A stretch of 64,000 bases of DNA from Lentibacter algarum (GTDB lineage: Bacteria > Pseudomonadota > Alphaproteobacteria > Rhodobacterales > Rhodobacteraceae), in the NCBI RefSeq assembly GCF_018860975.1, contig NZ_JAHKQI010000008.1:249746-313745 (forward strand), given 5' to 3'. The translations under genes and the position numbers were made by a program. This document shows positions 1-64,000 of the stretch, piece after piece (position 1 is the stretch's first letter; every line of letters begins with the position of its first letter). The notes beneath the pieces are model-generated. The model was not told where the DNA came from and did not search any database. It saw only the letters and a list, made by a program, of their open reading frames with translations.

Positions 1-63
1 TTCAAGTGAAGCCGGATTGGTTAACTCTTGTTACAACAAAATACTTGAGACAGGTCAGAGCCC

Positions 64-513
64 ATGCCCACAGCCGCCAAAGTGATTTCTGCGTTGATAT
101 TTATTGCCTTAGCATGGGTTGTGAGTGACATGGTCATGCAGGCAATGCTTGAAGAAGACCCGCATTACAACTTTGGCAAGTTCAAGCTGATCAACCTTGT
201 GGTTGCGGCGCTTGTTGGCTGGCGGGTGCTGGGCCGGCGTGTTGGTAACAGCTACTCGGTGGCGATCGGCCTTGGCCTGACCGCGCTTGGGGCGGCGGTG
301 TTTTGGTGTTTGTTCATGCATGCCACGATCGAAGCGCTGGCGCTGTCGATGGACCGGAGATTTGATGGGCCGATGGAGGCGATCATCGGTGCGGTGGAAC
401 TCGGCGTTGAGTATGCACTTGAGCTGGCGCATGTGAACATTATCGGCGTGCTATTGGCCGGCAGCATCGTTGGCGGCTTGATGGCGGAGTTTGTCAGCCG
501 CCGCTGGAGCTAG
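64..513 (+). CDS. trgA: TrgA family membrane protein (tellurite resistance locus)
   Basis: A 149-residue integral membrane protein with three to four hydrophobic segments (about residues 5-25, 42-58, 66-90 and 122-142). Its length, FGKF segment, GWRV stretch and C-terminal RRW tail match TrgA proteins of Rhodobacteraceae. In Rhodobacter sphaeroides trgA and trgB were identified as a tellurite-resistance locus next to cysK, and the same order is present here. The molecular activity of TrgA is unknown. ATG start at 64; the stop at 511-513 lies 4 nt before the trgB start, so the two are probably co-transcribed. Family assignment is from memory of the sequence pattern plus synteny. Confidence 0.85.
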   Translation: MPTAAKVISALIFIALAWVVSDMVMQAMLEEDPHYNFGKFKLINLVVAALVGWRVLGRRVGNSYSVAIGLGLTALGAAVFWCLFMHATIEALALSMDRRFDGPMEAIIGAVELGVEYALELAHVNIIGVLLAGSIVGGLMAEFVSRRWS

Positions 514-517
514 AACA

Positions 518-1636
518 ATGGATCATGTTTTTTTGTACGGCACGCTGCGCCATGCGGGGCTGCTTGAGCTGGTGCTCGGGCATATGCCGCCAGAGGCGCG
601 GATGCAGGCGGCCAAGCTTGAAGGCCACGCCGTCTCGCGTGCCAGGGGGCATGGTTTTCCGCTTATTCACAAGCGAGAGGGCGCTGCCGCCGAGGGCATT
701 TTGTTGCGCGATGTTGATGCGGCCGAGCGTGCAAGGCTTGACCATTACGAGCTCGGATTTGGCTATCATTTACAAGAGCTTGAGATTGCCGGCGAACCGG
801 TGCTGGTCTACTTTCCCGAAGCAGGGCTTTGGGAGGCTGCGGAGCCTTGGAGCCTTGAACAATGGAGCGCGCAGGACTGGCCGCATGTGCAGTATTCTGC
901 CGCCGAGATCATGGGCTATATTGACCATGTTGCCGCGCACGATCTGGCCTGGCGTTTTCCGATGATCGCGGCGCGGGCGCACTCCAAGTATTTGGCCTCA
1001 TTGGAAACCCCGCCTGACACCCTCAGGGCTGCACGTGGAGCGACCGATGTTGATGTGCTTGAGCGCGAGGTGATGCACCTCGGCTTCTTTCGCACCGATG
1101 CATACAAACTGCAGCATCGTCGGCATGACGGCAGCATGAGTGGCACGCTGCAACGTGAGGTGTTTGTCGCGGCGGATGCGGCGCTGGTTTTGCCCTATGA
1201 CCCTGCGAGCGGGCGGGTGATGCTGGTTGAACAGTTTCGCATGGGGCCTTTGGCGCGCGGAGACAAGAACCCTTGGGTGCTTGAGCCGATCGCGGGGCGT
1301 ATTGATGCGGGTGAAACCCCAGAAGCGGCCGCACGGCGCGAGTGTCTTGAAGAGACTGGCCTGGATATCCGCTCGCTTGTGCCCGCCGGCGGGTGTTATC
1401 CTTCACCCGGGGAAGTGAGCACGTATTTTCACTTGTTTGTCGGGCTGGCAGATTTGCCGGACAATGCTGCCGGACTGGGCGGGCTTGAAACCGAGCAGGA
1501 AGACATAAAGAGCCATGTTGTAAGCCTCACACGGGCGCAGGAGCTTGTTGAGAGTGGCGAGATCAATATCGGGCCGTTGGTGCAGTTGCTTCAGTGGTTG
1601 CTGCTGCACAAGAGCGCGTTGGATGCGCGGGCTTAG
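518..1636 (+). CDS. trgB: TrgB: GGCT-like domain fused to NUDIX hydrolase
   Basis: A two-domain protein of 372 residues. The N-terminal 150 residues begin with a YGTLR motif typical of the gamma-glutamylcyclotransferase-like (GGCT/AIG2) fold. The C-terminal part, from about residue 190, is a NUDIX hydrolase of the ADP-ribose pyrophosphatase type, with a complete Nudix box (G-x5-E-x7-REUxEExGU) starting near residue 260. The ATG at 518 was chosen over a TTG at 491 because it starts directly on the GGCT fold and sits 4 nt after trgA. Linkage to trgA and cysK matches the R. sphaeroides tellurite-resistance locus. The substrate is unknown; a nucleoside-diphosphate sugar or ADP-ribose is expected from the family. 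Confidence 0.88.
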   Translation: MDHVFLYGTLRHAGLLELVLGHMPPEARMQAAKLEGHAVSRARGHGFPLIHKREGAAAEGILLRDVDAAERARLDHYELGFGYHLQELEIAGEPVLVYFPEAGLWEAAEPWSLEQWSAQDWPHVQYSAAEIMGYIDHVAAHDLAWRFPMIAARAHSKYLASLETPPDTLRAARGATDVDVLEREVMHLGFFRTDAYKLQHRRHDGSMSGTLQREVFVAADAALVLPYDPASGRVMLVEQFRMGPLARGDKNPWVLEPIAGRIDAGETPEAAARRECLEETGLDIRSLVPAGGCYPSPGEVSTYFHLFVGLADLPDNAAGLGGLETEQEDIKSHVVSLTRAQELVESGEINIGPLVQLLQWLLLHKSALDARA

Positions 1637-1827
1637 GCCTTGTTCCTTAAGCATTTACGTCAAAGAAAAACTCTACAGGTTTTGAACCTTTTTGAGGCCG
1701 GGTGTTCGTTTTTGCGGCGCCCTCGCAAACGGGCGGTTTTGCCTTGTTGAGGCGGCTTGTAGAGACGGGCGCTACGGCATAGGTTGCTCTTGAACAGAAC
1801 AGACGATTTGAGCTGAGGGGCGGGCAT

Positions 1828-2865
1828 ATGAAAGTTGCAGACACTTTGGAGCAGGCAGTTGGCAATACGCCAATGATCAAGCTGCGGGCGGTGAGCGAGC
1901 TGACCGGTTGCGAGATTTACGGCAAGGCCGAGTTTTTGAACCCCGGGCAGTCGGTTAAAGACCGCGCGGCGCTGTATATCATCAAGGATGCAGTTGCGCG
2001 GGGCGAACTCAAACCCGGCGGCACGATCGTTGAGGGCACGGCGGGCAACACCGGTATCGGGCTTGCGCTTGTGGGTGCGTCTATGGGTTTCAAGACTGTG
2101 ATTGTCATTCCGGAGACTCAGTCGGAAGAAAAGAAAGAGATGCTCAGGTTGGCAGGCGCCGAGTTGGTGCAGGTTCCGGCCAAGCCATACCGCAACCCCA
2201 ACAACTTTGTGCATTATTCACGGCGTTTGGCCGAGAAGCTTGCCAAGACCGAGCCGAACGGCGCCATTTGGGCCAATCAGTTTGACAATATTGCCAACCG
2301 TCAGGCGCATATCGAAACCACTGCACCGGAGATCTGGGAGCAGACCGGCGGTCAGGTTGACGGGTTTGTTTGCGCGGCTGGTACCGGTGGCACATTGGCG
2401 GGTATCGGCATGGCGCTTCAGCCCAAGGGTGTGAAGATCGCTATTGCCGACCCGATGGGCGCGGGGTTGTTCAGCTATTACACGACCGGCGAGATTGCCA
2501 TGGAGGGCGGCTCGATAGCAGAGGGCATCGGGCAGGTGCGTATCACCAAAAACCTTGAAGGGTTTACGCCGGATATGGCCTATCAGATCCCTGATGAAGA
2601 GGCGTTGCCTTATGTGTTCGACTTGCTTGAGCACGAGGGCCTCTGCCTTGGTGGATCTTCTGCTGTGAACATTGCCGGGGCCGTGCGTATGGCGCAAGAG
2701 ATGGGGCCGGGGCATAAGATCGTAACGCTGTTGTGCGACTACGGAACGCGCTATCAGGGCAAGCTGTTTAACCCTGCTTTCCTGCGCGAGAAGGGCTTAC
2801 CTGTGCCGCATTGGCTTGAAGGTGAAGCGCAAGATTTGCCTGTGGTGTTCGAGGACGTGGAATGA
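1828..2865 (+). CDS. cysK: Cysteine synthase A (O-acetylserine sulfhydrylase)
   Basis: A PLP-dependent fold-type II enzyme of 345 residues that makes L-cysteine from O-acetylserine and sulfide in the cytoplasm. The PLP lysine is K44 in SVKDRAA, the substrate loop is EGTAGNTGIGLA (about 69-80), and a glycine-rich phosphate-binding loop GTGGT follows in the middle of the protein. The ATG at 1828 has a GAGGGG Shine-Dalgarno 8 nt upstream. A 191-bp gap separates it from trgB; it contains a weak inverted repeat (TTTGCG/CGCAAA, 1711-1729) but no convincing terminator. The C-terminus is longer than enteric CysK, as in other Rhodobacteraceae copies. It overlaps the next gene by 4 nt. Confidence 0.93.
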   Translation: MKVADTLEQAVGNTPMIKLRAVSELTGCEIYGKAEFLNPGQSVKDRAALYIIKDAVARGELKPGGTIVEGTAGNTGIGLALVGASMGFKTVIVIPETQSEEKKEMLRLAGAELVQVPAKPYRNPNNFVHYSRRLAEKLAKTEPNGAIWANQFDNIANRQAHIETTAPEIWEQTGGQVDGFVCAAGTGGTLAGIGMALQPKGVKIAIADPMGAGLFSYYTTGEIAMEGGSIAEGIGQVRITKNLEGFTPDMAYQIPDEEALPYVFDLLEHEGLCLGGSSAVNIAGAVRMAQEMGPGHKIVTLLCDYGTRYQGKLFNPAFLREKGLPVPHWLEGEAQDLPVVFEDVE

Positions 2866-5309
2866 CTGCAATGGTGTCAGTTTCAAGAGCCTGTTGGGCG
2901 GCCTGTCTTGCCGTGCTTCTTACATTCGGCACTTTTGGTGCTGCTCAGGCGCAAAGCACAACCGCGGTTGACTACACATCCTGGGTTCAGCTTGCCGAGC
3001 GTATTGAAACTGCTGTTGAAGCGGGGCGTGCATCTGACACGGTTTTGCAAGGGCTGCGTGATGATCTGAGCGGGTGGCGCGAGCAGTTTGTGACCGCTAG
3101 CGAGGCGAATGCGCGCACGCTGACGGCCGTGCGGGCGCAGCTTACGGCACTAGGAACGGTGCCCGAGGGCGGCGAGGAACCTGCAGATATCTCGGCGCAA
3201 AGGGCCGAGCTCTCCTCACGGCTTGCCGAACTTGCTGCACCGGGCAAGCGGGCCGAGATTGCCAAGAGCCGAGCGGATGTTCTGATCGGCGAGATCGACA
3301 GTATACTGCGTGACCGGCAAACCAGTGCCTTGCTTGAACGAGATGCAACTCCGCTTAACCCTACACTTTGGACGCGCGGCTGGACGACGCTTGTTAGCTC
3401 GCTGAATGGCACAAAGAACGAGTTGCTTGCCGGCTGGAACAACCCTGTGCAGCGCGCCGCCTTTGTGGCAAAACTACCGGCGCTCATCGCATCGACTATT
3501 GTCGGTTTGGTGCTGTTGTTGATGGGCGGTCGCTGGATATTGGCGCTTGGCGACAGGTTTCTGGAGCAGCGAAGCACGGCGCAGCGCTGGCTTATGGCGT
3601 TTGTTTTGTCACTTGGGCAATTGTTTGTGCCTTTGGCGGGGGCGTATATCCTGCGCACTGCCATTTATGAGACAGAGTTTGTCGGGCTGCGGCTTGATCC
3701 GGTGCTGGACGCGATTTTTGGCGGTATCTTTTTGCTGCTTGTGTCGCTTTGGATCGGGCGATTTGTTTTCTCTGACAAATACGAAACGCTGAGGCGGTTT
3801 TCGCTGAGTTCCGAGCAACGGCGAACGGCGCGGCGGCTTGTTGGTTGGCTGAGTGTTGTGGTTGGTGTGAAACAGGTGCTTGAGGCATTTGCCAGCTTCG
3901 ACCAGTGGATTGCGAGCGTTTCGGCTGTCATTTACTTTCCGCTGATTGTGATCAGCGGGATGTTGCTGTGGCGCCTCGGACGCTTGCTACGCAAACACGC
4001 CAGACAAGCGCTTGCCCAAAGTGAAGAAGAACAGCAGCCGCGTTACGGTGACACAATGTATGGGCTGCTCGGGCGCGGGCTGATCATTGTCGGCTATGTG
4101 GGGCCTGCTCTGGCGGCTTTGGGGTATCTTCAAGCCAGCACGACCTTGGTGTTCAAAACCATCGAAACGCTTTTGCTTCTGGTTCTGGTGATCATTGCGC
4201 AAAGAGTGCTGGCCGAGGTCTGGGTTGTGATCCGGCGCGGGCAAGACGGCGCGCGCGAGGGCCTGGTGCCGACGCTGGTTGGCTTTGGCGTGATGCTGAT
4301 GGCGGTGCCGAGTTTCTTCCGCATATGGGGCACGTCTAATGCGCGGATTGAGCAGTTCTGGACGCAGTTGAGCGAAGGTGTTGCTGTCGGTGACACCCGC
4401 ATTACCGCGAGTGCCTTGATCACATTGGCAGTGGTTTTTGCGGTGGGTTACATGCTTACACGCTTGGTGCAGGGCGCGCTTAAGAACACGGTTCTGCCCA
4501 AGACAGGTATGGACAAGGGCGGGCAAAGTGCCTTGGTCTCCGGGATCGGCTATGTCGGCATTTTCCTTGCTGCCTTGGTGGCGATCACCAGCGCGGGGAT
4601 AGACCTTTCGAGCCTCGCGATTGTTGCTGGTGCGCTCTCGGTCGGGATCGGTTTTGGCCTTCAGAACATCGTTTCGAACTTTGTTTCGGGGATCATCCTG
4701 CTGATCGAGAGGCCGATCACCGAGGGAGACTGGATCGAGGTTGGCGGCACGCACGGCACGGTGCGCGACATTTCGGTGCGCTCGACGCGTATCGAGACGT
4801 TTGATCGATCGGATGTGATTTTGCCCAACGCTGATTTGATCAGCGGCAAGGTGACGAATTACACCCGCGGCAACCCTGTCGGACGTGTGATCGTGCCGGT
4901 GGGAGTGGCCTATGGCAACGACACGCGCAAGATCGAGGCGATCCTGCTGGAAATCGCCGAGGCACATCCGATGGTGCTGGCCAAGCCTGCGCCTTACGTC
5001 GTGTTTCAGGGCTTTGGTGCGGACAGCCTTGATTTCGAGATCAGGGCAATTTTGCGGGATGTGAACTTTGTGATGTCGGTGCGCTCGGATATGAACCACG
5101 AGATCGCACGGCGCTTTACCGAAGCGAAGATCGAAATTCCTTTCGCTCAGCGCGATATATGGCTTAGAAACCCCGAGGCACTGGCGGCAACCGGGACGCC
5201 TGAACCAACAAAGAAACCGGCGAAAAAACGCAAACCTCAGGTTAAGAAACCTGATTTCTCGCAGCTCGACGAGGGCGATTTTGACGGCACTGAGGGAGGC
5301 GAACGATGA
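2862..5309 (+). CDS. MscS-type mechanosensitive channel with DUF3772-like periplasmic domain
   Basis: An 815-residue inner-membrane protein. It starts with a signal peptide (hydrophobic stretch, cleavage after AQA near residue 30), followed by a roughly 170-residue periplasmic region rich in Ala, Glu and Arg that fits a coiled-coil DUF3772 domain. Many transmembrane helices follow, then a classical MscS pore helix and beta domain with the GIGFGLQNIVSNF motif near residue 600 and the IERP-ITEGDWIEV segment. The C-terminal tail is Lys/Pro-rich. Such large MscS paralogs gate under hypo-osmotic stress, but no substrate can be deduced. The ATG overlaps the cysK stop (ATGA), so translation is probably coupled. 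The end overlaps the next gene by 4 nt. Confidence 0.9.
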   Translation: MTAMVSVSRACWAACLAVLLTFGTFGAAQAQSTTAVDYTSWVQLAERIETAVEAGRASDTVLQGLRDDLSGWREQFVTASEANARTLTAVRAQLTALGTVPEGGEEPADISAQRAELSSRLAELAAPGKRAEIAKSRADVLIGEIDSILRDRQTSALLERDATPLNPTLWTRGWTTLVSSLNGTKNELLAGWNNPVQRAAFVAKLPALIASTIVGLVLLLMGGRWILALGDRFLEQRSTAQRWLMAFVLSLGQLFVPLAGAYILRTAIYETEFVGLRLDPVLDAIFGGIFLLLVSLWIGRFVFSDKYETLRRFSLSSEQRRTARRLVGWLSVVVGVKQVLEAFASFDQWIASVSAVIYFPLIVISGMLLWRLGRLLRKHARQALAQSEEEQQPRYGDTMYGLLGRGLIIVGYVGPALAALGYLQASTTLVFKTIETLLLLVLVIIAQRVLAEVWVVIRRGQDGAREGLVPTLVGFGVMLMAVPSFFRIWGTSNARIEQFWTQLSEGVAVGDTRITASALITLAVVFAVGYMLTRLVQGALKNTVLPKTGMDKGGQSALVSGIGYVGIFLAALVAITSAGIDLSSLAIVAGALSVGIGFGLQNIVSNFVSGIILLIERPITEGDWIEVGGTHGTVRDISVRSTRIETFDRSDVILPNADLISGKVTNYTRGNPVGRVIVPVGVAYGNDTRKIEAILLEIAEAHPMVLAKPAPYVVFQGFGADSLDFEIRAILRDVNFVMSVRSDMNHEIARRFTEAKIEIPFAQRDIWLRNPEALAATGTPEPTKKPAKKRKPQVKKPDFSQLDEGDFDGTEGGER

Positions 5310-6022
5310 CAATAGCACTCTATGGCGAGGACGCCTATTTGCGAGAGGCCGCAGCCGAGGTTGTTGCCCATACGCCGGAGGGCGGGTTGGTGCTTGATCG
5401 CACAGTGTTTTACCCGACTGGCGGCGGGCAGCCCGGCGACAGCGGCGTTGTTATCTGGGACGGCCGCGAGCTAGAGATCGCGACCACAGTCAAGGGCGAG
5501 GGCGATCAGATCGTGCTGGTGCCTGCGGCGCCTATGGCATTGCCCGAGGTCGGCGTGAAGCTTGTTCAGCACCTTGGTTGGGAGCGGCGGCACCGGCACA
5601 TGCGCGTGCACACGGCGCTACATTTGCTTTCGGTTGTGCTGCCTTTGCCGGTGACAGGCGGGCAGGTCGGCGCCGAGAAGGGGCGGCTTGATTTCCTGAT
5701 GCCTGAACCACCCGAGAACAAGGATGCTGTTGAGGATGCCCTCAACGAGCTGATTGACCGCGACTTGCTGATCACCGAAAGCTGGATCACTGAAGCCGAG
5801 CTTGATGCGCAGCCCGAGCTTGTCAAAACCATGTCAGTGCGGCCGCCACGTGGCAAAGGGAGCATTCGTTTGGTGCGTATTGGCGAGGGCCCCGAGCAAG
5901 TTGATTTGCAGCCCTGCGGCGGCACCCATGTTGCGCGCACTTCCGAGATCGGAGCTGTGCGGCTCGGCAAGGTCGAGAACAAAGGTAAGCAAAACCGTCG
6001 CGTGCATATGCATCTCGGTTGA
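5306..6022 (+). CDS. Alanyl-tRNA editing protein (AlaX family)
   Basis: A 238-residue stand-alone editing domain related to the AlaRS C-terminal half, which hydrolyses mischarged Ser- or Gly-tRNA(Ala). The metal site is visible as H102-x3-H106 (HTALH) and C204-x3-H208 (CGGTHV). The N-terminal FYPTGGGQPGD segment is the conserved start of the second-additional domain. The length fits AlaX-M. It begins in a 4-nt overlap with the channel gene. It is followed 54 nt later by tRNA-Ser(GGA), the island attachment site. Confidence 0.9.
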   Translation: MTIALYGEDAYLREAAAEVVAHTPEGGLVLDRTVFYPTGGGQPGDSGVVIWDGRELEIATTVKGEGDQIVLVPAAPMALPEVGVKLVQHLGWERRHRHMRVHTALHLLSVVLPLPVTGGQVGAEKGRLDFLMPEPPENKDAVEDALNELIDRDLLITESWITEAELDAQPELVKTMSVRPPRGKGSIRLVRIGEGPEQVDLQPCGGTHVARTSEIGAVRLGKVENKGKQNRRVHMHLG

Positions 6023-6076
6023 GGGCTGTTTTCTGCTCTTGCAAACGCGCCCTTGCTCGGGCTATTGAGCACCAAC

Positions 6077-6166
6077 GGATCGGTGGCCGAGTGGTCGAAG
6101 GCGCACGCCTGGAAAGTGTGTAGGCGGGTGACCGTCTCCAGGGTTCGAATCCCTGTCGATCCGCCA
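6077..6166 (+). tRNA. tRNA-Ser (anticodon GGA)
   Basis: A class II tRNA of 90 nt including the encoded CCA. The acceptor stem GGATCGG (6077-6083) pairs with TCGATCC (6156-6162, one G-T pair), followed by discriminator G and CCA at 6164-6166. The anticodon loop CTGGAAA lies at 6109-6115 with GGA at 6111-6113. A long variable arm and a CAGGG-TTCGAAT-CCCTG T-arm follow. The gene is intact although its 3' end is the left attachment site of the downstream island: the inserted DNA starts right after the CCA. Confidence 0.95.
6153..6166 (+). repeat. attL core (3' end of tRNA-Ser)
   Basis: The 14-bp sequence CTGTCGATCCGCCA is identical to 17090-17103. It covers the last bases of the T-arm, the 3' acceptor strand, the discriminator and CCA. 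This is the usual crossover segment for tyrosine integrases that use tRNA genes. The base before it differs (C here, T at the right copy), so the match ends there. Confidence 0.88.
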
Positions 6167-6790
6167 TAAACTTTACTTAAGGCATTGATTTATCTTAGTT
6201 AATTCAAAGTAAAAATTTGACTACCCCACATCAAAGCCCACATCGATTGTTGTCGCTTATGTTTCTTTCTGGGCTCGTGGCCCATTCCGAAATGGTAAAA
6301 GGACAAGTCAAATGATCAACCAAAGAACACCCAACCCAACCCAGTTCAACGCTTGATCCTCGATGCCAGCTCTGATGCTTTGATTGCTACAGCCGCTCAG
6401 GCGGAGGAGGGTACCTGCTCAGCCATCTTCTATTTCGCACCTGCAGCGAATGTCCGCATTCCGCCCCTTAACGACATTCGTTTTTTTCGGCCCATTGCGG
6501 ACCTTGGCCAAGTGGTCGGTCGCTGCGTCACAGCTTCCCCGAAGCGGACATTGGAGCAGGTGCGCAGCATTTTGACTTACCCGTGGTCTGCACTGCGGAC
6601 GAAGTGCCGTTTCGGTGCAGCTGCTCCAATGGCGGCTTTCGAGAAAACAGGCTTCAGATCGACCGCAATATTGTGTCTTCCAAAAACGATCGTTTTTGGC
6701 ATTTGCAATACGCTTTCAAAAGCCTGAGAATGCAGAGGTGGTCCGTTTTTTTCGACCAGTTTCTCGCCGGGTTAAGCTATAGCGTCGGTT
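6167..6790. other. Gene-free left end of the island with palindromic repeat debris
   Basis: I see no convincing gene in these 620 nt. An open frame at 6353-6727 has no ribosome binding site and its translation follows repeat DNA. The dispersed repeat unit lies at 6441-6466. A degenerate inverted copy follows at about 6538-6573: CGCACCTGC with AATGTCCGC on one side, GCGGACATT with GCAGGTGCG on the other. Further diverged fragments occur to about 6660. This looks like decayed palindromic repeat sequence next to the attachment site. Confidence 0.6.
6441..6466 (+). repeat. Dispersed island repeat, copy A
   Basis: Sequence CTGCAGCGAATGTCCGCATT followed by CCGCCC. It shares the pattern GCAGCGAA-N2-TCCGC-N2-TCCGCCC with copies at 9406-9432 and 13765-13791. 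All three are in intergenic gaps of the island. Copy A also has an inverted partner about 100 nt downstream. Confidence 0.7.
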
Positions 6791-7627
6791 TCATTTCAGG
6801 CGGCAAATCTTATGTCGCCTATGTGGCTCAATTCCAACGCTTTGCTTTCGCAACTCAAGCGGTAGGATTTGCTCGCTTGGCCAGTTGCCGCTGACCAGTG
6901 CGCCGTCATACCCCCCAGTCAACCCAGCGTTTCCCATCGCGGCGGCGGCCCCTTGATAATCGTAGTCGAGGATTTCGACGCTAAAACCACTTTCTGATAG
7001 CCTGCCATATCGGGTCTGTTGGTGGCCATCATGCGGTGGCATCCCGATAACACCAGCATTTAACCAGGTTACTCCCGCGACTTGCTTTTCGAAAGCAATC
7101 CCGCAGTGACCGCCGATCACGACATCAACTGGTGTGCCAATGGCGGCAACCTCCGCCTCAAAAACTTCCGCAGGGCTGGTCGGCCAAATAAAGGCCGCCA
7201 AATCTGTCGCGCCACCGTGAAGCACGGCGTGTTGTTGTCCCCGGTTTTCAAAGATAATTCCGTCAGGCAGGGCAGCCATCCACGCGCGGTCCGAACTATT
7301 AATCCGGGCCTTGGCAAACGCGTACCAATCGCGCGAAACTAGGTCACAGACACTGCCATCCTCGAACCCGCAACCGCAATCATCTGCGCCGACTTGCAAT
7401 TGACGTTCGCAATTGCCTGCAACGACGGTCCAGCCACGCGTGCGGATCAAGGCAACACAAGCCGCTGGATCAGCGCAATAGGCAACAATATCGCCGGTAC
7501 AAATGACATTTTTCGCTGGATATTCCGCCGCAATTTGATCAAGCGCCTGCAATGCGTGCAGGTTGGAATAGGGCCCCCCAAAGATCAAAAGGTCACCCTC
7601 AAGCCGCCCCAAATCTCGAAATTTCAT
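6791..7627 (-). CDS. Metallophosphoesterase family protein (variant calcineurin-like)
   Basis: A 278-residue calcineurin-like protein. Recognisable blocks are GGPYSNLHAL near the N-terminus (position of the usual D-x-H-G-N-L-x-A-L), CTGDIVAY (GD motif), GNCE (the GNHD position), a lone HGG, and GGHCG near residue 175 (GHT position). The first metal-binding D-x-H pair is replaced by GGPYSN and GNH by GNC. I recall these variants as shared by a Rhodobacteraceae family, so they may be family features rather than decay. The ATG at 7627 follows a GGGG Shine-Dalgarno and was preferred over a GTG at 7645. It is divergent from the symporter gene across a 173-bp gap. Activity and substrate are unknown. 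Confidence 0.75.
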   Translation of the reverse strand: MKFRDLGRLEGDLLIFGGPYSNLHALQALDQIAAEYPAKNVICTGDIVAYCADPAACVALIRTRGWTVVAGNCERQLQVGADDCGCGFEDGSVCDLVSRDWYAFAKARINSSDRAWMAALPDGIIFENRGQQHAVLHGGATDLAAFIWPTSPAEVFEAEVAAIGTPVDVVIGGHCGIAFEKQVAGVTWLNAGVIGMPPHDGHQQTRYGRLSESGFSVEILDYDYQGAAAAMGNAGLTGGYDGALVSGNWPSEQILPLELRKQSVGIEPHRRHKICRLK

Positions 7628-7800
7628 TTTGCATCCCCGCACCACTTCGCAAAGACTGCGTCAGCTCTGTGGCACAGGCAAGCCAATTACCGACATGTTG
7701 CGGGCCGCGTCACGGAAAATTGTAGTGCGCGTGTGAGGCCGCCCTGATAGCCGACGGCAAAGGCAGATATAAGTCGACGCCAAGAAGAGGAGAGCCGACC

Positions 7801-9195
7801 ATGCAACCTGCCGTTATTTTGGGCGTTTTCGCCGCCATTATCGCCGCTACCTTGGTAATGACACCCCGGCGAACGACAACCGAAGCCTTTTTTGCCGGGC
7901 TCAATCAAGACGGCACGCCGCCCAGATTGTGGACGCTGGTACTCAGCCAGGCGACCACTTGGATTTTTGCGCGTTCTTTGATGAATTCCGCAATCCTAGG
8001 TTACTACTATGGCATTGCCGGCGTGCTGGCCTATGCTGCATATTACGGATCGTTTTTGACGGGCGGATTGATTGTCGCGCGGTTGCGTGCTTCGGGCGCT
8101 GGATCAGTTCAGGATTGGCTGGGCGCGCATTTTGGCGCGGTAGGCCAAAGCTGTTACAATCTCGTTGTCTCTCTGCGTTTGTTGTCCGAGGTTTTCGCCA
8201 ACCTGATCGTTGTTGGGTTGATTTTCGTGGCGGTAATGCCGGAGTTTTCAGAACACAAAAACCTCGTCATTCTACTCGTTACGGTTCTCGTATTGTCCTA
8301 TTCCAGTTGGGGTGGGCTCAGTGCCGCCCTACGAACAGACGTGATCCAAATGGCGGTTTTCATCGTGGTGTTCGGCGCGGCGTTTGTTGCGCTTATTGCG
8401 TCACCCAGCTTTGATTTGGGCGCAGTGTTAACTGCCGACGGTGTTTCGGGAGGGTACAACGGTTGGGTTTTGCTGTTGGTCGCCTTTCTGCAAGTATTTT
8501 CTTATCCAGCACATGACCCGATTATGATGGACCGCGGGTTTCTTAGCGATGAAGTGATAACCCGCCAAAGCTTCTTGCACGCTTTTTGGATATCGACGCT
8601 TTGCATCTTGGGCTTTGGTTTCTTTGGGATTCAAGCCGCTTTAGCCGGGGCGACATATGAGGCCCAATTGATCGGCACTTGGTCGACTATGCTGCCCAAT
8701 TGGGTGTTTGCAGCACTAATGGTTTCATTACTCGTTTCAGCCCTCTCAACGCTCGATTCAGCGCTTGCGTCATCGGCTCGGCTGGCCACCGAAGAATTAG
8801 GGATGGCGACACGCAGCTTGTTGGGCGGGCGTTTGGCGATGGTGGCCATTGCTGTTCTCGGGGCATTGTTGACGTTGTGGGGCAATCAAACGCTGTTTGA
8901 CGCGGTCGCGGTGTCGGGAACCGCATCGATGTTTTTAACGCCAATTTTATTGGCTGGTTTGTTCCTTGATCGTCGTGTCAGCCTTTGGGCCTTTCTAGTC
9001 AGCTTTTCGGCGGCAATGGTTGGTGCAATGCTCTACTTTGCTCGGGACGCTGCCTGGGCAAAAACTGTTCTTTATGAAGGGCACAAGTATGAACAGCTTT
9101 TGCAAATCTGCATTGTTGTGTTAGCCATTGGTTTCGTAGCCGTAGTGATTGGATCAAGTCGTCGGCCAAGCAACGCAGAACACTCGGTCACATAA
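7801..9195 (+). CDS. Sodium:solute symporter (SSS) family transporter
   Basis: A 464-residue polytopic membrane protein with about 12-13 predicted helices. The central segment VSALSTLDSALASSA (about residues 305-320) matches the Ser/Thr-rich helix of the SSS family that contributes to the sodium site. AGGAG precedes the ATG by 8 nt. It lacks the long extracellular loops of the sugar transporters in this family and looks closest to small organic solute symporters; the substrate cannot be read from the sequence. It is island cargo, divergent from a metallophosphoesterase gene, so the two could share a control region. Confidence 0.85.
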   Translation: MQPAVILGVFAAIIAATLVMTPRRTTTEAFFAGLNQDGTPPRLWTLVLSQATTWIFARSLMNSAILGYYYGIAGVLAYAAYYGSFLTGGLIVARLRASGAGSVQDWLGAHFGAVGQSCYNLVVSLRLLSEVFANLIVVGLIFVAVMPEFSEHKNLVILLVTVLVLSYSSWGGLSAALRTDVIQMAVFIVVFGAAFVALIASPSFDLGAVLTADGVSGGYNGWVLLLVAFLQVFSYPAHDPIMMDRGFLSDEVITRQSFLHAFWISTLCILGFGFFGIQAALAGATYEAQLIGTWSTMLPNWVFAALMVSLLVSALSTLDSALASSARLATEELGMATRSLLGGRLAMVAIAVLGALLTLWGNQTLFDAVAVSGTASMFLTPILLAGLFLDRRVSLWAFLVSFSAAMVGAMLYFARDAAWAKTVLYEGHKYEQLLQICIVVLAIGFVAVVIGSSRRPSNAEHSVT

Positions 9196-9803
9196 AGCAA
9201 ATTTATCAAGCGCAATGAGTACTTGGAAACATAGGCGTCGCGGCTACACAACGACGTCATGCTAAACAACTGCTAGGCCCATCCAATCAAGTTGCAAAGC
9301 CCGCTTCCTGCGCATAGCTGCCCTTGGTGAATGGTGCGGTAAGATTTACTGCGCAGGAAGGAGTGTGAATGTCAGTTTTTCACAATCCGAAACAATGACC
9401 GCGCACTTGCAGCGAAGGTCCGCAATCCGCCCTTCGTACCGATTGCAACTACCACGGCCCATAGCTGCTGTACTTCTGCACCTTGCGATGCTGCGGTGCG
9501 GTCCATTGAAGGCGACATTCCTGCATCTCGCAGCATTAGAACAGCCAAAACGCCAATCAGCCGACAAAGCTTCCATTTGTTAACAAGGCCAAAGTGCTTG
9601 ACTGTCCTTTGAGTGGCAACGACTAGCTCTTCACACGGCACAAATGCACCAGTGTTTACGTGTCGCGAGCGAAACGATTGGCGCTGATATTTGGTATGCC
9701 GTGTTTGCGGGAGCTGAAACGTAACACGGTTGAGCAATTGCGATTGATGAATAGGCTAGATGCGATAGGCTCTGCGAAATCTTAATTATTGGAGTTGTGA
9801 AGT
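9196..9803. other. Gene-free 608-nt gap with dispersed repeat copy B
   Basis: I see no convincing ORF, RNA gene or IS here. The frames at 9346-9737 read through the repeat and lack start signals. Copy B of the dispersed island repeat is at 9406-9432. The promoter of the downstream mcrBC operon must lie in the right half, but I could not identify clear -35/-10 boxes. Confidence 0.55.
9406..9432 (+). repeat. Dispersed island repeat, copy B
   Basis: Sequence CTTGCAGCGAAGGTCCGCAA followed by TCCGCCC. It matches copy A (6441-6466) at most positions and copy C (13765-13791) slightly less well. Confidence 0.7.
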
Positions 9804-12323
9804 TTGCAAGACTTTGATGAAGGCGACCGCAGAAACCGCTTAAGGATCGCGCAGAGAGAACGCATTAATGAAATTGGACGAACCGATATTGAAACTGCAA
9901 TGGCAGAATTCGATCAATTGGGCGAGAAAGAGTTCCTGAAACGATATGGATTCGGGAAATCCTTGAGATGGATCATCGTCAATGAGGGGCGCGAGTATCC
10001 GACAAAGCCTATTGTGGCCCGGGCTATAGGGAAATTCTTTGATGGAGTTGTTCCTAACAAGGATGACTTTTTTAAGAAGAAGGGAGAAGATGAATCGCGC
10101 GACATTTTGCAACAATTGGCTTTCGATGTAAGAGATGTCAAAGAAATGCCTGCGGATCAGTCTCCCTCAGTTCTCAATCGAGCCCAAATTGAAGCTGCGA
10201 TGGATGCTTATGACAGCTATCGTACTAATGGCGCGCATGGGGGCGTCTTTAGCGCCTTTGGCGAACCACGCGACTACTGGGTCCGGTCATCGCGTGAGCG
10301 CGAAAATCGCGTCTACCCGACAAAACCGCTGATCGGTTTCATAGTCAACAAGACTGAACTGAACGGTGGGTGGGGGCAAAAAACGGATGCTGCCGCGCGT
10401 CTTCACAATGCAGGATTCATCATCGTGGATCAGAATGATCAGCCTGTTGAACGCCCTGATCGCTACGAGCATCTGATTCAAGGCGCAGACCGGATCATTC
10501 TCTGCGTGCTGAACTATTTCATCGAACCTGCCCGTGAGAATGCAATGTCGAAGGTGTCCATCCGGTCCGGTGATCTTATCACAAAGCTAGGTATAAAAGA
10601 GCGAACCCCAACAATTCACCGAACACTAAAGAGCCAAGACCTACAACGTGTTGCCAATCTCCCCGAGCCAGCGATTTCCGATCAGGCTGATAGTCGGGAC
10701 ACAGTTTTCACTTTTTCGCTTGGTTACCAAGAAAGCCGTAATGCAATGATATCAGAACCTAACACTAAAAAAACCTTGGCCACGAACTTAATCCTTTATG
10801 GCCCTCCGGGCACGGGCAAGACCTATCGAACCGCGTGGGAAGCCGTTCAGCTTTGTTTGGGTGAGAAGGCTGCATCCGAACTCAAAGGCAATGCTCAACG
10901 AGGGGCTTTGATGACCGCATATCGCAAGCTTATACGAGAGGGGCGTATCGAATTTGTGACCTTTCACCAATCGACGTCCTATGAGGAGTTCGTTGAAGGA
11001 CTGCGACCGGAAACAGAAAGGGATGAAACCTTCGACACTACGACAGATCCAAGCGCGACGGGTGGCTTCCGTCTGCGGGTTGAAGACGGAGTTTTCAAGA
11101 GGATCGCCCGCCGCGCTGATGCTAGCCGTGGGCAGAGTTCGACGGGAGAGCGGCTTTCGCTTGACGGGCGCAATGTTTTCAAAATGTCGATCGGCGCTGT
11201 GGCGGTTCCAGAGGAAGCCGGAGTTTTCGATGAGGCAATCACTGAAAGCTGCGCTATCTTCGGGTTTTCCCGCTCTGATTTTTCGGGCGACGAGTTTACC
11301 GAACGTTCCGCAATCAAAGCTCGGGTCGAACAAGACTATTCCGATGAAGGCTCGGAGTTTTCTCTTACCTCAGCTGTGCAAATGACAGACATCTTCCGCA
11401 ATGACTTGAAGCAGGGTGACATCGTCCTGGTCAGCAAGGGAAACCTACTGATCCGCGCGATCGGGATCGTCGAAGGCGACTACGAATTCCACCCGAGGGA
11501 AGGCACCGAAACTTACCCGCACCGCCGAGCTATGCGCTGGCTTTGGGTGGACGAAGCCGGAATGCCTGCCAACGAATTCTACAACATGGCTATTTCTCAA
11601 CGCACGATTTATCCTCTGCGCAAGCAAGAGCTGAACATTGCGCTTGTGGAACGATACATGAATTCTCAATCCATTGATGAACCCGTATCGCCTGAACCGC
11701 ACGTCCTCATAGTCGACGAAATCAACCGGGCGAATATCTCCAAAGTCTTTGGCGAACTGATCACACTTCTTGAGCCTGACAAGCGGCTTGGGCTTGAAAA
11801 CGAAATCCGCCTGACGCTTCCTTATTCGAAGAAATCTTTCGGTGTGCCTCAAAATCTGCACGTCATCGGCACAATGAACACGGCTGATCGTTCTATTGCG
11901 CTCTTAGATACCGCGCTACGTCGTCGATTTTCTTTCAAGGAGTTGTTACCCGACCCATCCGTTCTCTCGAGCAACGTCGAGGGTGTCGATCTGCAAAAGC
12001 TGCTTTCTACGATCAACGAACGCATCGAGTATCTGTTCGACCGAGAGCATCAAATCGGGCACGCTTACTTCACAGGCTGCCAGTCGCGGTCAGATATCGA
12101 GAGCGTCATGCGAGACAAGGTAATCCCGTTGCTTGCAGAGTATTTCTACGAGGACTGGTCGAAGGTTGCGTCCGTTCTAGGCGACTCTAGGCAAGACCGG
12201 TCTCGTTTCCTTAACGCAAAACAAATTGCTGTCCCCGCGGGAATGACCGAAGATGACTTCTCTGGCGAAAAGCTGAGATGGACTGTGAAAGACAAATTCG
12301 ACTTCTCGGAGTTTGCAGCCTAA
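9804..12323 (+). CDS. mcrB: McrB: AAA+ GTPase of McrBC restriction with duplicated N-module and EVE-like insert
   Basis: An 839-residue motor subunit of a modification-dependent (type IV) restriction enzyme. Two similar N-terminal modules share IE-x-AM and YPTKP (residues about 27-110, YPTKP at 65-69; and 127-209, YPTKP at 171-175). They resemble the ScoMcrA N-terminal head domain. Walker A GPPGTGKT is at 333-340, Walker B with DEINR at 638-642, the McrB signature MNTADRS at 691-697 and the sensor DTALRRRF at 702-709. Walker A and B are about 300 residues apart instead of about 75 in E. coli McrB. The extra segment (about 457-620) looks like an EVE-type modified-base reader. TTG start with GGAG 9 nt upstream. 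It overlaps mcrC. Confidence 0.9.
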   Translation: MQDFDEGDRRNRLRIAQRERINEIGRTDIETAMAEFDQLGEKEFLKRYGFGKSLRWIIVNEGREYPTKPIVARAIGKFFDGVVPNKDDFFKKKGEDESRDILQQLAFDVRDVKEMPADQSPSVLNRAQIEAAMDAYDSYRTNGAHGGVFSAFGEPRDYWVRSSRERENRVYPTKPLIGFIVNKTELNGGWGQKTDAAARLHNAGFIIVDQNDQPVERPDRYEHLIQGADRIILCVLNYFIEPARENAMSKVSIRSGDLITKLGIKERTPTIHRTLKSQDLQRVANLPEPAISDQADSRDTVFTFSLGYQESRNAMISEPNTKKTLATNLILYGPPGTGKTYRTAWEAVQLCLGEKAASELKGNAQRGALMTAYRKLIREGRIEFVTFHQSTSYEEFVEGLRPETERDETFDTTTDPSATGGFRLRVEDGVFKRIARRADASRGQSSTGERLSLDGRNVFKMSIGAVAVPEEAGVFDEAITESCAIFGFSRSDFSGDEFTERSAIKARVEQDYSDEGSEFSLTSAVQMTDIFRNDLKQGDIVLVSKGNLLIRAIGIVEGDYEFHPREGTETYPHRRAMRWLWVDEAGMPANEFYNMAISQRTIYPLRKQELNIALVERYMNSQSIDEPVSPEPHVLIVDEINRANISKVFGELITLLEPDKRLGLENEIRLTLPYSKKSFGVPQNLHVIGTMNTADRSIALLDTALRRRFSFKELLPDPSVLSSNVEGVDLQKLLSTINERIEYLFDREHQIGHAYFTGCQSRSDIESVMRDKVIPLLAEYFYEDWSKVASVLGDSRQDRSRFLNAKQIAVPAGMTEDDFSGEKLRWTVKDKFDFSEFAA

Positions 12324-13627
12324 TGCCTGCGTTTTCCCTACGCGAATGGGAAACGCTGCCCTATGGTGAGGGGGATGGCTGTATTCCCGAGCACTTTGCC
12401 GGACGTCTTGCGGCAATGGCGAAGACATCAGCTTTTGCAGGCAAGGGTGGTGGTGTTCTCGAGGAGCGCCGTCATGAACTGCGGGCACGGGGGGTCGTCG
12501 GTGTTCTTGCAGCCGAGGGCTGCAGTCTTGAAATCCTTCCCAAGATCGACGTCCAGCAACAGGGCGGCGAGGTGGTGCAGAACGCGGCCATTCGCAAACG
12601 TCTTATTCACATGCTAGCGGTCGCCTTGGATCTCAAGATCGAAACGGGGCAGTTCACAGAACTCGACTGGCAGCGTGAAACCCTTCTGGAAATTCTTATC
12701 CGGATCTTCTGTAACAAGCTGACCGATGCCGTGCGTCGCGGTATGCCTCGCCAGTACATCACCCATGAGGATGACCTCGCGGCTTTGCGCGGCACACTCG
12801 ATCTGCCTCGTCAGTTTACGCGTCATGCGGCGAACCCTTCGAGACTGGCGTGCAAATTTGATGAGTTATCGGATGACATCGCGCTGAACCGCATTATGAA
12901 AGCGACCATCGCGCATCTGTTCAGAACGTCACGAAACGCCAGCAATCAACAAAGCTTGCGAGAGCTGGCCTTCGTTTATGCCGATATTGCCGAAGTTTCT
13001 GTTCCCGCGTTAAAGTGGGAGGAGGTCATCATCGACCGGACCAATCGCGCATGGCAGGAGCTGTTCGGGATGGCACAACTGTTTCTTCGAAATCGTTACC
13101 AAACGACGAGTGCCGGTTCCGTCCGAGGGACGGCACTTCTGTTCGAAATGAATACACTTTTTGAAGAGTATATCGGTCGGTTGATCACGCGCGCATTGGC
13201 AGGAACGGAGTATCGGGTTGCTCTTCAAGGCGGAAGGCTGTCTTGTCTGACATCGGTCGACGATGAACGCGCGGTGTTCCAGACGAAGCCAGATATCCTG
13301 ATCTGGTATGCGGGACAGGTTGTGCATGTGATCGATACCAAGTGGAAGCGGATTTCCTCGCGTATTGATGATCGCAAGCAAGGGGTTTCCCAAGCCGACG
13401 TCTACCAGATGATGGCCTACGCTCACCTCTACAAAGCCCCTCGTCTGACGCTGCTTTATCCTCATCACGAGGATCTTTCAGATGTGGAGGGCCTTCAGGC
13501 TCGATTTCGAATTTCGGGTCAGGAAAAGATCATGGAGACTGCGAGCGTGGATATCGCTAGAGGCGACAACATGGTCGCCCGTTTGAGGAGCATTGTCCTC
13601 TTGGCGACCGAAGAGGTGCTGGTTTAG
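12323..13627 (+). CDS. mcrC: McrC: nuclease subunit of McrBC restriction system
   Basis: A 434-residue nuclease subunit that associates with McrB and cuts DNA carrying modified cytosines. The ATG at 12323 sits in a TAATG junction with the mcrB stop, giving translational coupling; the longer frame from 12278 was rejected. The N-terminal part (PAFSLREWE) begins like a McrB-binding domain. The C-terminal PD-(D/E)xK nuclease core shows TKPDI, then VIDTKWK about 18 residues later, and QADVYQMMAYAHLY as the trailing helix. All catalytic residues appear to be present, so the system is probably functional. Confidence 0.92.
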   Translation: MPAFSLREWETLPYGEGDGCIPEHFAGRLAAMAKTSAFAGKGGGVLEERRHELRARGVVGVLAAEGCSLEILPKIDVQQQGGEVVQNAAIRKRLIHMLAVALDLKIETGQFTELDWQRETLLEILIRIFCNKLTDAVRRGMPRQYITHEDDLAALRGTLDLPRQFTRHAANPSRLACKFDELSDDIALNRIMKATIAHLFRTSRNASNQQSLRELAFVYADIAEVSVPALKWEEVIIDRTNRAWQELFGMAQLFLRNRYQTTSAGSVRGTALLFEMNTLFEEYIGRLITRALAGTEYRVALQGGRLSCLTSVDDERAVFQTKPDILIWYAGQVVHVIDTKWKRISSRIDDRKQGVSQADVYQMMAYAHLYKAPRLTLLYPHHEDLSDVEGLQARFRISGQEKIMETASVDIARGDNMVARLRSIVLLATEEVLV

Positions 13628-13983
13628 GCATCTTGAGCTTGGTGCCAAATGCCTTCCGAAAGGATTGTAGGCTTGTCGTTCAATTCATGGCATTCAGAAA
13701 TCTGCGGCGGATTTAACGAGTGACGGAACGTCCGCTTCGTCAACATTGATCTGGTAGCTGCGTACCCGCAGCGAACTTCCGCTTTCCGCCCATCTCATGG
13801 GAATTTTCAGTAAGTGACCGATGAAGGGGTAGGGGGCTGCTCGGCCCTTCCCCCGGGGGGTAAAATTTGGCGCTTTGAGCTGGTAGTCGTCTCACACAAT
13901 CGCGGCTTCCAAAATTTTTAAACTTGAAATCTTGTGATTGTTCAAATGTTCTGGGCACATTGTCGCACACAGGGGAAATAAAG
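13628..13983. other. Gene-free gap with dispersed repeat copy C
   Basis: There is no convincing gene in 356 nt. The dispersed repeat copy C is at 13765-13791. A G/C-rich imperfect inverted stretch (about 13829-13861, GGGGGC...CCCCC) could be a weak terminator for mcrBC, but it lacks a T-tract. Confidence 0.5.
13765..13791 (+). repeat. Dispersed island repeat, copy C
   Basis: Sequence CCCGCAGCGAACTTCCGCTT followed by TCCGCCC. It shares the pattern GCAGCGAA-N2-TCCGC-N2-TCCGCCC with copies A and B. Confidence 0.68.
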
Positions 13984-14193
13984 ATGAAGAAAACAGTGTA
14001 CGCAGCACCTCTACTGGCTGGGAGTGAAAGCGCCTACACTGCAGAAGGGTGTCAGATCTTCGCCAGCGAGATGATGCAATCTCATACGGAGGCCTGTGTG
14101 GCTGGCTATCATGCTGAGAAAGCGCGTTTAGAGGGCAGGACAGTCACCACCTGCAGGACTGTTGGGGCCACCACAACCTGCGTTGAGGGGTGA
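13984..14193 (+). CDS. Small cysteine-containing hypothetical protein (69 aa)
   Basis: The ATG at 13984 is preceded by AGGGGAAA at a good spacing, supporting a real start; the in-frame ATG at 13924 has none. The product has a basic MKKT start with only a weak hydrophobic stretch (residues 5-13) and four cysteines (C23, C38, C57, C66). Its C-terminus is Thr-rich (TTCRTVGATTTCVEG). The cysteine spacing and tail resemble small exported proteins, but the signal peptide is unconvincing. It lies between mcrC and the replication block of the island. I do not recognise the family. Confidence 0.5.
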   Translation: MKKTVYAAPLLAGSESAYTAEGCQIFASEMMQSHTEACVAGYHAEKARLEGRTVTTCRTVGATTTCVEG

Positions 14194-14301
14194 TAAGCTG
14201 GTTTAGGCTCCGCAAACGGCCCAAAAACGACCATGAACGAGCGAAATGGTTGATGCAGGTAGGCTGCTTTAAGTGGGGTTCTTTAAGTAAACGGAGATTT
14301 T

Positions 14302-14601
14302 TTAGCTGAAAAGGTCGAGTTGTGCGCGGGTGGGCGCTAGGGGGGTAAATCCCATGGAGGGTATCGCGCGCCACCAAGACGGGCACTGGTGGCGCTCTCT
14401 GAGCCTGTGGCAGGTATCCATGGAGGCAATCTCCAGGAGGTTCTTAGCTTCTTCGATCTGTAAGCGAGCTAATTGAGGCTCAAGCATATTGCTATGAAAT
14501 TGTGCGGCGTGTCCGATTAGTATCTCGACCTTTGAAGCTGACGCTGTTTCGTCTGAAACGGTCGAACTGATACGTTGCAATAACCGGTCGATTTTTTTCA
14601 T
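14302..14601 (-). CDS. Hypothetical protein downstream of the Rep-like gene (99 aa)
   Basis: A 99-residue, mostly helical and charged protein; the region SNMLEPQLARLQIEEAKNLL is predicted helix and could be a short coiled coil. No family is recognised. Its ATG overlaps the TGA that ends the repeat-encoded frame at 14598-14804 (ATGA), suggesting translational coupling to that frame. It is the last gene of the leftward alpA/rep series and converges with the 69-residue gene. Confidence 0.55.
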   Translation of the reverse strand: MKKIDRLLQRISSTVSDETASASKVEILIGHAAQFHSNMLEPQLARLQIEEAKNLLEIASMDTCHRLRERHQCPSWWRAIPSMGFTPLAPTRAQLDLFS

Positions 14602-14804
14602 TTTGGTTTTCTATTCAGTTTTGGCCATCGTTCGTTTCTTTTTGTGTAGCTTGGTAGGTTAAGGATGTTCCAGAAATCCGCACGACATGATCCTAGAATG
14701 GTGTCCAGCCGTTCCAAAAATCCGCACAGGGCGTCCCAGAAATCCGCACGGTAGATAATCAACCGTTCCAGAAATCGGCACAGGTTCGTTCCAGAAATCC
14801 GCAC
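14598..14804 (-). other. Repeat-encoded reading frame in phase with the Rep-like gene
   Basis: This open frame is in the same phase as the Rep-like gene ending at 14811 and is separated from it by a single TGA plus two sense codons. Its translation contains repeated ISGTNLCRFLERL / ADFWDALCGFLERL units because it reads the iteron-like repeats. It ends in an ATGA overlap with the next gene. It may be a former or readthrough C-terminal tail of the Rep-like protein, an independently started ORF (GTG at 14804), or simply the origin read as protein. Confidence 0.4.
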
Positions 14805-14807
14805 GGG
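14667..14807 (+). repeat. Five iteron-like direct repeats (putative island replication origin)
   Basis: Five near-identical units of the form GTTCCAGAAATCCGCACGG start at 14667, 14711, 14733, 14765 and 14788. Differences are single bases (for example AAAAATCC in unit 2, GTCCC in unit 3, ATCGGCAC in unit 4). Spacings are 44, 22, 32 and 23 nt; two are close to two helical turns. They lie directly downstream of a winged-helix Rep-like gene, as iterons do in iteron-regulated origins. The repeats are seen directly; the origin function is inferred. Confidence 0.75.
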
Positions 14808-14810
14808 GTT

Positions 14811-15287
14811 TCATTTTGTGTTGCGCGGTGGTGTTCCACCTTTTGGGTTTCTTTTTTGTGGTTGGATAACTTCGAAATCAGCTCCTGGTTTCCATTGCTT
14901 ATAGAGGCACCGGCCTTGGTTGATATTTGAAGAGGGTAAAGGAATCTCAGTTATTTCGTATTGGTGGCCGTTGGCCTTGCCTGCAACGCCGAGCTCCGCG
15001 CAATGAGTGACTACAATGAACCCTTTTCGTTGAAGGTCTCGCTGCGCGTTACCTGCGGTTTCAGAATTGATCCCCGCCCATTCCCCCAACTGTCGAACGT
15101 AGGCGCTAATTTTACCATTATTGTTGGCGTTAGGGCCTTTCCACTCAAGTTTTAGCCAAGGATATATAGCCTGAGCGTTCCCGCTCAAAGCTCTCCATGC
15201 TTCAGTTTCCATGGTTGAGCGATGCATCTTCGTATAGTGCTCTGGAGCGGACTTCCCGCGCTTGTGTTGCTTGTAGACTTTTCTCAT
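14811..15287 (-). CDS. Rep-like winged-helix protein of the integrative element
   Basis: A 158-residue protein. A basic N-terminus (KVYKQHKRGKS) is followed by WRALSGNAQAIYPWLKLEW and a GPNANNNGKISAYVRQLGEWAGI segment. It then has a helix-turn-helix with recognition helix ETAGNAQRDLQRKGFIVV and a wing. This pattern is common in small replication-initiator-like proteins of alphaproteobacterial integrative elements, usually next to AlpA and integrase genes. It begins 5 nt after the alpA stop. The stop at 14811 is followed in the same phase by the repeat-encoded frame over the iteron-like repeats. Initiator function is inferred from context. Confidence 0.65.
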   Translation of the reverse strand: MRKVYKQHKRGKSAPEHYTKMHRSTMETEAWRALSGNAQAIYPWLKLEWKGPNANNNGKISAYVRQLGEWAGINSETAGNAQRDLQRKGFIVVTHCAELGVAGKANGHQYEITEIPLPSSNINQGRCLYKQWKPGADFEVIQPQKRNPKGGTPPRNTK

Positions 15288-15292
15288 CAGTT

Positions 15293-15502
15293 TTAGCTTC
15301 TGAGCTCTGGCTTAACGCCGCGGTCAGACAGCCAATTCTGAATGTCATTTTCACGCCAGGCGACTGCGCGCTTGCTGAGTTTGATGGGTTTGGGGAACTC
15401 GCCATCTTTCATCATAGCATAGATTGTAGAGCGGGAAAGGCCGACCGAAGCAATAACACTTGGAAGGCGGAGAACGCGCGTGTGTGAAGTCTGAATTGTC
15501 AT
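15293..15502 (-). CDS. AlpA family transcriptional regulator / excisionase
   Basis: A 69-residue MerR-like winged-helix protein with the family pattern LRLPSVIASVGLSRSTIYAMMKDGEFPKPIKLSKRAVAW. AlpA-type proteins activate integrase genes or act as recombination directionality factors in P4-like elements. The ATG has AGGATC upstream at 8-10 nt. It is the first gene of the leftward rep series and lies about 130 nt downstream of the integrase stop on the same strand, leaving room for its own promoter (15503-15638). Confidence 0.88.
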   Translation of the reverse strand: MTIQTSHTRVLRLPSVIASVGLSRSTIYAMMKDGEFPKPIKLSKRAVAWRENDIQNWLSDRGVKPELRS

Positions 15503-15638
15503 TGAATTGATCCTGTTAGGTTTCTAGAACCCCAAGATCAGCCAATAATGTCTATTGCCCGATGCACCAGCCTATACAGCGGACAATTACTGTTTATCAC
15601 CTTAATATATATGTTTTTTTGGGAGTTACCGCCCCACA

Positions 15639-16922
15639 TTAAACCAATCTGAGGCCGTTCACGTTGGGCAGGTTCCTTGATTCCTGAGATACATACTCAG
15701 CCCAAGCATTCATCATCAATCTGCGGCGCTCAACAAGTGTTTCGCGATGGTAAGCCTGCTCCACACGGTTGCCAATTCGATGCCCAAGAGCGAGCTCCGC
15801 CATTTCTCTTGGATACTCCTTGCGGCCAGCCCAGTTTCGCGCTGTTGCTCTCAGGCCGTGTGGAACGGCTGGACGATTTGTCTGAGGATCACGCCATCCG
15901 GCTTCCTCTTCTCGAATGCCGAGTTCTGGCAAGGATAGATCGTTGAGAACCTCATATGCATGCATTCGACGCATGACGCCTGACAGGGCCATATCACTTA
16001 GCTCCCCGCCTCTTGGCGCCGGAAACACAAAGTCTTCTCCCACAGTCCTCGGAATGCTGCGTAGGAGGGCAAGGGCCGCATTTGAAAGGGGAACAGCGTG
16101 CTCTTCTTTCGTCTTCGTTCGATGTGCAGGGATGAGCCAAATCGCTGTCTCAAAATCAATCTCTGACCAGATAGCGCCACGCGCTTCCCCGCTTCTTGCC
16201 CAAGTTAGCGCAAGAAACTCTAAGCATCTTGCGGATGCGCCCTGACGTTTCCTTAGTTGGCTCATCCAATCTGGTATTTCTTCAACGGCGAGGGAGGGTT
16301 GGTGGACAACTGGTTTGATTTTTGAGGGCTTTGGGAGGAGCATGTCGAGATTGCCGCCCCACGTTGCCGGGTTTGGGCCCTCTCTCCATCCGCGAGCGGT
16401 GGCAAAAGCTAACACAGCTTCTATTCGCCCACGCAAACGACTGGCGGTTTCATTCTTCGTGGCCCAGATTGTGGTTAAGACCTCTAGAACATCAGAGACG
16501 GTGATTTCTGTGACAAGCTTAGTGCCCAATTTCGGAACGGCATATGTACGCAAAGTGCTTTCCCATTGAGCTATATGTTTAGCATTGGTCAGTTCGCCTG
16601 CTTTCTTTTCGAGAAGCGCTGCCATAGCAACTTCGAAAGTTGGCGTTGATCTGACCTTTTCGCGCGCAGCTAACGGGTCACCACCATCTCTGGCAATTTG
16701 TCGGTTCTGTGAGGCCACGACACGCGCCTGAGCTAATGTAACGAGGGGATAGCTACCAAGTCCAAGGTCGCGCCTCTTACCTCTTATTACGAGGCGCTGA
16801 CCCCATCGCTTGCTCCCAGAATTGGAGACAATCAGCATTAGGCAATCACCGTCGCTGTACTTTCCTTGTCGCTTCACAGTGCTGCAAAACGCTGCCGATA
16901 GTCCTTTTGCACGTTTAGGCAT
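15639..16922 (-). CDS. int: P4-type tyrosine site-specific integrase
   Basis: A 427-residue tyrosine recombinase. The N-terminal arm-binding domain has the DUF4102-like pattern (YSDGDCLMLIVSNSGSKRW, LGLGSYPLVTLAQAR). A SAM-like core-binding domain follows, then the catalytic domain with the arginine in WARSGEAR, lysine in RTKTKEEHAVPL, HGLR, the LGH histidine and the tyrosine in QAYHRE. All catalytic residues are present. The ATG at 16922 was chosen over an upstream GTG at 16949 because AGGCG and GGGGGG lie just upstream. The promoter-proximal end faces attR, 168 bp away, as in other tRNA-targeting islands. It probably targets the 3' end of tRNA-Ser(GGA). Confidence 0.92.
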   Translation of the reverse strand: MPKRAKGLSAAFCSTVKRQGKYSDGDCLMLIVSNSGSKRWGQRLVIRGKRRDLGLGSYPLVTLAQARVVASQNRQIARDGGDPLAAREKVRSTPTFEVAMAALLEKKAGELTNAKHIAQWESTLRTYAVPKLGTKLVTEITVSDVLEVLTTIWATKNETASRLRGRIEAVLAFATARGWREGPNPATWGGNLDMLLPKPSKIKPVVHQPSLAVEEIPDWMSQLRKRQGASARCLEFLALTWARSGEARGAIWSEIDFETAIWLIPAHRTKTKEEHAVPLSNAALALLRSIPRTVGEDFVFPAPRGGELSDMALSGVMRRMHAYEVLNDLSLPELGIREEEAGWRDPQTNRPAVPHGLRATARNWAGRKEYPREMAELALGHRIGNRVEQAYHRETLVERRRLMMNAWAEYVSQESRNLPNVNGLRLV

Positions 16923-17089
16923 ATCGCCTGGCCCCCCATTTAGCCCCACAACAAGCGGTAAACCACAACCCGCCCCACATAAAAGTCAAGAATACTGTAG
17001 ACGTGATTGGACATATATGGAAGGTATATGACTGATTTATATGTGATTAATGGATGTTGGTGGACGCTTGAAGATTATAATATGGCGGT

Positions 17090-17103
17090 CTGTCGATCCG
17101 CCA
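17090..17103 (+). repeat. attR core (duplicated tRNA-Ser 3' end)
   Basis: CTGTCGATCCGCCA is identical to 6153-6166. Immediately upstream TGGCGG (17083-17088) forms a small inverted repeat with CCGCCA, so the right junction is also a 21-bp hairpin-like palindrome. Core chromosome resumes at once: enoyl-CoA hydratase starts about 100 nt later. Confidence 0.88.
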
Positions 17104-17202
17104 CATTTCCCCGATTGACGTAATGTCCTGCGTGCTTTGCGCGGCTTGGCTCTGGGAAAGAGCAAAAATCTGATTTACTCACAAGGGCGACGCAACCCTG
17201 AT

Positions 17203-17889
17203 ATGACGGATTTAGCCATGATTTCTTACGAACTTCACAATGATATCGCCACGCTGAGCATGGACGACGGCAAGTTGAATGTGGTGAACCCGACGTTTAT
17301 TGCTGCCATGAACGAGGCGCTCGACAAGGCCGAGGCGGACAAGGCGAAGGCTGTTGTGCTCATGGGTCGTGATCAGGTTTATTCTGCGGGTTTTGACCTC
17401 AAGGAGTTTGCCAAAGGGCAGGAGGCGACACTGGCGCAGGTGAAAGGCGGCTTTGAATTGCTGACGCGACTTTTGAGCTTTTCGCGTCCGGTTGTGGCCG
17501 GGTGCACGGGGCATGGCATCGGGCTTGGGATCTTCCTGCTGTTGGTGTGTGACTACCGCGTTGGTGCGCAAGGCGCGTTCAAATACAGCATGCCCGAAAG
17601 CCGCATTGGCCTTGATCTTGGAGCGTTGCTGATTGCGCTGGCCAAGTCGCGTATCAACCCCAAGCACCTGACGCGGATGGCTGTTTTGTCTGAAGACATC
17701 GATGTCGCAACAGCGCTTGAGGCAGGGGTTCTGGACGAGGTGGTTGATGCTGCTGATGTGCCCACGCGTGCGGCTGAGGTTGCCACTGGGCTTGCCAGCA
17801 TGCCGGTTGTCTTTGGTAAGAACAAGCGGGAGATCAAAGCAGCCGAATTGGCCGAAATGCGTGCTTTCCTAGCCGGGATGACCGCATAA
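17203..17889 (+). CDS. Crotonase-fold enoyl-CoA hydratase/isomerase family protein
   Basis: About 228 residues of the crotonase superfamily. The oxyanion-hole segments are visible as YSAGFDLKEF and GHGIGLGIFLLLVCDYRVG. The N-terminal block (LHNDIATLSMDDGKLNVVNP) resembles the Rhodobacteraceae crotonase group with MDDGK. The start is uncertain: ATG at 17203 or 17218, both with weak ribosome sites; the frame extends back to 17137, but that extension falls outside the family alignment. Acid/base residues for hydration are not obvious, so isomerase or another CoA-thioester reaction is possible. It lies just outside attR and upstream of edd-eda. Confidence 0.85.
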   Translation: MTDLAMISYELHNDIATLSMDDGKLNVVNPTFIAAMNEALDKAEADKAKAVVLMGRDQVYSAGFDLKEFAKGQEATLAQVKGGFELLTRLLSFSRPVVAGCTGHGIGLGIFLLLVCDYRVGAQGAFKYSMPESRIGLDLGALLIALAKSRINPKHLTRMAVLSEDIDVATALEAGVLDEVVDAADVPTRAAEVATGLASMPVVFGKNKREIKAAELAEMRAFLAGMTA

Positions 17890-17932
17890 CCACGTTTGCT
17901 GCATGATTTGCACGCCTCGCATGGCGTGTTGC

Positions 17933-17944
17933 GTTAGCGGTAAC
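17933..17944. promoter_or_regulatory. Putative LacI/GntR-type operator upstream of edd
   Basis: GTTAGCGGTAAC is a near-perfect palindrome (one mismatch) with a central CG. This is the shape of LacI-family operators such as the GntR site ATGTTACCGGTAACAT. It sits 53 nt before the edd start codon, where it would control the Entner-Doudoroff operon. No LacI-family gene is in the window, so the cognate regulator is unknown. Confidence 0.5.
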
Positions 17945-17996
17945 ATTGGCGTAAATGTGCTATGACTTTTGCTGTGAAGTTGCTGAGGAGCATAGC

Positions 17997-19817
17997 ATGA
18001 CAATACATCCGACACTGGCGGCGGTTACCGAGCGGGTTGCGCTCCGCAGCAAAGATAGCCGTGCTGATTATCTGGCTCGTATGGCACAGGCACGAGGCGC
18101 AGGGCCATCGCGGGCACATCTTTCGTGCAGCGGACAGGCCCATGCTTTTGCTGGCGCAGGCGAAGACCAAAGCGTTTTGGCCAAGGGTGAGGCGGGCAAT
18201 CTGGGCATTGTCACCGCATACAACGACATGCTCTCGGCGCATCAGCCGTTTGAGCGCTATCCGCAGTTGATCCGCGAAGCTGTGCGCTTGAGTGGCGGCA
18301 CAGCGCAGGTTGCGGGCGGTGTTCCAGCGATGTGTGATGGTGTCACGCAGGGTGAGGCGGGCATGGAACTGAGCCTGTTTTCACGTGATGCGATTGCGAT
18401 GGCAGCAGGCATTGCGCTGAGCCACAACACCTTTGATGCGGCTGTCTTTCTTGGTGTTTGCGACAAGATCGTGCCCGGCTTGGTGATTGCCGCGCAGGCC
18501 TTCGGGCATTTGCCGGCGGTATTTTTGCCTGCGGGGCCAATGACCAGCGGCTTGCCGAATGATGAAAAAGCCAAGGTGCGCCAGAAGTTTGCAGCCGGTG
18601 AAGTTGATCGCGCAGCGCTAATGGCTGCAGAGATGGCGGCCTACCACGGCCCCGGGACATGCACGTTTTACGGCACGGCGAACTCGAACCAGATGCTGAT
18701 GGAGTTCATGGGGCTGCACCTGCCGGGGGCGAGCTTTGAAAACCCCAACACCGAGATCCGCGATGCTCTGACCGTTGAAGGCGCACGCCGCGCTTTAAGC
18801 TTGAGTGCGCTTGGCAACAGCTACACGCCGGTTTGCGATATTCTTGACGAAAAGGCCTATGTGAACGGCATTGTCGGGCTCATGGCGACAGGCGGCTCTA
18901 CAAACCTGCTTATTCACCTGATCGCAATGGCGCGGGCTGGCGGGATCATCCTTGATTGGGAAGATTTTGCGGAAATGTCGGAAGTGACGCCGCTGATCGC
19001 GCGGGTCTATCCGAACGGGTTGGCGGATGTGAACCACTTTCACGCCGCGGGCGGGCTTGGCTATATGATTGGTGAGTTGCTTGGGGCGGGCTTTTTGCAC
19101 CCTGACACCCGAACTGTTGCGGGTGAAGGCCTCCAAAACTACACCCGTGAGCCGAAGCTGCAGGATGGTGTGCTGACGTGGCAAGACGGCAGCGGCGAGA
19201 GTCTGAATGACAAGATACTGCGGCCTGTGTCTGACCCGTTTCAGCCCACGGGCGGCCTTGCGCGGTTGTCGGGAAACCTTGGAACCGGTGTTATGAAGAT
19301 CTCGGCTGTCGCAGAAGAGCACCGCGTTGTTGAGGCGCCTGTGCGGGTGTTTACGACGCAGGATGCCGTTAAGGACGCGTTCAAGGCCGGAGAGCTGAGC
19401 CAAGAGAACGCCGGCGATGTGATCATCGTGGTGCGCTTTCAGGGGCCACGCGCCAACGGCATGCCCGAGTTGCACTCGCTGACGCCGATGCTGGCGATTA
19501 TGCAGGGGCGTGGTCAGAAGGTTGCTCTGGTTACAGATGGGCGCATGTCAGGGGCCTCGGGCAAGGTGCCTTCGGCCATTCACATTTGCCCGGAAGCGCT
19601 TGACGGCGGTATGATTGCCAAGCTGCAAGACGGAGATGTTTTGCGGGTTGATGCTGTGAGCGGCGCACTCGAGGTGCTGACTGAAGGCGTTGAGAGCCGC
19701 GCTGTGGCGGTGGCTGACTTGAGCGACAACCAGTTTGGCATGGGCCGTGAGCTGTTTGAGCGCTTTCGGCAAAATGTCGGGCCAGCGGACACTGGTGCCA
19801 GTGTGTTTGGAGGATAG
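17997..19817 (+). CDS. edd: 6-phosphogluconate dehydratase (Entner-Doudoroff)
   Basis: A 606-residue IlvD/Edd-family [4Fe-4S] dehydratase that converts 6-phosphogluconate to 2-keto-3-deoxy-6-phosphogluconate. Edd hallmarks include TAYNDMLSAHQPFERYP, the cysteines in MCDGVTQGEAGMELSLFSRD and GVCDKIVPGL, and the C-terminal VTDGRMSGASGKVPSAIH. Length matches Edd (about 600) rather than dihydroxyacid dehydratase (about 560-620, different motifs). The ATG at 17997 has GAGGAG 7 nt upstream and replaces an ATG at 17955 with no ribosome site. eda follows after 4 nt, giving a two-gene glucose catabolic operon. Confidence 0.95.
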   Translation: MTIHPTLAAVTERVALRSKDSRADYLARMAQARGAGPSRAHLSCSGQAHAFAGAGEDQSVLAKGEAGNLGIVTAYNDMLSAHQPFERYPQLIREAVRLSGGTAQVAGGVPAMCDGVTQGEAGMELSLFSRDAIAMAAGIALSHNTFDAAVFLGVCDKIVPGLVIAAQAFGHLPAVFLPAGPMTSGLPNDEKAKVRQKFAAGEVDRAALMAAEMAAYHGPGTCTFYGTANSNQMLMEFMGLHLPGASFENPNTEIRDALTVEGARRALSLSALGNSYTPVCDILDEKAYVNGIVGLMATGGSTNLLIHLIAMARAGGIILDWEDFAEMSEVTPLIARVYPNGLADVNHFHAAGGLGYMIGELLGAGFLHPDTRTVAGEGLQNYTREPKLQDGVLTWQDGSGESLNDKILRPVSDPFQPTGGLARLSGNLGTGVMKISAVAEEHRVVEAPVRVFTTQDAVKDAFKAGELSQENAGDVIIVVRFQGPRANGMPELHSLTPMLAIMQGRGQKVALVTDGRMSGASGKVPSAIHICPEALDGGMIAKLQDGDVLRVDAVSGALEVLTEGVESRAVAVADLSDNQFGMGRELFERFRQNVGPADTGASVFGG

Positions 19818-19821
19818 CGGG

Positions 19822-20466
19822 ATGAGCATGACAGCAAAAGACGCGAGCAAACGCGCGCGGGACGTATGCGAACGGGCGGCGGTGATGCCTGTTCTGGTGG
19901 TTGAGGACGCTGCCAATGCGAAGCCGCTGGCCGAGGCTTTGGTCGCTGGCGGCTTGTCGGCGCTTGAAGTGACGCTGCGCACACCGGCAGCACTTGATGT
20001 GATCAAGGAGATGAGCGAAATCAGCGGCGGTTGTGTCGGTGCAGGGACAGTCTTGACGCTTTCCGACGTGCGCGCAGCAAAGGCGGCCGGAGCCAACTTT
20101 GCAGTTTCGCCGGGCGCGACTGATGCATTGATCGCAGCCTGTGAAGACGAGGGCTTGCCGCTTATTGCGGGGGCTGCGACAGCCAGTGAAGCGATGAGGC
20201 TGCTGGAACGCGGCTATGACATGCTCAAGTTTTTTCCGGCGGAGGCTTCGGGCGGCGCACCTGCCTTGAAATCGCTGGGTGGGCCTTTGCCGCAGGCGTC
20301 ATTTTGCCCGACGGGCGGCGTAAGCCTGAAGAACGCAGCCGACTATCTGAGTTTGCCGAATGTCGTTTGTGTGGGCGGCAGCTGGGTTGCGCCTGAGGGG
20401 CTTGTTAAGGCCGGCGACTGGGCAGGCATTGAAGCGCTGGCACGGGATGCCGCAGCGCTCAATTGA
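19822..20466 (+). CDS. eda: KDPG aldolase (2-dehydro-3-deoxy-phosphogluconate aldolase)
   Basis: A 214-residue class I aldolase with a TIM barrel that cleaves KDPG to pyruvate and glyceraldehyde-3-phosphate. The general-base motif LEVTLRTPAAL and the Schiff-base lysine in MLKFFPAEASGG are present. The substrate phosphate loop is CPTGGVS. The ATG at 19822 has GGAGGAT upstream, overlapping the end of edd. Length and order edd-eda match the canonical Entner-Doudoroff operon. Confidence 0.95.
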   Translation: MSMTAKDASKRARDVCERAAVMPVLVVEDAANAKPLAEALVAGGLSALEVTLRTPAALDVIKEMSEISGGCVGAGTVLTLSDVRAAKAAGANFAVSPGATDALIAACEDEGLPLIAGAATASEAMRLLERGYDMLKFFPAEASGGAPALKSLGGPLPQASFCPTGGVSLKNAADYLSLPNVVCVGGSWVAPEGLVKAGDWAGIEALARDAAALN

Positions 20467-20496
20467 CACTTGTGGCGCGAAGCTTTACCGCTGAGG

Positions 20497-20627
20497 TATT
20501 CTCAGGGCGGGGTGTAATTCCCCACCGGCGGTGACAGCCCGCGAGCGCTTCGTGTTTCACAACACTTGGGTCAGCAGATTTGGTGGAATTCCAAAGCCGA
20601 CGGTATAGTCCGGATGGTAGAGAATGG
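20497..20627 (+). promoter_or_regulatory. FMN riboswitch (RFN element)
   Basis: Conserved RFN blocks are in order: TCTCAGGGCGGGGTG (about 20500-20514), CCCCACCGGCGGTGACAGCCCGCGAGCG (20520-20547), GGTCAGCAGATTTGGTG, CCAAAGCCGACGGTATAGTCCGGATGG and AGAGAATGGAGC. It lies 72 nt upstream of ribH. FMN binding would reduce expression of the lumazine synthase, by termination or start-site sequestration; which one is not clear because I see no obvious U-tract hairpin. Confidence 0.95.
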
Positions 20628-20698
20628 AGCACGTGGCTTTTGGGCTGCGGGTTTCTGACGCTCTGGGATCTTGTCTGCTATGGAAGGATCAAAGAGCT

Positions 20699-21145
20699 AT
20701 GACAATTTCCCCAAAATTCGCCTTTATCAAAGCGCGGTGGCACGCGAAGATCGTTGATCAAGCCCTTGTCGGGTTTGACAAAAAACTGTTTGAGCTCGGG
20801 CTTGAAGCACAGGTTGATGTGTTTGATGTTCCGGGGGCTTTCGAGATGCCATTGCTGGCAAAGAAACTCGCGGCGGGCGGCGGGTATGACGCTGTGATCG
20901 CCGCGGCTCTGGTGGTTGATGGCGGGATTTATCGGCATGATTTTGTTGGCGCTGCCGTTGTTGACGGGCTGATGCAAGCGGGGCTTGAAACAGGTGTTCC
21001 GGTGTTGTCGGTGTCACTAACACCGCATCATTTTCAGCCGTCTGACGAGCATGAACAGTTTTACCACGAGCATTTCCTCAAGAAGGGCGCTGAAGCGGCG
21101 CAGGCTGCCGCTGATCTGGCTGTTCTTTACAGGGAACTTGGCTAA
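20699..21145 (+). CDS. ribH: 6,7-dimethyl-8-ribityllumazine synthase, type II
   Basis: A 148-residue lumazine synthase catalysing the penultimate step of riboflavin synthesis. FDVPGAFEMPLLAKKLA and the TPHHFQ segment place it in the type II (RibH2, decameric) class known from Brucella and rhizobia rather than the icosahedral type I. The ATG at 20699 was chosen because it starts at the family N-terminus and lies downstream of the FMN riboswitch; the frame extends upstream into the aptamer. This copy stands apart from other rib genes, which suggests a second, FMN-repressed isozyme. Confidence 0.92.
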   Translation: MTISPKFAFIKARWHAKIVDQALVGFDKKLFELGLEAQVDVFDVPGAFEMPLLAKKLAAGGGYDAVIAAALVVDGGIYRHDFVGAAVVDGLMQAGLETGVPVLSVSLTPHHFQPSDEHEQFYHEHFLKKGAEAAQAAADLAVLYRELG

Positions 21146-21170
21146 ACTGGGCAACCAAAGGAGTAGACAC

Positions 21171-22007
21171 ATGAAACTGTTGAGATACGGGCCTGTGGGC
21201 GAAGAGAAACCGGCGCTGCTTGATGCGCAGGGCAACATCCGCGATCTTACGGGGGTGATTGGTGATTTGGGCGGTGAAATGCTTGAGTTGGATCAGCTTG
21301 AACGTCTCAAGGCGCTTGATCCTGCGAGCCTGCCGCTGGTGACCGGAAGGCCGAGAATTGGGGCTTGTGTCAGCCATGTTGAAACCTTTTACGGCATTGG
21401 GCTGAACTATGCGCAACACGCGCGGGAAGCCGGCATGGACGCCCCGAAAGAGCCGATCATTTTCAACAAGTCGGCCTCGTGTCTGGCTGGGCCTAATGAC
21501 GCACTGACACTTCCTGTGGGCAGTGAGAAGAGCGACTGGGAAGTCGAGCTGGGTGTGGTGATCGGCAGACGGGCGCAGAATGTGAGTGTTGAGGACGCGC
21601 TTGGATATGTGGCCGGATACTGCGTGATCAATGATCTCTCGGAGCGTGCGTTTCAGACCGAGCGTGGCGGGCAGTGGACCAAGGGCAAGTCGGCACCGGG
21701 GTTTGGGCCGTGCGGGCCGTATATTGTGACCGCCGATCAGGTTCCTGACCCGCAGAGCCTGCGCTTGAAGCTGAGCTTGAACGGGGCCGTGATGCAGGAC
21801 AATATGACGAAAGACATGATTTTCTCGGTCGCCGAGATTATTGCACATATGTCAGAGTTTATGGCCTTGGTGCCTGGAGATGTGATCGCCACCGGCACGC
21901 CTGAGGGCGTTGGTATGGGGCTGAAACCACAGAGGTTTTTGCGCTCGGGCGATGTGATGGAACTTGAGATTGAAGGGCTAGGGGCGCAGCGTACGGAAGT
22001 GCTGTAG
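21171..22007 (+). CDS. Fumarylacetoacetate hydrolase (FAH) family protein
   Basis: A 278-residue FAH-fold metal-dependent hydrolase or isomerase. The N-terminal domain MKLLRYGPVGEEKPALLD is typical of the ureidoglycolate lyase / 2-hydroxyhepta-2,4-diene-1,7-dioate isomerase branch. Metal ligands are the glutamates in DWEVELGVVIG and the aspartate in CVINDLSER; GKSAPGFGPCGPY and TGTPEGVGMG are the usual C-terminal signatures. The ATG at 21171 has AAAGGAG 8 nt upstream. It follows ribH by 25 nt and may be in its transcript, but the substrate is unknown and a link to riboflavin is not implied. Confidence 0.88.
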   Translation: MKLLRYGPVGEEKPALLDAQGNIRDLTGVIGDLGGEMLELDQLERLKALDPASLPLVTGRPRIGACVSHVETFYGIGLNYAQHAREAGMDAPKEPIIFNKSASCLAGPNDALTLPVGSEKSDWEVELGVVIGRRAQNVSVEDALGYVAGYCVINDLSERAFQTERGGQWTKGKSAPGFGPCGPYIVTADQVPDPQSLRLKLSLNGAVMQDNMTKDMIFSVAEIIAHMSEFMALVPGDVIATGTPEGVGMGLKPQRFLRSGDVMELEIEGLGAQRTEVL

Positions 22008-22009
22008 CG

Positions 22010-22627
22010 TCAACTGTCAGGGTCGATCAGGCCGAGGCCGCGCAGGTAGACGCCGATGCCGGTTTCGAGCAGGTCTTCGGGCGGAAAGGGGCTTTGCGTG
22101 CCGGGAGAATTGCGCGCAAACAACTCGACGACACCGTGGCTGAGCGCCCAGATATGGGCTGAAAACATCGAGGCGGGCGGGCGCTTGTCGGCAGGGATAT
22201 GGGCTGACAGCTCGGCTGCGGCTTGTTCGAGCACACCGCGCGCACGCATCGAGATCGCGGCGAGTTCGGGTGTGCGGTTTACCGAGACACCGCTTTCAAA
22301 CATGGCGATGTAATGCCCCGGATATTTGCGCGCGAAGGCAAGGTAGGCGCGGCCTGTGGCCTCAAAGGCGGCGAGGGCAGAGGGCTGACCTTTTTCATAG
22401 GCGAACTGCATAACATCGGCGAAGATTTCATAGCCCTGCCGCGCGGCTTCTGCGATCAGGTCTTCTCGGCCCTCAAAATGCCGGTAGACAGCGGCGGGGG
22501 TGACGCCTGCCTGCTTTGCGGCCTCAGACAGGGTGAAGCCCGTTGGGCCTTTGGCTTCGATCAGTTGCAAGGCCGCCTCAACGAGCGCCTGCCGCAGATT
22601 GCCATGATGATAGCCGCGCTTACGCAT
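22010..22627 (-). CDS. TetR/AcrR family transcriptional regulator
   Basis: A 205-residue repressor. The N-terminal helix-turn-helix is [56 protein letters not shown]. The C-terminal ligand domain is typical of the TetR_C_33/WHG subgroup. The ATG at 22627 lies inside the last codons of ppk2 (8-nt overlap), so it is translated from the ppk2 message. The frame extends to 22684, but that extension is antisense to nothing useful and lacks a ribosome site. The ligand is unknown; it could be autoregulatory for ppk2-tetR. Confidence 0.85.
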
Positions 22628-23501
22628 CGCTGTTGGCTGGCCAGATTTCGGGGCCGCCACAGACCGAACTGTCGATCGTGCCAAGCGCCTTTTCGTCTTT
22701 GTTTGCGTAGTCGATCTGGCTTAACACCGCGCGGATCCCGTTGAGACGGGCGCGGCGTTTGTCGTCCGAACGCACAACGATCCACGGCGCGGTTTCGGTA
22801 TGGCTGCGCGAGAGCGTCTCTTTGATGGCAGCGGTGTAGGACTCCCATTTTTTAAGACCCTCAACGTCGATCCAGCTAAGTTTCCAATGCTTGAGCGGGT
22901 CACGTTCGCGGCCGAGGAAGCGGCGCAGCTGTTCGGCGCGTCCGACGTTGAGCCAGACTTTGAACAAGAGGATACCTTCGTCGACCAGCATGTTTTCAAA
23001 GGCGGGAACTTGAGAGAAAAAGTGCTCGCGTTGATCATCGGTGCAAAAGCCGAAGACGTGCTCAACCACGCCGCGGTTATACCACGAGCGGTCAAAAAAG
23101 ACGATCTCGCCGCCCGCTGGCAGGTGATCAATGTAGCGCTGGAAATACCACTGCGTGGCTTCGGTTTCGGTCGGCTTTGAAAGAGCGACGACGCGGGCGC
23201 CGCGCGGATTGAGGTTCTCGCGGAAACGCTTGATGGTGCCGCCTTTGCCGGCAGCGTCACGGCCTTCAAATACGATGGCGACGCGTGCGCCACTCTCTTT
23301 GGCCCAGCTTTGCAGCTTAACCAGTTCGATTTGCAACGCGGCGAGCTCTTTTTCGTAGGCTTTGCGCGGCAGGCGCTCGGAATGTGGAAAATCGCGGCTG
23401 AGGATGTCGCCCTTGTCACCGCGCTTGATAGCGTTGCGCACCTCGGAAGGGGCGTCTTCGGCAAAATACTGGCTGATTGCCCCGTCAAATGGCAGGTCCA
23501 T
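22620..23501 (-). CDS. ppk2: Polyphosphate kinase 2 (PPK2 class I)
   Basis: A 293-residue P-loop kinase that uses polyphosphate to phosphorylate nucleoside diphosphates. Walker A is [11 protein letters not shown] (about 79-89), the lid segment is [15 protein letters not shown] and the DRSWYNR motif is the Walker B region. Single-domain length places it in class I (NDP phosphorylation). The ATG at 23501 has AGGAA 9-10 nt upstream; the TTG at 23531 is an alternative. The 3' end overlaps the tetR start, and metA lies 63 nt upstream on the same strand. Confidence 0.92.
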
Positions 23502-23564
23502 ACGGCTGGTTCCTTGTTGTGTTGCACTCAATATGGCGGCTCAGGCGGCCAAGGGCAATGGCTG

Positions 23565-24518
23565 CTAGCCGCGCCTGTCGGTGCTTTCCTGCCCGATCTT
23601 GCTGATATCGTAGGGCGCGGTCTCGTAGAGTTCGGAGACCCAATTTCCGTAGAGCAGATGCGCGTGGCTGCGCCAGCGGTTAGACGGCGCTTTGCTGGGG
23701 TCGTCTTGCGGATAGTAGTTTACCGGCAGGGCGATTTCGGCGCCTTCGATCTGGTTTGAGGCAAGGTCGCGCTGATACTCTTCGCCCAGAGTGTTACTGT
23801 CATATTCCAGATGATTGAAGATGTAGAGTGCGCGGTGCTTGCTGTCTTGAACCAGTGCCGGGCCGACTTCATCGGAGTGCAGCAAGATATCTAGTCCGGC
23901 GGCGCTGATTTCGTCTTTCCGCATCTCTGTCCAACGGCTTACTGGCATGGTCAAATCATCAGAAAACCCTCTAAGGTAAGGGCTTTGCGGCCTAAAGTTC
24001 ATGTGTCGATAGCAGCCAAAAAGCTTGCTTTCGAGCAGGTGTTTTTTGACGCCGTGGAAGTAGTGCGCCATTGCCATTCCGCCCCAGCAGACGCCAAAAG
24101 TCGAGTGGACATTTGTTTGCGTCCAGTCAAACACCTCGCAAAGTTCCTGCCAGTAGTCGACATCTTCAAAAGGCAAATGCTCGATCGGAGCACCGGTGAT
24201 GATCAGCCCGTCAAATGTTTCGCCTGAGGCCTTTACGGCGTCAAACGGGCGGTAAAACTCGGCCAAGTGCTCGGCCGCAGTGTTACGGGTCCGGTGGTTG
24301 CTCATGCGGATCAGGGAGAACTCGATTTGCAGCGGTGTTGCCCCGATAAGGCGTGCGAACTGGTTTTCGGTCTGGATCTTTTTTGGCATCAGGTTGAGCA
24401 AGCCGATGCGCATCGGGCGGATATCTTGTCGTGTCGCCTGATCTTCGTCCATCACCATCACGCCCTCGTTTGAAAGCACATTGTAGGCAGGCAGATGTGA
24501 GGGCAGTTTGATTGGCAT
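23565..24518 (-). CDS. metAA: Homoserine O-acetyltransferase, MetA type
   Basis: A 317-residue class I glutamine amidotransferase-like acyltransferase for the first committed step of methionine synthesis. The catalytic triad aligns as C144 (FGVCWGG), H236 and E238 (NHLEY), matching C142/H235/E237 of E. coli MetA. The position that sets acyl-CoA choice (G111 in E. coli, succinyl; Glu in Bacillus cereus, acetyl) is E113 here in GAPIEHL, so acetyl-CoA is predicted. The N-terminus [10 protein letters not shown] is canonical. It follows a P-loop ATPase gene by 9 nt on the same strand. Confidence 0.93.
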
Positions 24519-24527
24519 GATGGAGTC

Positions 24528-25385
24528 CTACTTGGCGGTGAGTGCGGCGCTGACGACAGCGTTGAAATCAGAGCTGTCACGCACGGTTGAGATGTCTTCG
24601 GCGCTCACAGTTACGCCCCATTGTGACATGGCTTCATAGCGTGGTTGTCGGTGTGTGAGGGCGCGTCCATAGGCGTATCGGATGAAGTCATCAGGATCAA
24701 CTTCGTCTTCCGAGCATTTGTTTTTGCTTAGATATTTGCTCCAAGTTGATGCAAGAAACTCGGGTTGGTAGGCCATAGGTTTCGGGGCTCGGTCAAAGCG
24801 CGCAATGAGCTCGTTTATATGGGCATCACTGCCTTTGAGCCAAATCATCAGCGTGTTCTCCGACAGCGCTTTAAGGATCTTGTCATCAGGGTTTTCGGCA
24901 TCAACCCACTCGCAGATAGAGCCGCCGGTATCACAGATAAAGTGTGGGTAGCTGTAAATTTTTTGCCCGCGGGCAATGAAGTGTGTGGTGTCTTGGAGCG
25001 CGCTTATCTCGGCGGCTTTGAACTGCGCTTGCCGGCGTTTGTATTCCTGCAGACTGAGCCCGCCTTTGGCAGCACTCCCGGGTTTGCCGAGGTAGGTGCT
25101 GACAGCGCTCAAATCATGGGTGTGCACATTGGCTGAGAGCGAGATTGCGTCACGCTTGAGCATCTGCGCTAAAAACGGCTCGCGCATGGCGGCCTGCATA
25201 CAGGCATCAACGATCGGCTCGCTCATGTAGCGGGTGCCTATGCGGTAATCAACGGAGTAGTGAAACCAGTCGCCTTCATCCCGTAGGGTGTTGGAAACAT
25301 GGGTTTTCCCGAGACCAGACATGCCAAAAAACAACACGCGTTTATGCACGGCGTTTTGCCATTCTTGAGCAGAATTATACAGCAT
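24528..25385 (-). CDS. P-loop ATPase/kinase-like protein of unknown function, linked to metA
   Basis: A 285-residue cytosolic protein with a Walker A GMSGLGKT at residues 21-28, followed by VDYRIGTRYM. A second conserved block, ICDTGGSICEW, could hold the Walker B-like acid. The size and fold pattern suggest a small nucleotide kinase-like NTPase. No specific family is recognised, although the same gene next to metA is familiar from Rhodobacterales genomes. The metA start lies 9 nt downstream, so the two are probably one operon. A role in methionine metabolism would be a guess from position. Confidence 0.75.
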   Translation of the reverse strand: MLYNSAQEWQNAVHKRVLFFGMSGLGKTHVSNTLRDEGDWFHYSVDYRIGTRYMSEPIVDACMQAAMREPFLAQMLKRDAISLSANVHTHDLSAVSTYLGKPGSAAKGGLSLQEYKRRQAQFKAAEISALQDTTHFIARGQKIYSYPHFICDTGGSICEWVDAENPDDKILKALSENTLMIWLKGSDAHINELIARFDRAPKPMAYQPEFLASTWSKYLSKNKCSEDEVDPDDFIRYAYGRALTHRQPRYEAMSQWGVTVSAEDISTVRDSSDFNAVVSAALTAK

Positions 25386-25468
25386 GGCGAGGCTCCTTTT
25401 ATGCTTGTCGTAACGGCGGCGGCCTGCGCCGTCAACGATCCTGCCAAAGCGAACGCAATTTCAAGCTC

Positions 25469-26371
25469 TTAGCGAAGCAACTTGAGCACTCTACCGTCGA
25501 TTATCGCCAGTCCTGCAGCCAAAATTGCGAAGCCTGCAAGGGCGTTTGGCGGCAGTTCTTCACCCAAAACAACCCAACCAAGGACTATCGCTATGGGCGG
25601 CATGAGCAGTGTCACGAGCATCAAGTTGCCGGATCCGGCCATTGCCAGAACGCGGTAGTAGAGGAAGTATGCCAACACCGTTGCCGCAAGCGCATAATAA
25701 GCGATTGCTGCCAGTGTTTCGGCGTGCAGGGCAAGGCTGAGCGGCCCCTCAAGCCCCCAAGCCAGAGGCACCATCACAAGTGCCGTAAAGCTGAGCATGC
25801 CGGCAGCGGCCACCAGCGGGTGCAAACCGCCCAGAAACTTGCGAGCCCATACGCCAGCAAACGCATAGGAGAGCGTGGCTGTCAAAGCCGCAAGTTGCGC
25901 CAGCGAGCGCAGATCAAATTGCAGCAGATTGCTAAGGCCAATGGCTGTGGCCACGCCTGCAAAGCCAATGACAACGCCGATAGTCTTGCGCCAAGTTAGC
26001 CGCTCGTCCGCCAGGAACACTGCCGCGACCAACACACCAAATATGGCTGTCGCCGCGTTGATGATCGCAACCAAACCGCTTTCGATGTACAGCTGGCTCC
26101 AGTTGAGCAGAGTAAAGGGGATGACATTGTTAAGCAGCCCCATGCCGGCAAACCCGAGCCAGACCCGCGCTGCGCGTGGAACAGGCAAGCCCATGACAAG
26201 CACCAGTATCCAGAGCACCAAGGCTGCCCAGAATGCACGGTGCGCAACGGTGCTCAGCACACCGATTTCGTTGAGCGCGATGCGCACTGACAAAAACACA
26301 GCGCCCCAGACAAGAGCAAGAAGCAAAAGCTCGGCCCATGCGCGCGGGCTTATTTGTTTTTGTGTGCTCAT
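25469..26371 (-). CDS. DMT superfamily (EamA) transporter
   Basis: A 300-residue membrane protein with ten predicted helices and two EamA repeats (about 10-140 and 155-290). The repeat signatures are VWGAVFLSVRIAL near the N-terminus and PPIAIVLGWVVLGEELPPNALAGFAIL at the end of the second repeat. The family exports amino acids, metabolites or nucleotide sugars; the substrate cannot be read here. A second EamA gene lies 27 nt upstream on the same strand, suggesting a pair of related exporters in one transcript. Confidence 0.88.
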   Translation of the reverse strand: MSTQKQISPRAWAELLLLALVWGAVFLSVRIALNEIGVLSTVAHRAFWAALVLWILVLVMGLPVPRAARVWLGFAGMGLLNNVIPFTLLNWSQLYIESGLVAIINAATAIFGVLVAAVFLADERLTWRKTIGVVIGFAGVATAIGLSNLLQFDLRSLAQLAALTATLSYAFAGVWARKFLGGLHPLVAAAGMLSFTALVMVPLAWGLEGPLSLALHAETLAAIAYYALAATVLAYFLYYRVLAMAGSGNLMLVTLLMPPIAIVLGWVVLGEELPPNALAGFAILAAGLAIIDGRVLKLLR

Positions 26372-26398
26372 TTTGCCAACCTTGCGAAACTGACAGCT

Positions 26399-27277
26399 TT
26401 AGGCCACCCGTTTCTTGCGGGTTTCCGTCCAGATGTTGAGATAGTTTCCAGCGAAGATCAGCACCGCGCCGAGAAAGATCGAGGTTTTGATGGGCTCTTC
26501 GTAGAACAAGACCCCGATCACAGCAATCAGCGGCAGGCGGGTGAAGTCTATCGGCACGACAACTGTGGCGGGGGCCAGTGAAAGCGCGGTTGTCAGGCAG
26601 GTATGTGCCAACAGCCCCGCACAGCCGATCAGCAGTAACCAAGGTGCAGTCGCGGCTGAGGGCAGGGCGATGTCGCCGTCGTATCCGGCGCAGAGAAGGC
26701 CGAAGACGACCTGCATAAGCGTAAGGTAAAACAGGATGCAAGTGAGGGTTTCGGTGCGGGTGAGGCGCTTTGTTAGAATGATCGTCAGAGCAAACCCGAT
26801 CGCCGCCAGAGCCGCCGTTACAATGCCAGCGCTGAGCGGCTCGGCAAAGGGGCGCGCGACGATCAAGATGCCAACGAAGCCCAGCAAGGCTGATAAGGCT
26901 CTGATCTTGGTCATCTTTTCGCCCAGCAAGAAGGGCGAGAGCACCAACACCCAGATCGGCGAGGTGAACTCGAGCGCAAACACCTGCGACAGAGGTATTG
27001 CGGTGATGGCAAAGAACCACAGGTTTTGCCCCGTGAAATGCGCCAGATTGCGGGCGAAATGCGTGCCAAGGCTGCGCTTGTTCACCTCGCGAATATGGCC
27101 AGTTAAACTGGTGACAACCACCAAGATCACGAGCCCGATAAGGCTGCGATAGGTCATGATTTCAAAGGTGTCGAGCTCAAAACTGACAGCCCGCCCCGCA
27201 ACAGCCATAGCCGTAAACGAGGCAATCGCACCGCTCATCCAGAGGGCCGCGCGCAGGACGAGTGCCTTGTCAGTCAT
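26399..27277 (-). CDS. DMT superfamily (EamA) transporter
   Basis: A 292-residue ten-helix transporter with two EamA repeats. The end of repeat one reads ALEFTSPIWVLVLSPFLLGEKMTKIRALSALLGFVGI and repeat two ends FTRLPLIAVIGVLFYEEPIKTSIFLGAVLIFAGNYLNI. It resembles the RhaT/S-adenosylmethionine-uptake side of the family in size and topology, but the substrate is unknown. It lies between guaA and the first DMT gene, all leftward. Confidence 0.88.
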   Translation of the reverse strand: MTDKALVLRAALWMSGAIASFTAMAVAGRAVSFELDTFEIMTYRSLIGLVILVVVTSLTGHIREVNKRSLGTHFARNLAHFTGQNLWFFAITAIPLSQVFALEFTSPIWVLVLSPFLLGEKMTKIRALSALLGFVGILIVARPFAEPLSAGIVTAALAAIGFALTIILTKRLTRTETLTCILFYLTLMQVVFGLLCAGYDGDIALPSAATAPWLLLIGCAGLLAHTCLTTALSLAPATVVVPIDFTRLPLIAVIGVLFYEEPIKTSIFLGAVLIFAGNYLNIWTETRKKRVA

Positions 27278-27322
27278 GGCTTTGGCTGGAAAACACAGTC
27301 AAATTGCAAGCCTGGGTGTCGC

Positions 27323-28894
27323 TCATTCCCATTCGATCGTGCCCGGAGGTTTTGAGGTGATGTCATAGGTCACGCGGTTGATGCCTTTGACTTCATTGAT
27401 GATCCGCGTCGCGGTTTCGCCGAGGAATTCGTGGCTGAACGGGTAGTAATCCGCTGTCATACCGTCAACAGACGTCACCGCGCGCAAGGCGCAGGCGAAG
27501 TCATAGGTGCGGCCATCGCCCATCACACCCACGGTGCGCACAGGGAGGATCGCGACGAAGGCCTGCCAGATGTCATCGTAAAGGCCGTGTTTGCGGATCT
27601 GGTCGATGTAGACCGCGTCGGCTTTGCGCAGGATCTCAAGCTTCTCGCGGGTGATCTCGCCCGGGCAGCGTATTGCAAGGCCAGGGCCAGGGAAGGGGTG
27701 ACGACCGATGAAGCTGGCGGGCAAGCCAAGTTCGCGTCCAAGTTCGCGCACCTCGTCCTTGAAGAGCTCGCGCAGCGGCTCGACCAGCTTGAGGCCCATT
27801 TTTTCGGGCAGTCCGCCGACATTGTGGTGCGACTTGATCGTCACCGAAGGCCCGCCGGAAAACGAGACGCTTTCGATCACGTCAGGGTAGAGCGTGCCTT
27901 GGGCGAGGAACTCGGCTCCGTCGATTTCATTGGCGTATTTCTGGAACACGTCGATGAACAGGCGGCCGATGATCTTGCGTTTGGTTTCCGGGTCAGACTG
28001 GCCTTCGAGCTCACCGAGGAACAGCTCGGTTTCGTCGGCATGAATGACCTTGAGGTTCATGTTGTCGCGGAACATGCCGACGACTTCTTCGGCCTCGTTA
28101 AGGCGCAGCAGGCCGTGGTCAACAAACACGCAAGTGAGCTGTTCGCCGATGGCCTCGTGCAAGAGCGCTGCGGCGACAGACGAATCGACACCGCCGGAGA
28201 GAGCACAGATCACGTTCTTGTCGCCGACTTGCTCGCGGATTTTGCGGATCATCTCTTCGCGGTAGGCACCCATCGTCCAGTCGCCGGCAAAGCCAGCCAT
28301 GCGCACGAAGTTCTCATACAGTGTGGCGCCGTTGGGCGTGTGGTGCACTTCGGGGTGGAACTGCACGGCGTAGAAGTTGCGGGCGAGATCGGCTGTGATC
28401 GCGAAGGGAGCTCCGGGCGATGTGCCGAGCACTTCAAATCCGGGGGCGATTTCGCTGACGTGGTCGCCGTGGCTCATCCAGACCTGCTCTTGGCCTGTTT
28501 CGTCCATGAACCAGCCCTTCACAAAGTCGGGGCGGCCCTCAGTTGGCTTTACATAGGCGCGGCCAAACTCGGCTGTGGCGTGTTCACCGGCTTCGACTTT
28601 GCCGCCGAGGTCATGCATCATCACTTGCTGGCCGTAGCAGATGCCAAGGATCGGCACGCCAGCTTCGTATGCGGCTTTCGGCGGGCGCGGCGAGCCTTCA
28701 CGCATCACTGAATCAGGGCCACCAGAGAAGATGATCGCCTTGGGGGCGAACTCGGTCACGAAGGCGTCGGTGACGTTCTGATAGGGGTGAATTTCGCAGT
28801 AGACGTTTAGCTCGCGTAGGCGGCGCGCAATAAGCTGCGTAACCTGTGAGCCAAAGTCGATGATAAGAAGGCGGTCATGTGATGTATCTGTCAT
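27323..28894 (-). CDS. guaA: GMP synthase (glutamine-hydrolysing)
   Basis: A 523-residue two-domain enzyme that aminates XMP to GMP. The class I glutaminase domain has the nucleophile C86 in GICYGQQ and the H/E pair in QFHPEVHHT. The ATP pyrophosphatase domain has the SGGVDSS PP-loop near residue 235, and the C-terminal dimerisation domain ends with the canonical KPPGTIEWE. Length is as expected. A 426-residue open frame on the opposite strand is a codon-bias shadow. Confidence 0.97.
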
Positions 28895-28998
28895 CTGTCC
28901 AGATAGGCAGAAGTTGAGCCAAGCGCAACGGCTATTGCGGCTTGGGTTCGGCTCCTTTTGGCGCTACTTCTTACAAGAACACCAATCGGGAGAGCCTT

Positions 28999-29346
28999 AT
29001 GCAGCATATGTTAACCGAATACGGCATGGGCACGTCGCTCAGGCGCGGAGATTATACACAGGCCGCCAAGCGGGCATTGCAAAACGCACTTTGGCACAAT
29101 TCGATCAATCTGGCCGAGCTGTTTGATCTTCCAAAGGAAGCGATGCGCATTGCCGTTGATGTGGCTGTGCAGCGGCCCGATGCGGTTGATCTTGCGGGGC
29201 TTGAGGAGGTGTTTCCATACGGGCAGGTCACGTTCAAGCTTAGCCAAGGCGGGCTTGATATTCCGCGTCCGGAGGGGCATGGCAACCCGACCGTGATCGC
29301 CCATGTAAGCTTGAGTGTTTCACTTGATATGGAGCGCGTATCATGA
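28999..29346 (+). CDS. Lin0512 family protein, first of a tandem pair
   Basis: A 115-residue protein with the Lin0512 pattern: GMGTSLRRGDYTQAAKRALQNALWHNSI, VAVQRPDAVD, VFPYGQVTFKL and a GGLDIPRPEGHGNPTVIAHV end. The ATG at 28999 was chosen because AGAGCC and the family N-terminus start there; a frame from 28942 is longer. The family forms small alpha/beta oligomers of unknown function. It overlaps the next gene, a paralog, by 4 nt (ATGA). Confidence 0.82.
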   Translation: MQHMLTEYGMGTSLRRGDYTQAAKRALQNALWHNSINLAELFDLPKEAMRIAVDVAVQRPDAVDLAGLEEVFPYGQVTFKLSQGGLDIPRPEGHGNPTVIAHVSLSVSLDMERVS

Positions 29347-29669
29347 AGCGGTTGATCATCGGAATGGGCATGGGCGTGAGTGCCGTGAGCCTTACAGACG
29401 CGGCGCAAAGAGCGGTTGATCAGGCGCTGATGCATGCTTCGCTGGATATTTTGAACACACTTGAGATTGCGCCTGAGGATGTTCGCGTCAATGTCACGAT
29501 CGGTGTACAGGAGCCTGCTGACGTAACACCCGATGGGGTATCGGTTTCGCTGACGAAAACGCCGGAGATCAAGGTGGTGTTTGGCGGCCAGAAGGGCGCA
29601 AACCATATTGCGACGGCGGCGGTTGAGGTCTTTCTTGTTCCGCAATCCGGATGGAAACTGAAGGCTTAG
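29343..29669 (+). CDS. Lin0512 family protein, second of a tandem pair
   Basis: A 108-residue paralog of the preceding protein. The N-terminus KRLIIGMGMGVSAVSLTDAAQRAVDQALMHASLDI is the family start, and VNVTIGVQEPADV aligns with VDVAVQRPDAV of the first copy. It has diverged in the middle and has its own C-terminus. Its ATG overlaps the stop of the first gene, so the two subunits are probably made together, possibly as a hetero-oligomer. No function is known. Confidence 0.8.
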   Translation: MKRLIIGMGMGVSAVSLTDAAQRAVDQALMHASLDILNTLEIAPEDVRVNVTIGVQEPADVTPDGVSVSLTKTPEIKVVFGGQKGANHIATAAVEVFLVPQSGWKLKA

Positions 29670-29743
29670 GGCCGTGATCTGCCGTTTTTGGCCAATCGTT
29701 GAAGGCGGCTTGGCTATACTTTCAGATGAGCCGGAGAAAATAG

Positions 29744-30427
29744 ATGCCTATCGAAATTGCTGCCCTAAATCTTGTTGTTGCCCTGTTTTGTGGAGCACTT
29801 GTCGGCTCTGAGCGACAGGTGAGGCAACGTATGGCCGGCCTGCGCACCAATGCGCTCGTGGCGCTTGGGGCGGCGGGGTTTGTGGTGTTTTCGACGCAGT
29901 TTCCTGACGAGCTCAGCCCGACGCGGGTTGCGGCTCAGGTGGTGTCTGGTATCGGGTTTCTTGGCGCAGGCATCATCTTTCGCAACGGTTTTACGGTGCA
30001 TGGGTTGAACACCGCGGCGACGCTTTGGTGTTCGGCAGCTGTTGGCATTATGGCTGGCGCCGGTTTCTTGCTGCATGGGCTGTTGCTCACGGCATTGATT
30101 GTGTTTGTGAACCTCGGGCTGCGGCCTGTGGTCAAGTGGATCAAGAAGAAGACCGGCGCTGCCAGTGCTTTGCACCAGGATTACCGCGTTTGCATCAGCA
30201 CCGATGATGAAAAGTCCCTGCGCAAACTGGTTGTCAGCAAGTTCAGCGCCACGGGATTCGAGATCAAGTCAATTGAAAGCCAGAACGGGGCGAAAGGACT
30301 TTCCGATCTCACTATCGAACTCACAGTTGAAGACCGTGACGACACGTTGCTCAAGGCGGCGATTACCCCGCTTTTAGGCGATGCGCGGGTGATAGGCCTG
30401 CGTTGGGAGGCGCTGGACGAGAGCTAA
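29744..30427 (+). CDS. MgtC/SapB family membrane protein
   Basis: A 227-residue protein with four to five helices in the first 135 residues carrying the MgtC hallmarks GALVGSERQ, AGLRTNALVALGAA and GIGFLGAGIIFRNG, then NTAATLWCSAAVG. A C-terminal cytosolic ACT-like domain follows. The family is linked to growth in low magnesium and to intracellular survival through control of ATP synthase or phosphate uptake in pathogens; in marine bacteria its role is unclear. A single gene, preceded by a 74-nt gap. Confidence 0.88.
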   Translation: MPIEIAALNLVVALFCGALVGSERQVRQRMAGLRTNALVALGAAGFVVFSTQFPDELSPTRVAAQVVSGIGFLGAGIIFRNGFTVHGLNTAATLWCSAAVGIMAGAGFLLHGLLLTALIVFVNLGLRPVVKWIKKKTGAASALHQDYRVCISTDDEKSLRKLVVSKFSATGFEIKSIESQNGAKGLSDLTIELTVEDRDDTLLKAAITPLLGDARVIGLRWEALDES

Positions 30428-30545
30428 ATGCGGCAGATGTCGCTTTTGAGGCTCATTCGCCGCAATCCATGAGCGGGGCCGCGACGGGGCTTGATAAGTG
30501 TAAGCATCAAGTATTTCTTTTGCTCTCGGATCGAGGAACCAAACG

Positions 30546-32093
30546 ATGACAGAAGCAACAACAGCCCGCAAACGTGGCCGCGGCGGCGGCGGAGCAGCAC
30601 GGCGCGCCGAGCGCAGCAGTGTTTCGTTTGACACTGCTAAGTATATTGAGCGCAATATTCCCAATTTCGAGGTGCTCGACGAGGCCGCCTTGCAGGTGAT
30701 CGAAGCCAACGCCGAACAGGTGCTGGAAGAGATAGGAGTTAACTTTGTTGACAACCCTGCGGCCTTGCAGCGCTGGCGTGATGCCGGAGCCGAGGTGACA
30801 GGCGAGCGGGTGCGCATTCCCAAGGGGCTTGCGCGCGAGCTGATCAAAACCGCGCCGAGCGAGTTTACCCAGCATGCCCGCAACCCGGAGCGTAACGTGG
30901 TCATTGGTGGCAAGAACCTCGTTCTGGCGCCTGTCTATGGCCCGCCCTTTGTGCGCGACACAGCCGGTGGCCGCCGCTATGCAACGATGGCTGATTTCCA
31001 GAAGTTCGTGAAGCTTGGCTACATGAGCAAATGGTTGCATCACTCCGGCGGAACAGTGTGCGAGCCGACCGATATCCCTGTGAACAAGCGCCATCTTGAT
31101 ATGCTGCTGGCGCATATGCAGCTGAGCGACAAACCTTTCATGGGCTCGGTCACCGAGCCAAGCCGCGCTCAGGACAGTGTTGATATGTGCGGCATTCTCT
31201 TTGGAAAGGACTTTATCCAAGAGAACACGGTGATGACCTCGCTGATCAACATCAACTCACCAATGACATTTGATGACGTGATGATGGGGGCTTTGGAGGT
31301 CTATGCGACCAACAACCAAGCCTGTATCATTTCGCCGTTTATCGTTGGCGGGGCTATGGCGCCGGTCTCGGTTGCTGGCACGTTGACGCAGGTATTGGCC
31401 GAGGTTCTGGCGGGCGTGGCTTACTCACAGCTTTGCCGTAAGGGCGCGCCGGTTATCTTCGGCGCGTTTGTAAGTTCGATCGACATGAACTCCGGTGCAC
31501 CGACCTTTGGCACCCCTGAGGCCAGTCTTGTCACATATGGTGCAGGCCAGCTTGCGCGCCGCCTTGGATTGCCGTTCCGCTCGGCGGGGTCTTTCTGTGG
31601 CTCAAAGCTGCCGGATGCGCAGGCAGCTTACGAAACTGCAAACTCGCTTAACATGGGTTTGCTGTCGGGGGTGAACTTTATGCTGCACTCATGCGGCTGG
31701 CTCGAAGGCGGGCTTGTTGCTGATTTCGAAAAGTTCGTCATGGATGCCGATCAGCTCGGCACGCTGCACCAGATGGCCAAGGGTGTTGATATCTCGGAAG
31801 ATGCACAGGCGATGGATGCAATTCGCGAGGTTGGCCCCGGGGGGCACTACCTTGGCTGCGCGCACACGCAGGCCAACTTCAAGACAGCTTTCTGGAAATC
31901 GGATTTGTTTGACTACAAGCCGTGTGAAACATGGGAAGACGAGGGCGCGCGCGATACCCGCACACTCGCGGCGACACGGGTTGATACGCTAATTGCACAG
32001 TATCAGGCGCCGCCGCTTGATCCCGAGATCAACGCCGCGCTTGAGGCCTTTGTTGCCGAGAAGAAAGCCTCGATGCCAGACGCGTTTATCTAG
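30546..32093 (+). CDS. Trimethylamine methyltransferase family protein (non-pyrrolysine MttB)
   Basis: A 515-residue TIM-barrel methyltransferase of COG5598. No in-frame amber codon is present, so it belongs to the non-pyrrolysine group whose members demethylate quaternary amines such as glycine betaine (MtgB), carnitine or proline betaine and pass the methyl to a corrinoid protein. The N-terminus is Arg/Gly-rich (KRGRGGGGAARRAER). Recognisable blocks are SGGTVCEPTDI, FGTPEASLVTYGAGQLARRLGLPFRSAG and GLLSGVNFMLHSCGWLEGGL. No corrinoid protein or reductive activase gene is in the window. It is monocistronic, with a terminator at 32118-32150. The substrate is inferred only by family. Confidence 0.88.
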   Translation: MTEATTARKRGRGGGGAARRAERSSVSFDTAKYIERNIPNFEVLDEAALQVIEANAEQVLEEIGVNFVDNPAALQRWRDAGAEVTGERVRIPKGLARELIKTAPSEFTQHARNPERNVVIGGKNLVLAPVYGPPFVRDTAGGRRYATMADFQKFVKLGYMSKWLHHSGGTVCEPTDIPVNKRHLDMLLAHMQLSDKPFMGSVTEPSRAQDSVDMCGILFGKDFIQENTVMTSLININSPMTFDDVMMGALEVYATNNQACIISPFIVGGAMAPVSVAGTLTQVLAEVLAGVAYSQLCRKGAPVIFGAFVSSIDMNSGAPTFGTPEASLVTYGAGQLARRLGLPFRSAGSFCGSKLPDAQAAYETANSLNMGLLSGVNFMLHSCGWLEGGLVADFEKFVMDADQLGTLHQMAKGVDISEDAQAMDAIREVGPGGHYLGCAHTQANFKTAFWKSDLFDYKPCETWEDEGARDTRTLAATRVDTLIAQYQAPPLDPEINAALEAFVAEKKASMPDAFI

Positions 32094-32117
32094 TCGACTG
32101 GACGGTTGATGATTTAG

Positions 32118-32150
32118 CGGGCGTCCGTAAAGGGCGCCCGTTTTCTTTTT
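32118..32150 (+). terminator. Rho-independent terminator after the MttB-like gene
   Basis: The stem CGGGCGTCC (about 32118-32126) pairs with GGGCGCCCG (32132-32140) around a GTAAA loop and is followed by TTTTCTTTTT. It lies 25 nt after the methyltransferase stop codon and just before the convergent DUF6477 gene. Confidence 0.85.
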
Positions 32151-32171
32151 GGAGGCGGGGCGAGATGCTGC

Positions 32172-32486
32172 TCATTGCGCTGCGATCATATGACCGTAGC
32201 CGTCGCGCAGCAGCTGGGACTCTGCCATGATCGCGATCAGAACTTCGATGTGGCGGGCGTAGCTGTAGCCTGTATCGCAAGTGCGGCGCTGTGTGTTCAG
32301 GTCATGTTCGACGTCAAGCAGCCGCTCAAGGGCTGGCTGCGTGCGCACGAGCCTGGCATGTCCGAAATCTCCCATAGCGCGACTCAGGTGTGTTTCACGC
32401 CGGTACGTTGCGAGCCCAGATCTGGCAGCCTGCACCAGCAACTGCGGTCGATTGAGGGCATCAAGGCGTTTGGTCAGGTTCTGCAT
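32172..32486 (-). CDS. DUF6477 family protein
   Basis: A 104-residue helical protein with RPQLLVQAARSGLATYRRETHLSR at the N-terminal part and YSYARHIEVLIAIMAESQLLR near the end. I recognise this pattern as DUF6477, a small Rhodobacterales-specific family of unknown function. The ATG at 32486 has GGAG 7 nt upstream. It converges with the MttB-like gene and is divergent from the DUF6456 gene across 175 nt. The frame on the other strand (32175-32531) is the shadow. Confidence 0.8.
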   Translation of the reverse strand: MQNLTKRLDALNRPQLLVQAARSGLATYRRETHLSRAMGDFGHARLVRTQPALERLLDVEHDLNTQRRTCDTGYSYARHIEVLIAIMAESQLLRDGYGHMIAAQ

Positions 32487-32661
32487 GGCTATCTCCGGTT
32501 GTTAACTGGGAGTGAAGGTACACAACCTTAGCGGGTGTTGCGCAAAGCGGTCTCACGCCGTGCGCTGCCTTTAGACACGTTTATGATTTGGCAAGAAAAA
32601 TTACCAATACGTGAAAATTAACCAATGTGTAAGAACACACTTTTAGGTTGTAGGTAAACTT

Positions 32662-33822
32662 GTGGACAAAGTGAACGGCACTCGAATGAGCCAGATGGAA
32701 AGCCAGACAAAAACCGAAACCGCGCAGCAACAGCTTGAAGGCTTAAAGGCCAGTTGGCCGCGTTGGACTCCGGAACCGTTGGTTTCTTATCTTGCGCATA
32801 TCGAGTTTGGATTGCCGATTAGGGCCATTGGCCGTGCACGCGCCTGCCACGCCTCAACCATTTCACGGCAAGTCAGCCGATGGGAGCACCTCCGAGATGA
32901 CCCGCTCATTGACGAAGCTCTTAGCGGCTTAGTGAAACCCTGCACAGGGCGTGCTGGCTGCAACAGCCCCCGTGCAAGCGACAAGGACACTCCAATAATG
33001 ACTATGGTAATGAACAAAGCTGCCGCTTTGCCTGACGATGACACCTTCCAGAGCGAAGCACGCCGTGTTTTGCGCCGTTTGTCCGAGCCGGGGGCGGTGC
33101 TGGCTCTGGCCGGTGAGATGGAAAAGGGCGTTGTGGTGCGCGAAACCGCCTCTGAAACCACCACGCGCACGGCCATTGTTGAGCGTTCGCTGGCCCAGGC
33201 CCTGGCGCTCAAGGAATGGATACAATGTGCCAGTGAGGGCCGAGTTGCGCGCTACCGTATCACAAACGCAGGCCGTGCGGCGCTTAACCGGCTGCTGGCT
33301 GAAGCCGAGAATCGAGCAGGAGGCTTTGCCGAAGCCCCCGCAGGCTTTGAGCCGCAAGCCGGATTTGCGGCTGAAGGGGCCAAGCGCGCGCGTTACTGCG
33401 GCGGAGAATCACCGTTGATGTTACTGGCGCGGCGGCGTGAAAAGGACGGCGAACTTTTCCTGCCGCCCGAGCTTGTGGCTGCGGGGGAGAGGTTGCGCGA
33501 AGACTTCGAGTTGGCGCAGATAGGTTTGGGCGAAAAGCCGGATTGGGATGGCTTGATCGCGGGGGAAACTACGACAACAAAATCAGCGGACAAGCCCCTG
33601 TCTTCGGAGGCCGCTATGGCGCGCGCGGGCGCTGCGTTGGCTGAATTGGGGGTTGGTCTTGGCGACGTCGCACTGCGGTGTTGCTGTCAGCTTGAAGGTG
33701 TTGAAACAGCGGAGCGTGCACTTGGCTGGTCGGCGCGTTCGGGCAAGATCGTCTTGCGTATCGCGCTGGCACGGTTGGCGGGCCATTACACTAAGATCGG
33801 CAGTAGCCAGATGATCGGATAA
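32662..33822 (+). CDS. DUF6456 helix-turn-helix protein
   Basis: A 386-residue protein of a Rhodobacterales-specific family. The N-terminal part (about 40-75) has a helix-turn-helix-like segment (FGLPIRAIGRARACHASTISRQVSRWE). The middle (about 135-215) looks like a second winged helix. The C-terminal DUF6456 core reads LRCCCQLEGVETAERALGWSARSGKIVLRIALARLAGHY. It is probably a DNA-binding regulator of unknown target. GTG start at 32662 with AGGT upstream; an ATG at 32686 is the alternative. Confidence 0.8.
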   Translation: MDKVNGTRMSQMESQTKTETAQQQLEGLKASWPRWTPEPLVSYLAHIEFGLPIRAIGRARACHASTISRQVSRWEHLRDDPLIDEALSGLVKPCTGRAGCNSPRASDKDTPIMTMVMNKAAALPDDDTFQSEARRVLRRLSEPGAVLALAGEMEKGVVVRETASETTTRTAIVERSLAQALALKEWIQCASEGRVARYRITNAGRAALNRLLAEAENRAGGFAEAPAGFEPQAGFAAEGAKRARYCGGESPLMLLARRREKDGELFLPPELVAAGERLREDFELAQIGLGEKPDWDGLIAGETTTTKSADKPLSSEAAMARAGAALAELGVGLGDVALRCCCQLEGVETAERALGWSARSGKIVLRIALARLAGHYTKIGSSQMIG

Positions 33823-33837
33823 AGTGCGTGTTCTGCT

Positions 33838-33867
33838 GGCGGGCTATGCGCTATACGCAGGCCCGCC
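33838..33867 (+). terminator. Hairpin after the DUF6456 gene
   Basis: GGCGGGC (33838-33844) pairs with GCCCGCC (33861-33867), with an inner TGCG/CGCA stem, 16 nt after the stop codon. It is followed by ACCTTTGATTT rather than a clean T-tract, so it is a likely but imperfect terminator. Confidence 0.6.
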
Positions 33868-33948
33868 ACCTTTGATTTGGCGGTTTGCTTTCGCGGCATT
33901 TGCGCCTATCTTACGTCGCAAGTAGGCCTACGGCGAAGGAAAGACGAC

Positions 33949-34902
33949 ATGCGTGATTTGAACATTCCGGGTGAACGCCACCCCGAGAAGGCCCATAAGC
34001 CTGACAATGCCCAACCCCGAAAGCCGAGCTGGATCAGGGTTAAGGCACCACAAGGCGAAGGCTATACGAAAACCAGAAATATCCTGCGCGAAAATAGCCT
34101 TAAGACTGTGTGTGAAGAGGCTGCATGCCCCAATGCGGGCGAATGCTGGAGCCAAGGCCACGCGACGATGATGATCATGGGCGAGGTTTGCACGCGGGCC
34201 TGCTCGTTTTGTAACATCGCCACGGGCAAGCCTCCGGAAGCGCTGGATGCGTTTGAGCCCGGGCGTGTTGCTGATGCGGTGCAAAAACTGGGCCTGAACC
34301 ATGTTGTGATCACCTCGGTTGACCGCGATGACGTTGAAGACGGCGGCGCCGAGCACTTCGCACAGACCATTCGCGCCATACGACACCGTGCTCCGAACAC
34401 CACGATTGAAATCCTGACACCTGATTTTTTGAAGTGCGATCCCAGTGTGTTAGAGATCGTTGTTGATGCAAAACCAGATGTGTTTAATCACAACCTTGAA
34501 ACAGTTCCCGGGCTTTACCCTGAAGTGCGGGCGGGTGCACGTTACTTTCATAGTTTGCGCCTGCTCCAACGGGTGAAAGAGCTTGATCCGTCGATATTCA
34601 CCAAGTCCGGCATTATGGTTGGCCTTGGCGAAGACAAGATGGGCGTGCTGCAAGTGATGGATGACATGCGGGCCGCCGACATCGACTTTCTGACTATCGG
34701 CCAATACTTGCAACCTACGCCCAAACACCACGCAGTTGACCGGTTTGTCCATCCTGACGAGTTTGCCGCTTATGAAACGGCTGCGTATGGCAAAGGCTTT
34801 CACATGGTTTCGGCGACACCACTGACGCGATCAAGCTATCATGCTGGTGACGACTTTGAACGCTTGCGGGCGGCGCGTGAGAAAAAGCTCGGAACGGCCT
34901 AA
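33949..34902 (+). CDS. lipA: Lipoyl synthase
   Basis: A 317-residue radical SAM enzyme that inserts two sulfurs into octanoyl groups on lipoyl domains. The auxiliary cluster cysteines are C55, C60 and C66 ([12 protein letters not shown]) and the radical SAM cysteines C81, C85 and C88 (CTRACSFC). A conserved RSSYHAGD motif near the C-terminus supplies the serine ligand. The ATG at 33949 has AAGGAAAG 8-10 nt upstream and replaces an upstream frame start at 33877. Followed after 2 nt by a small membrane protein gene. Confidence 0.97.
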
Positions 34903-34904
34903 GC

Positions 34905-35291
34905 GTGCGAATAATAGAAGATCTGTTGCGCGCCTTTGGTGTTTCTTTGATCATGCTGGCTTTTGTCCACGCTGCAATAACGATTGCTGCTGTGGTTTGC
35001 CCGCCAGATATCAGTTTACAACTGCTAGTAGTGCTGCCGTTGATCGCGGTGAGCAGCTATTTCGCATTGCCTTGGCTGGTGTGTCGGCCGTTTGAGGAAA
35101 CCAAACAGTTCAAGCCGCGTGTGGCGGTGATGGGGGCAGTGGGGTTTCCGCTACTAAGCCTTGGCGGCTTGGCAATGATCATGCTCGGCTTGTTTACTCC
35201 CGGCGAAGGTTTGTTTTTGCTTTTTGGAGTGACTTTCTGGGGCGCACTTATGGCGGTGCGCTATGTGCGCCTTCGGCGGTTGTTGCCTTAG
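34905..35291 (+). CDS. Small membrane protein downstream of lipA (128 aa)
   Basis: Four predicted transmembrane segments (about 10-32, 40-60, 74-96 and 100-116) and a basic end (RYVRLRRLLP). GTG start at 34905, 2 nt after the lipA stop, so it is co-transcribed. I do not recognise a family. Its stop overlaps the stop of the convergent monooxygenase gene by 4 nt. Confidence 0.7.
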   Translation: MRIIEDLLRAFGVSLIMLAFVHAAITIAAVVCPPDISLQLLVVLPLIAVSSYFALPWLVCRPFEETKQFKPRVAVMGAVGFPLLSLGGLAMIMLGLFTPGEGLFLLFGVTFWGALMAVRYVRLRRLLP

Positions 35292-36343
35292 CCATTGGTG
35301 AACTTGCGGACAGCAAACCGCGCCAGTGGGGGCACATGGTTGAGCACGCGCATAGCAGATTTGACCGCGAAGCGCTTTAGCGGCGCTTGTGACTGGATCA
35401 TCCTGCGGCCTCCTTCTGATAAAGCCAGCACCTGTGCGCCCTCGGCATGGCGTGTTGCAGTATACCCTTCGGTTTCACCGGCCGCGATGCGCGCTGCCAG
35501 ATCGGCCGCGTCGGCGATGCCAAGGTTCATGCCGCGCCCGCCAACTGGCGAGTGACAATGCGCAGCATCACCGGCAAGAAACACACGGCCTTTCTGATAG
35601 CGTGCAACCTGTCGCACTGAAATGTTGAAGGTGCCAGACCGAATGATTTCGAGCACATTCATCGGCACTGGAAGGGCTTTGAGCGCGTCGGGGGTTGAAG
35701 AGATTACTCTAAAGCGTCCGGCTTCAAGCGGAACGACAACGGCGACATTGCCATGCTCAAGAAGGAAGGCTTGAAAATGCTGAGGATTTTGCCAGCTATC
35801 GCAACGAACATCGGCGATTGACCATTGTTTATCAAGCTCATACCCGTCAAAGCTCATGTCGATTTCTTGCCGAACTTTGCTAAACACGCCGTCAGCACCG
35901 ATAAGATAGTCAAACCGCTTATGCGCGCCGTTGACCGTTGCGACAACCGAACTCGCATCTTGCATGAGTGTTTCAAACCGCGCGCCATACTGCACGTCGA
36001 CGCCCAGCGCGTTGAGCGCCGCCACGATGTGGCTTTCTGTGCGATCTTGTGCGAGGCCCCAAAGCTGAGAGCCTTTGTCAAAATTGAGTGGTAACTTGGC
36101 AAGCGGACGAGCCTGATCGTGAAAGATCAGCCCTTTGAAGGAGATCGCTTCAGCAAGGATACTGTCGGCCACACCACTCGGTTTGAAGATTTCAAGCGAG
36201 TGTGCCTGAAGGCCCACGGCACGGCTGAGCTTTGAAGGGCCAGGGCGCTTTTCAAAGATGCTGACATCAACACCGAGGCGCTTGAGCTCGAGGGCAGCTG
36301 TCAGGCCTGTCGGGCCGGCTCCGATGATTGCTACATGTGGCAC
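35288..36343 (-). CDS. FAD-dependent monooxygenase (PHBH fold)
   Basis: A 351-residue class A flavoprotein. The dinucleotide-binding motif GAGPTGLTAA is at residues 8-17, and the second FAD motif VFLAGDAAHCHSPVGGRGMNLGI near residue 265 matches aromatic hydroxylases. The expected substrate is a phenolic or quinone-like ring. GTG start at 36343, only 3 nt after the stop of the cytochrome c gene upstream on the same strand, so the two are probably coupled. It is shorter than most phenol hydroxylases because it lacks the thioredoxin-like tail. Confidence 0.88.
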   Translation of the reverse strand: MPHVAIIGAGPTGLTAALELKRLGVDVSIFEKRPGPSKLSRAVGLQAHSLEIFKPSGVADSILAEAISFKGLIFHDQARPLAKLPLNFDKGSQLWGLAQDRTESHIVAALNALGVDVQYGARFETLMQDASSVVATVNGAHKRFDYLIGADGVFSKVRQEIDMSFDGYELDKQWSIADVRCDSWQNPQHFQAFLLEHGNVAVVVPLEAGRFRVISSTPDALKALPVPMNVLEIIRSGTFNISVRQVARYQKGRVFLAGDAAHCHSPVGGRGMNLGIADAADLAARIAAGETEGYTATRHAEGAQVLALSEGGRRMIQSQAPLKRFAVKSAMRVLNHVPPLARFAVRKFTNG

Positions 36344-36346
36344 AAG

Positions 36347-37246
36347 TTACTTTTCTGAAAGGGATTTGAGGTAGGCTGCAATTGCCTCGCGGTCTTCTGA
36401 GGTAAGCTTGCTCATGTTCTCAACGACGTTGACCATATGGCCTCCGGCGCTATCAAACTCCGGTGTGAAGCCGCTTTCAAGATAATAGGCAATGTCTTTG
36501 GCGCTCCAATCCAGTGCATTGACCGCAGGCACACGGCCCTTGCCGGAAGGGTCAGGCGCGCCTGTGAGCCACTGATCGTAGAGCAAGCCGCCAACCGCGT
36601 TCCGCGGTGTGTGACATTCGGCGCAATGGCCGAGTGCTTCGATGAGGTAACGGCCGCGTTGCAATTGCTGGTCGTCAAGCGGCACCGAGACAATCCAGTA
36701 GTCGTTGATGAAGATGCGCTTCCAGAGACCAAGGCCGCGGCGGATGTTGAAGGGAAAGCTGACATCATGCGCAGCGTTGGCTTGCGACGATGGCGGCAAA
36801 GTTTGCAGATATGCGTGCAGGTTCGCCACATCCTGCAAACCGGCGGGGCGCAGTTTCATGCGCACATAAGAGGCATAGGGAAAGGCAGGGTAGTAATGCT
36901 GGCCCTTGGGCGAGCTTCCGTAAAGCATTGCATTGCCGAGGTCATGCGTGCTCCAGCCACCGATGCCCTCGGGAGAGGGTGAAATGTTGGGCGCTATGAA
37001 CGTGCCGAAGGGCGAGGGGAAACGCTGACCGCCTGAAAGAACGAGCTTGTCTTCTTCGTCCTTTGCGTCTGGCGCAGAGTGACAGGAGGCGCAGCCCGCA
37101 GCCCAGAAGACTTGCTCGCCAGCGCTCGGGTCGCCAATCAAATCGGCAAAGGCGTTGTCGGGCAGGGTTTGGGGGCGTGTCAGCAGCCAGAACGCAGCGA
37201 AGCCAAGCGCCGTGAAGACAAGTATCCGGATTGACCATTTACGCAT
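36347..37246 (-). CDS. Membrane-anchored diheme cytochrome c
   Basis: A 299-residue protein with an uncleaved-looking N-terminal signal anchor (residues 5-23). Two CxxCH heme sites are present, the first at 52-56 (CASCH) and the second near residue 210 (CAECH), each in its own cytochrome c domain. The pattern resembles the cytochrome subunits of membrane dehydrogenases (gluconate or alcohol dehydrogenase type). It could pass electrons from a periplasmic dehydrogenase to the respiratory chain. ATG with AGGAG 7 nt upstream. The neighbouring monooxygenase is cytosolic, so a direct partnership is doubtful. Confidence 0.9.
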   Translation of the reverse strand: MRKWSIRILVFTALGFAAFWLLTRPQTLPDNAFADLIGDPSAGEQVFWAAGCASCHSAPDAKDEEDKLVLSGGQRFPSPFGTFIAPNISPSPEGIGGWSTHDLGNAMLYGSSPKGQHYYPAFPYASYVRMKLRPAGLQDVANLHAYLQTLPPSSQANAAHDVSFPFNIRRGLGLWKRIFINDYWIVSVPLDDQQLQRGRYLIEALGHCAECHTPRNAVGGLLYDQWLTGAPDPSGKGRVPAVNALDWSAKDIAYYLESGFTPEFDSAGGHMVNVVENMSKLTSEDREAIAAYLKSLSEK

Positions 37247-37309
37247 AAGCTTCTCCTGTTATGTCTTAGGATACAGAGGAATAGTTCTGCAACAAGCCGC
37301 TTCGGCGGC

Positions 37310-37492
37310 TTATGGCTTGAGGTTGAAACGCGGCGGCTTTTCGAGCGTCAGCGCCTCGGGCCAACCGATGAAACGCTCTACAGCGGCGATCGACAAACAT
37401 AGCACCAAGACCACAAACACAAGCTTGACGCGGCTTTTTGAAGGCGGGCGACGGGCCCATTTGGCCATACGCAGCCAGTGCCAGGGATTCAT
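37310..37492 (-). CDS. Small membrane protein coupled to hpt (60 aa)
   Basis: A 60-residue protein with a basic N-terminus ([20 protein letters not shown]), one transmembrane helix (about 22-40) and a FIGWPEALT segment. I recall homologs with MNPW and GWPE-W-L in Rhodobacteraceae, always next to hpt. Its ATG overlaps the hpt stop (ATGA), which supports a real gene. Function unknown. Confidence 0.75.
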
Positions 37493-38034
37493 TGGTCGTC
37501 AGTAAAGCGAACCTTGCCGATAAAGGGTAGGTTCCGGTTACGTTGTGCAAAATCGATTCCGTAGCCGACGACAAACTCATCAGGGATTTCAAAGCCGATC
37601 CAGTCGGCCCTAACGCCGGTTTCGCGGCGGCTTGGTTTGTCGAGCAGGGCAATCGTGCGCAGCTTGCGGGGTTTGCGGCTTTCTAGCAGGTTAATGACGT
37701 GATCAAGCGTGTAGCCAGTGTCAACGATATCTTCGACCACCAGCACATCACGGCCTTCGATCTGCCCGCGAATATCTTTGAGGATGCGCACTTCACGGCT
37801 GCTTTCCATGCCGTCGCCGTATGAGGACGCCTCGAGAAAGTCGACCTCAACCCCGATATCAAGTTCTCGCACAATGTCGGCGATAAAGACAAACGATCCG
37901 CGCAAAAGGCCGACCACCACGATCTTGTCGGTGTCTGAAAACTCGGCTTCGATCTCGCGGCTTAGCTCTTCGATGCGTGCGGCGATAGTCTTCGCCGAGA
38001 TCATCACATCAATTTCATATGGACGGTGCGGCAT
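37489..38034 (-). CDS. hpt: Hypoxanthine phosphoribosyltransferase
   Basis: A 181-residue purine salvage enzyme making IMP from hypoxanthine and PRPP. The PRPP loop [17 protein letters not shown] is complete, GLLRGSFVF is the pyrophosphate loop and [20 protein letters not shown] is the C-terminal purine-binding part. The ATG at 38034 has AAGGGG 8 nt upstream; the frame start at 38064 lacks a site. It is divergent from the COQ10-like gene. Confidence 0.95.
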
Positions 38035-38105
38035 GCTTACCCCTTGATTTATCTCGCCTAGCATACGAAAGGATGACGCACTCGCAACGCAAAAAGACCG
38101 AACCT

Positions 38106-38579
38106 ATGCCAAACCACGCCGAAACCAGAACCTTGCCTTATAGCCCCGAGCAAATGTTTGCCTTGGTTGCTGACGTGGCGCGCTACCCCGAGTTTCTGCC
38201 GTGGTGTGCCGCGGCGCGGGTGCGCTCGGTGTCTGAGGTTGAGGGCGGTGAAGAAATGCTGGCTGATCTGGTGATCGGGTTCAAGTTGTTTCGCGAGCGC
38301 TTTGGTAGCCGTGTCGGCTTGTTTGAGAAACAAGGGTTGATCGAGACAGAATACCTCGACGGGCCGTTCAAATACCTGCGCTCCAACTGGCGGTTTGCAG
38401 AAAGCGAAGGCGGGTGTGAGGTCGCATTCGATGTTGACTTCGAGTTTAGAAACATTGTTTTGCAAAAGGCGGCTGGCCTGTTCTTTTTTGAAGCGATGCA
38501 GCGGATTGTGAAGGCTTTTGAAGCGCGCGCTGACACGCTTTACGGGGCAGAGCGCGGGTCGTCACAAGGGCAAGCATAA
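38106..38579 (+). CDS. COQ10/RatA-like START-domain protein (ubiquinone-binding)
   Basis: A 157-residue START-fold protein of the COQ10/RatA family. The N-terminal pattern RTLPYSPEQMFALVADVARYPEFLPWCAAARV and LIGFKLFRERFGSRV, LDGPFKYL, WRF and DFEFRNIVLQKAAG are family signatures. Members bind ubiquinone and support respiration; the RatA name comes from a reported ribosome effect in E. coli. The start at 38106 matches the family; an in-frame ATG lies at 38073. The hairpin at 38586-38610 follows the stop. Confidence 0.88.
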   Translation: MPNHAETRTLPYSPEQMFALVADVARYPEFLPWCAAARVRSVSEVEGGEEMLADLVIGFKLFRERFGSRVGLFEKQGLIETEYLDGPFKYLRSNWRFAESEGGCEVAFDVDFEFRNIVLQKAAGLFFFEAMQRIVKAFEARADTLYGAERGSSQGQA

Positions 38580-38610
38580 AAGTAAAGCGGGCGCCTGGCA
38601 GACGCCCGCT
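38575..38610 (-). terminator. Terminator of amt (leftward)
   Basis: AGCGGGCG (38586-38593) pairs with CGCCCGCT (38603-38610). Read on the minus strand the hairpin is followed by TTTACTTTTA, so it fits a Rho-independent terminator for amt. It may also stop the convergent COQ10-like transcript, which has no T-tract on that side. Confidence 0.75.
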
Positions 38611-38616
38611 ATCAGC

Positions 38617-39807
38617 CTAGGAGCTGTGATCGTAAGCGCGTTCGCCGTGCACCGACAGGTCAAGGCCGTTGACTTCGCTTTCATGGTCAACCCGCAAAGG
38701 TGTGACAAGAGCACAGAGCTTGACCAATGCATAGCTCACCACAATGGTGAAGAGACCGACAATCGCCAGCCCGCCGAGTTGTGCGGCCCAGGTTCCGGCG
38801 CCAAACACAGCGATCATGATGGTTCCGAAGATACCGCCAACACCGTGAACCGCGAAAACATCAAGGGTATCGTCGATCTTTAGTCTGTTGCGAATGAGCA
38901 GAACCGCTTCCTGACAGAGGACGCCTGCAACGCCACCGATCAGCAGCGCCTCAATCGGGCCAACAAAGCCGGAGGCGGGGGTGATCGAAGCGAGGCCGGC
39001 GATCGTGCCGGTGACGACGCCAACGAGCGAAGCTTTGCCGTATTTCAGCTTTTCCCAGAGCGCCCATGTGAGAGAGGCCGTGGCTGCCGAGATATGCGTT
39101 ACTGTTAAAGCCATTGCCGCGCCGCCGTCAGCGGCAAGCTGACTGCCGCCATTGAAACCGAACCAGCCGACCCAGAGCATCGCGGCACCGATAAAGACAT
39201 AACCGGGGTTGTGCGGCGGTGTGGTTTTGTTGCGGCGTGCGCCCAGTGCCACCGCGATAACCAAAGCGGCAATGCCTGCAGTTTCGTGAACAACGATACC
39301 TCCGGCAAAGTCCCGCACGCCGGTTTCGCCGAAAATGCCGCCATCCGCCAGAAAGCCTCCGCCCCAGATCCAGTGAACGACCGGCGCATAGCAGAGCAGC
39401 ATCCAGAGGCCTGAGAACAACAGCACAAAGCCAAAGCCGATGCGCTCGACATAAGCGCCGACAATGAGCGCGGGGGTTATGATTGCGAAGGTCATCTGAA
39501 AGGCGAAGAACAGGATTTCTGGAAGGTTTGATGCAATGTCGGAGGGGGTTTCGGGGGTGATGTCGAACAAGAACATTTTGCCCAGTCCTCCCCAGTAGCC
39601 TGTCTCTCCGCTGCCGAAGGCGATCGAGTAACCAAATGCCAACCACAGAACGCTCATCAAGCAGGCAATCGCATAGACATGCATAAACACGCTGAGCACG
39701 TTGCGCGCCCTCACAAGCCCGCCGTAAAACAGCGCGAGGCCGGGCAGAGACATGAACAGCACCAGGGCTGTGGCGACTATAATCCAAGCGGTATCCGCTG
39801 CGTTCAT
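38617..39807 (-). CDS. amt: Ammonium transporter
   Basis: A 396-residue Amt/Mep channel with 11 helices and the signature blocks MSLPGLALFYGGLVRARNVLS at the N-terminus and DVFAVHGVGGIFGT, which includes the second pore histidine. The first pore histidine is in GGIVVHETAGIAALV; the residue after it is Glu where AmtB has Ile. There is no obvious cleaved signal peptide, and no glnK gene is adjacent, unlike the usual glnK-amtB pair. A terminator follows at 38575-38610. Confidence 0.93.
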   Translation of the reverse strand: MNAADTAWIIVATALVLFMSLPGLALFYGGLVRARNVLSVFMHVYAIACLMSVLWLAFGYSIAFGSGETGYWGGLGKMFLFDITPETPSDIASNLPEILFFAFQMTFAIITPALIVGAYVERIGFGFVLLFSGLWMLLCYAPVVHWIWGGGFLADGGIFGETGVRDFAGGIVVHETAGIAALVIAVALGARRNKTTPPHNPGYVFIGAAMLWVGWFGFNGGSQLAADGGAAMALTVTHISAATASLTWALWEKLKYGKASLVGVVTGTIAGLASITPASGFVGPIEALLIGGVAGVLCQEAVLLIRNRLKIDDTLDVFAVHGVGGIFGTIMIAVFGAGTWAAQLGGLAIVGLFTIVVSYALVKLCALVTPLRVDHESEVNGLDLSVHGERAYDHSS

Positions 39808-39957
39808 CTGATCTTCCCTCGTGACGAATTTCTGTTAGCCACGCTCTAAGCGGAATGCCTCCGCTCAAAAAAGAGCCACGCGCGCTCAATGTTCAGGCAA
39901 ATTGCAAAGCGCCTGTTTTTTGGGCTGAATTTGAGGGGTGTGCCGTTTAAGTGGGCG

Positions 39958-40428
39958 CTATGGGGACGCAGCTAAGCGCAGCAACTCTAATGCGTGCGCG
40001 CAGCTTGCAGCACGCACTTCGGCGCGGCCAAGGGGGCCGAACTCGACTGTCTCTGTGGTTGTTACGCGGTTTTCCCGAGCCACTGCAAAGCAGACCCTCC
40101 CCTCGGGTTTGTGCTCGGAAGGGCCGGGGCCAGCGATGCCCGTGACAGAAACCGAGAGCGTGGCGTGAGAGTGTTGAAGCGCACCTGTGGCCATTTCGCG
40201 GGCGGTTTCTTCAGAGACTGCGCCATATGTCGCCAAGGTTTTGGCACGCACGCCGAGCATCTGCATCTTGGCGTCGTTAGAGTAGGTGACGAACCCCCGT
40301 TCAAACACATCGGAGCTTCCGGCGACGCCAGTCAGCGCGGCTGACACCATACCACCGGTGCAGCTTTCTGCTGTTGCTATCTTGAGGCCTGTTTTACGCG
40401 CAGCCTTCAGGACAGCCTCGGCGCTCAT
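39958..40428 (-). CDS. CinA family nicotinamide-nucleotide amidohydrolase
   Basis: A 156-residue C-terminal-type CinA (PncC) that deamidates NMN. The catalytic serine is S22 in AESCTGG, followed by the TGVAGSSDVF and GIAGPGPSEHKPEGRV blocks. It is the short form without the N-terminal MoeA-like domain. The start overlaps the pgpA stop (ATGA). Order ispDF-pgpA-cinA is a stable Rhodobacterales cluster. Confidence 0.92.
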   Translation of the reverse strand: MSAEAVLKAARKTGLKIATAESCTGGMVSAALTGVAGSSDVFERGFVTYSNDAKMQMLGVRAKTLATYGAVSEETAREMATGALQHSHATLSVSVTGIAGPGPSEHKPEGRVCFAVARENRVTTTETVEFGPLGRAEVRAASCAHALELLRLAASP

Positions 40429-40922
40429 GCGATAAGGCCGTGGTAAACATAAGCCAGGATGCCAACTGTGATCGCAGCAGCGATGCCGGCCAGAATATCG
40501 TCGAGCATCACGCCGAGGGCGTCACCACGGGCGTCGGCGGTGCCGATGGGGCCGGGTTTGAGGATGTCAAAGAAACGAAAGCCAAAGAAGGCAACAAGCC
40601 AACCGGGCCACATGACCAATGGGTCAACCCCTGCATGCGTCGCGCCGATGAGCACTGGCAATAATGCGATCCACTGGCCAGCAACCTCGTCGAGCACAAC
40701 TTCTGACGGGTCGTGGTCGTCCTGACCTTCGATCATAACCGCTGTTGCCCACCAGCCGACAAAAAAAGCCAGCACTGCGCCGATTGCGACCAAGTAGGGC
40801 CCACCGAGCAAGTAAAGCCCATAGGCGACAGGCAAAGCCGCTGCGGAACCCCATGTGCCCGAGAAGGGCCGCATGTAACCGACATAAAAGAATGTGCCTG
40901 CAATTTGGGCGAGTTGTTTCAT
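40425..40922 (-). CDS. pgpA: Phosphatidylglycerophosphatase A
   Basis: A 165-residue membrane phosphatase that makes phosphatidylglycerol from its phosphate. PgpA signatures are [27 protein letters not shown] and [33 protein letters not shown], carrying the acidic residues of the active site. It overlaps ispDF and cinA by 4 nt each, giving a coupled operon. Confidence 0.94.
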
Positions 40923-42055
40923 GGTTTCACCAATGTTGCTGTAGCGAGCGCGGCGATGCCTTCTTCGCGGCCTGTAAAGCCGAGACGCTCGCTTGTGGTT
41001 GCTTTGATAGAAATACGGTCAGGTGCAAGGGCCATGATGCGCGACATTTCTGACTGCATTGCAGCGGCGTGGGGGCCGATCTTGGGTTGCTCGCAGATCA
41101 GCGTGCAGTCAATGTTCGTTATAGTATAGCCGCGCTCAAGGGCCAATTCGCAGGCGTGCTTGAGGAAGATATCGCTTGCAGCGCCTTTCCATTGTGCGTC
41201 AGACGGCGGGAAGTGGCGGCCAATGTCGCCCTCTGCCAACGCGCCATAGATCGCATCGGTGACGGCGTGCATGCCAACGTCGGCGTCAGAATGACCGAGA
41301 AGCGCTTTGGTATGTGGCACGGTGACGCCACAAAGAATGACAGCGTTGCCCGTGGTGAAGGCGTGCACGTCAAAGCCGTTGCCAAGTCTGATGTCCATTT
41401 GCACTCCTGATTGTGCCCTTAGTATCCGTTCGGCCCTTGCAAAGTCATCGGGTGTGGTGACTTTCAGGTTGTCTTCATGGCCTTCCACGATAGCAACCGC
41501 AAGCCCTGCGGCGCGCGCGACGGCGACATCGTCGGCGGCTGTGTTATCGGCGTTTTTATGTGCTGCGGCGATCTTGACGAGGTCAAAACCCTGCGGAGTT
41601 TGGGCGCGATACAGGTTTTCACGGCTTTGGGTGCCTGCGACTTCACCTGCTTCACCAAGCCAGAGCGCATCGCTGACGGGCAGGGCGGGTGCCGCGGCGT
41701 CATGGGTTTGCAAGCCTGCGACAACTGCGTCGATGATCTCGGTTGACAGGCATGCCCGCGCACCGTCGTGAATAAGCACATGGGTGAAGCTGCGCCCTTC
41801 CAGGGCTACGAGCCCTGCTTTGACAGAGGCCGCGCGTGTTGCGCCGCCAAGAACTGCTTCAACACCATCAGGGACTTGCGATGCATCATCAGGGTGAACG
41901 ACAGCAATGACCGTATCAACGGCGGGATGGCTTGCGAGGGCCTGATAAGACCAGTCAAACACGCGCCGGCCCGCAAGCGCTTGCCATTGTTTGGGCAAGG
42001 TTCCACCGGCGCGGGTGCCACGGCCAGCGGCGACAAGAATAGCGGCGAGTTTCAT
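40919..42055 (-). CDS. ispDF: Bifunctional IspD/IspF of the MEP isoprenoid pathway
   Basis: A 378-residue fusion. IspD (about 1-218) starts with [14 protein letters not shown] for CTP binding and has HDGARACLS and [11 protein letters not shown]. IspF starts at M220, with the zinc ligands D229 and H231 (DVH) and [31 protein letters not shown]. Fused IspDF is common in alphaproteobacteria. The IspD half is short of about 10 residues compared with E. coli but has all recognisable motifs. First gene of ispDF-pgpA-cinA, divergent from dusB. Confidence 0.96.
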
Positions 42056-42217
42056 GCAGGCTCCTGTTGAAGCATTGGTTTATGTCGTGTGACGGAAAAG
42101 CGCAATGCAGCTAGGTCGGCTCAAGGTATTCCGGTCAAATTTTGTGCACAGTGTTTAAATTTTATGCGATACCCCTTTAAGCTACGGAAGCTGACAAGTT
42201 CACAAAGGAAGCGCACC

Positions 42218-43201
42218 TTGCCAATCGTCTCGAATTTCCCAATGCCTGACGGCATGTTACCAATCGCTCTTGCCCCATTGGCGGGGATCACTGATCTGCC
42301 GTTTCGCCAGCTTGTTAGCCGCTTTGGCGCGGGGTTTGTTGTCAGCGAGATGGTGGCGAGCCAGGAAATGGTGCAAGCCAAAAAGGGCGTGCGTGAACGC
42401 GCCGAGCTGGGCATTGATACCGGCAATACGGCTGTGCAGCTTGCCGGACGCGACCCGTATTGGATGGCGGAAGCGGCGCGAATGGTCGCCGCCAACGGGG
42501 CGACGGTTATTGACATCAACATGGGCTGTCCGGCGAAAAAGGTTGTCGGTGGGTTGTCTGGATCAGCTTTGATGCGCGATCTTGATCATGCTTTACGGCT
42601 GATCGAGGCGGTAAGTGCGGCGGTTGATGTGCCCGTCACGCTCAAAACCCGACTCGGGTGGGATGATGATAGCCACAATGCGCCAGAGCTTGCTCGGCGT
42701 GCCGAAGCAGCCGGTGTGAGCCGTATTGTCATTCACGGGCGCACACGATGCCAATTTTACAAAGGACGTGCCGATTGGGCTGCAATCCGCGCCGTGAAGG
42801 ACGCCGTGAAGGTGCCTGTTTTTGCCAATGGCGATATCCGCTCGGCGGAGGACGCACGCATTGCGTTGGAGCTGTCCGGCGCTGACGGGGTGATGATCGG
42901 ACGGGGCGCGCAGGGGCGGCCTTGGATTTTGCAGCAGATTGCCCACGTTTTGTGGGGAGGCGATGCGCCGGATATTCCTGTGAAAGTGCAGTTTATAGAC
43001 ATGATTACAAAACACTACGAAGCAATGCTGAAGTTCTATGGAGCCGATCTTGGTCTGCGGGTGGCGCGCAAGCATCTTGGTTGGTACATGGACGAGGCAG
43101 GCACGCCGGCTACGTTGAGAAAAGAAGTGCTGACGAGCCGTAATCCGACAGACGTAACGCGCCTGATATCGCGCGCGATTGATGAAGGAGTGGCTGCATG
43201 A
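42218..43201 (+). CDS. dusB: tRNA-dihydrouridine synthase B (NifR3 family)
   Basis: A 327-residue flavin-dependent TIM-barrel enzyme that reduces uridine in tRNA. Signatures are LAPLAGITDLPFRQLV, SEMVASQEM and INMGCPAKKVVGGLSGSALM, the last with the catalytic cysteine. TTG at 42218 has AAGGAAG 7 nt upstream and starts on the family N-terminus; frames extending to 42089 have no site, and ATG at 42242 is an alternative. It corresponds to nifR3 of the Rhodobacter capsulatus nifR3-ntrB-ntrC operon. Overlaps ntrB by 4 nt. Confidence 0.93.
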   Translation: MPIVSNFPMPDGMLPIALAPLAGITDLPFRQLVSRFGAGFVVSEMVASQEMVQAKKGVRERAELGIDTGNTAVQLAGRDPYWMAEAARMVAANGATVIDINMGCPAKKVVGGLSGSALMRDLDHALRLIEAVSAAVDVPVTLKTRLGWDDDSHNAPELARRAEAAGVSRIVIHGRTRCQFYKGRADWAAIRAVKDAVKVPVFANGDIRSAEDARIALELSGADGVMIGRGAQGRPWILQQIAHVLWGGDAPDIPVKVQFIDMITKHYEAMLKFYGADLGLRVARKHLGWYMDEAGTPATLRKEVLTSRNPTDVTRLISRAIDEGVAA

Positions 43202-44271
43202 AGGCCGGGTTTCCTGACGGTGAGGCCCTTTGGGCCGCTTTGCCTATGCCGGTGGTGCTGATCGCTGGTGGTGATGAAATATTATCTCTGAACGGAGCCG
43301 CCGAGAGCTTCTTCTTGAGCTCGTCAAGAGCCATGAGCGGCGCGCTTCTTTGGCAAAAAGTCAACTGTGACAGCGCTTTGAAGGAGGCGTTCGAGCGCGC
43401 ACGTGTTGTTCAGGCGCCGTTGTTTGTGCGCGACATCAAGCTGTCGCTAAGCAGCGGACAGGCACACACGTGTGATTTGCAGATCGCTCCATTTGGCAAA
43501 GACGGGGGCGAGATGCTTCTGGTGATAAACCCCCACGAAATAAACAGCCATCTGCCAAGCACCAGTTCCTCGGTACGCTCGGCGATCGGCATGGCAGAAA
43601 TGCTGGCCCATGAGATAAAAAACCCGCTGGCTGGGATCACCGGTGCGGCGCAGCTACTGGGCATGGGGGCAACGCCGGAAGACTATGACTTGAGCGAGCT
43701 TATTGTCGGGGAAAGCCGCCGGATTGTGAAACTTCTGGAGCAGGTCGAGCAATTTGGCAATCTTTCGGCCCCCCATTGTCAGCCGACCAACCTGCATGAT
43801 GTGCTCGATCGGGCCCGCCAGTCGGCGCTGGTGGGGTTTGGCTCGGGCTTGGAGATCGTTCAAGACTACGACCCGTCGCTGCCGCCGGCGTTTGTTGATG
43901 CTGATCAGTTGTTGCAGGTGTTGCTGAACCTGCTCAAGAACGCGACGGATGCGGCGGGGCCAAACGGGCATATTCGGCTGCGGAGTTTCTACGAGCATGG
44001 CTTCCGGATGCGCACTGAAGCAGGGCTTGGACAGCCCTTGCCATTGCAAATCGAAGTGATCGACAACGGCTGTGGCATCGCGCCGGAACTGATGGGGGAT
44101 ATTTTCAACCCCTTCGTATCCGGCAAAGAAAACGGAACCGGCCTTGGCTTGGCCCTGTCGGCCAAGATTATCGCGGCACATGCGGGTTGGATAACCTGCC
44201 GTTCAAAACCCGGCGAGACGGTTTTCCGCCTCTCGCTACCACGCGCAAACGACGAAAAGGAAACTGATTGA
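43198..44271 (+). CDS. ntrB: Nitrogen regulation sensor kinase NtrB
   Basis: A 357-residue soluble histidine kinase. An N-terminal PAS-like domain (1-115) is followed by HisKA with H138 in [21 protein letters not shown] and a HATPase with [20 protein letters not shown] and [15 protein letters not shown]. It controls phosphorylation of NtrC in response to nitrogen status via PII, whose gene is not in the window. Starts in an ATGA overlap with dusB and ends overlapping ntrC (TGATG). Confidence 0.94.
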
Positions 44272-45632
44272 TGGATGGCACTGTTCTGGTTGCAGACGAT
44301 GATCTGACCATTCGCACTGTCTTGACCCAAGCGCTGACGCGAGCGGGTTGCAAGGTGCAGGCGACGAGTTCATTGACCACGCTGATGCGGTGGGTGCAGG
44401 AGGGGCGCGGCGATGCCGTGATCACCGACGTCGCGATGCCTGACGGCAACGGGCTTGAGATGCTGCCCAAAATAGCCGCTGACAGACCGGGGCTTCCGGT
44501 GATCGTGATCTCGGCGCAAAACACGATCATGACAGCGATCAAGGCGAGTGAAGCAGAGGCGTTTGATTACCTGCCAAAGCCGTTTGATCTGCCTGACCTG
44601 ATGAAGCGGACAGCGCGTGCTCTTGAGGCAGACAGGCCTAGAAAGAGCCTGCCGGTAGAAAGCGCCACCCAACCTGCGTTGCCGCTCGTCGGCGGCTCAC
44701 CGGCGATGCAAGACGTCTTCACACTAATTGCGCGGGTGTTGAACGCGCCGCTTCCGGTGATCGTATCGGGGGAAAGCGGCACAGGTAAAACACTTGTCGC
44801 CCGGGTGATGCATGACATGTCAGAGCGGCGCGACCAACCGTTCGTTCGGGTATCTGCCACTGATCTAGAGCGCGATGACGCTGTGGCCGAGCTCCTCGAG
44901 CGAGCGGGTTCCGGAACGATTTTATTTGAAGATATCAGTGTATTACCGCCAGAACTGCAAGTGAAAGCTGTGGCGATCATAGATGCTTCAAGCAACGAAG
45001 GCCCGCGGTTTACTGCGACAAGTCAGGCTGATCCGGGAGATGCCGTCGCCTCGGGGGACTTGCGCGCAGATCTGTTCTACCGGCTTGATGGCGCTATGAT
45101 TGATCTTGCGCCATTGCGACAGAGAATTGATGACATTGCATTATTGGCCGATCACTTCCTGTCACAAGATGCAGCCGCAGCTACGCCACTTAGGCAACTG
45201 TCGGCCTCTGCCTTGGAAAAGTTGCGCAAATACAGTTGGCCGGGAAATGTGCGCCAACTCGAAAACACCATTAGACGGCTCATGTTGACGGCACGTGATC
45301 CCGAGATCAGCGCAGCGGAAGCCGAGGCTGTGCTTGCCGGACAACCTTTGACAACACCTGAGCAGGGTGCAATCGACGACGAAAAGCTAGCGCAAAGTGT
45401 CGGGCGACATTTGCAACGCTATTTTGATCTTCATACGGGGGATCTTCCACCGGCTGGGTTATATGCGCGCGTGCTGCGCGAAATGGAAACACCGTTGATC
45501 GAAATTGCGCTGGACGCAACGGGGGGAAATCAGGCCAAATGTGCTGATCTTCTGGGCATTAACCGCAATACGCTTAGAAAGAAGATAACCGAGCTAGATA
45601 TCCGCGTGACACGGAGTCGTAAAATGATGTAA
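44271..45632 (+). CDS. ntrC: Nitrogen regulation response regulator NtrC (lacks GAFTGA)
   Basis: A 453-residue three-domain regulator. The receiver has D53 as phosphorylation site in [12 protein letters not shown], the AAA+ domain has Walker A GESGTGKT at 167-174, and the C-terminus has a Fis helix-turn-helix ending [23 protein letters not shown]. The GAFTGA loop that contacts sigma-54 is absent: the segment between [18 protein letters not shown] and [14 protein letters not shown] is about 25-30 residues shorter than in E. coli NtrC. In Rhodobacter capsulatus NtrC also lacks GAFTGA and activates sigma-70-type RNA polymerase, so the same is expected here. ATG at 44271 with AAGGAA 9 nt upstream. 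Confidence 0.94.
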
Positions 45633-45730
45633 AACCGCAACATAAGAGTGGCAAGGCTGCATCACGCGGCGTATAAACCACTAGATATGGCGGTTGAGAG
45701 CGAATGTATTACATCATGGCGGGGGTCTAA

Positions 45731-47995
45731 GTGGCCTCACGGGCTTCAAAATTTTCCTGGAACAAGCTGAGCCGGCTGCGGCGGCAACGCCGAATTCAGA
45801 ACGCAGCGACGCTGGGATTGGTGATTCTCGGTCCGGTTCTGGTGTTGGCGACATTCCTTGTTTTCGGCCCGTTTGATCAAGGTGGACGCTCGCCAGCGCT
45901 GCGCATCGTGTTGCTGGTCGATCTTATCTATGTGCTGGTCGTTGCGGCGTTGGTCATGCAACGCGTTGTGCGTATGGTTGCAGCGCGGCGCTCGAAGTCC
46001 GCAGGCTCGCGGCTGCACTTGCGGCTGACAGGGGTGTTTGCGATCATGGCGCTCATTCCCACTGTTACAGTTGCGATCTTTGCGATGCTGACCGTGAACA
46101 TGGGGCTTGAGGGCTGGTTTTCAGACAGGGTGCGGCAGGTGGTCGGTTCGTCTCTGGCTGCGGCTGAAGCCTATGAGGGCGAACACCGGAATGCGCTACA
46201 GCGGAATGCGATCTCATTGGCGCGGGTGATTGATATTGAGCATGCGGGCACGCCGTTTATGATCGACCCTGACCTGCGTGAAGTACTGACAGTAGGTCAG
46301 CGGCGGTTTCAGCCGAGTATGCGCGAGGCCTATGTGATCGACGGCACGGGCACGCTCAAAGCGCGGGGCGAGCGCTCGTATTTGTTCAATTTCGAGAAAC
46401 CGACGCAGGCGGATATTGCGAAGGCCCGTTCTGAGGGCATTGCCATTATTCAAGACTGGGATAACAACGAGTTTCGCGCGATTGTGCCATTGGCGACGTT
46501 TCCCAACAGGCTGGTTTATGTGAGCCGGGATGTTGATGGTTCGATCCTCAATCTTCTCAGTGAAACGCAAGAAAATGTGCGGCTTTACAACCAGTTGGAA
46601 AGTGATCGTGGGCAAGTCTTGTTCCAGTTCGGATTGGTATATCTTGGCTTTGCAGTGATCCTTATTCTGGCGGCTGTCTGGTTTGCTCTATGGTTTGCCG
46701 AACGGCTGGCGCGTCCTGTTGGACGGCTGACAAGTGCTGCCCAGCGAGTTGGTGAGGGCAATCTTGACACCAAGGTGATCGAAGAAGACGGCGATGACGA
46801 AATCGCTATGCTCAGCCGCTATTTCAACCAGATGACCGGGCAGCTCAAAGGCCAGCGCGACACGCTGTTGAGCAACACCGAGCAGATCGAGCGTCGCCGC
46901 CGGCAGTTTGACTCAGTGCTGAGTTCGGTGACCTCGGGAGTTGTCGGAGTTGATGCTGACGGGCGGGTGACCTTTGTTAACCGCTCTGCTGCCCGTTTGC
47001 TTGACTGGCAGGAAGATCAGTCAACGCTTGAATTGCGCATGGCGGTTCCCGAGTTCGGCCCGTTGTTTGACGCGTTGCGAAAAAGCGGCGTTGATGTAAT
47101 GCAAGACGAAGTCAAAGTCAGCCGGGCGGGGCAACTTGAGAACTTACTTGTGCGCATGTCTACGCGAGAGGGTGAGGATGGGAAGCTTGAAGGCTATGTT
47201 GTGGCCTTTGATGACGTGACCGACCTTGTCAGCGCCCAGCGGATGGCTGCTTGGGGCGATGTGGCGCGGCGGATTGCTCATGAAATCAAAAACCCGCTAA
47301 CGCCAATTCAGCTGTCGGCCGAGCGCATCAATCGCAAGTTTTCCAAGGCATTGCCTGAAGAAGAGGCCAGCAAGCTGGGTGAACTGACTGGCGTAATTGT
47401 GCGCCAGACCGGTGACCTGCGACGTATTGTTGATGAGTTCTCGAAATTCGCGCGCATGCCCGAACCTGAGCGTCGTTCCGAAGACTTGGGCCAATTGTTA
47501 AATGATGCCGTGATATTGCAGCGGGCGGGTCAGCCGGATGTGAAGATCGTGGCGGACATCAACGCGCCACTCAACGGCGAATATGATGCGACAATGATCG
47601 GGCAAGCGCTGACCAACCTGATCAAGAACGCTGGAGAAGCCACCGAAACACGCCGTGAGCGGATGTCGGGTGATTTCCACCCGCAGATCATGGTGAATGC
47701 CCGTCAGGAGGGCCGGCAAGCCCTGATCACCATAGCTGACAATGGCATTGGTCTGCCGGAAGACCGCGCGCGGCTGTTTGAGCCTTATGTCACCACGCGC
47801 GACAGCGGCACGGGGCTTGGCTTGCCAATTGTAAAGAAGATCATTGAAGAGCACGGCGGCTCTTTGGTGCTAGAAGATGCGCCGGTTTTTGACGACGACA
47901 GCCACGCCGGAGCGATGGCGGTTATACGCTTACCGTTGTCAGTCGGAACCACGAACGAAAACATAGATAAAAATGCAGAAAAAACTGCGGTGTGA
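45731..47995 (+). CDS. ntrY: Membrane sensor histidine kinase NtrY
   Basis: A 754-residue kinase. Two N-terminal helices (about 20-45 and 55-75) and further helices around 95-120 and 290-320 flank a periplasmic region (about 125-290). HAMP, PAS (about 395-500), HisKA with H517 in [19 protein letters not shown] and HATPase (DNGIGLPEDRARLFEPYVTT, SGTGLGLPIVKKIIEEHGG) follow. NtrYX responds to nitrogen, oxygen or redox status in alphaproteobacteria. GTG start with GGGGG 7 nt upstream. ntrX follows after 7 nt. Confidence 0.93.
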   Translation: MASRASKFSWNKLSRLRRQRRIQNAATLGLVILGPVLVLATFLVFGPFDQGGRSPALRIVLLVDLIYVLVVAALVMQRVVRMVAARRSKSAGSRLHLRLTGVFAIMALIPTVTVAIFAMLTVNMGLEGWFSDRVRQVVGSSLAAAEAYEGEHRNALQRNAISLARVIDIEHAGTPFMIDPDLREVLTVGQRRFQPSMREAYVIDGTGTLKARGERSYLFNFEKPTQADIAKARSEGIAIIQDWDNNEFRAIVPLATFPNRLVYVSRDVDGSILNLLSETQENVRLYNQLESDRGQVLFQFGLVYLGFAVILILAAVWFALWFAERLARPVGRLTSAAQRVGEGNLDTKVIEEDGDDEIAMLSRYFNQMTGQLKGQRDTLLSNTEQIERRRRQFDSVLSSVTSGVVGVDADGRVTFVNRSAARLLDWQEDQSTLELRMAVPEFGPLFDALRKSGVDVMQDEVKVSRAGQLENLLVRMSTREGEDGKLEGYVVAFDDVTDLVSAQRMAAWGDVARRIAHEIKNPLTPIQLSAERINRKFSKALPEEEASKLGELTGVIVRQTGDLRRIVDEFSKFARMPEPERRSEDLGQLLNDAVILQRAGQPDVKIVADINAPLNGEYDATMIGQALTNLIKNAGEATETRRERMSGDFHPQIMVNARQEGRQALITIADNGIGLPEDRARLFEPYVTTRDSGTGLGLPIVKKIIEEHGGSLVLEDAPVFDDDSHAGAMAVIRLPLSVGTTNENIDKNAEKTAV

Positions 47996-48002
47996 GGACC
48001 AA

Positions 48003-49415
48003 ATGAGTGATATTCTGATAGTAGACGACGAACGCGACATCCGTGAGCTGATCTCGGATATCCTGGAAGACGAAGGCTACACGACGCGACTTGCGGGCAA
48101 TTCTGACGACGCCATGAGCGAGATCGGATCCGAGCTGCCGCGGCTGCTTATTCTGGATATCTGGCTTAAAGACAGCAAGATGGACGGCATCGACATTCTC
48201 AAGCAGGTCAAGACAGATCACCCCGAGGTTCCGGTGGTGATTATTTCGGGGCATGGCAATATCGAGATCGCCGTCGCCGCTATTAAACAAGGCGCTTATG
48301 ACTTCATCGAAAAGCCCTTTAACATCGACCAACTGCTGGTTGTTATCCGTCGCGCTATGGAAACCTCACGTCTGCGCCGCGAAAACCTTGAGCTAAAGCG
48401 CAAGGACACCACGAGCTCCGAAATGATCGGCTCTTCGGCGGCGTTCCGGACATTGCAAAGCCAGCTCGACAAGGTGACGAAATCAAACGGGCGGGTGATG
48501 TTGTCGGGGGGCTCTGGCGCCGGCAAGGAAACGGCTGCGCGCTTTATTCACGTCAACTCGGCTCGCGCGGGTGCGCCTTTTGTGACCGTTGGCTGCGCTA
48601 GCATCGAGCCCGACCGCATGGAAGATGTGTTGTTCGGCCGCGAGAGCGCGGAGAAGGGTGTTGAGCTTGGCTTGCTGGAAGAGGCCAACGGCGGGGTTAT
48701 CTATTTTGACGAGATCGCAGACATGCCACTTGGCACGCAATCAAAGATCCTGCGGGTCCTGGTTGATCAGCAATTCCTGCGGGTTGGCGGCTCAAACAAA
48801 GTGCGGGTTGATCTGCGGGTGATATCTTCAACCTCCAAAAACCTTGAGCATGAGGTTAGTGAAGGGCGGTTCCGTGAAGAGCTTTTTCATCGCTTGAACG
48901 TGGTGCCGATTTTGGTGCCTTCGCTTGAAGACCGCCGTGAAGATATTCCGATGATTGCCGAGCATTTCATGGAGATGTTCAACAGCGAGCAGGGGCTGGC
49001 GATACGCTCGCTTTCAGATGAAGCGATCGCTTTGATGCAGACCATGTCGTGGCCCGGCAATGTGCGCCAACTCAAAAACATGATCGAACGCTTGCTTATT
49101 CTGGGCGACGGCAACGGCGAAATCACCGTCAAAGAGCTGTCGGCTGGTGAACAGCCAAACAGCGACGATAGCAAGATGGTGCTGCCGTCGGTTATGGCGA
49201 CTTTGCCGCTGCGCGAAGCGCGTGAAGAGTTTGAGCGCGAGTATCTGCTAACCCAGATCAACCGCTTTGGCGGCAATATCTCTCGCACCGCGCAGTTTGT
49301 CGGCATGGAACGGTCGGCGTTGCACCGCAAGCTCAAGTCGCTTGGTGTGGTAACGTCGAACCGAACCGGCGCCAGGGTTGCGCAGCACGAGGGCAGTGAA
49401 ACCGGCGAAGAGTAA
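48003..49415 (+). CDS. ntrX: Response regulator NtrX (lacks GAFTGA)
   Basis: A 470-residue regulator. The receiver has D52 in LLILDIWLKDSKMDG, followed by a AAA+ domain with Walker A GGSGAGKE in place of GESGTGKE and RVISSTSKNLE, and a Fis-type helix-turn-helix ending NISRTAQFVGMERSALHRKLKSL. The canonical GAFTGA is missing: the segment reads LFGRESAEKGVELGLLEEANGG. NtrX of other alphaproteobacteria (Caulobacter, Brucella) is also described as lacking it and not being a classical sigma-54 activator. The ATG at 48003 has GAGGA upstream; an earlier ATG at 47973 overlaps ntrY and is less likely. Confidence 0.93.
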   Translation: MSDILIVDDERDIRELISDILEDEGYTTRLAGNSDDAMSEIGSELPRLLILDIWLKDSKMDGIDILKQVKTDHPEVPVVIISGHGNIEIAVAAIKQGAYDFIEKPFNIDQLLVVIRRAMETSRLRRENLELKRKDTTSSEMIGSSAAFRTLQSQLDKVTKSNGRVMLSGGSGAGKETAARFIHVNSARAGAPFVTVGCASIEPDRMEDVLFGRESAEKGVELGLLEEANGGVIYFDEIADMPLGTQSKILRVLVDQQFLRVGGSNKVRVDLRVISSTSKNLEHEVSEGRFREELFHRLNVVPILVPSLEDRREDIPMIAEHFMEMFNSEQGLAIRSLSDEAIALMQTMSWPGNVRQLKNMIERLLILGDGNGEITVKELSAGEQPNSDDSKMVLPSVMATLPLREAREEFEREYLLTQINRFGGNISRTAQFVGMERSALHRKLKSLGVVTSNRTGARVAQHEGSETGEE

Positions 49416-49418
49416 CCG

Positions 49419-49892
49419 CTACTGCACCCGAGGTGTCACGATTTGCCAGTTGCCATTGCTGCGCACCACGCAGGAGTTCTGCGAAAGGGCGGGCAGGCGC
49501 TGTGTCTGTCCTTCGGGAACCTGACGCGCGATGGCCGGATCACAGGCGGGCAGTTTGATGTGTTGATAGCCCTTACTGCGCATGCAGAGATCGACGGCCT
49601 TGGCACGTAACGACACATTCGCATCAACGCGCTCATAGCGCGGTGGGATAAAGACCGGAGGCTTCGTGTGACAGACGTTGGCACTGTTGCACACCTGACG
49701 TGGTGGTAGGTGACGCCCGGGGATAACATTGGTGATGATCCGCGGTGGCACGTCTCTCGCGGCCTGCACCTCGCAGCGTGTTTCTGCGTCTCTTGCGTTT
49801 TGCACCGGAACACCGGCTTTGTAGTAAAGGCTTAACGGCGTGCAGGCTGTGGCCAACAGAAGCAGGCTAAGAGCTATGGATTTATGGTTCAT
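49419..49892 (-). CDS. Putative lipoprotein, family unknown (157 aa)
   Basis: ATG at 49892 starts a signal peptide with a lipobox (SLLLLATAC, lipidated Cys at about residue 17), preceded by GAGGG. The mature part has six more cysteines and Pro/Arg-rich stretches (PPRIITNVIPGRHLPP, KPPVFIPPRYERVDAN). It is a likely cell-envelope lipoprotein of the outer membrane or periplasm. I do not recognise a family. It is convergent with ntrX (stops 3 nt apart). Confidence 0.75.
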   Translation of the reverse strand: MNHKSIALSLLLLATACTPLSLYYKAGVPVQNARDAETRCEVQAARDVPPRIITNVIPGRHLPPRQVCNSANVCHTKPPVFIPPRYERVDANVSLRAKAVDLCMRSKGYQHIKLPACDPAIARQVPEGQTQRLPALSQNSCVVRSNGNWQIVTPRVQ

Positions 49893-50067
49893 GATACCCT
49901 CAAAACTGATCATTTGATAAAAGTGGATGAAACGGCAAGGAAAGTCATCTACTTATAAACACACACGAGGCCGCTGGCCAGAATTTGCGTAGGCCTTCGC
50001 GACATTGCAATTGACGCTGGATTCTCCATCTGGCACCACAAGCGACCAGAACAACAGGGAAAACCCG

Positions 50068-51444
50068 ATGAAAGTTATTATCTGTGGTGCAGGGCAGGTC
50101 GGTTGGCAGATCGCGCGGCATTTGTCGGGAGAGGCCAATGACGTAACAGTTATCGACAGCAACCCAGACCTTGTGCGCCGCGCTATGGACACGCTGGATG
50201 TGCAGGGAATTGCCGGTTTTGCCAGCTACCCTGATATCCTTGACCGAGCCGGCGCGCGTGACGCTGACATGGTGATCGCAGCGACATATTCTGACGAAGT
50301 GAACATGGTAATTTGTCAGATTGCTCACTCGATTTTTGCAGTGCCACGCAAGATCGCCCGTTTGCGCTCGCAAAGCTATTTGACAGCGATCTACTCTGAC
50401 CTTTACCGGCGCGACCACCTGCCGATTGACGTTGTGATCAGCCCCGAGCGCGAAGTGGCAGAGGCGGCCTTGCGCCGTTTGTCAGCCCCTTCAGCATTTG
50501 ACATCGAAACATTTATGGGCGGTAAAGTGCAAGCGCTCGGCATACGTATCGACGAAGACTGCCCGGTGATCAACACGCCCCTTAGGCAGCTCACCGACTT
50601 GTTCTCGACGCTCAAGGTTATCGTGATCGGCATCCGTCGCAAAGGGCGGTTGTTTGCGCCGGATGCTGGTGACCAGATTTTTGTTGATGATGATTGCTAC
50701 CTCGCGATCGCCAGCGAAGATGTGCCGCGTACGCTTGAGGTGTTTGGCAAGAAGAGCCAAACGCAAGAACGCGTTGTTTTGATCGGTGGGGGGAATGTCG
50801 GACTTGCGGTTGCAAAAGCGATGGAAGCCAACGAGCGGCGGATTCGCGCCAAAGTGATCGAACGCGACCGCGTCACAGCCGAGATCGCTGCTGACGCGCT
50901 GGAGCGCACGATCGTGCTCAATGGTGACGGGCTGGACAGCGCTTTGTTGGCAGAGGCCAATATTGAACGCGCTGATGCGGTGCTGTGCGTCACCGATGAT
51001 GACAAAACCAACCTGCTTGCAGCGGTGCGCGCGAAGTCGGAAGGGTGTCCGATGGCGATCGCTTTGATCAACGATCCGACATTGATACCGTTGATGGCAC
51101 CGATGGGGATTGATGCCTACATCAACCCGCGAGCCACGACTGTCAGCTCGATTCTGCGGCATATCCGGCACGGGCGCGTCAAGGCCGTCTACTCGATCGG
51201 AGACGCAGAGGCCGAGATTATCGAAGCCGAAGTGCTGTCAACGTCGCCAATCGCTGGACAGGCGATCAGGGATATCGCCTTTCCCGAAGGTGTGCTGCTT
51301 GGTGCTATTCAGAAGGGCGACAAAGTGCTCAAGCCCACAGGCGGCACACGGGTAGAGGAGGGCGACGTGATTATGCTGTTTTGCATGACCGCCGATGTAC
51401 CTGAAGTCGAGAGGCTTTTGCAGGTCTCGATCGACTTCTTTTAA
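50068..51444 (+). CDS. trkA: Trk system potassium uptake protein TrkA
   Basis: A 458-residue cytosolic regulator with two RCK units. Each has a Rossmann NAD site (MKVIICGAGQVGWQIARHL at the N-terminus; VVLIGGGNVGLAVAKAMEA near residue 235) and a TrkA_C domain (DIETFMGGKVQALGIRIDEDCP; EAEIIEAEVLSTSPIAGQAIRD). It gates the TrkH channel in response to NAD(H)/ATP. The ATG at 50068 has AGGGAAA upstream and begins on the first Rossmann strand. trkH follows 10 nt later. Confidence 0.95.
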   Translation: MKVIICGAGQVGWQIARHLSGEANDVTVIDSNPDLVRRAMDTLDVQGIAGFASYPDILDRAGARDADMVIAATYSDEVNMVICQIAHSIFAVPRKIARLRSQSYLTAIYSDLYRRDHLPIDVVISPEREVAEAALRRLSAPSAFDIETFMGGKVQALGIRIDEDCPVINTPLRQLTDLFSTLKVIVIGIRRKGRLFAPDAGDQIFVDDDCYLAIASEDVPRTLEVFGKKSQTQERVVLIGGGNVGLAVAKAMEANERRIRAKVIERDRVTAEIAADALERTIVLNGDGLDSALLAEANIERADAVLCVTDDDKTNLLAAVRAKSEGCPMAIALINDPTLIPLMAPMGIDAYINPRATTVSSILRHIRHGRVKAVYSIGDAEAEIIEAEVLSTSPIAGQAIRDIAFPEGVLLGAIQKGDKVLKPTGGTRVEEGDVIMLFCMTADVPEVERLLQVSIDFF

Positions 51445-51454
51445 GGCCGCGTGA

Positions 51455-52969
51455 ATGCTGCGTTTTCATGAAATCCCACTGTTTTTGCAACTTACATTGT
51501 TGGCCTCGCTTTCGATGTTTGTTCCGGCGGTTCACGCCAGTATTTGGGACAACCACCATGAAGCGCGGGTTTTTCTATACGGGGGAACACTCGGGGTGTT
51601 TGTTAGCACGCTTGTTGCCATCACGATGCAGGGCAATGGCGCGCGTCGACGTGGTGGGCTGGGTAGCCTCGCGGCTGTAGTTGCGGCATATTTTGTGTTG
51701 CCTGTCTTGCTGGCGTTTCCGTTCTACGAAGCGGTGCAGACCACCAGTTTTCTCAATGCCTACTTCGAGATGGTTTCGGCTTTTACCACCACAGGCGCGC
51801 CGTTGTTTGAACCAGGACGCCTGTCAGGCACGATGCACCTATGGCGGGCGCAAGTGGCATGGCTGGGCGGGTTGTTTGTTTGGGTGAGCGCGGCGGCGGT
51901 GCTGGCGCCCTTGGCCCTTGGCGGCTTTGAAGTTACGGCCTCGGCCGAACCGGGCAGCAGTGACACGCCACTCGGCCGCTTTGAGCCGGCCCGCGATGCG
52001 CACCGTCTGGCACGGGTGGTCGTTCAGCTTGCGCCGCTTTACGTCGGGCTGACGTTTTTGCTCGGCTTTTGCCTTGTGGTCAGCGGGGATTCTCCACTGG
52101 TAGCGGCGGTTCATGCAATGTCGACGATGTCTACCAGCGGCATTTCGGCGACAGGCGGTTTGGAAGGCAGCTCATCGGGCGTGCGCGGCGAGTTTGTGGT
52201 GTTTCTCTTCTTGTTGTTTGCCTTGTCACGGCTCACCTTTTCGACAGATACGATCACCTCGCGCCGGCAGGGGTTGCACAATGATCCCGAGTTCCGGATG
52301 GCGGTGCTCATTCTTTTCGCGGTGACGCTGCTTCTGTTTATGAGGCACTGGTTCGCCGCGCGGGAAGTTAACGCCGATGAAAACGCTGTTCATGCGCTGC
52401 GCGCGCTTTGGGGCAGCATCTTTACCGTGCTGTCATTTCTTACGACAGCAGGTTTTGAAAGCGCCGATTGGGACGCCTCGCGCGGCTGGTCAGGTCTTGG
52501 TGCGCCGGGGCTGATACTGCTCGGGCTGGCGCTTACTGGCGGTGGTGTTGCGACGACGGCTGGCGGGGTGAAATTGCTACGGGTTTATGCGCTTTACCTC
52601 AACGGTGTGCGCGAAATGGAACGCTTGGTGCATCCGTCCTCTGTGGGGCGGTCCTCTAACCAGAGTCGCCGTATCCGGCGCAACGGGGCTTTCATTGCGT
52701 GGATCTTCTTCATGCTCTTTGCGCTCTCGTTGGCGTTTGTGACATTGGTGCTCGCGGCCAACGGCGTTAACCTTGAAGAGGCGCTAATCCTGTCGATCGC
52801 AGCGCTGTCAACCACTGGCCCGCTTGTTCATGTTGCTTCTGACTTGCCGATCACATTGGCCGATATCGACGGATTGGGTAAGTTGATCCTCTGTGCCGCG
52901 ATGGTTGTCGGTCGGCTTGAAACTCTGGCGATTATTGCGTTGATGAACCCCGTGCTTTGGCGCGATTGA
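51455..52969 (+). CDS. trkH: Trk system potassium channel subunit TrkH
   Basis: A 504-residue membrane protein of the TrkH/KtrB family. Selectivity-filter segments are recognisable as SAFTTTGAP, STMSTSGISATGG, LTTAGFESA and ALSTTGPLVH in four repeats of pore-loop type, each with the central Gly. It partners with TrkA in the same operon, 10 nt apart. Classical TrkH length is about 480. It is not the CzcO-like or Ktr type because all four filter repeats are present. Confidence 0.93.
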   Translation: MLRFHEIPLFLQLTLLASLSMFVPAVHASIWDNHHEARVFLYGGTLGVFVSTLVAITMQGNGARRRGGLGSLAAVVAAYFVLPVLLAFPFYEAVQTTSFLNAYFEMVSAFTTTGAPLFEPGRLSGTMHLWRAQVAWLGGLFVWVSAAAVLAPLALGGFEVTASAEPGSSDTPLGRFEPARDAHRLARVVVQLAPLYVGLTFLLGFCLVVSGDSPLVAAVHAMSTMSTSGISATGGLEGSSSGVRGEFVVFLFLLFALSRLTFSTDTITSRRQGLHNDPEFRMAVLILFAVTLLLFMRHWFAAREVNADENAVHALRALWGSIFTVLSFLTTAGFESADWDASRGWSGLGAPGLILLGLALTGGGVATTAGGVKLLRVYALYLNGVREMERLVHPSSVGRSSNQSRRIRRNGAFIAWIFFMLFALSLAFVTLVLAANGVNLEEALILSIAALSTTGPLVHVASDLPITLADIDGLGKLILCAAMVVGRLETLAIIALMNPVLWRD

Positions 52970-53129
52970 CCAAAGCTGCGCTGACATGAAAAACGCCTAA
53001 GTGAAGCTGCTTTGCAACAGGCAAGGCCTAGCAGCACGTAAGAGGGCTAGAATATTGCAAACTCACAAGACATAATTGCTGGAACACGCGGCCGAACCAC
53101 GGCCTGACACTTAAAAAGGCATTAGAACC

Positions 53130-53369
53130 ATGGCTTCCGACCGTCAAAACCTTCAGGATGCATTCCTGAACCATGTCCGCAAAACCAAGACACCTGTCAC
53201 GATCTTCCTGATAAACGGAGTGAAGTTGCAGGGCGTTATCACTTGGTTTGACAACTTTTGCGTGCTTTTGCGCCGCGATGGTCAGAGCCAGCTTGTTTAC
53301 AAACATGCGATCTCGACAATCATGCCAGCGCAACCGATCAGCCTATATGAGGGTGAAGACGCGCAGTGA
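53130..53369 (+). CDS. hfq: RNA chaperone Hfq
   Basis: A 79-residue Sm-like protein. Sm1 is [39 protein letters not shown] and Sm2 contains [10 protein letters not shown]. It forms a hexamer that pairs small RNAs with mRNAs. Length is typical for alphaproteobacteria, which lack the long C-terminal tail. ATG preceded by AAGG. hflX follows after 22 nt, the conserved hfq-hflX order. Confidence 0.97.
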
Positions 53370-53391
53370 CACTTGAGCCTGTGAGCTTGCT

Positions 53392-54681
53392 ATGAGTGAT
53401 GCACAGCACGAAACCGAAGACACGCTAACGCGGGCTTGGGTTCTGCACCCTGACATTCGCAAAGATGACACGACCCGCGCACCAGATAATGCGCTGGAAG
53501 AGGCTGTGGCCTTGGCCGAAGCCATGCCATACCTTGAGGTTTGCGGCGCGACTGTGGTGAAGCTTCAGCGCCCGCATCCTGGCATGTTGTTTGGCAAGGG
53601 TAAGCTCGACGAGCTAGAGGCTGAGTTCAAAGCTGCCGAGATTGAATTGGTGCTCATCGATGGCCCGGTGAGCCCTGTGCAGCAACGCAATCTTGAGAAA
53701 AAGTGGGGCGTGAAGATCCTTGATCGCACTGGTCTGATCCTGGAAATCTTCTCCGATCGTGCGCGCACGCGCGAGGGTGTGCTGCAAGTCGAGATGGCGG
53801 CCCTGAGCTACCAGCGCACGCGGCTTGTGCGGGCTTGGACACACCTTGAGCGCCAGCGTGGCGGGCTTGGCTTTGTTGGTGGCCCGGGTGAGACGCAGAT
53901 CGAATCTGACAGACGGGCGATTGACGAACAACTTGTGCGCCTGCGTCGCCAGCTTTCAAAGGTGATCAAAACCCGTGAGCTTCACCGCTCGGCGCGCGCC
54001 AAAGTACCGTTTCCGATTGTGGCGCTTGTAGGTTACACCAATGCGGGGAAATCAACGCTTTTCAACCACCTGACAGGCGCCAATGTGATGGCCAAAGACA
54101 TGCTCTTTGCCACGCTAGACCCGACAATGCGCCGTGTTGAACTGCCGCCAACTGGGCTTGAAGTGATCATGTCCGACACGGTTGGTTTTATCTCGAACCT
54201 GCCGACTGAACTTGTTGCCGCCTTCCGTGCGACGCTGGAAGAGGTGCTGAGTGCTGATCTGGTTTTGCATGTGCGAGACATTGCCCATTCCGAAACAGAA
54301 GCACAAGCTGAGGACGTTAAGACCATTCTGGAAGGCCTTGGAATTGATAATAAAACACCGAAAATTGAGGTTCTCAACAAGAGCGATTTGCTGGATGCCG
54401 AAGCTTTAGGTGCAATCCAGGCGATTGCTGATCGTTCCGAGAGTGTGTTCGCTGTTTCTGCGATCACCGGCGCAGGGCTCGACGAGTTGTTGCAGGCTGT
54501 CTGCGACGCTTTGGCCGGTGCGCGCAAACATGAAGCCTTGATGCTCAGTTTTGCCGAAGGACGGCAACGCGCCTGGCTATTTGAGCATGGCGTTGTCGAG
54601 GACGAGCGCCAGACGGACGAAGGCTATGCCCTCAAGGTGCATTGGACGCGCAAGCAGGCGGATCAGTTCAAGGCACTTTAA
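53392..54681 (+). CDS. hflX: GTPase HflX
   Basis: A 429-residue ribosome-splitting GTPase. The N-terminal HflX domain has LFGKGKLDELEAEFKA and LIDGPVSPVQQRNLEKKWGVKILDRTGLIL; the G domain has G1 GYTNAGKSTLFN, DTVGFI (G3) and NKSD (G4). It rescues stalled ribosomes under heat stress. Its stop shares the tetranucleotide TTAA with the stop of the convergent HD-domain gene. Confidence 0.95.
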   Translation: MSDAQHETEDTLTRAWVLHPDIRKDDTTRAPDNALEEAVALAEAMPYLEVCGATVVKLQRPHPGMLFGKGKLDELEAEFKAAEIELVLIDGPVSPVQQRNLEKKWGVKILDRTGLILEIFSDRARTREGVLQVEMAALSYQRTRLVRAWTHLERQRGGLGFVGGPGETQIESDRRAIDEQLVRLRRQLSKVIKTRELHRSARAKVPFPIVALVGYTNAGKSTLFNHLTGANVMAKDMLFATLDPTMRRVELPPTGLEVIMSDTVGFISNLPTELVAAFRATLEEVLSADLVLHVRDIAHSETEAQAEDVKTILEGLGIDNKTPKIEVLNKSDLLDAEALGAIQAIADRSESVFAVSAITGAGLDELLQAVCDALAGARKHEALMLSFAEGRQRAWLFEHGVVEDERQTDEGYALKVHWTRKQADQFKAL

Positions 54682-55268
54682 GATTTGCCGCGTGCAGTGA
54701 ACCAAGCAATCACTCGCGGCTTCAACCAGTCCCATAGCCAAGGCGCGCCGTGATTGATTTTGCGGCCAACACGCTCTTCGAGTTGCTCAAAACGGGTGTC
54801 GTATTCGTCCCATGAGCCGCCTCCAGCTGCGAGGTTCTGGTTCGGCGGCTGAAAACGGTCAAGCGACTTGGCAAATCGTGCATCTGGGCTTTCGGCTGCT
54901 TCAAATTCATTCCAAAGTTCGTGGAACTCTTGTGCTTGGTCAGCAGGAAGTAAGCCGAAAATTCGGGCTGCAGCAGCTTGCTCTTTGGCTTCCATGTCTG
55001 CAACGTCGAAATCGCCAAAGATCGGGGCGTCACCGGCGTCGATTTCGACCAAATCATGCAGCAACAGCATTTTGATTACCCGCGATGTGTCGACTCCTTG
55101 AGGCGCGTCACCTCCGAGCACCATTGCATATAGAGCAATATGCCAGCTGTGTTCGCCAGAGTTCTCATAGCGGGAATTGTCGCCAAGTTTTGTTGCGCGG
55201 ATGATCTGCTTGAGCTTGTCGGCCTCCCAGAGGAAGGCCATCTGCCGGTCAAGCCGATCTTGCGTCAT
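54678..55268 (-). CDS. HD-domain nucleotide phosphohydrolase (YfbR-like)
   Basis: A 196-residue HD hydrolase. The first metal ligand is the histidine in ENSGEHSWHIALYAMVL, the HD pair is in LLLHDLVEIDAGDAP and the last Asp is further on (PDARFAKSLDRFQPP). Family members such as YfbR are 5'-nucleotidases for dNMPs. Its 3' end overlaps hflX by 4 nt (convergent). It overlaps the upstream 81-residue gene by 4 nt on the same strand. Confidence 0.88.
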   Translation of the reverse strand: MTQDRLDRQMAFLWEADKLKQIIRATKLGDNSRYENSGEHSWHIALYAMVLGGDAPQGVDTSRVIKMLLLHDLVEIDAGDAPIFGDFDVADMEAKEQAAAARIFGLLPADQAQEFHELWNEFEAAESPDARFAKSLDRFQPPNQNLAAGGGSWDEYDTRFEQLEERVGRKINHGAPWLWDWLKPRVIAWFTARGKS

Positions 55269-55510
55269 GGTTTGGGAGTTTCGGTCTTGTTTGTGGCAAC
55301 AAGTTCTTCAGCTTTGCCGCGCAGAAACTCTCTTGCAGCCTTACCCGCGAGGCGAACACGCACTTCTGTTAAGTAGGCTTCTTCAAGCGTCTGCGATGAC
55401 TTTCCCAAAAGATCGGCCACAGCATAGTGCAGCCGGTCTTCGCCGGATTTTTCCATGATCAGGATGGTGTCATCGGCAAGGGCTGCGGCGGTATCAATAA
55501 GCGAGGACAT
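55265..55510 (-). CDS. Conserved hypothetical protein between hydrolase genes (81 aa)
   Basis: An 81-residue soluble, mostly helical protein, acidic in the first half (LADDTILIMEKSGEDRLHYAVADLLG) and Lys/Glu-rich at the end. No family is recognised. It overlaps the HD-domain gene by 4 nt and the alpha/beta hydrolase gene by 1 nt, so it is probably translated as part of the same operon. Confidence 0.7.
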   Translation of the reverse strand: MSSLIDTAAALADDTILIMEKSGEDRLHYAVADLLGKSSQTLEEAYLTEVRVRLAGKAAREFLRGKAEELVATNKTETPKP

Positions 55511-56163
55511 TAGCGTGTGTTCTCCGTCAGGCGACGTTTGACATAGTCTTGCGTGTGACCAACCAGCGTTTCCATGTGATCGTTCTCAAAGAAGTGGCCA
55601 GCGCCTTCAACTTCGGTGTGCGTCACTGTGATGCCTTTTTGCTCATGCAGCTTTTCAACCAATCCATGTGTGTCAGCCGGAGGCGCGACGCGGTCGGCGG
55701 TGCCGTTGATGATCAGGCCAGATGCAGGGCAGGGCGCCAGGAAGGAAAAGTCATACATGTTGGCGGGCGGTGATACCGAGATAAAACCGGTGATCTCGGG
55801 ACGGCGCATAAGAAGCTGCATGCCGATCCAAGCGCCAAAAGAGAAGCCCGCAACCCAGCAATGCTTGGAGTTGTTGTTCATCGACTGCAAGTAGTCGAGC
55901 GCCGAGGCGGCATCGGACAATTCACCAACGCCTTGGTCATATTCGCCCTGCGAGCGGCCAACCCCGCGGAAGTTAAACCGCAGAACTGTGAAACCCATTT
56001 TGTAGAAGGCATAATGTAGGTTGTAGACAACCTTGTTGTTCATTGTGCCGCCAAACTGCGGGTGCGGATGCAGCACAATCGCGATCGGCGCGTCGCGCTC
56101 TGGTTGCGGATGGTAGCGGCCTTCAAGACGGCCTTCTGGGCCAGGAAAAATAACCTCGGGCAT
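55510..56163 (-). CDS. Alpha/beta hydrolase
   Basis: A 217-residue single-domain hydrolase. It starts PEVIFPGPEGRLEGRYHPQP and has HPHPQFGGTMNNKVV, the nucleophile serine in GFSFGAWIG and the histidine in EGAGHFF. It belongs to the YfhR/CocE-like dienelactone-hydrolase branch often found in alphaproteobacteria. Substrate unknown. It leads the leftward three-gene operon and is divergent from iscR across 155 nt that hold the suf promoter. Confidence 0.85.
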   Translation of the reverse strand: MPEVIFPGPEGRLEGRYHPQPERDAPIAIVLHPHPQFGGTMNNKVVYNLHYAFYKMGFTVLRFNFRGVGRSQGEYDQGVGELSDAASALDYLQSMNNNSKHCWVAGFSFGAWIGMQLLMRRPEITGFISVSPPANMYDFSFLAPCPASGLIINGTADRVAPPADTHGLVEKLHEQKGITVTHTEVEGAGHFFENDHMETLVGHTQDYVKRRLTENTR

Positions 56164-56200
56164 GTGTCTGCAATATCTCCGTCGGGGGCGCCGCTAATTC

Positions 56201-56237
56201 TTGACAAAATCAGTCGTGCACATTAGAACAATTCTAA
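56201..56237 (+). promoter_or_regulatory. suf promoter with an Irr/ICE-like palindrome over the -10
   Basis: A -35 TTGACA (56201-56206) and a -10 TAGAAC (56224-56229) are spaced 17 nt apart. The -10 lies inside the palindrome TTAGAA-CAA-TTCTAA (56223-56237), which matches the shape of the alphaproteobacterial Irr (ICE) box TTTAGAA-N3-TTCTAAA. Binding there would block RNA polymerase. iscR starts 82 nt downstream. Irr is predicted in the literature to control suf genes in Rhodobacterales; the assignment here is by pattern only. Confidence 0.65.
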
Positions 56238-56318
56238 ATCCAAGCGAGAGCTCGGAAGTCTTACGCGAGATAGTCTTTGTCTTGCCTAAGGTCAATCAAT
56301 TCGCACTCGGAGGCGGTG

Positions 56319-56780
56319 ATGAAGCTAAGCACTAAGGGGCGTTACGCCATGGTTGCCCTCGCCGATATTGCACTGCAAAGCGGTGAAACTTTGGTGACAT
56401 TGGGTGACATTTCAAAGCGGCAGGATATCTCGCTGCCTTATCTTGAGCAGTTGTTTGTCAAATTGCGCCGTGCGGGGCTTGTTGAGTCGGTGCGCGGGCC
56501 AGGCGGCGGTTATAAGCTTGCGAAGTCCACGTCTGACATCCGAGTGGTTGATGTGCTTGAGGCCGTGGATGAAAGCGTTGATGCCTTGAAAAAGGGGGCT
56601 GGCGCCAGTGGTGCGGCGTCGGGTTCTAAAGCGCAGTCGGTGACCAACCGTCTTTGGGAGGGGCTCTCTGCGCATGTCTATGTTTACCTGCACACCGCAA
56701 GGTTGGCTGATGTTATCAGCAACGAACTTGCGCCCTGTCCGGCTGTGCCGACTTTGTTTGACGTTGTGGATGAAGAGTGA
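56319..56780 (+). CDS. iscR: Rrf2 family regulator IscR (Rhodobacter type, single Cys)
   Basis: A 153-residue winged-helix regulator (MKLSTKGRYAMVALADIAL, ISLPYLEQLFVKLRRAGLVESVRGPGGGYKL). The three Fe-S ligand cysteines of E. coli IscR are missing: the loop reads ALKKGAGASGAASGSKAQ, and the only cysteine is C140. Rhodobacter sphaeroides IscR is described as having a single Cys yet binding an iron-sulfur cluster and repressing iron-sulfur genes. The ATG at 56319 has GGAGG 7 nt upstream. It overlaps the desulfurase gene (TGATG). Confidence 0.93.
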   Translation: MKLSTKGRYAMVALADIALQSGETLVTLGDISKRQDISLPYLEQLFVKLRRAGLVESVRGPGGGYKLAKSTSDIRVVDVLEAVDESVDALKKGAGASGAASGSKAQSVTNRLWEGLSAHVYVYLHTARLADVISNELAPCPAVPTLFDVVDEE

Positions 56781-57823
56781 TGCCGCGGGTCTTTCTAGAT
56801 CATAATGCAACCGCGCCTTTGAGGGCTGAAGCCCGTGAGGCGATGTTGGCGGCTATGGAGGTTGTCGGCAACCCTTCCTCTGTTCACGCAGAGGGGCGCG
56901 CGGCCAAAGCACTGCTTGAGCGGTGCCGCGCTGATGTTGCCGAGGCTTTTGGAGCCGAGGGCGCCGAGATTGTGTTTACCGGCTCGGCAACCGAGGCCGC
57001 GGCGATGGCACTGGCAGGGCGTGGCATTGCCTGTTCCGCTGTCGAACATGACGCCGTAGCAGCTTGGTGTGAGCCTACGCTAGGAAGCGACAAGAACGGT
57101 TACGTGACTGTTACTGATGCAGGGTTTGCCACACTGCAACTGGCCAACTCGGAAACCGGCGTAATGCAAGACTTGCCTGAAGGCCTTTGGATGAGCGACT
57201 TCACACAGGCTTTCGGCAAGGCTGCGGTGAATTTCCTCAAATCCGGCCCGCTCATGGCGGCGATTTCGGCGCATAAGCTTGGTGGGCCAAAGGGCATCGG
57301 CGCTTTGGTCATGCGACGCGGGATTGATCTTACACCTGTGCTCAAAGGCGGTGGCCAAGAGATGGGCCGGCGTGCTGGCACCGAAAATATCATTGGTGCG
57401 GCAGGGTTTGCCGCCGCGGCGAAGGCCTCTGCGCAAGACGTAGCGTTAGGTCGATGGCAGGAAGTTGAAGAAATCCGCGATATGCTTGAAGAAGCCCTTG
57501 CGGCTGCGCTAAACGCGCCTATTTTCGTCGGCAAGCGCGCGACACGACTCCCCAATACCTCCTGTATCCTGTCATCCGGCTGGAAAGGCGAGACACAGGT
57601 GATGCAACTGGACTTGGCCGGCTTTGCTGTTTCGGCAGGCTCGGCCTGTTCGAGCGGCAAAGTCAAAACCAGCCCAGTGCTGCGCGCGATGGGATATGAC
57701 GAACAAGCCGCAGGCTGCGCGATCCGCGTGTCTCTCGGGCTTGAAACAAAGAGAGACGATGTGCTGCGATTTGCTGACAAGTTCATAGCACTTGCCAAGA
57801 AACATGAAGCCCGCGCGGCTTAA
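56780..57823 (+). CDS. Cysteine desulfurase (NifS/IscS class)
   Basis: A 347-residue PLP enzyme that releases sulfur from cysteine for cluster assembly. N-terminal [12 protein letters not shown] lysine in [11 protein letters not shown], and the persulfide cysteine in [17 protein letters not shown] are present. It is shorter than IscS (about 400) and belongs to the compact NifS-like type that follows iscR in Rhodobacterales suf clusters; a separate sufS likely lies outside the window. Overlaps iscR by 1 nt, so translation is coupled. Confidence 0.9.
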
Positions 57824-57848
57824 GCGAACGAGACGAGAAGGAAACAAT

Positions 57849-59363
57849 ATGACTGAAGTGATTGTCAAAGATGGCGTTGAAGAAGAGACTGTCGAGGCCG
57901 TTCGCTCGCTTGGTGAGAAGTATAAGTACGGTTGGGAAACCGAGATCGAGATGGAATATGCTCCGCTCGGTCTGAATGAAGATATCGTCAAGCTGATCTC
58001 AGAAAAGAACGGCGAACCGCAGTGGATGCTTGACTGGCGTCTTGAGGCATTTGCGCGCTGGAAGACACTTGAAGAGCCTGACTGGGCGATGGTCGACTAT
58101 CCCGAGATCGACTTTCAAGACCAGTACTATTATGCGCGGCCCAAGAGCATGGAGGAAAAGCCAAAGTCACTCGATGAGGTCGACCCGAAGCTACTGGCCA
58201 CTTACGAAAAGCTCGGAATTCCGCTCAAGGAGCAGATGATCCTCGCAGGTGTCGAAGGCGCCGAGGACGCGCCTGCCGAAGGCCGTAAAGTTGCGGTTGA
58301 TGCGGTGTTTGACAGCGTATCAGTCGGCACCACCTTCCAGAATGAACTCAAAGCAGCGGGGGTGATCTTCTGTTCAATCTCCGAAGCGATCCGCGATCAT
58401 CCTGAATTGGTGAAGAAATACATCGGCTCGGTTGTGCCCGTGTCTGACAACTTCTACGCGACACTCAATAGCGCGGTTTTCTCTGACGGCTCATTTGTCT
58501 ACATCCCGCCGGGTGTTCGCTGCCCGATGGAACTCAGCACCTATTTTCGCATCAACGCCGAGAACACGGGCCAGTTTGAACGCACGCTGATCATTGCCGA
58601 TAAAGGCAGCTATGTGAGCTATCTTGAAGGCTGCACGGCGCCACAACGGGATATTGCCCAGCTGCACGCCGCTGTTGTTGAAATCGTCATCGAAGAAGAT
58701 GCCGAAGTTAAGTACTCAACCGTTCAAAACTGGTATCCTGGTGACGAGAACGGCGTTGGCGGGATCTATAATTTTGTCACCAAACGCGCTGATTGCCGCG
58801 GTGACCGTGCCAAGGTGATGTGGACGCAGGTTGAAACCGGCTCGGCTGTAACTTGGAAGTATCCAAGCTGCATCCTGCGCGGCGATGACAGCCAAGGCGA
58901 GTTCTACTCGATCGCGATCACCAACAACCACCAGCAGGCTGACACCGGCACCAAGATGATCCACCTCGGCAAGAACACCAAGTCGCGGATTGTCAGCAAA
59001 GGTATCTCGGCTGGCGTGGCGCAGAACACCTATCGCGGGTTGGTGAGCATGCACCCGAAAGCCCAGAACTCGCGCAACTACACACAATGCGACAGCTTGC
59101 TGATCGGGGATAAATGTGGCGCGCATACAGTGCCTTACATTGAAGTAAAGAACAACTCGTCGCGGGTTGAACACGAAGCAACCACTTCTAAGGTTGATGA
59201 TGAGCAGATGTTCTATTGCCGTCAGCGCGGCATGGACGAAGAGGCCGCCGTGGCATTGATCGTTAACGGCTTCGCCAAAGAAGTTCTGCAAGCTCTGCCA
59301 ATGGAGTTTGCCATGGAAGCACAAGCACTGGTGGCGATCTCGCTGGAAGGGTCTGTGGGTTAA
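57849..59363 (+). CDS. sufB: Fe-S cluster assembly scaffold SufB
   Basis: A 504-residue SufBD scaffold subunit with the full-length pattern: N-terminal [40 protein letters not shown], and the C-terminal core with [17 protein letters not shown], the cysteine in [14 protein letters not shown] and [25 protein letters not shown]. The ATG at 57849 has AAGGAAA 8 nt upstream. It forms SufBCD with the products at 61198 and 61953; three accessory genes lie in between. Confidence 0.96.
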
Positions 59364-59492
59364 TGCAGCCAGTAAGGCATCATAACCAAGTTTCAAATGG
59401 GTCAAAGGGGCGCGAAATCGCACCTCTTTCGCCACATTTGCGCCTGAGTGTTTTGCCAAGTTCTGAGCAATCTCAACTTATGAGGGTGCCAG

Positions 59493-60059
59493 ATGCGAAA
59501 CCAGAACCTAGATGCGTTCGAAAAGCGGATGAAGCGGATTGCCAAAAACGAGGGCGGTCAGCGCAACATGCTTGCGGGCGAGGGCGATGTGAAGTCAACG
59601 CGCTTCACAGCCGAGGATTTGCGCCGCGCAACCAAGCCCAAAAAGAGCGCGGGCCCGAAGACAACTTTCAAAGACCTGCCAAAAGCGGTTATCGGCTTTG
59701 GCATCGGGTTGTTGGCGATGTTGGTTGCGCGCCTCGCAGGCTTTCATGTGATCGCTTCTTACGTGTTCGGCGATGCGCTGACATCTTTGCTGATGCTGCG
59801 TGGGGCGGAGATAGCACTTGCGATCGTGGTGATGTTCATTCTGGGAATGATCCTCAAGATCAACTCCGGCTTGGGCAAAATGGCGATGACTGCTGGCATG
59901 GCGCTCATGCTGATCGGCGAGCCGGAAGTGGCGCGTTACGCGCCAAGCATTTGGCAAGAGATGTTCTCTCCACAATACGCGGCGGGCGTTCTGGCGCCGC
60001 AAGCCGGCATCGAAAACAACCTGCGCTCGATCGCCGACGTGGTTTTGGCACGCCTTTAA
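59493..60059 (+). CDS. Membrane protein within the suf cluster (188 aa)
   Basis: A 188-residue protein with a basic N-terminal half (EKRMKRIAKNEGG, EDLRRATKPKKSAGPK) and about three helices (about 66-86, 100-118 and 124-140). No family recognised. It is on the suf strand 129 nt after sufB, which carries no clear promoter or terminator. Its role is unknown; similar genes are present at this position in some Rhodobacterales suf clusters. Confidence 0.65.
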   Translation: MRNQNLDAFEKRMKRIAKNEGGQRNMLAGEGDVKSTRFTAEDLRRATKPKKSAGPKTTFKDLPKAVIGFGIGLLAMLVARLAGFHVIASYVFGDALTSLLMLRGAEIALAIVVMFILGMILKINSGLGKMAMTAGMALMLIGEPEVARYAPSIWQEMFSPQYAAGVLAPQAGIENNLRSIADVVLARL

Positions 60060-60169
60060 CCGGCGCTAGCAACATTACAAATCTCAAAATGAACCGCGGT
60101 GCATCTAATGCGCCGCGCCAGTTTGCGTTCGTGACGTCAGATAATACATGAAGTTTAAGGGGTATTAAT

Positions 60170-60382
60170 ATGGAATTCATTGAAAAAAATAAAACCATTC
60201 TGGTGCAGGTCGTGGCCGGTGTTCTGCTTGCGACGGCCCTCAACTGGATTGATCTTCCAGTGTGGTTGATCGGCGGCATCATCGCGGCAGTTGTCTCGCT
60301 TTGGACTGGCAAGATGGTCGAAGTCTATGATCGCCAGATTGCGCCACGTCTTAAAGACATTAACGACAAAGACAACGACTGA
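60170..60382 (+). CDS. Small membrane protein within the suf cluster (70 aa)
   Basis: A 70-residue protein with two helices (about 10-26 and 30-45) separated by a short LPVW turn and a charged C-terminus (YDRQIAPRLKDINDKDND). AGGGG lies upstream of the ATG at a good spacing. Its stop overlaps the start of the pyruvyl transferase gene by 1 nt. Function unknown. Confidence 0.7.
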   Translation: MEFIEKNKTILVQVVAGVLLATALNWIDLPVWLIGGIIAAVVSLWTGKMVEVYDRQIAPRLKDINDKDND

Positions 60383-61173
60383 TGAACCAGACGCCGCTCA
60401 AACTTTACTGGTGGAACGCGAAACCGAATTTCGGCGATGCGCTGAGCCAGCTTGTAACGGCGCATGCGTCGGGGCGGGCGGTTGTGCACGCCGAACCGCG
60501 CGACGCAGAGGTGTTTGCGGTTGGTTCGATTCTGCAGTTTGCGCGCCGGGTTTGGGGCAAAGAAGGGCGGCCTTCGCACCGTCCGACCATTTGGGGAACC
60601 GGCATGCTTGGTGCCTTGCGCACCGATTTTGTCGAGCATGTTGACGTTGCAATGTTGCGTGGGCCTATCACGGCTTCGCTGCTTGGCCTGAAGGTTGAAA
60701 GCTACGGCGACCCTGGTGTTCTGACATCAGAGGCGCTTGGGAAAAAACCTGAACAGCACGACAGGATCGGGTTGGTTCTGCATCATGGTCAGCTAGGGCA
60801 TCCGAGTGTCAAAGCGTTGCTTAAGTCCGAGCCGTCAGTTGAATACATTGACGTTCAAGGAACACCAGAAGAGGTTTGCCCTAAGATCGGCGCTTGCAAG
60901 CATGTTATTAGCTCGTCTTTGCACGGGTTGATCGTTGCTGACAGCTATGGCGTGCCAAACACCTGGCTCGACCCGCTCAAGCAACCACGAATGAAATACT
61001 ACGATTATGCTGCCGGCATCGGGCGGGTTCTGCCTCTGCCGCTTAAGCATGACGACATCAAAGCGGCATTGCCAGCCATGCATGAGGGCGCTTTGCCCTA
61101 TGCGGCGAGCCTTGCTGAAGCGAAACAGAGATTGATATCAGATTTCCCCGCTCACCTGCGAGCCGGGGCATAA
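60382..61173 (+). CDS. Polysaccharide pyruvyl transferase family protein
   Basis: A 263-residue protein whose start LKLYWWNAKPNFGDALSQLV and CKHVISSSLHGLIVADSYGVPN segment match the polysaccharide pyruvyl transferase (CsaB/ExoV-like) family, which ketal-links pyruvate to sugars. It is shorter than most members, and the donor site cannot be verified. Its ATG overlaps the preceding stop by 1 nt and it lies 24 nt before sufC, so it is in the suf transcript despite an envelope-type function. Confidence 0.8.
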   Translation: MNQTPLKLYWWNAKPNFGDALSQLVTAHASGRAVVHAEPRDAEVFAVGSILQFARRVWGKEGRPSHRPTIWGTGMLGALRTDFVEHVDVAMLRGPITASLLGLKVESYGDPGVLTSEALGKKPEQHDRIGLVLHHGQLGHPSVKALLKSEPSVEYIDVQGTPEEVCPKIGACKHVISSSLHGLIVADSYGVPNTWLDPLKQPRMKYYDYAAGIGRVLPLPLKHDDIKAALPAMHEGALPYAASLAEAKQRLISDFPAHLRAGA

Positions 61174-61197
61174 AACACACCTAAGAAAGGCGCGAAC

Positions 61198-61953
61198 ATG
61201 TTGGAAATCAAAGGCTTGAAAGTCAAACTTGAAGAAGAGGACAAGCAAATCCTCAAAGGCGTTGACCTCAAGGTTGAAGCTGGAAAAGTGCACGCGATCA
61301 TGGGGCCGAACGGCTCTGGAAAGTCGACGCTTTCTTATGTGCTTTCGGGCAAGGACGGCTATGAAGTGACTGGCGGCGAAGCCACACTTGAGGGCGCAAA
61401 TTTGCTTGACATGGACCCAGAAGAGCGCGCGGCAGCTGGCTTGTTCCTTGCGTTTCAGTATCCTGTCGAGATCCCAGGTGTCGGCAACATGACATTCCTG
61501 CGCACCGCCGTAAACTCGCAACGCAAAGCGCGCGGTGAGGAGGAACTGTCTGCTGCCGACTTCCTCAAGGAAATTCGTGCCAAAGCCAAGGACTTGAAGA
61601 TTGATGCCGAGATGCTCAAGCGTCCGGTCAATGTTGGCTTCTCGGGTGGCGAGAAAAAACGCAACGAAGTGCTGCAAATGGCGATGCTCACACCGAAGAT
61701 GTGTATCTTGGACGAAACAGACTCAGGCCTTGATGTGGATGCGATGAAGCTGGTGGCTGAAGGTGTTAATGCTTTGCGCAGCGAGGGCCGTGGTTTTCTT
61801 GTGATCACGCACTACCAACGCCTGCTTGATCACATCAAACCAGATGTTGTGCATATCATGGCGGATGGTCGTATCGTGAAGACCGGCGGGCCGGAACTGG
61901 CGCTGGAAGTCGAGAACAACGGCTACGCTGGTATTTTGGAAGAGGTGGCGTAA
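61198..61953 (+). CDS. sufC: Fe-S cluster assembly ATPase SufC
   Basis: A 251-residue ABC ATPase. Walker A GPNGSGKST, the Q-loop, the signature FSGGEKKRNEVLQM and Walker B CILDETDSGLDVDA are complete. It energises the SufBCD scaffold. AAAGG precedes the ATG. The stop overlaps sufD in a TAATG junction. Confidence 0.97.
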   Translation: MLEIKGLKVKLEEEDKQILKGVDLKVEAGKVHAIMGPNGSGKSTLSYVLSGKDGYEVTGGEATLEGANLLDMDPEERAAAGLFLAFQYPVEIPGVGNMTFLRTAVNSQRKARGEEELSAADFLKEIRAKAKDLKIDAEMLKRPVNVGFSGGEKKRNEVLQMAMLTPKMCILDETDSGLDVDAMKLVAEGVNALRSEGRGFLVITHYQRLLDHIKPDVVHIMADGRIVKTGGPELALEVENNGYAGILEEVA

Positions 61954-63236
61954 TGAACGCTATTCTCAAATCAAAACAAGATCTTGCGGCGTCTCGTCTT
62001 GATGCCTTTCAGGTTCCTGTTACGGCTGGATGGTCATCCTTGGCCCGCAAAGACGCTTTGGCGCGCGTGCAGGCAACCGGCCTGCCGTCGCGACGTGACG
62101 AATATTGGAAATATACCCGTCCCGAGCGCCTGACAGATGCCACCGCCGCATCTGCTGCGGTATTTCAACATGACGAAGCCCCGGTGTTTGACGGGCTTGA
62201 GCGCCTCAAGATCGTTTTCGTTGACGGTGTCTATGATGCCGCGGCTTCTGATGATCTATCGCTTGAAGGTGTCGAGATCAGCCGTTTGGCTGATAGCGGC
62301 GATATTTCTTGGGCTTCCGAGTTGTATGGCAAGCTTGAAACTGCCGGGCAAGACCCGGTCGAGCGCCCATTGGCAGCTCTGAATACCGCGGTCGCGACAG
62401 ACGGTGTGCTCATCCGTGTGCTCAAAACGCCGTCAAAGCCGGTGAGCTTGATCTATCTTCATGACAGCGACAGTTCGGATGTTGTGATGCATCATGTGAT
62501 CAAAGTTGAGAGCGGCGCAGCGCTGACCTTGCTTGAAAATGGCCCCGCTGCTGCGCGCTTTAACTGCGTGCTTGAGGCCGATATTGCAGACAAGGCAGAG
62601 TTGCACCATGTGCGGGCGCAAGGCCGCGACCACGAGCGCACCGCCGTGACACACATGTTTGCCCGTTTGGGCACCGAAAGCACCTTCAAGAGCTTCACAC
62701 TTACGGTGAACGGCGTGCTAACGCGCAACGAGTGCATTATCGAGCTAACGGGCGATGATGCCTTTGCTCATGTTGCAGGTGCGGCTTTGGGCGACGGTGA
62801 CTTCGTGCACGACGACACGGTTTTTGTCACCCATGATGCTGTCAATTGCGAGAGCCGTCAGGTGTTCAAGAAAGTGCTGCGTAACGGTGCGACTGGTGTG
62901 TTTCAGGGCAAAATTCTGGTGAAGGCCGGTGCTCAGAAAACCGATGGTTACCAGAAATCGCAGTCGCTTTTGCTAGATGGAGACAGCCAGTTTCTCGCCA
63001 AGCCAGAACTTGAGATATACGCTGATGATGTGGCGTGTTCGCATGGCTCAACCTCGGGCGCGATTGACGAAGAGGCGCTGTTCTACCTTCGCGCGCGCGG
63101 CATTCCAGCGCCGATCGCCACTGATTTTCTCACGCTGGCTTTCCTTGCGGAAGCTGTTGAAGAGATCGAAGATGAAGCGCTTGCAGATGAGATCAATAGT
63201 CGCCTTGAAGGCTGGCTGATCCGTCGTCGCAGCTGA
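61953..63236 (+). CDS. sufD: Fe-S cluster assembly protein SufD
   Basis: A 427-residue SufBD paralog. The C-terminal core shows NGVLTRNECIIELTGDDAFAHV, DDTVFVTHDAVNCESRQVFKKVLRNGATGVFQGKI, QSLLLDGDSQFLAKPELEIYADDVACSHGSTSGAIDEEALFYLRARGIP. The VACSHGSTSG histidine region matches the SufB-SufD interface that nucleates clusters. Translationally coupled to sufC (TAATG). Confidence 0.96.
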   Translation: MNAILKSKQDLAASRLDAFQVPVTAGWSSLARKDALARVQATGLPSRRDEYWKYTRPERLTDATAASAAVFQHDEAPVFDGLERLKIVFVDGVYDAAASDDLSLEGVEISRLADSGDISWASELYGKLETAGQDPVERPLAALNTAVATDGVLIRVLKTPSKPVSLIYLHDSDSSDVVMHHVIKVESGAALTLLENGPAAARFNCVLEADIADKAELHHVRAQGRDHERTAVTHMFARLGTESTFKSFTLTVNGVLTRNECIIELTGDDAFAHVAGAALGDGDFVHDDTVFVTHDAVNCESRQVFKKVLRNGATGVFQGKILVKAGAQKTDGYQKSQSLLLDGDSQFLAKPELEIYADDVACSHGSTSGAIDEEALFYLRARGIPAPIATDFLTLAFLAEAVEEIEDEALADEINSRLEGWLIRRRS

Positions 63237-63251
63237 GGTAAGGGCAGGCAC

Positions 63252-63749
63252 ATGTCAGTCGTGATGGACATATTGGCCACGTACAAAGGCCCGGCTAAAG
63301 TGATGCGCAAGCTTACCAGCATCGGCCAGCGTGATGACCGTGCCATTGCGTTGCTGTTGGCGGGGTGTGTGATCTTGTTTGTGTCGCAATGGCCGCCGAT
63401 GGCACGGCAGGCACATGTCAACAACGAGGAACTCGAACCCTTGCTTGGCGCGGCTTTGTTCAACTCGATGATAATCATGCCGCTGGTGCTTTATGCGTTG
63501 GCTTTACTCGTGCATTTTGGTTTTCGAGTGTTCGGCAGTCAGGGCAAGGCCTGGGGGCAGCGGCTTGCGCTCTTTTGGGCCATGTTGGCAGCATCACCTC
63601 TGCTGCTGCTGTTTGGCCTGATGCGCGGGTTTCTCGGAGAGGGCTGGCCCAAAACGCTTATCGGCGCTCTGTGGCTTCTTGCATTTACATGCTTTTGGTT
63701 TGTCGGCAGCTACACCGCCGCAAAGGAGACTGCCGGCAATGCTCAATGA
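63252..63749 (+). CDS. YIP1-like membrane protein downstream of sufD
   Basis: A 165-residue protein with four predicted helices (about 33-49, 66-90, 105-124 and 135-153). The hydrophobic layout and neighbour suggest a relative of the YIP1 family, which groups poorly characterised bacterial membrane proteins with a eukaryotic Golgi protein name. It starts 15 nt after sufD, and the next gene overlaps it, so it is part of the suf transcript. Function unknown. Confidence 0.65.
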   Translation: MSVVMDILATYKGPAKVMRKLTSIGQRDDRAIALLLAGCVILFVSQWPPMARQAHVNNEELEPLLGAALFNSMIIMPLVLYALALLVHFGFRVFGSQGKAWGQRLALFWAMLAASPLLLLFGLMRGFLGEGWPKTLIGALWLLAFTCFWFVGSYTAAKETAGNAQ

Positions 63750-64000
63750 GTTGGTGAGAAATATGTTTTTGCGTCCGGTTTTGGCCGGTCAACAAATGAT
63801 GGCGATGGGTCTTAAACGTGAAGTGCTCTGGATGGCGCTTGTGCTGGTCGCGTTGCTGAGCGCAATTCAGATGTCAGTGACGTTTCAGTTCGCAGAGTTT
63901 CATATTCCGCCGGACTTGTCGGCCGAAGAGCGCGCGCTGATGGAGTTTGTCATTTCGATCGCTAGCCGCCCGTTTATCCTGACGATGCTGATCGCCGGTT
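63739..64000 (+). CDS. YIP1 family membrane protein (5' part, cut by window end)
   Basis: The frame opens with ATG at 63739 inside the last 11 nt of the preceding gene and runs without a stop to the window end (87 codons). It begins MLNELVRNMFLRPVLAGQQMMAMGLKREVLWMALVLVALLSAI, a typical N-terminal amphipathic part plus first helix of YIP1-type proteins. The 3' end lies outside the window. Preceded by GGAGAC in the upstream gene. Confidence 0.7.
   Translation, partial: MLNELVRNMFLRPVLAGQQMMAMGLKREVLWMALVLVALLSAIQMSVTFQFAEFHIPPDLSAEERALMEFVISIASRPFILTMLIAG

Follow-up and report, generated by a model that had tools for sequence, protein, structure and literature searches.

A predicted EVE/YTH-like reader inside the motor of a Lentibacter algarum McrB appears to behave as an exchangeable cassette among related McrBs

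It looks unsettled how McrB, on recognising a modified base, signals to the GTPase ring and to McrC; since McrC blocks the pore, the route taken by the DNA is still debated in the available portion of the TgMcrBC/EcMcrBC paper (PMC7680126). A locus of Lentibacter algarum, in which McrB seems to carry a reader inside the motor itself, bears on this question. The window examined here is the whole stretch of 64,000 nucleotides containing this locus. The mcrB gene (9804..12323, + strand) is an open reading frame with a TTG start that encodes an 839-residue AAA+ GTPase subunit, and a genome search found it in a single copy. Its AAA_5-type core is matched by PF07728 (E 1.6e-15) and by TgMcrB (E 3.2e-56), and it includes Walker A (GPPGTGKT, residues 333-340; 10800..10823, +), the Walker B region (VLIVDEINR, residues 634-642; 11703..11729, +) and the NxxD signature MNTADRS (residues 691-697; 11874..11894, +), which is invariant in 22/22 aligned sequences, the window protein included, and conforms to the MNxxDRS consensus given for McrB in the accessible part of PMC7680126. 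Assignment to the CoCoNuT McrBC branch was rejected, since the signature NTAD is NxxD and not the CoCoNuT NxD. The mcrC gene, encoding the endonuclease and GTPase-activating partner (12323..13627, +; PF10117, E 2.3e-74), follows directly, its ATG overlapping the mcrB stop codon (TAATG). By homology, McrB is predicted to form a GTP-driven ring and McrC to act as the nuclease. What sets the motor apart is the distance from Walker A (from residue 333) to DEINR (from residue 638), which is 305 residues, compared with ~79 in McrBs of the short-spaced kind (L021, for example); the preliminary description, which had put it at about 300 instead of about 75, is confirmed. TgMcrB (6ut3) aligns to residues 330-438 of the window protein and then again from residue 633, and the stretch between the two aligned parts measures 194 residues here versus 64 in TgMcrB.

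The gene pair probably sits on an integrative element at tRNA-Ser (6077..6166, +), the likely integration target. The 14 bp that end the tRNA gene (6153..6166, +), a possible att core, recur at 17090..17103 (+), just beyond a tyrosine integrase with Arm-DNA-bind_3, Phage_int_M and Phage_integrase domains (15639..16949, - strand). In a search of the genus for an empty site, the gene on the left flank of the element was present in 7/7 genomes, its own included, and for the gene on the right flank nothing closer than 50% turned up in the six other genomes.

The additional residues lie between helix 2 and Walker B (about residues 455-628; 11166..11687, +). Their structure was modelled with confidence (pLDDT 88.8, pTM 0.84), and Foldseek returned 21 matches at E ≤ 0.001, every one of them a YTH domain at probability 1.00. 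YTH domains account for 44 of the best 50 rows; below them are 2p5d, 1wmm and 2hd9 (MJECL36, PH1033) and the EVE-HNH enzyme VcaM4I (6yex, E 4.3e-3). By query length the TM-scores lie at a modest 0.31-0.47, and identities run from 5 to 13%. Within the HMMER filters, none of the EVE, YTH or PUA Pfam models matched any of 32 inserts at E up to 5, and the sole Pfam matches, to eIF-1a (4 members, best E 0.053), WelO5 (1) and Rv2175c_C (1), are taken as chance, as are the only two matches of an insert profile in a PDB sequence search (E 0.23 and 0.41). The same PDB search with a profile of the N-terminally placed reader gave none. Profile comparison revealed that the insert shares homology with a domain that precedes the motor in short-spaced McrBs: hhalign of the insert against ten N-terminally placed relatives gave 99.4% (E 3.1e-21), versus 0.1-1.9% for four control profiles taken from heads or motors, and one of these ten relatives has a weak PUA match (E 0.2). 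The conjecture that an EVE-type domain is inserted in the AAA+ core was borne out, in that structure prediction and a fold search against the PDB place the insert with YTH/EVE domains, inside the EVE/PUA superfamily. We regard it as most plausibly an EVE/YTH-type (PUA-like) domain within the AAA+ core, and we label it EVE/YTH-like because its placement comes from fold and from homology to N-terminal McrB domains, without a Pfam match. An unrelated linker was rejected in view of the confident model, the YTH/EVE fold and the same homology. Aromatic residues are conserved among the inserts at 488, 493, 560, 579 and 581, positions that may correspond to the YTH cage and are candidates for a base-binding pocket. 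The window insert is itself isolated, its best identity to any other being 49% (6 of the other 31 inserts are more isolated), and its function may therefore have drifted.

A second candidate site of specificity lies at the N-terminus. Module 1 (residues 24-112; 9873..10139, +) resembles the head of ScoMcrA, phmmer aligning residues 22-74 with 5-57 of 5zmm (E 0.0024), and module 2 (residues 124-213; 10173..10442, +) is homologous to module 1 (hhalign probability 95.7%, E 9.6e-9; direct alignment score 49, equalled in 1/2000 shuffles). In the AlphaFold2 model of residues 1-310 (pLDDT 85.3), two successive units have their helices and strands in a similar order, and a third domain comes after them at ~227-305; from the secondary structure of the model we delimit this domain at residues 222-307 (10467..10724, +), and it is winged-helix-like by eye only. 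It should be noted that the input alignment for this model contained an over-long row for L043, a McrB with three such modules, but the query has only gaps in the surplus columns and the effect was judged small. In Foldseek, residues 1-310 matched 5zmm at ranks 1-2 with weak E-values (0.013-0.019) and nothing at E ≤ 0.001, and the weak match to 5zmm_B covers 314 columns and may therefore take in SBD-like parts. The proposal that there are two similar modules, not one non-repeated domain, held up, and the suggested comparison with the ScoMcrA head showed similarity in sequence and, weakly, in fold. The further idea that two heads would broaden the set of modifications recognised is a weak one, since the ScoMcrA head is described as having "an unknown function" and it is the neighbouring SBD that reads phosphorothioate (PMC6224610, in the part available). 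A search upstream of mcrB for a lost extra N-terminal domain, with three McrB N-termini as queries, gave nothing convincing.

The architecture is not a unique oddity, as 43 proteins, the window protein included, share it. This set requires an insert score above 100 bits, which leaves the weaker in-motor matches L057-L059 and L066 outside, and omits L018, L020, L038, L048 and L049 as fragments or repeats of other loci. The insert is present in 22/22 aligned proteins (window included), a set chosen because its members align across the insert, and the same searches also yielded McrBs that do not have it (e.g. L021-L026, L046 and L047). Across 398 genomes of the phylum, its own included, the insert profile marked 27 places: 16 inside a McrB motor, 1 before a McrB motor and 10 in motorless proteins of 330-415 residues, five of which were scanned, and all five combine Mrr_cat with a match to PADLOC PDC-S02. 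At the site before Walker B there also occur shorter inserts, which give no match to the profile. That the GTPase domains of McrB "frequently" carry inserts, "likely" specificity domains, is stated in the accessible text of a 2024 census (PMC11090510); the presence of such inserts was thus already known, and what is added here is the insert as an exchangeable cassette.

Comparison of the 43 proteins points to such exchange. Over all 903 pairs, mean identity is 38.4% for the insert and 60.5 and 66.9% for the motor parts. Among the 70 pairs whose sequences from Walker B onward are 80% or more identical, pairs that are not independent and retain near-duplicates, insert identity is below 50% in 30, 50-60% in 3, 60-70% in none and 70% or higher in 37. 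Each of insert clusters 2 and 5 is spread over four motor clusters, while motor clusters 6, 7, 8 and 11 carry two insert clusters apiece. In AU tests on 41 sequences (L139 and L005 dropped as near-duplicates, others such as L008/L051 kept), the motor and insert trees rejected each other (p 2.3e-9 and 1.7e-59). A block profile of 43 low-insert and 49 high-insert pairs places the edges of the exchanged unit near residues 402 and 631, so that it takes in residues 402-440 (11007..11123, +), which comprise the helix-2 hairpin and the latter half of helix 2 and where 10-residue blocks are 28-50% identical in low-insert pairs versus 53-93% in high-insert pairs. A pre-sensor-1 patch (residues 662-681; 11787..11846, +) also co-varies with some insert subtypes, but its dip at residues 662-671 is missing in two of the exchanges examined and is therefore not a constant part of the unit. 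The pair L002/L004 illustrates the pattern at the DNA level, identity passing from 75-93% (residues 322-401) through 33-60% (402-641) to 90-93% (642-701); L008/L044 and L012/L013 are further natural pairs in which nearly identical motors bear different inserts. In the converse case, L042/L008, the insert and motor are mostly 88-100% identical and the N-terminus only 14-47%. The insert accordingly appears to behave as a cassette exchanged between related McrBs, a reading drawn from protein families and not from dated events. A literature search, with subscription papers mostly outside it, found no prior description of exchange of in-motor readers. Taken as one joint statement, we consider it quite probable that this is a Type IV (modification-dependent) McrBC restriction system whose in-motor domain has the reader fold and is exchanged in this manner.

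How might such a protein work? Specificity would be split over two separately replaceable places: an N-terminal region of two ScoMcrA-head-like modules and a further domain, and an EVE/YTH-type reader between AAA+ helix 2 and the Walker B strand, with its position and fold shown here. Judging by sequence, the reader cassette travels together with the helix-2 hairpin and the second half of helix 2, and a lineage could therefore change what it recognises and keep its motor. The ligand is a guess, namely a methylated or hydroxymethylated base (N6-methyladenine, 5-methylcytosine or 5-hydroxymethylcytosine), among which the fold does not discriminate. A modified base flipped out into the reader may be felt through helix 2 and the hairpin, and target binding would by way of the hairpin lead to McrC-stimulated GTP hydrolysis and cleavage; in TgMcrBC, the helix-2 hairpin contacts the finger tip of McrC (PMC7680126, available portion). 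This coupling step, taken alone, is tentative and in our estimate has clearly less than an even chance of being right.

On the coupling alone, there is a serious competitor, to which we give not far below an even chance: the reader may sit in a tolerant surface loop as a passive tether, adding affinity for modified DNA and feeding nothing back to GTP hydrolysis. In other McrBs the same domain precedes the motor, and elsewhere it adjoins an Mrr nuclease; it therefore would need no special coupling, and the pre-Walker-B site accepts the shorter unmatched inserts as a tolerant loop would. Against this, the hairpin changes along with the insert, as does the pre-sensor-1 patch in some exchanges, which suggests contact between insert and motor, although this co-exchange could mean structural fit instead of signalling. 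Unlikely is a reading in which the insert binds some other ligand or, as a YTH domain might, modified RNA, and in which the system serves to sense infection rather than to cut modified phage DNA. The closest solved folds are indeed eukaryotic m6A readers, and RNA is the predicted target of CoCoNuT McrBC relatives, a number of which carry YTH-like domains (PMC11090510, accessible text), but the window McrB has NxxD and not NxD, its McrC belongs to the nuclease family, the same reader is fused to Mrr-type restriction nuclease domains, and the YTH domain of TgMcrB binds 6mA DNA (PMC12707154, available part). Most improbable is that nothing was exchanged and the insert merely evolves faster in an arms race at a constant position, since its lower mean identity fits such gradual divergence, but the bimodal identities, the cross-cluster occurrence, the block profile and the rejection of a shared tree disfavour it.

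If coupling does apply, a reader placed in the moving AAA+ core and exchanged as one unit with the McrC-contacting hairpin could let reader and activation switch co-evolve, with recognition directly gating GTP hydrolysis, as a Type IV counterpart of the target-recognition-domain shuffling of Type I restriction enzymes; we give this larger picture clearly less than an even chance. Natural pairs that differ in little beyond the reader and its flanking hairpin make the question of how recognition reaches the motor testable with existing proteins. The cassette also suggests how McrBC systems could switch target while the working motor is kept, and a reader domain can be assigned to PDC-S02 and to McrBs with in-motor inserts, in which Pfam reveals no such domain.

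Among known systems, the EVE-McrB fusion is the form in which EVE domains most often occur in defence systems according to Bell et al. 2020 and 2024 (PMC7641849, PMC11090510), whose accessible text treats EVE/YTH-McrB fusions and GTPase-domain inserts but mentions neither a location between helix 2 and Walker B nor exchange of cassettes or co-exchange of the hairpin; a separate paper on these McrB branches, announced in the available part of PMC11090510, was not found in a literature search. The phage-defence candidate PDC-S02 has an N-terminal domain homologous to the insert, but carries a C-terminal Mrr_cat nuclease in the five scanned and no motor. VcaM4I shares the EVE reader fold and is a Foldseek match to the insert, yet it is a single-chain HNH nuclease that lacks an AAA+ motor. 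ScoMcrA (5zmm) begins with a head resembling module 1, but it has a single head followed by SBD, SRA and HNH domains and likewise no motor. PcdA of S. aureus is, like the window protein, a McrB-family AAA+ protein with EVE domains, but in the accessible text of PMC10602043 it is a cell-division protein with two N-terminal EVE domains, degenerate Walker motifs and no McrC. Finally, the McrBC systems of E. coli K-12 and T. gammatolerans share with the window Walker A, Walker B, MNxxDRS, the helix-2 hairpin and an adjacent McrC. In both, however, the Walker motifs are closer together and the reader lies at the N-terminus, as DUF3578 in E. coli and as a YTH domain in T. gammatolerans, whereas the McrB described here has its reader inside the motor and other modules at its N-terminus.

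The mcrB gene (9804-12323, + strand; 839 codons, start TTG) encodes a McrB by its AAA_5 match (E 1.6e-15), and the closest PDB match of its product is the T. gammatolerans McrB (TgMcrB; E 3.2e-56). The motor motifs GPPGTGKT, DEINR, MNTADRS and ALRRRF were all found, the mcrB stop overlaps the mcrC ATG (TAATG at 12321), and the mcrC product matches the McrBC family with E 2.3e-74; the McrBC pair at this locus is complete. The gene is single-copy in its own genome, and a search of 60 relatives (own genome included) returned mcrB matches of any length in eight: its own genome and seven outside the genus, with none in the six other genomes of the genus. Long matches to relatives included Leisingera, Rhizobium, and Paracoccus. 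The pair is probably carried by an integrated tRNA-Ser element of about 11 kb (window 6077-17103), because the terminal 14 bases of a tRNA-Ser gene (6077-6166) recur at 17090-17103, directly beyond a tyrosine integrase (15639-16949), and because G+C is lower across 6-18 kb (0.49-0.56 in 1-kb steps) than in the first 6 kb of the window (0.575-0.593); stretches after 18 kb vary from 0.53 to 0.61.

The TgMcrB alignment covers window McrB residues 330-438 and then continues from 633 onward, with 194 unaligned residues between the two parts versus 64 in TgMcrB. A model of this insert (residues 440-632; pLDDT 88.8, pTM 0.84, 32 sequences) has the element order strand-helix-strand-helices-strands. 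The preliminary description had likened the insert to an EVE-type reader, and a Foldseek search against PDB structures found 266 matches with E ≤ 10, of which 21 had E ≤ 0.001; YTH domains accounted for 44 of the best 50 of the 266, and TM-scores were modest (0.31-0.47 by query length). The other six rows of those 50 were MJECL36, PH1033 (twice), Atu2648, Rpa0253, and VcaM4I, all of which except VcaM4I we take to belong to the EVE family. The Pfam EVE, YTH, and PUA models had no match across 32 inserts scanned. By hhalign, the insert matched the domain that precedes the motor in short-spaced McrBs at 99.4% (E 3.1e-21, 123 columns), while head and motor control profiles reached 0.1-1.9%. Judging from the profile match, the insert and this pre-motor domain are the same domain, and a reader-type fold lies inside the McrB motor.

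When 398 genomes of the phylum, with the window's own among them, were searched with the insert profile, 27 had a match, one apiece, of which 16 were in-motor (window gene included), 10 were in motor-less proteins of 330-415 aa, and one lay before a McrB motor. All five motor-less proteins scanned (L157, L158, L161, L163, and L167 among the homologous loci collected for comparison) carry Mrr_cat and a near full-length match to the PADLOC phage-defence candidate PDC-S02, which in these proteins is an insert-type reader joined to an Mrr_cat nuclease. We also collected 80 McrB loci from named genome records, of which 77 were classifiable once L060 and L076 (both with an open frame without Walker A) and L129 (no motor match) were left out. 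Among the matches listed, the reader was in-motor in 12, pre-motor in 16, and in neither place by the insert profile in 49; since the loci were selected via two peptide patterns and similarity, these proportions are not population frequencies. In four of the 49 (L061, L077, L122, and L125), over 260 residues separate the two Walker motifs despite the lack of a reader match. In-motor reader matches apparently also occur in Acidobacteriota and Firmicutes records (L056, L057, and L059). Window McrB was matched somewhere in 289 of 72,556 plasmid records, seven of them across at least 80%, and in 20 of 50,697 phage records, none of them reaching 80%; ten loci from the viral collection were retrieved. 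An E. coli IncY plasmid (L138) has an in-motor-reader McrB that is 42.6% identical and adjoins McrC. In four of 13 plasmid records, these four all alphaproteobacterial (L130, L131, L132, and L134), the gene immediately 5' of mcrB encodes a putative RecB-like nuclease of the TM0106 family.

Among 43 in-motor-reader proteins, the window's own included, mean identity over the 903 pairs was 38.4% in the insert, against 60.5% across the Walker A part and 66.9% from Walker B onward. Seventy pairs were ≥80% identical from Walker B onward, and their insert identities fell into two groups, with 12, 16, 2, and 3 pairs in the bins of 20-30%, 30-40%, 40-50%, and 50-60%, none at 60-70%, and 5, 24, and 8 pairs at 70-80%, 80-90%, and 90-100%, respectively; these pairs overlap in members and retain near-duplicates. 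Window McrB is one example of a close motor with a divergent insert, being 92% identical to a Leisingera plasmid protein (L130) from Walker B onward and 40% in the insert, with corresponding values of 89% and 42% for L041. With 41 sequences (two near-duplicates, L139 and L005, removed), AU tests rejected the insert tree on motor data (p 2.3e-9) and the motor tree on insert data (p 1.7e-59), and motor clusters 6, 7, 8, and 11 each carried two insert clusters. By sequence, the in-motor reader is exchanged among related McrBs.

The edges of the exchanged unit were profiled on a new alignment, in which 43 pairs counted as low-insert and 49 as high-insert, so the counts differ from the 70-pair set. 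Mean identity falls past FVTFHQS-SYEEFVEG, stays at 11-63% in ten-residue blocks from about residue 402 to 631, and recovers at Walker B. DNA identity between L002 and L004 is 75-93% over residues 322-401, drops to 33-60% over 402-641, and is 90-93% over 642-701. A second, separate dip at residues 662-671 (on average 48% in low-insert vs 88% in high-insert pairs) was seen in L008/L044, L012/L013, and L134/L131, and was absent from L002/L004 and window/L041. Since identity is low from about 402 to 631, the unit takes in the end of helix 2 as well as the helix-2 hairpin. In TgMcrBC, according to the available part of PMC7680126, the helix-2 insert aromatics Phe260 and Tyr272 surround the tip of the McrC finger. 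By our reading of the alignment, Phe260 corresponds to window Leu400, which sits at the unit's edge, and Tyr272 to Leu424, which is within the unit yet invariant in an alignment of 22 in-motor-reader McrBs.

An in-motor reader would bind a modified base, its exchange would change the target, and binding would be sensed via helix 2 and the hairpin by the McrC-engaged ring. Alternatively, the reader may be a passive tether, which explains most of the data as well and which, on the coupling question, we rate somewhat short of an even chance. Other inserts at the pre-Walker-B site, as expected if the site is tolerant, cut both ways on coupling: L065, L072, L073, L118, and L126 hold shorter, profile-unmatched inserts there (Walker A to B, 208-231 residues), and L152 holds the reader plus about 150 extra residues. 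The Walker spacings of L152 (451 residues) and L156 (388) accommodate the reader and another stretch before Walker B, that of L152 being, by eye, a possible helix-turn-helix module. A different insertion site is used in L078, L079, L091, L122, and L125, in which the FHQS/FHP motif lies 154-256 residues past Walker A (47-58 in the twelve in-motor-reader proteins of the classified set) and the extra sequence is apparently helical by eye.

The repeat at the N-terminus seen in the preliminary description is borne out, as modules 1 (residues 24-112) and 2 (124-213) are homologous, with a direct alignment score of 49 that was reached in 1 of 2000 shuffles and an hhalign match of 95.7% (E 9.6e-9). 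An AlphaFold2 model of residues 1-310 (pLDDT 85.3, pTM 0.60, 15 sequences) has two rounds of similar element order followed by a third domain. Module 1 matches the ScoMcrA head in sequence (E 0.0024), and ScoMcrA chains rank first, weakly, in a Foldseek search of residues 1-310 (E 0.013 and 0.019), which gave no match at E ≤ 0.001. Since that head is small and of unknown function according to the available part of PMC6224610, a reading role for modules 1 and 2 is a guess. Three head-like modules occur in L043, and a 392-aa protein (L034:155-1330) fuses a module-1-like head to a NOV_C domain. Motor and insert are common to L042 and L008, whose N-termini differ, so the N-terminal region can change independently of both.

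Within the available portions of the papers cited here, Bell et al. (2020; PMC7641849) name EVE-McrB as the EVE architecture found most often among defence systems, and McrB GTPase domains often carry insertions that are likely specificity domains; these were stripped prior to tree building, and a separate paper covering several branches is announced (Bell et al. 2024, PMC11090510). No description of reader exchange or its edges was found in the literature searched, including the available portions of these two papers, of PMC10602043, and of a 2025 review (PMC12707154). The review has YTH or EVE replacing the N-terminal reader, and in PcdA the EVE domains precede a degenerate motor (PMC10602043), unlike the arrangement here. 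The main value of the in-motor-reader McrBs is that they offer a sharper test of reader-motor coupling.
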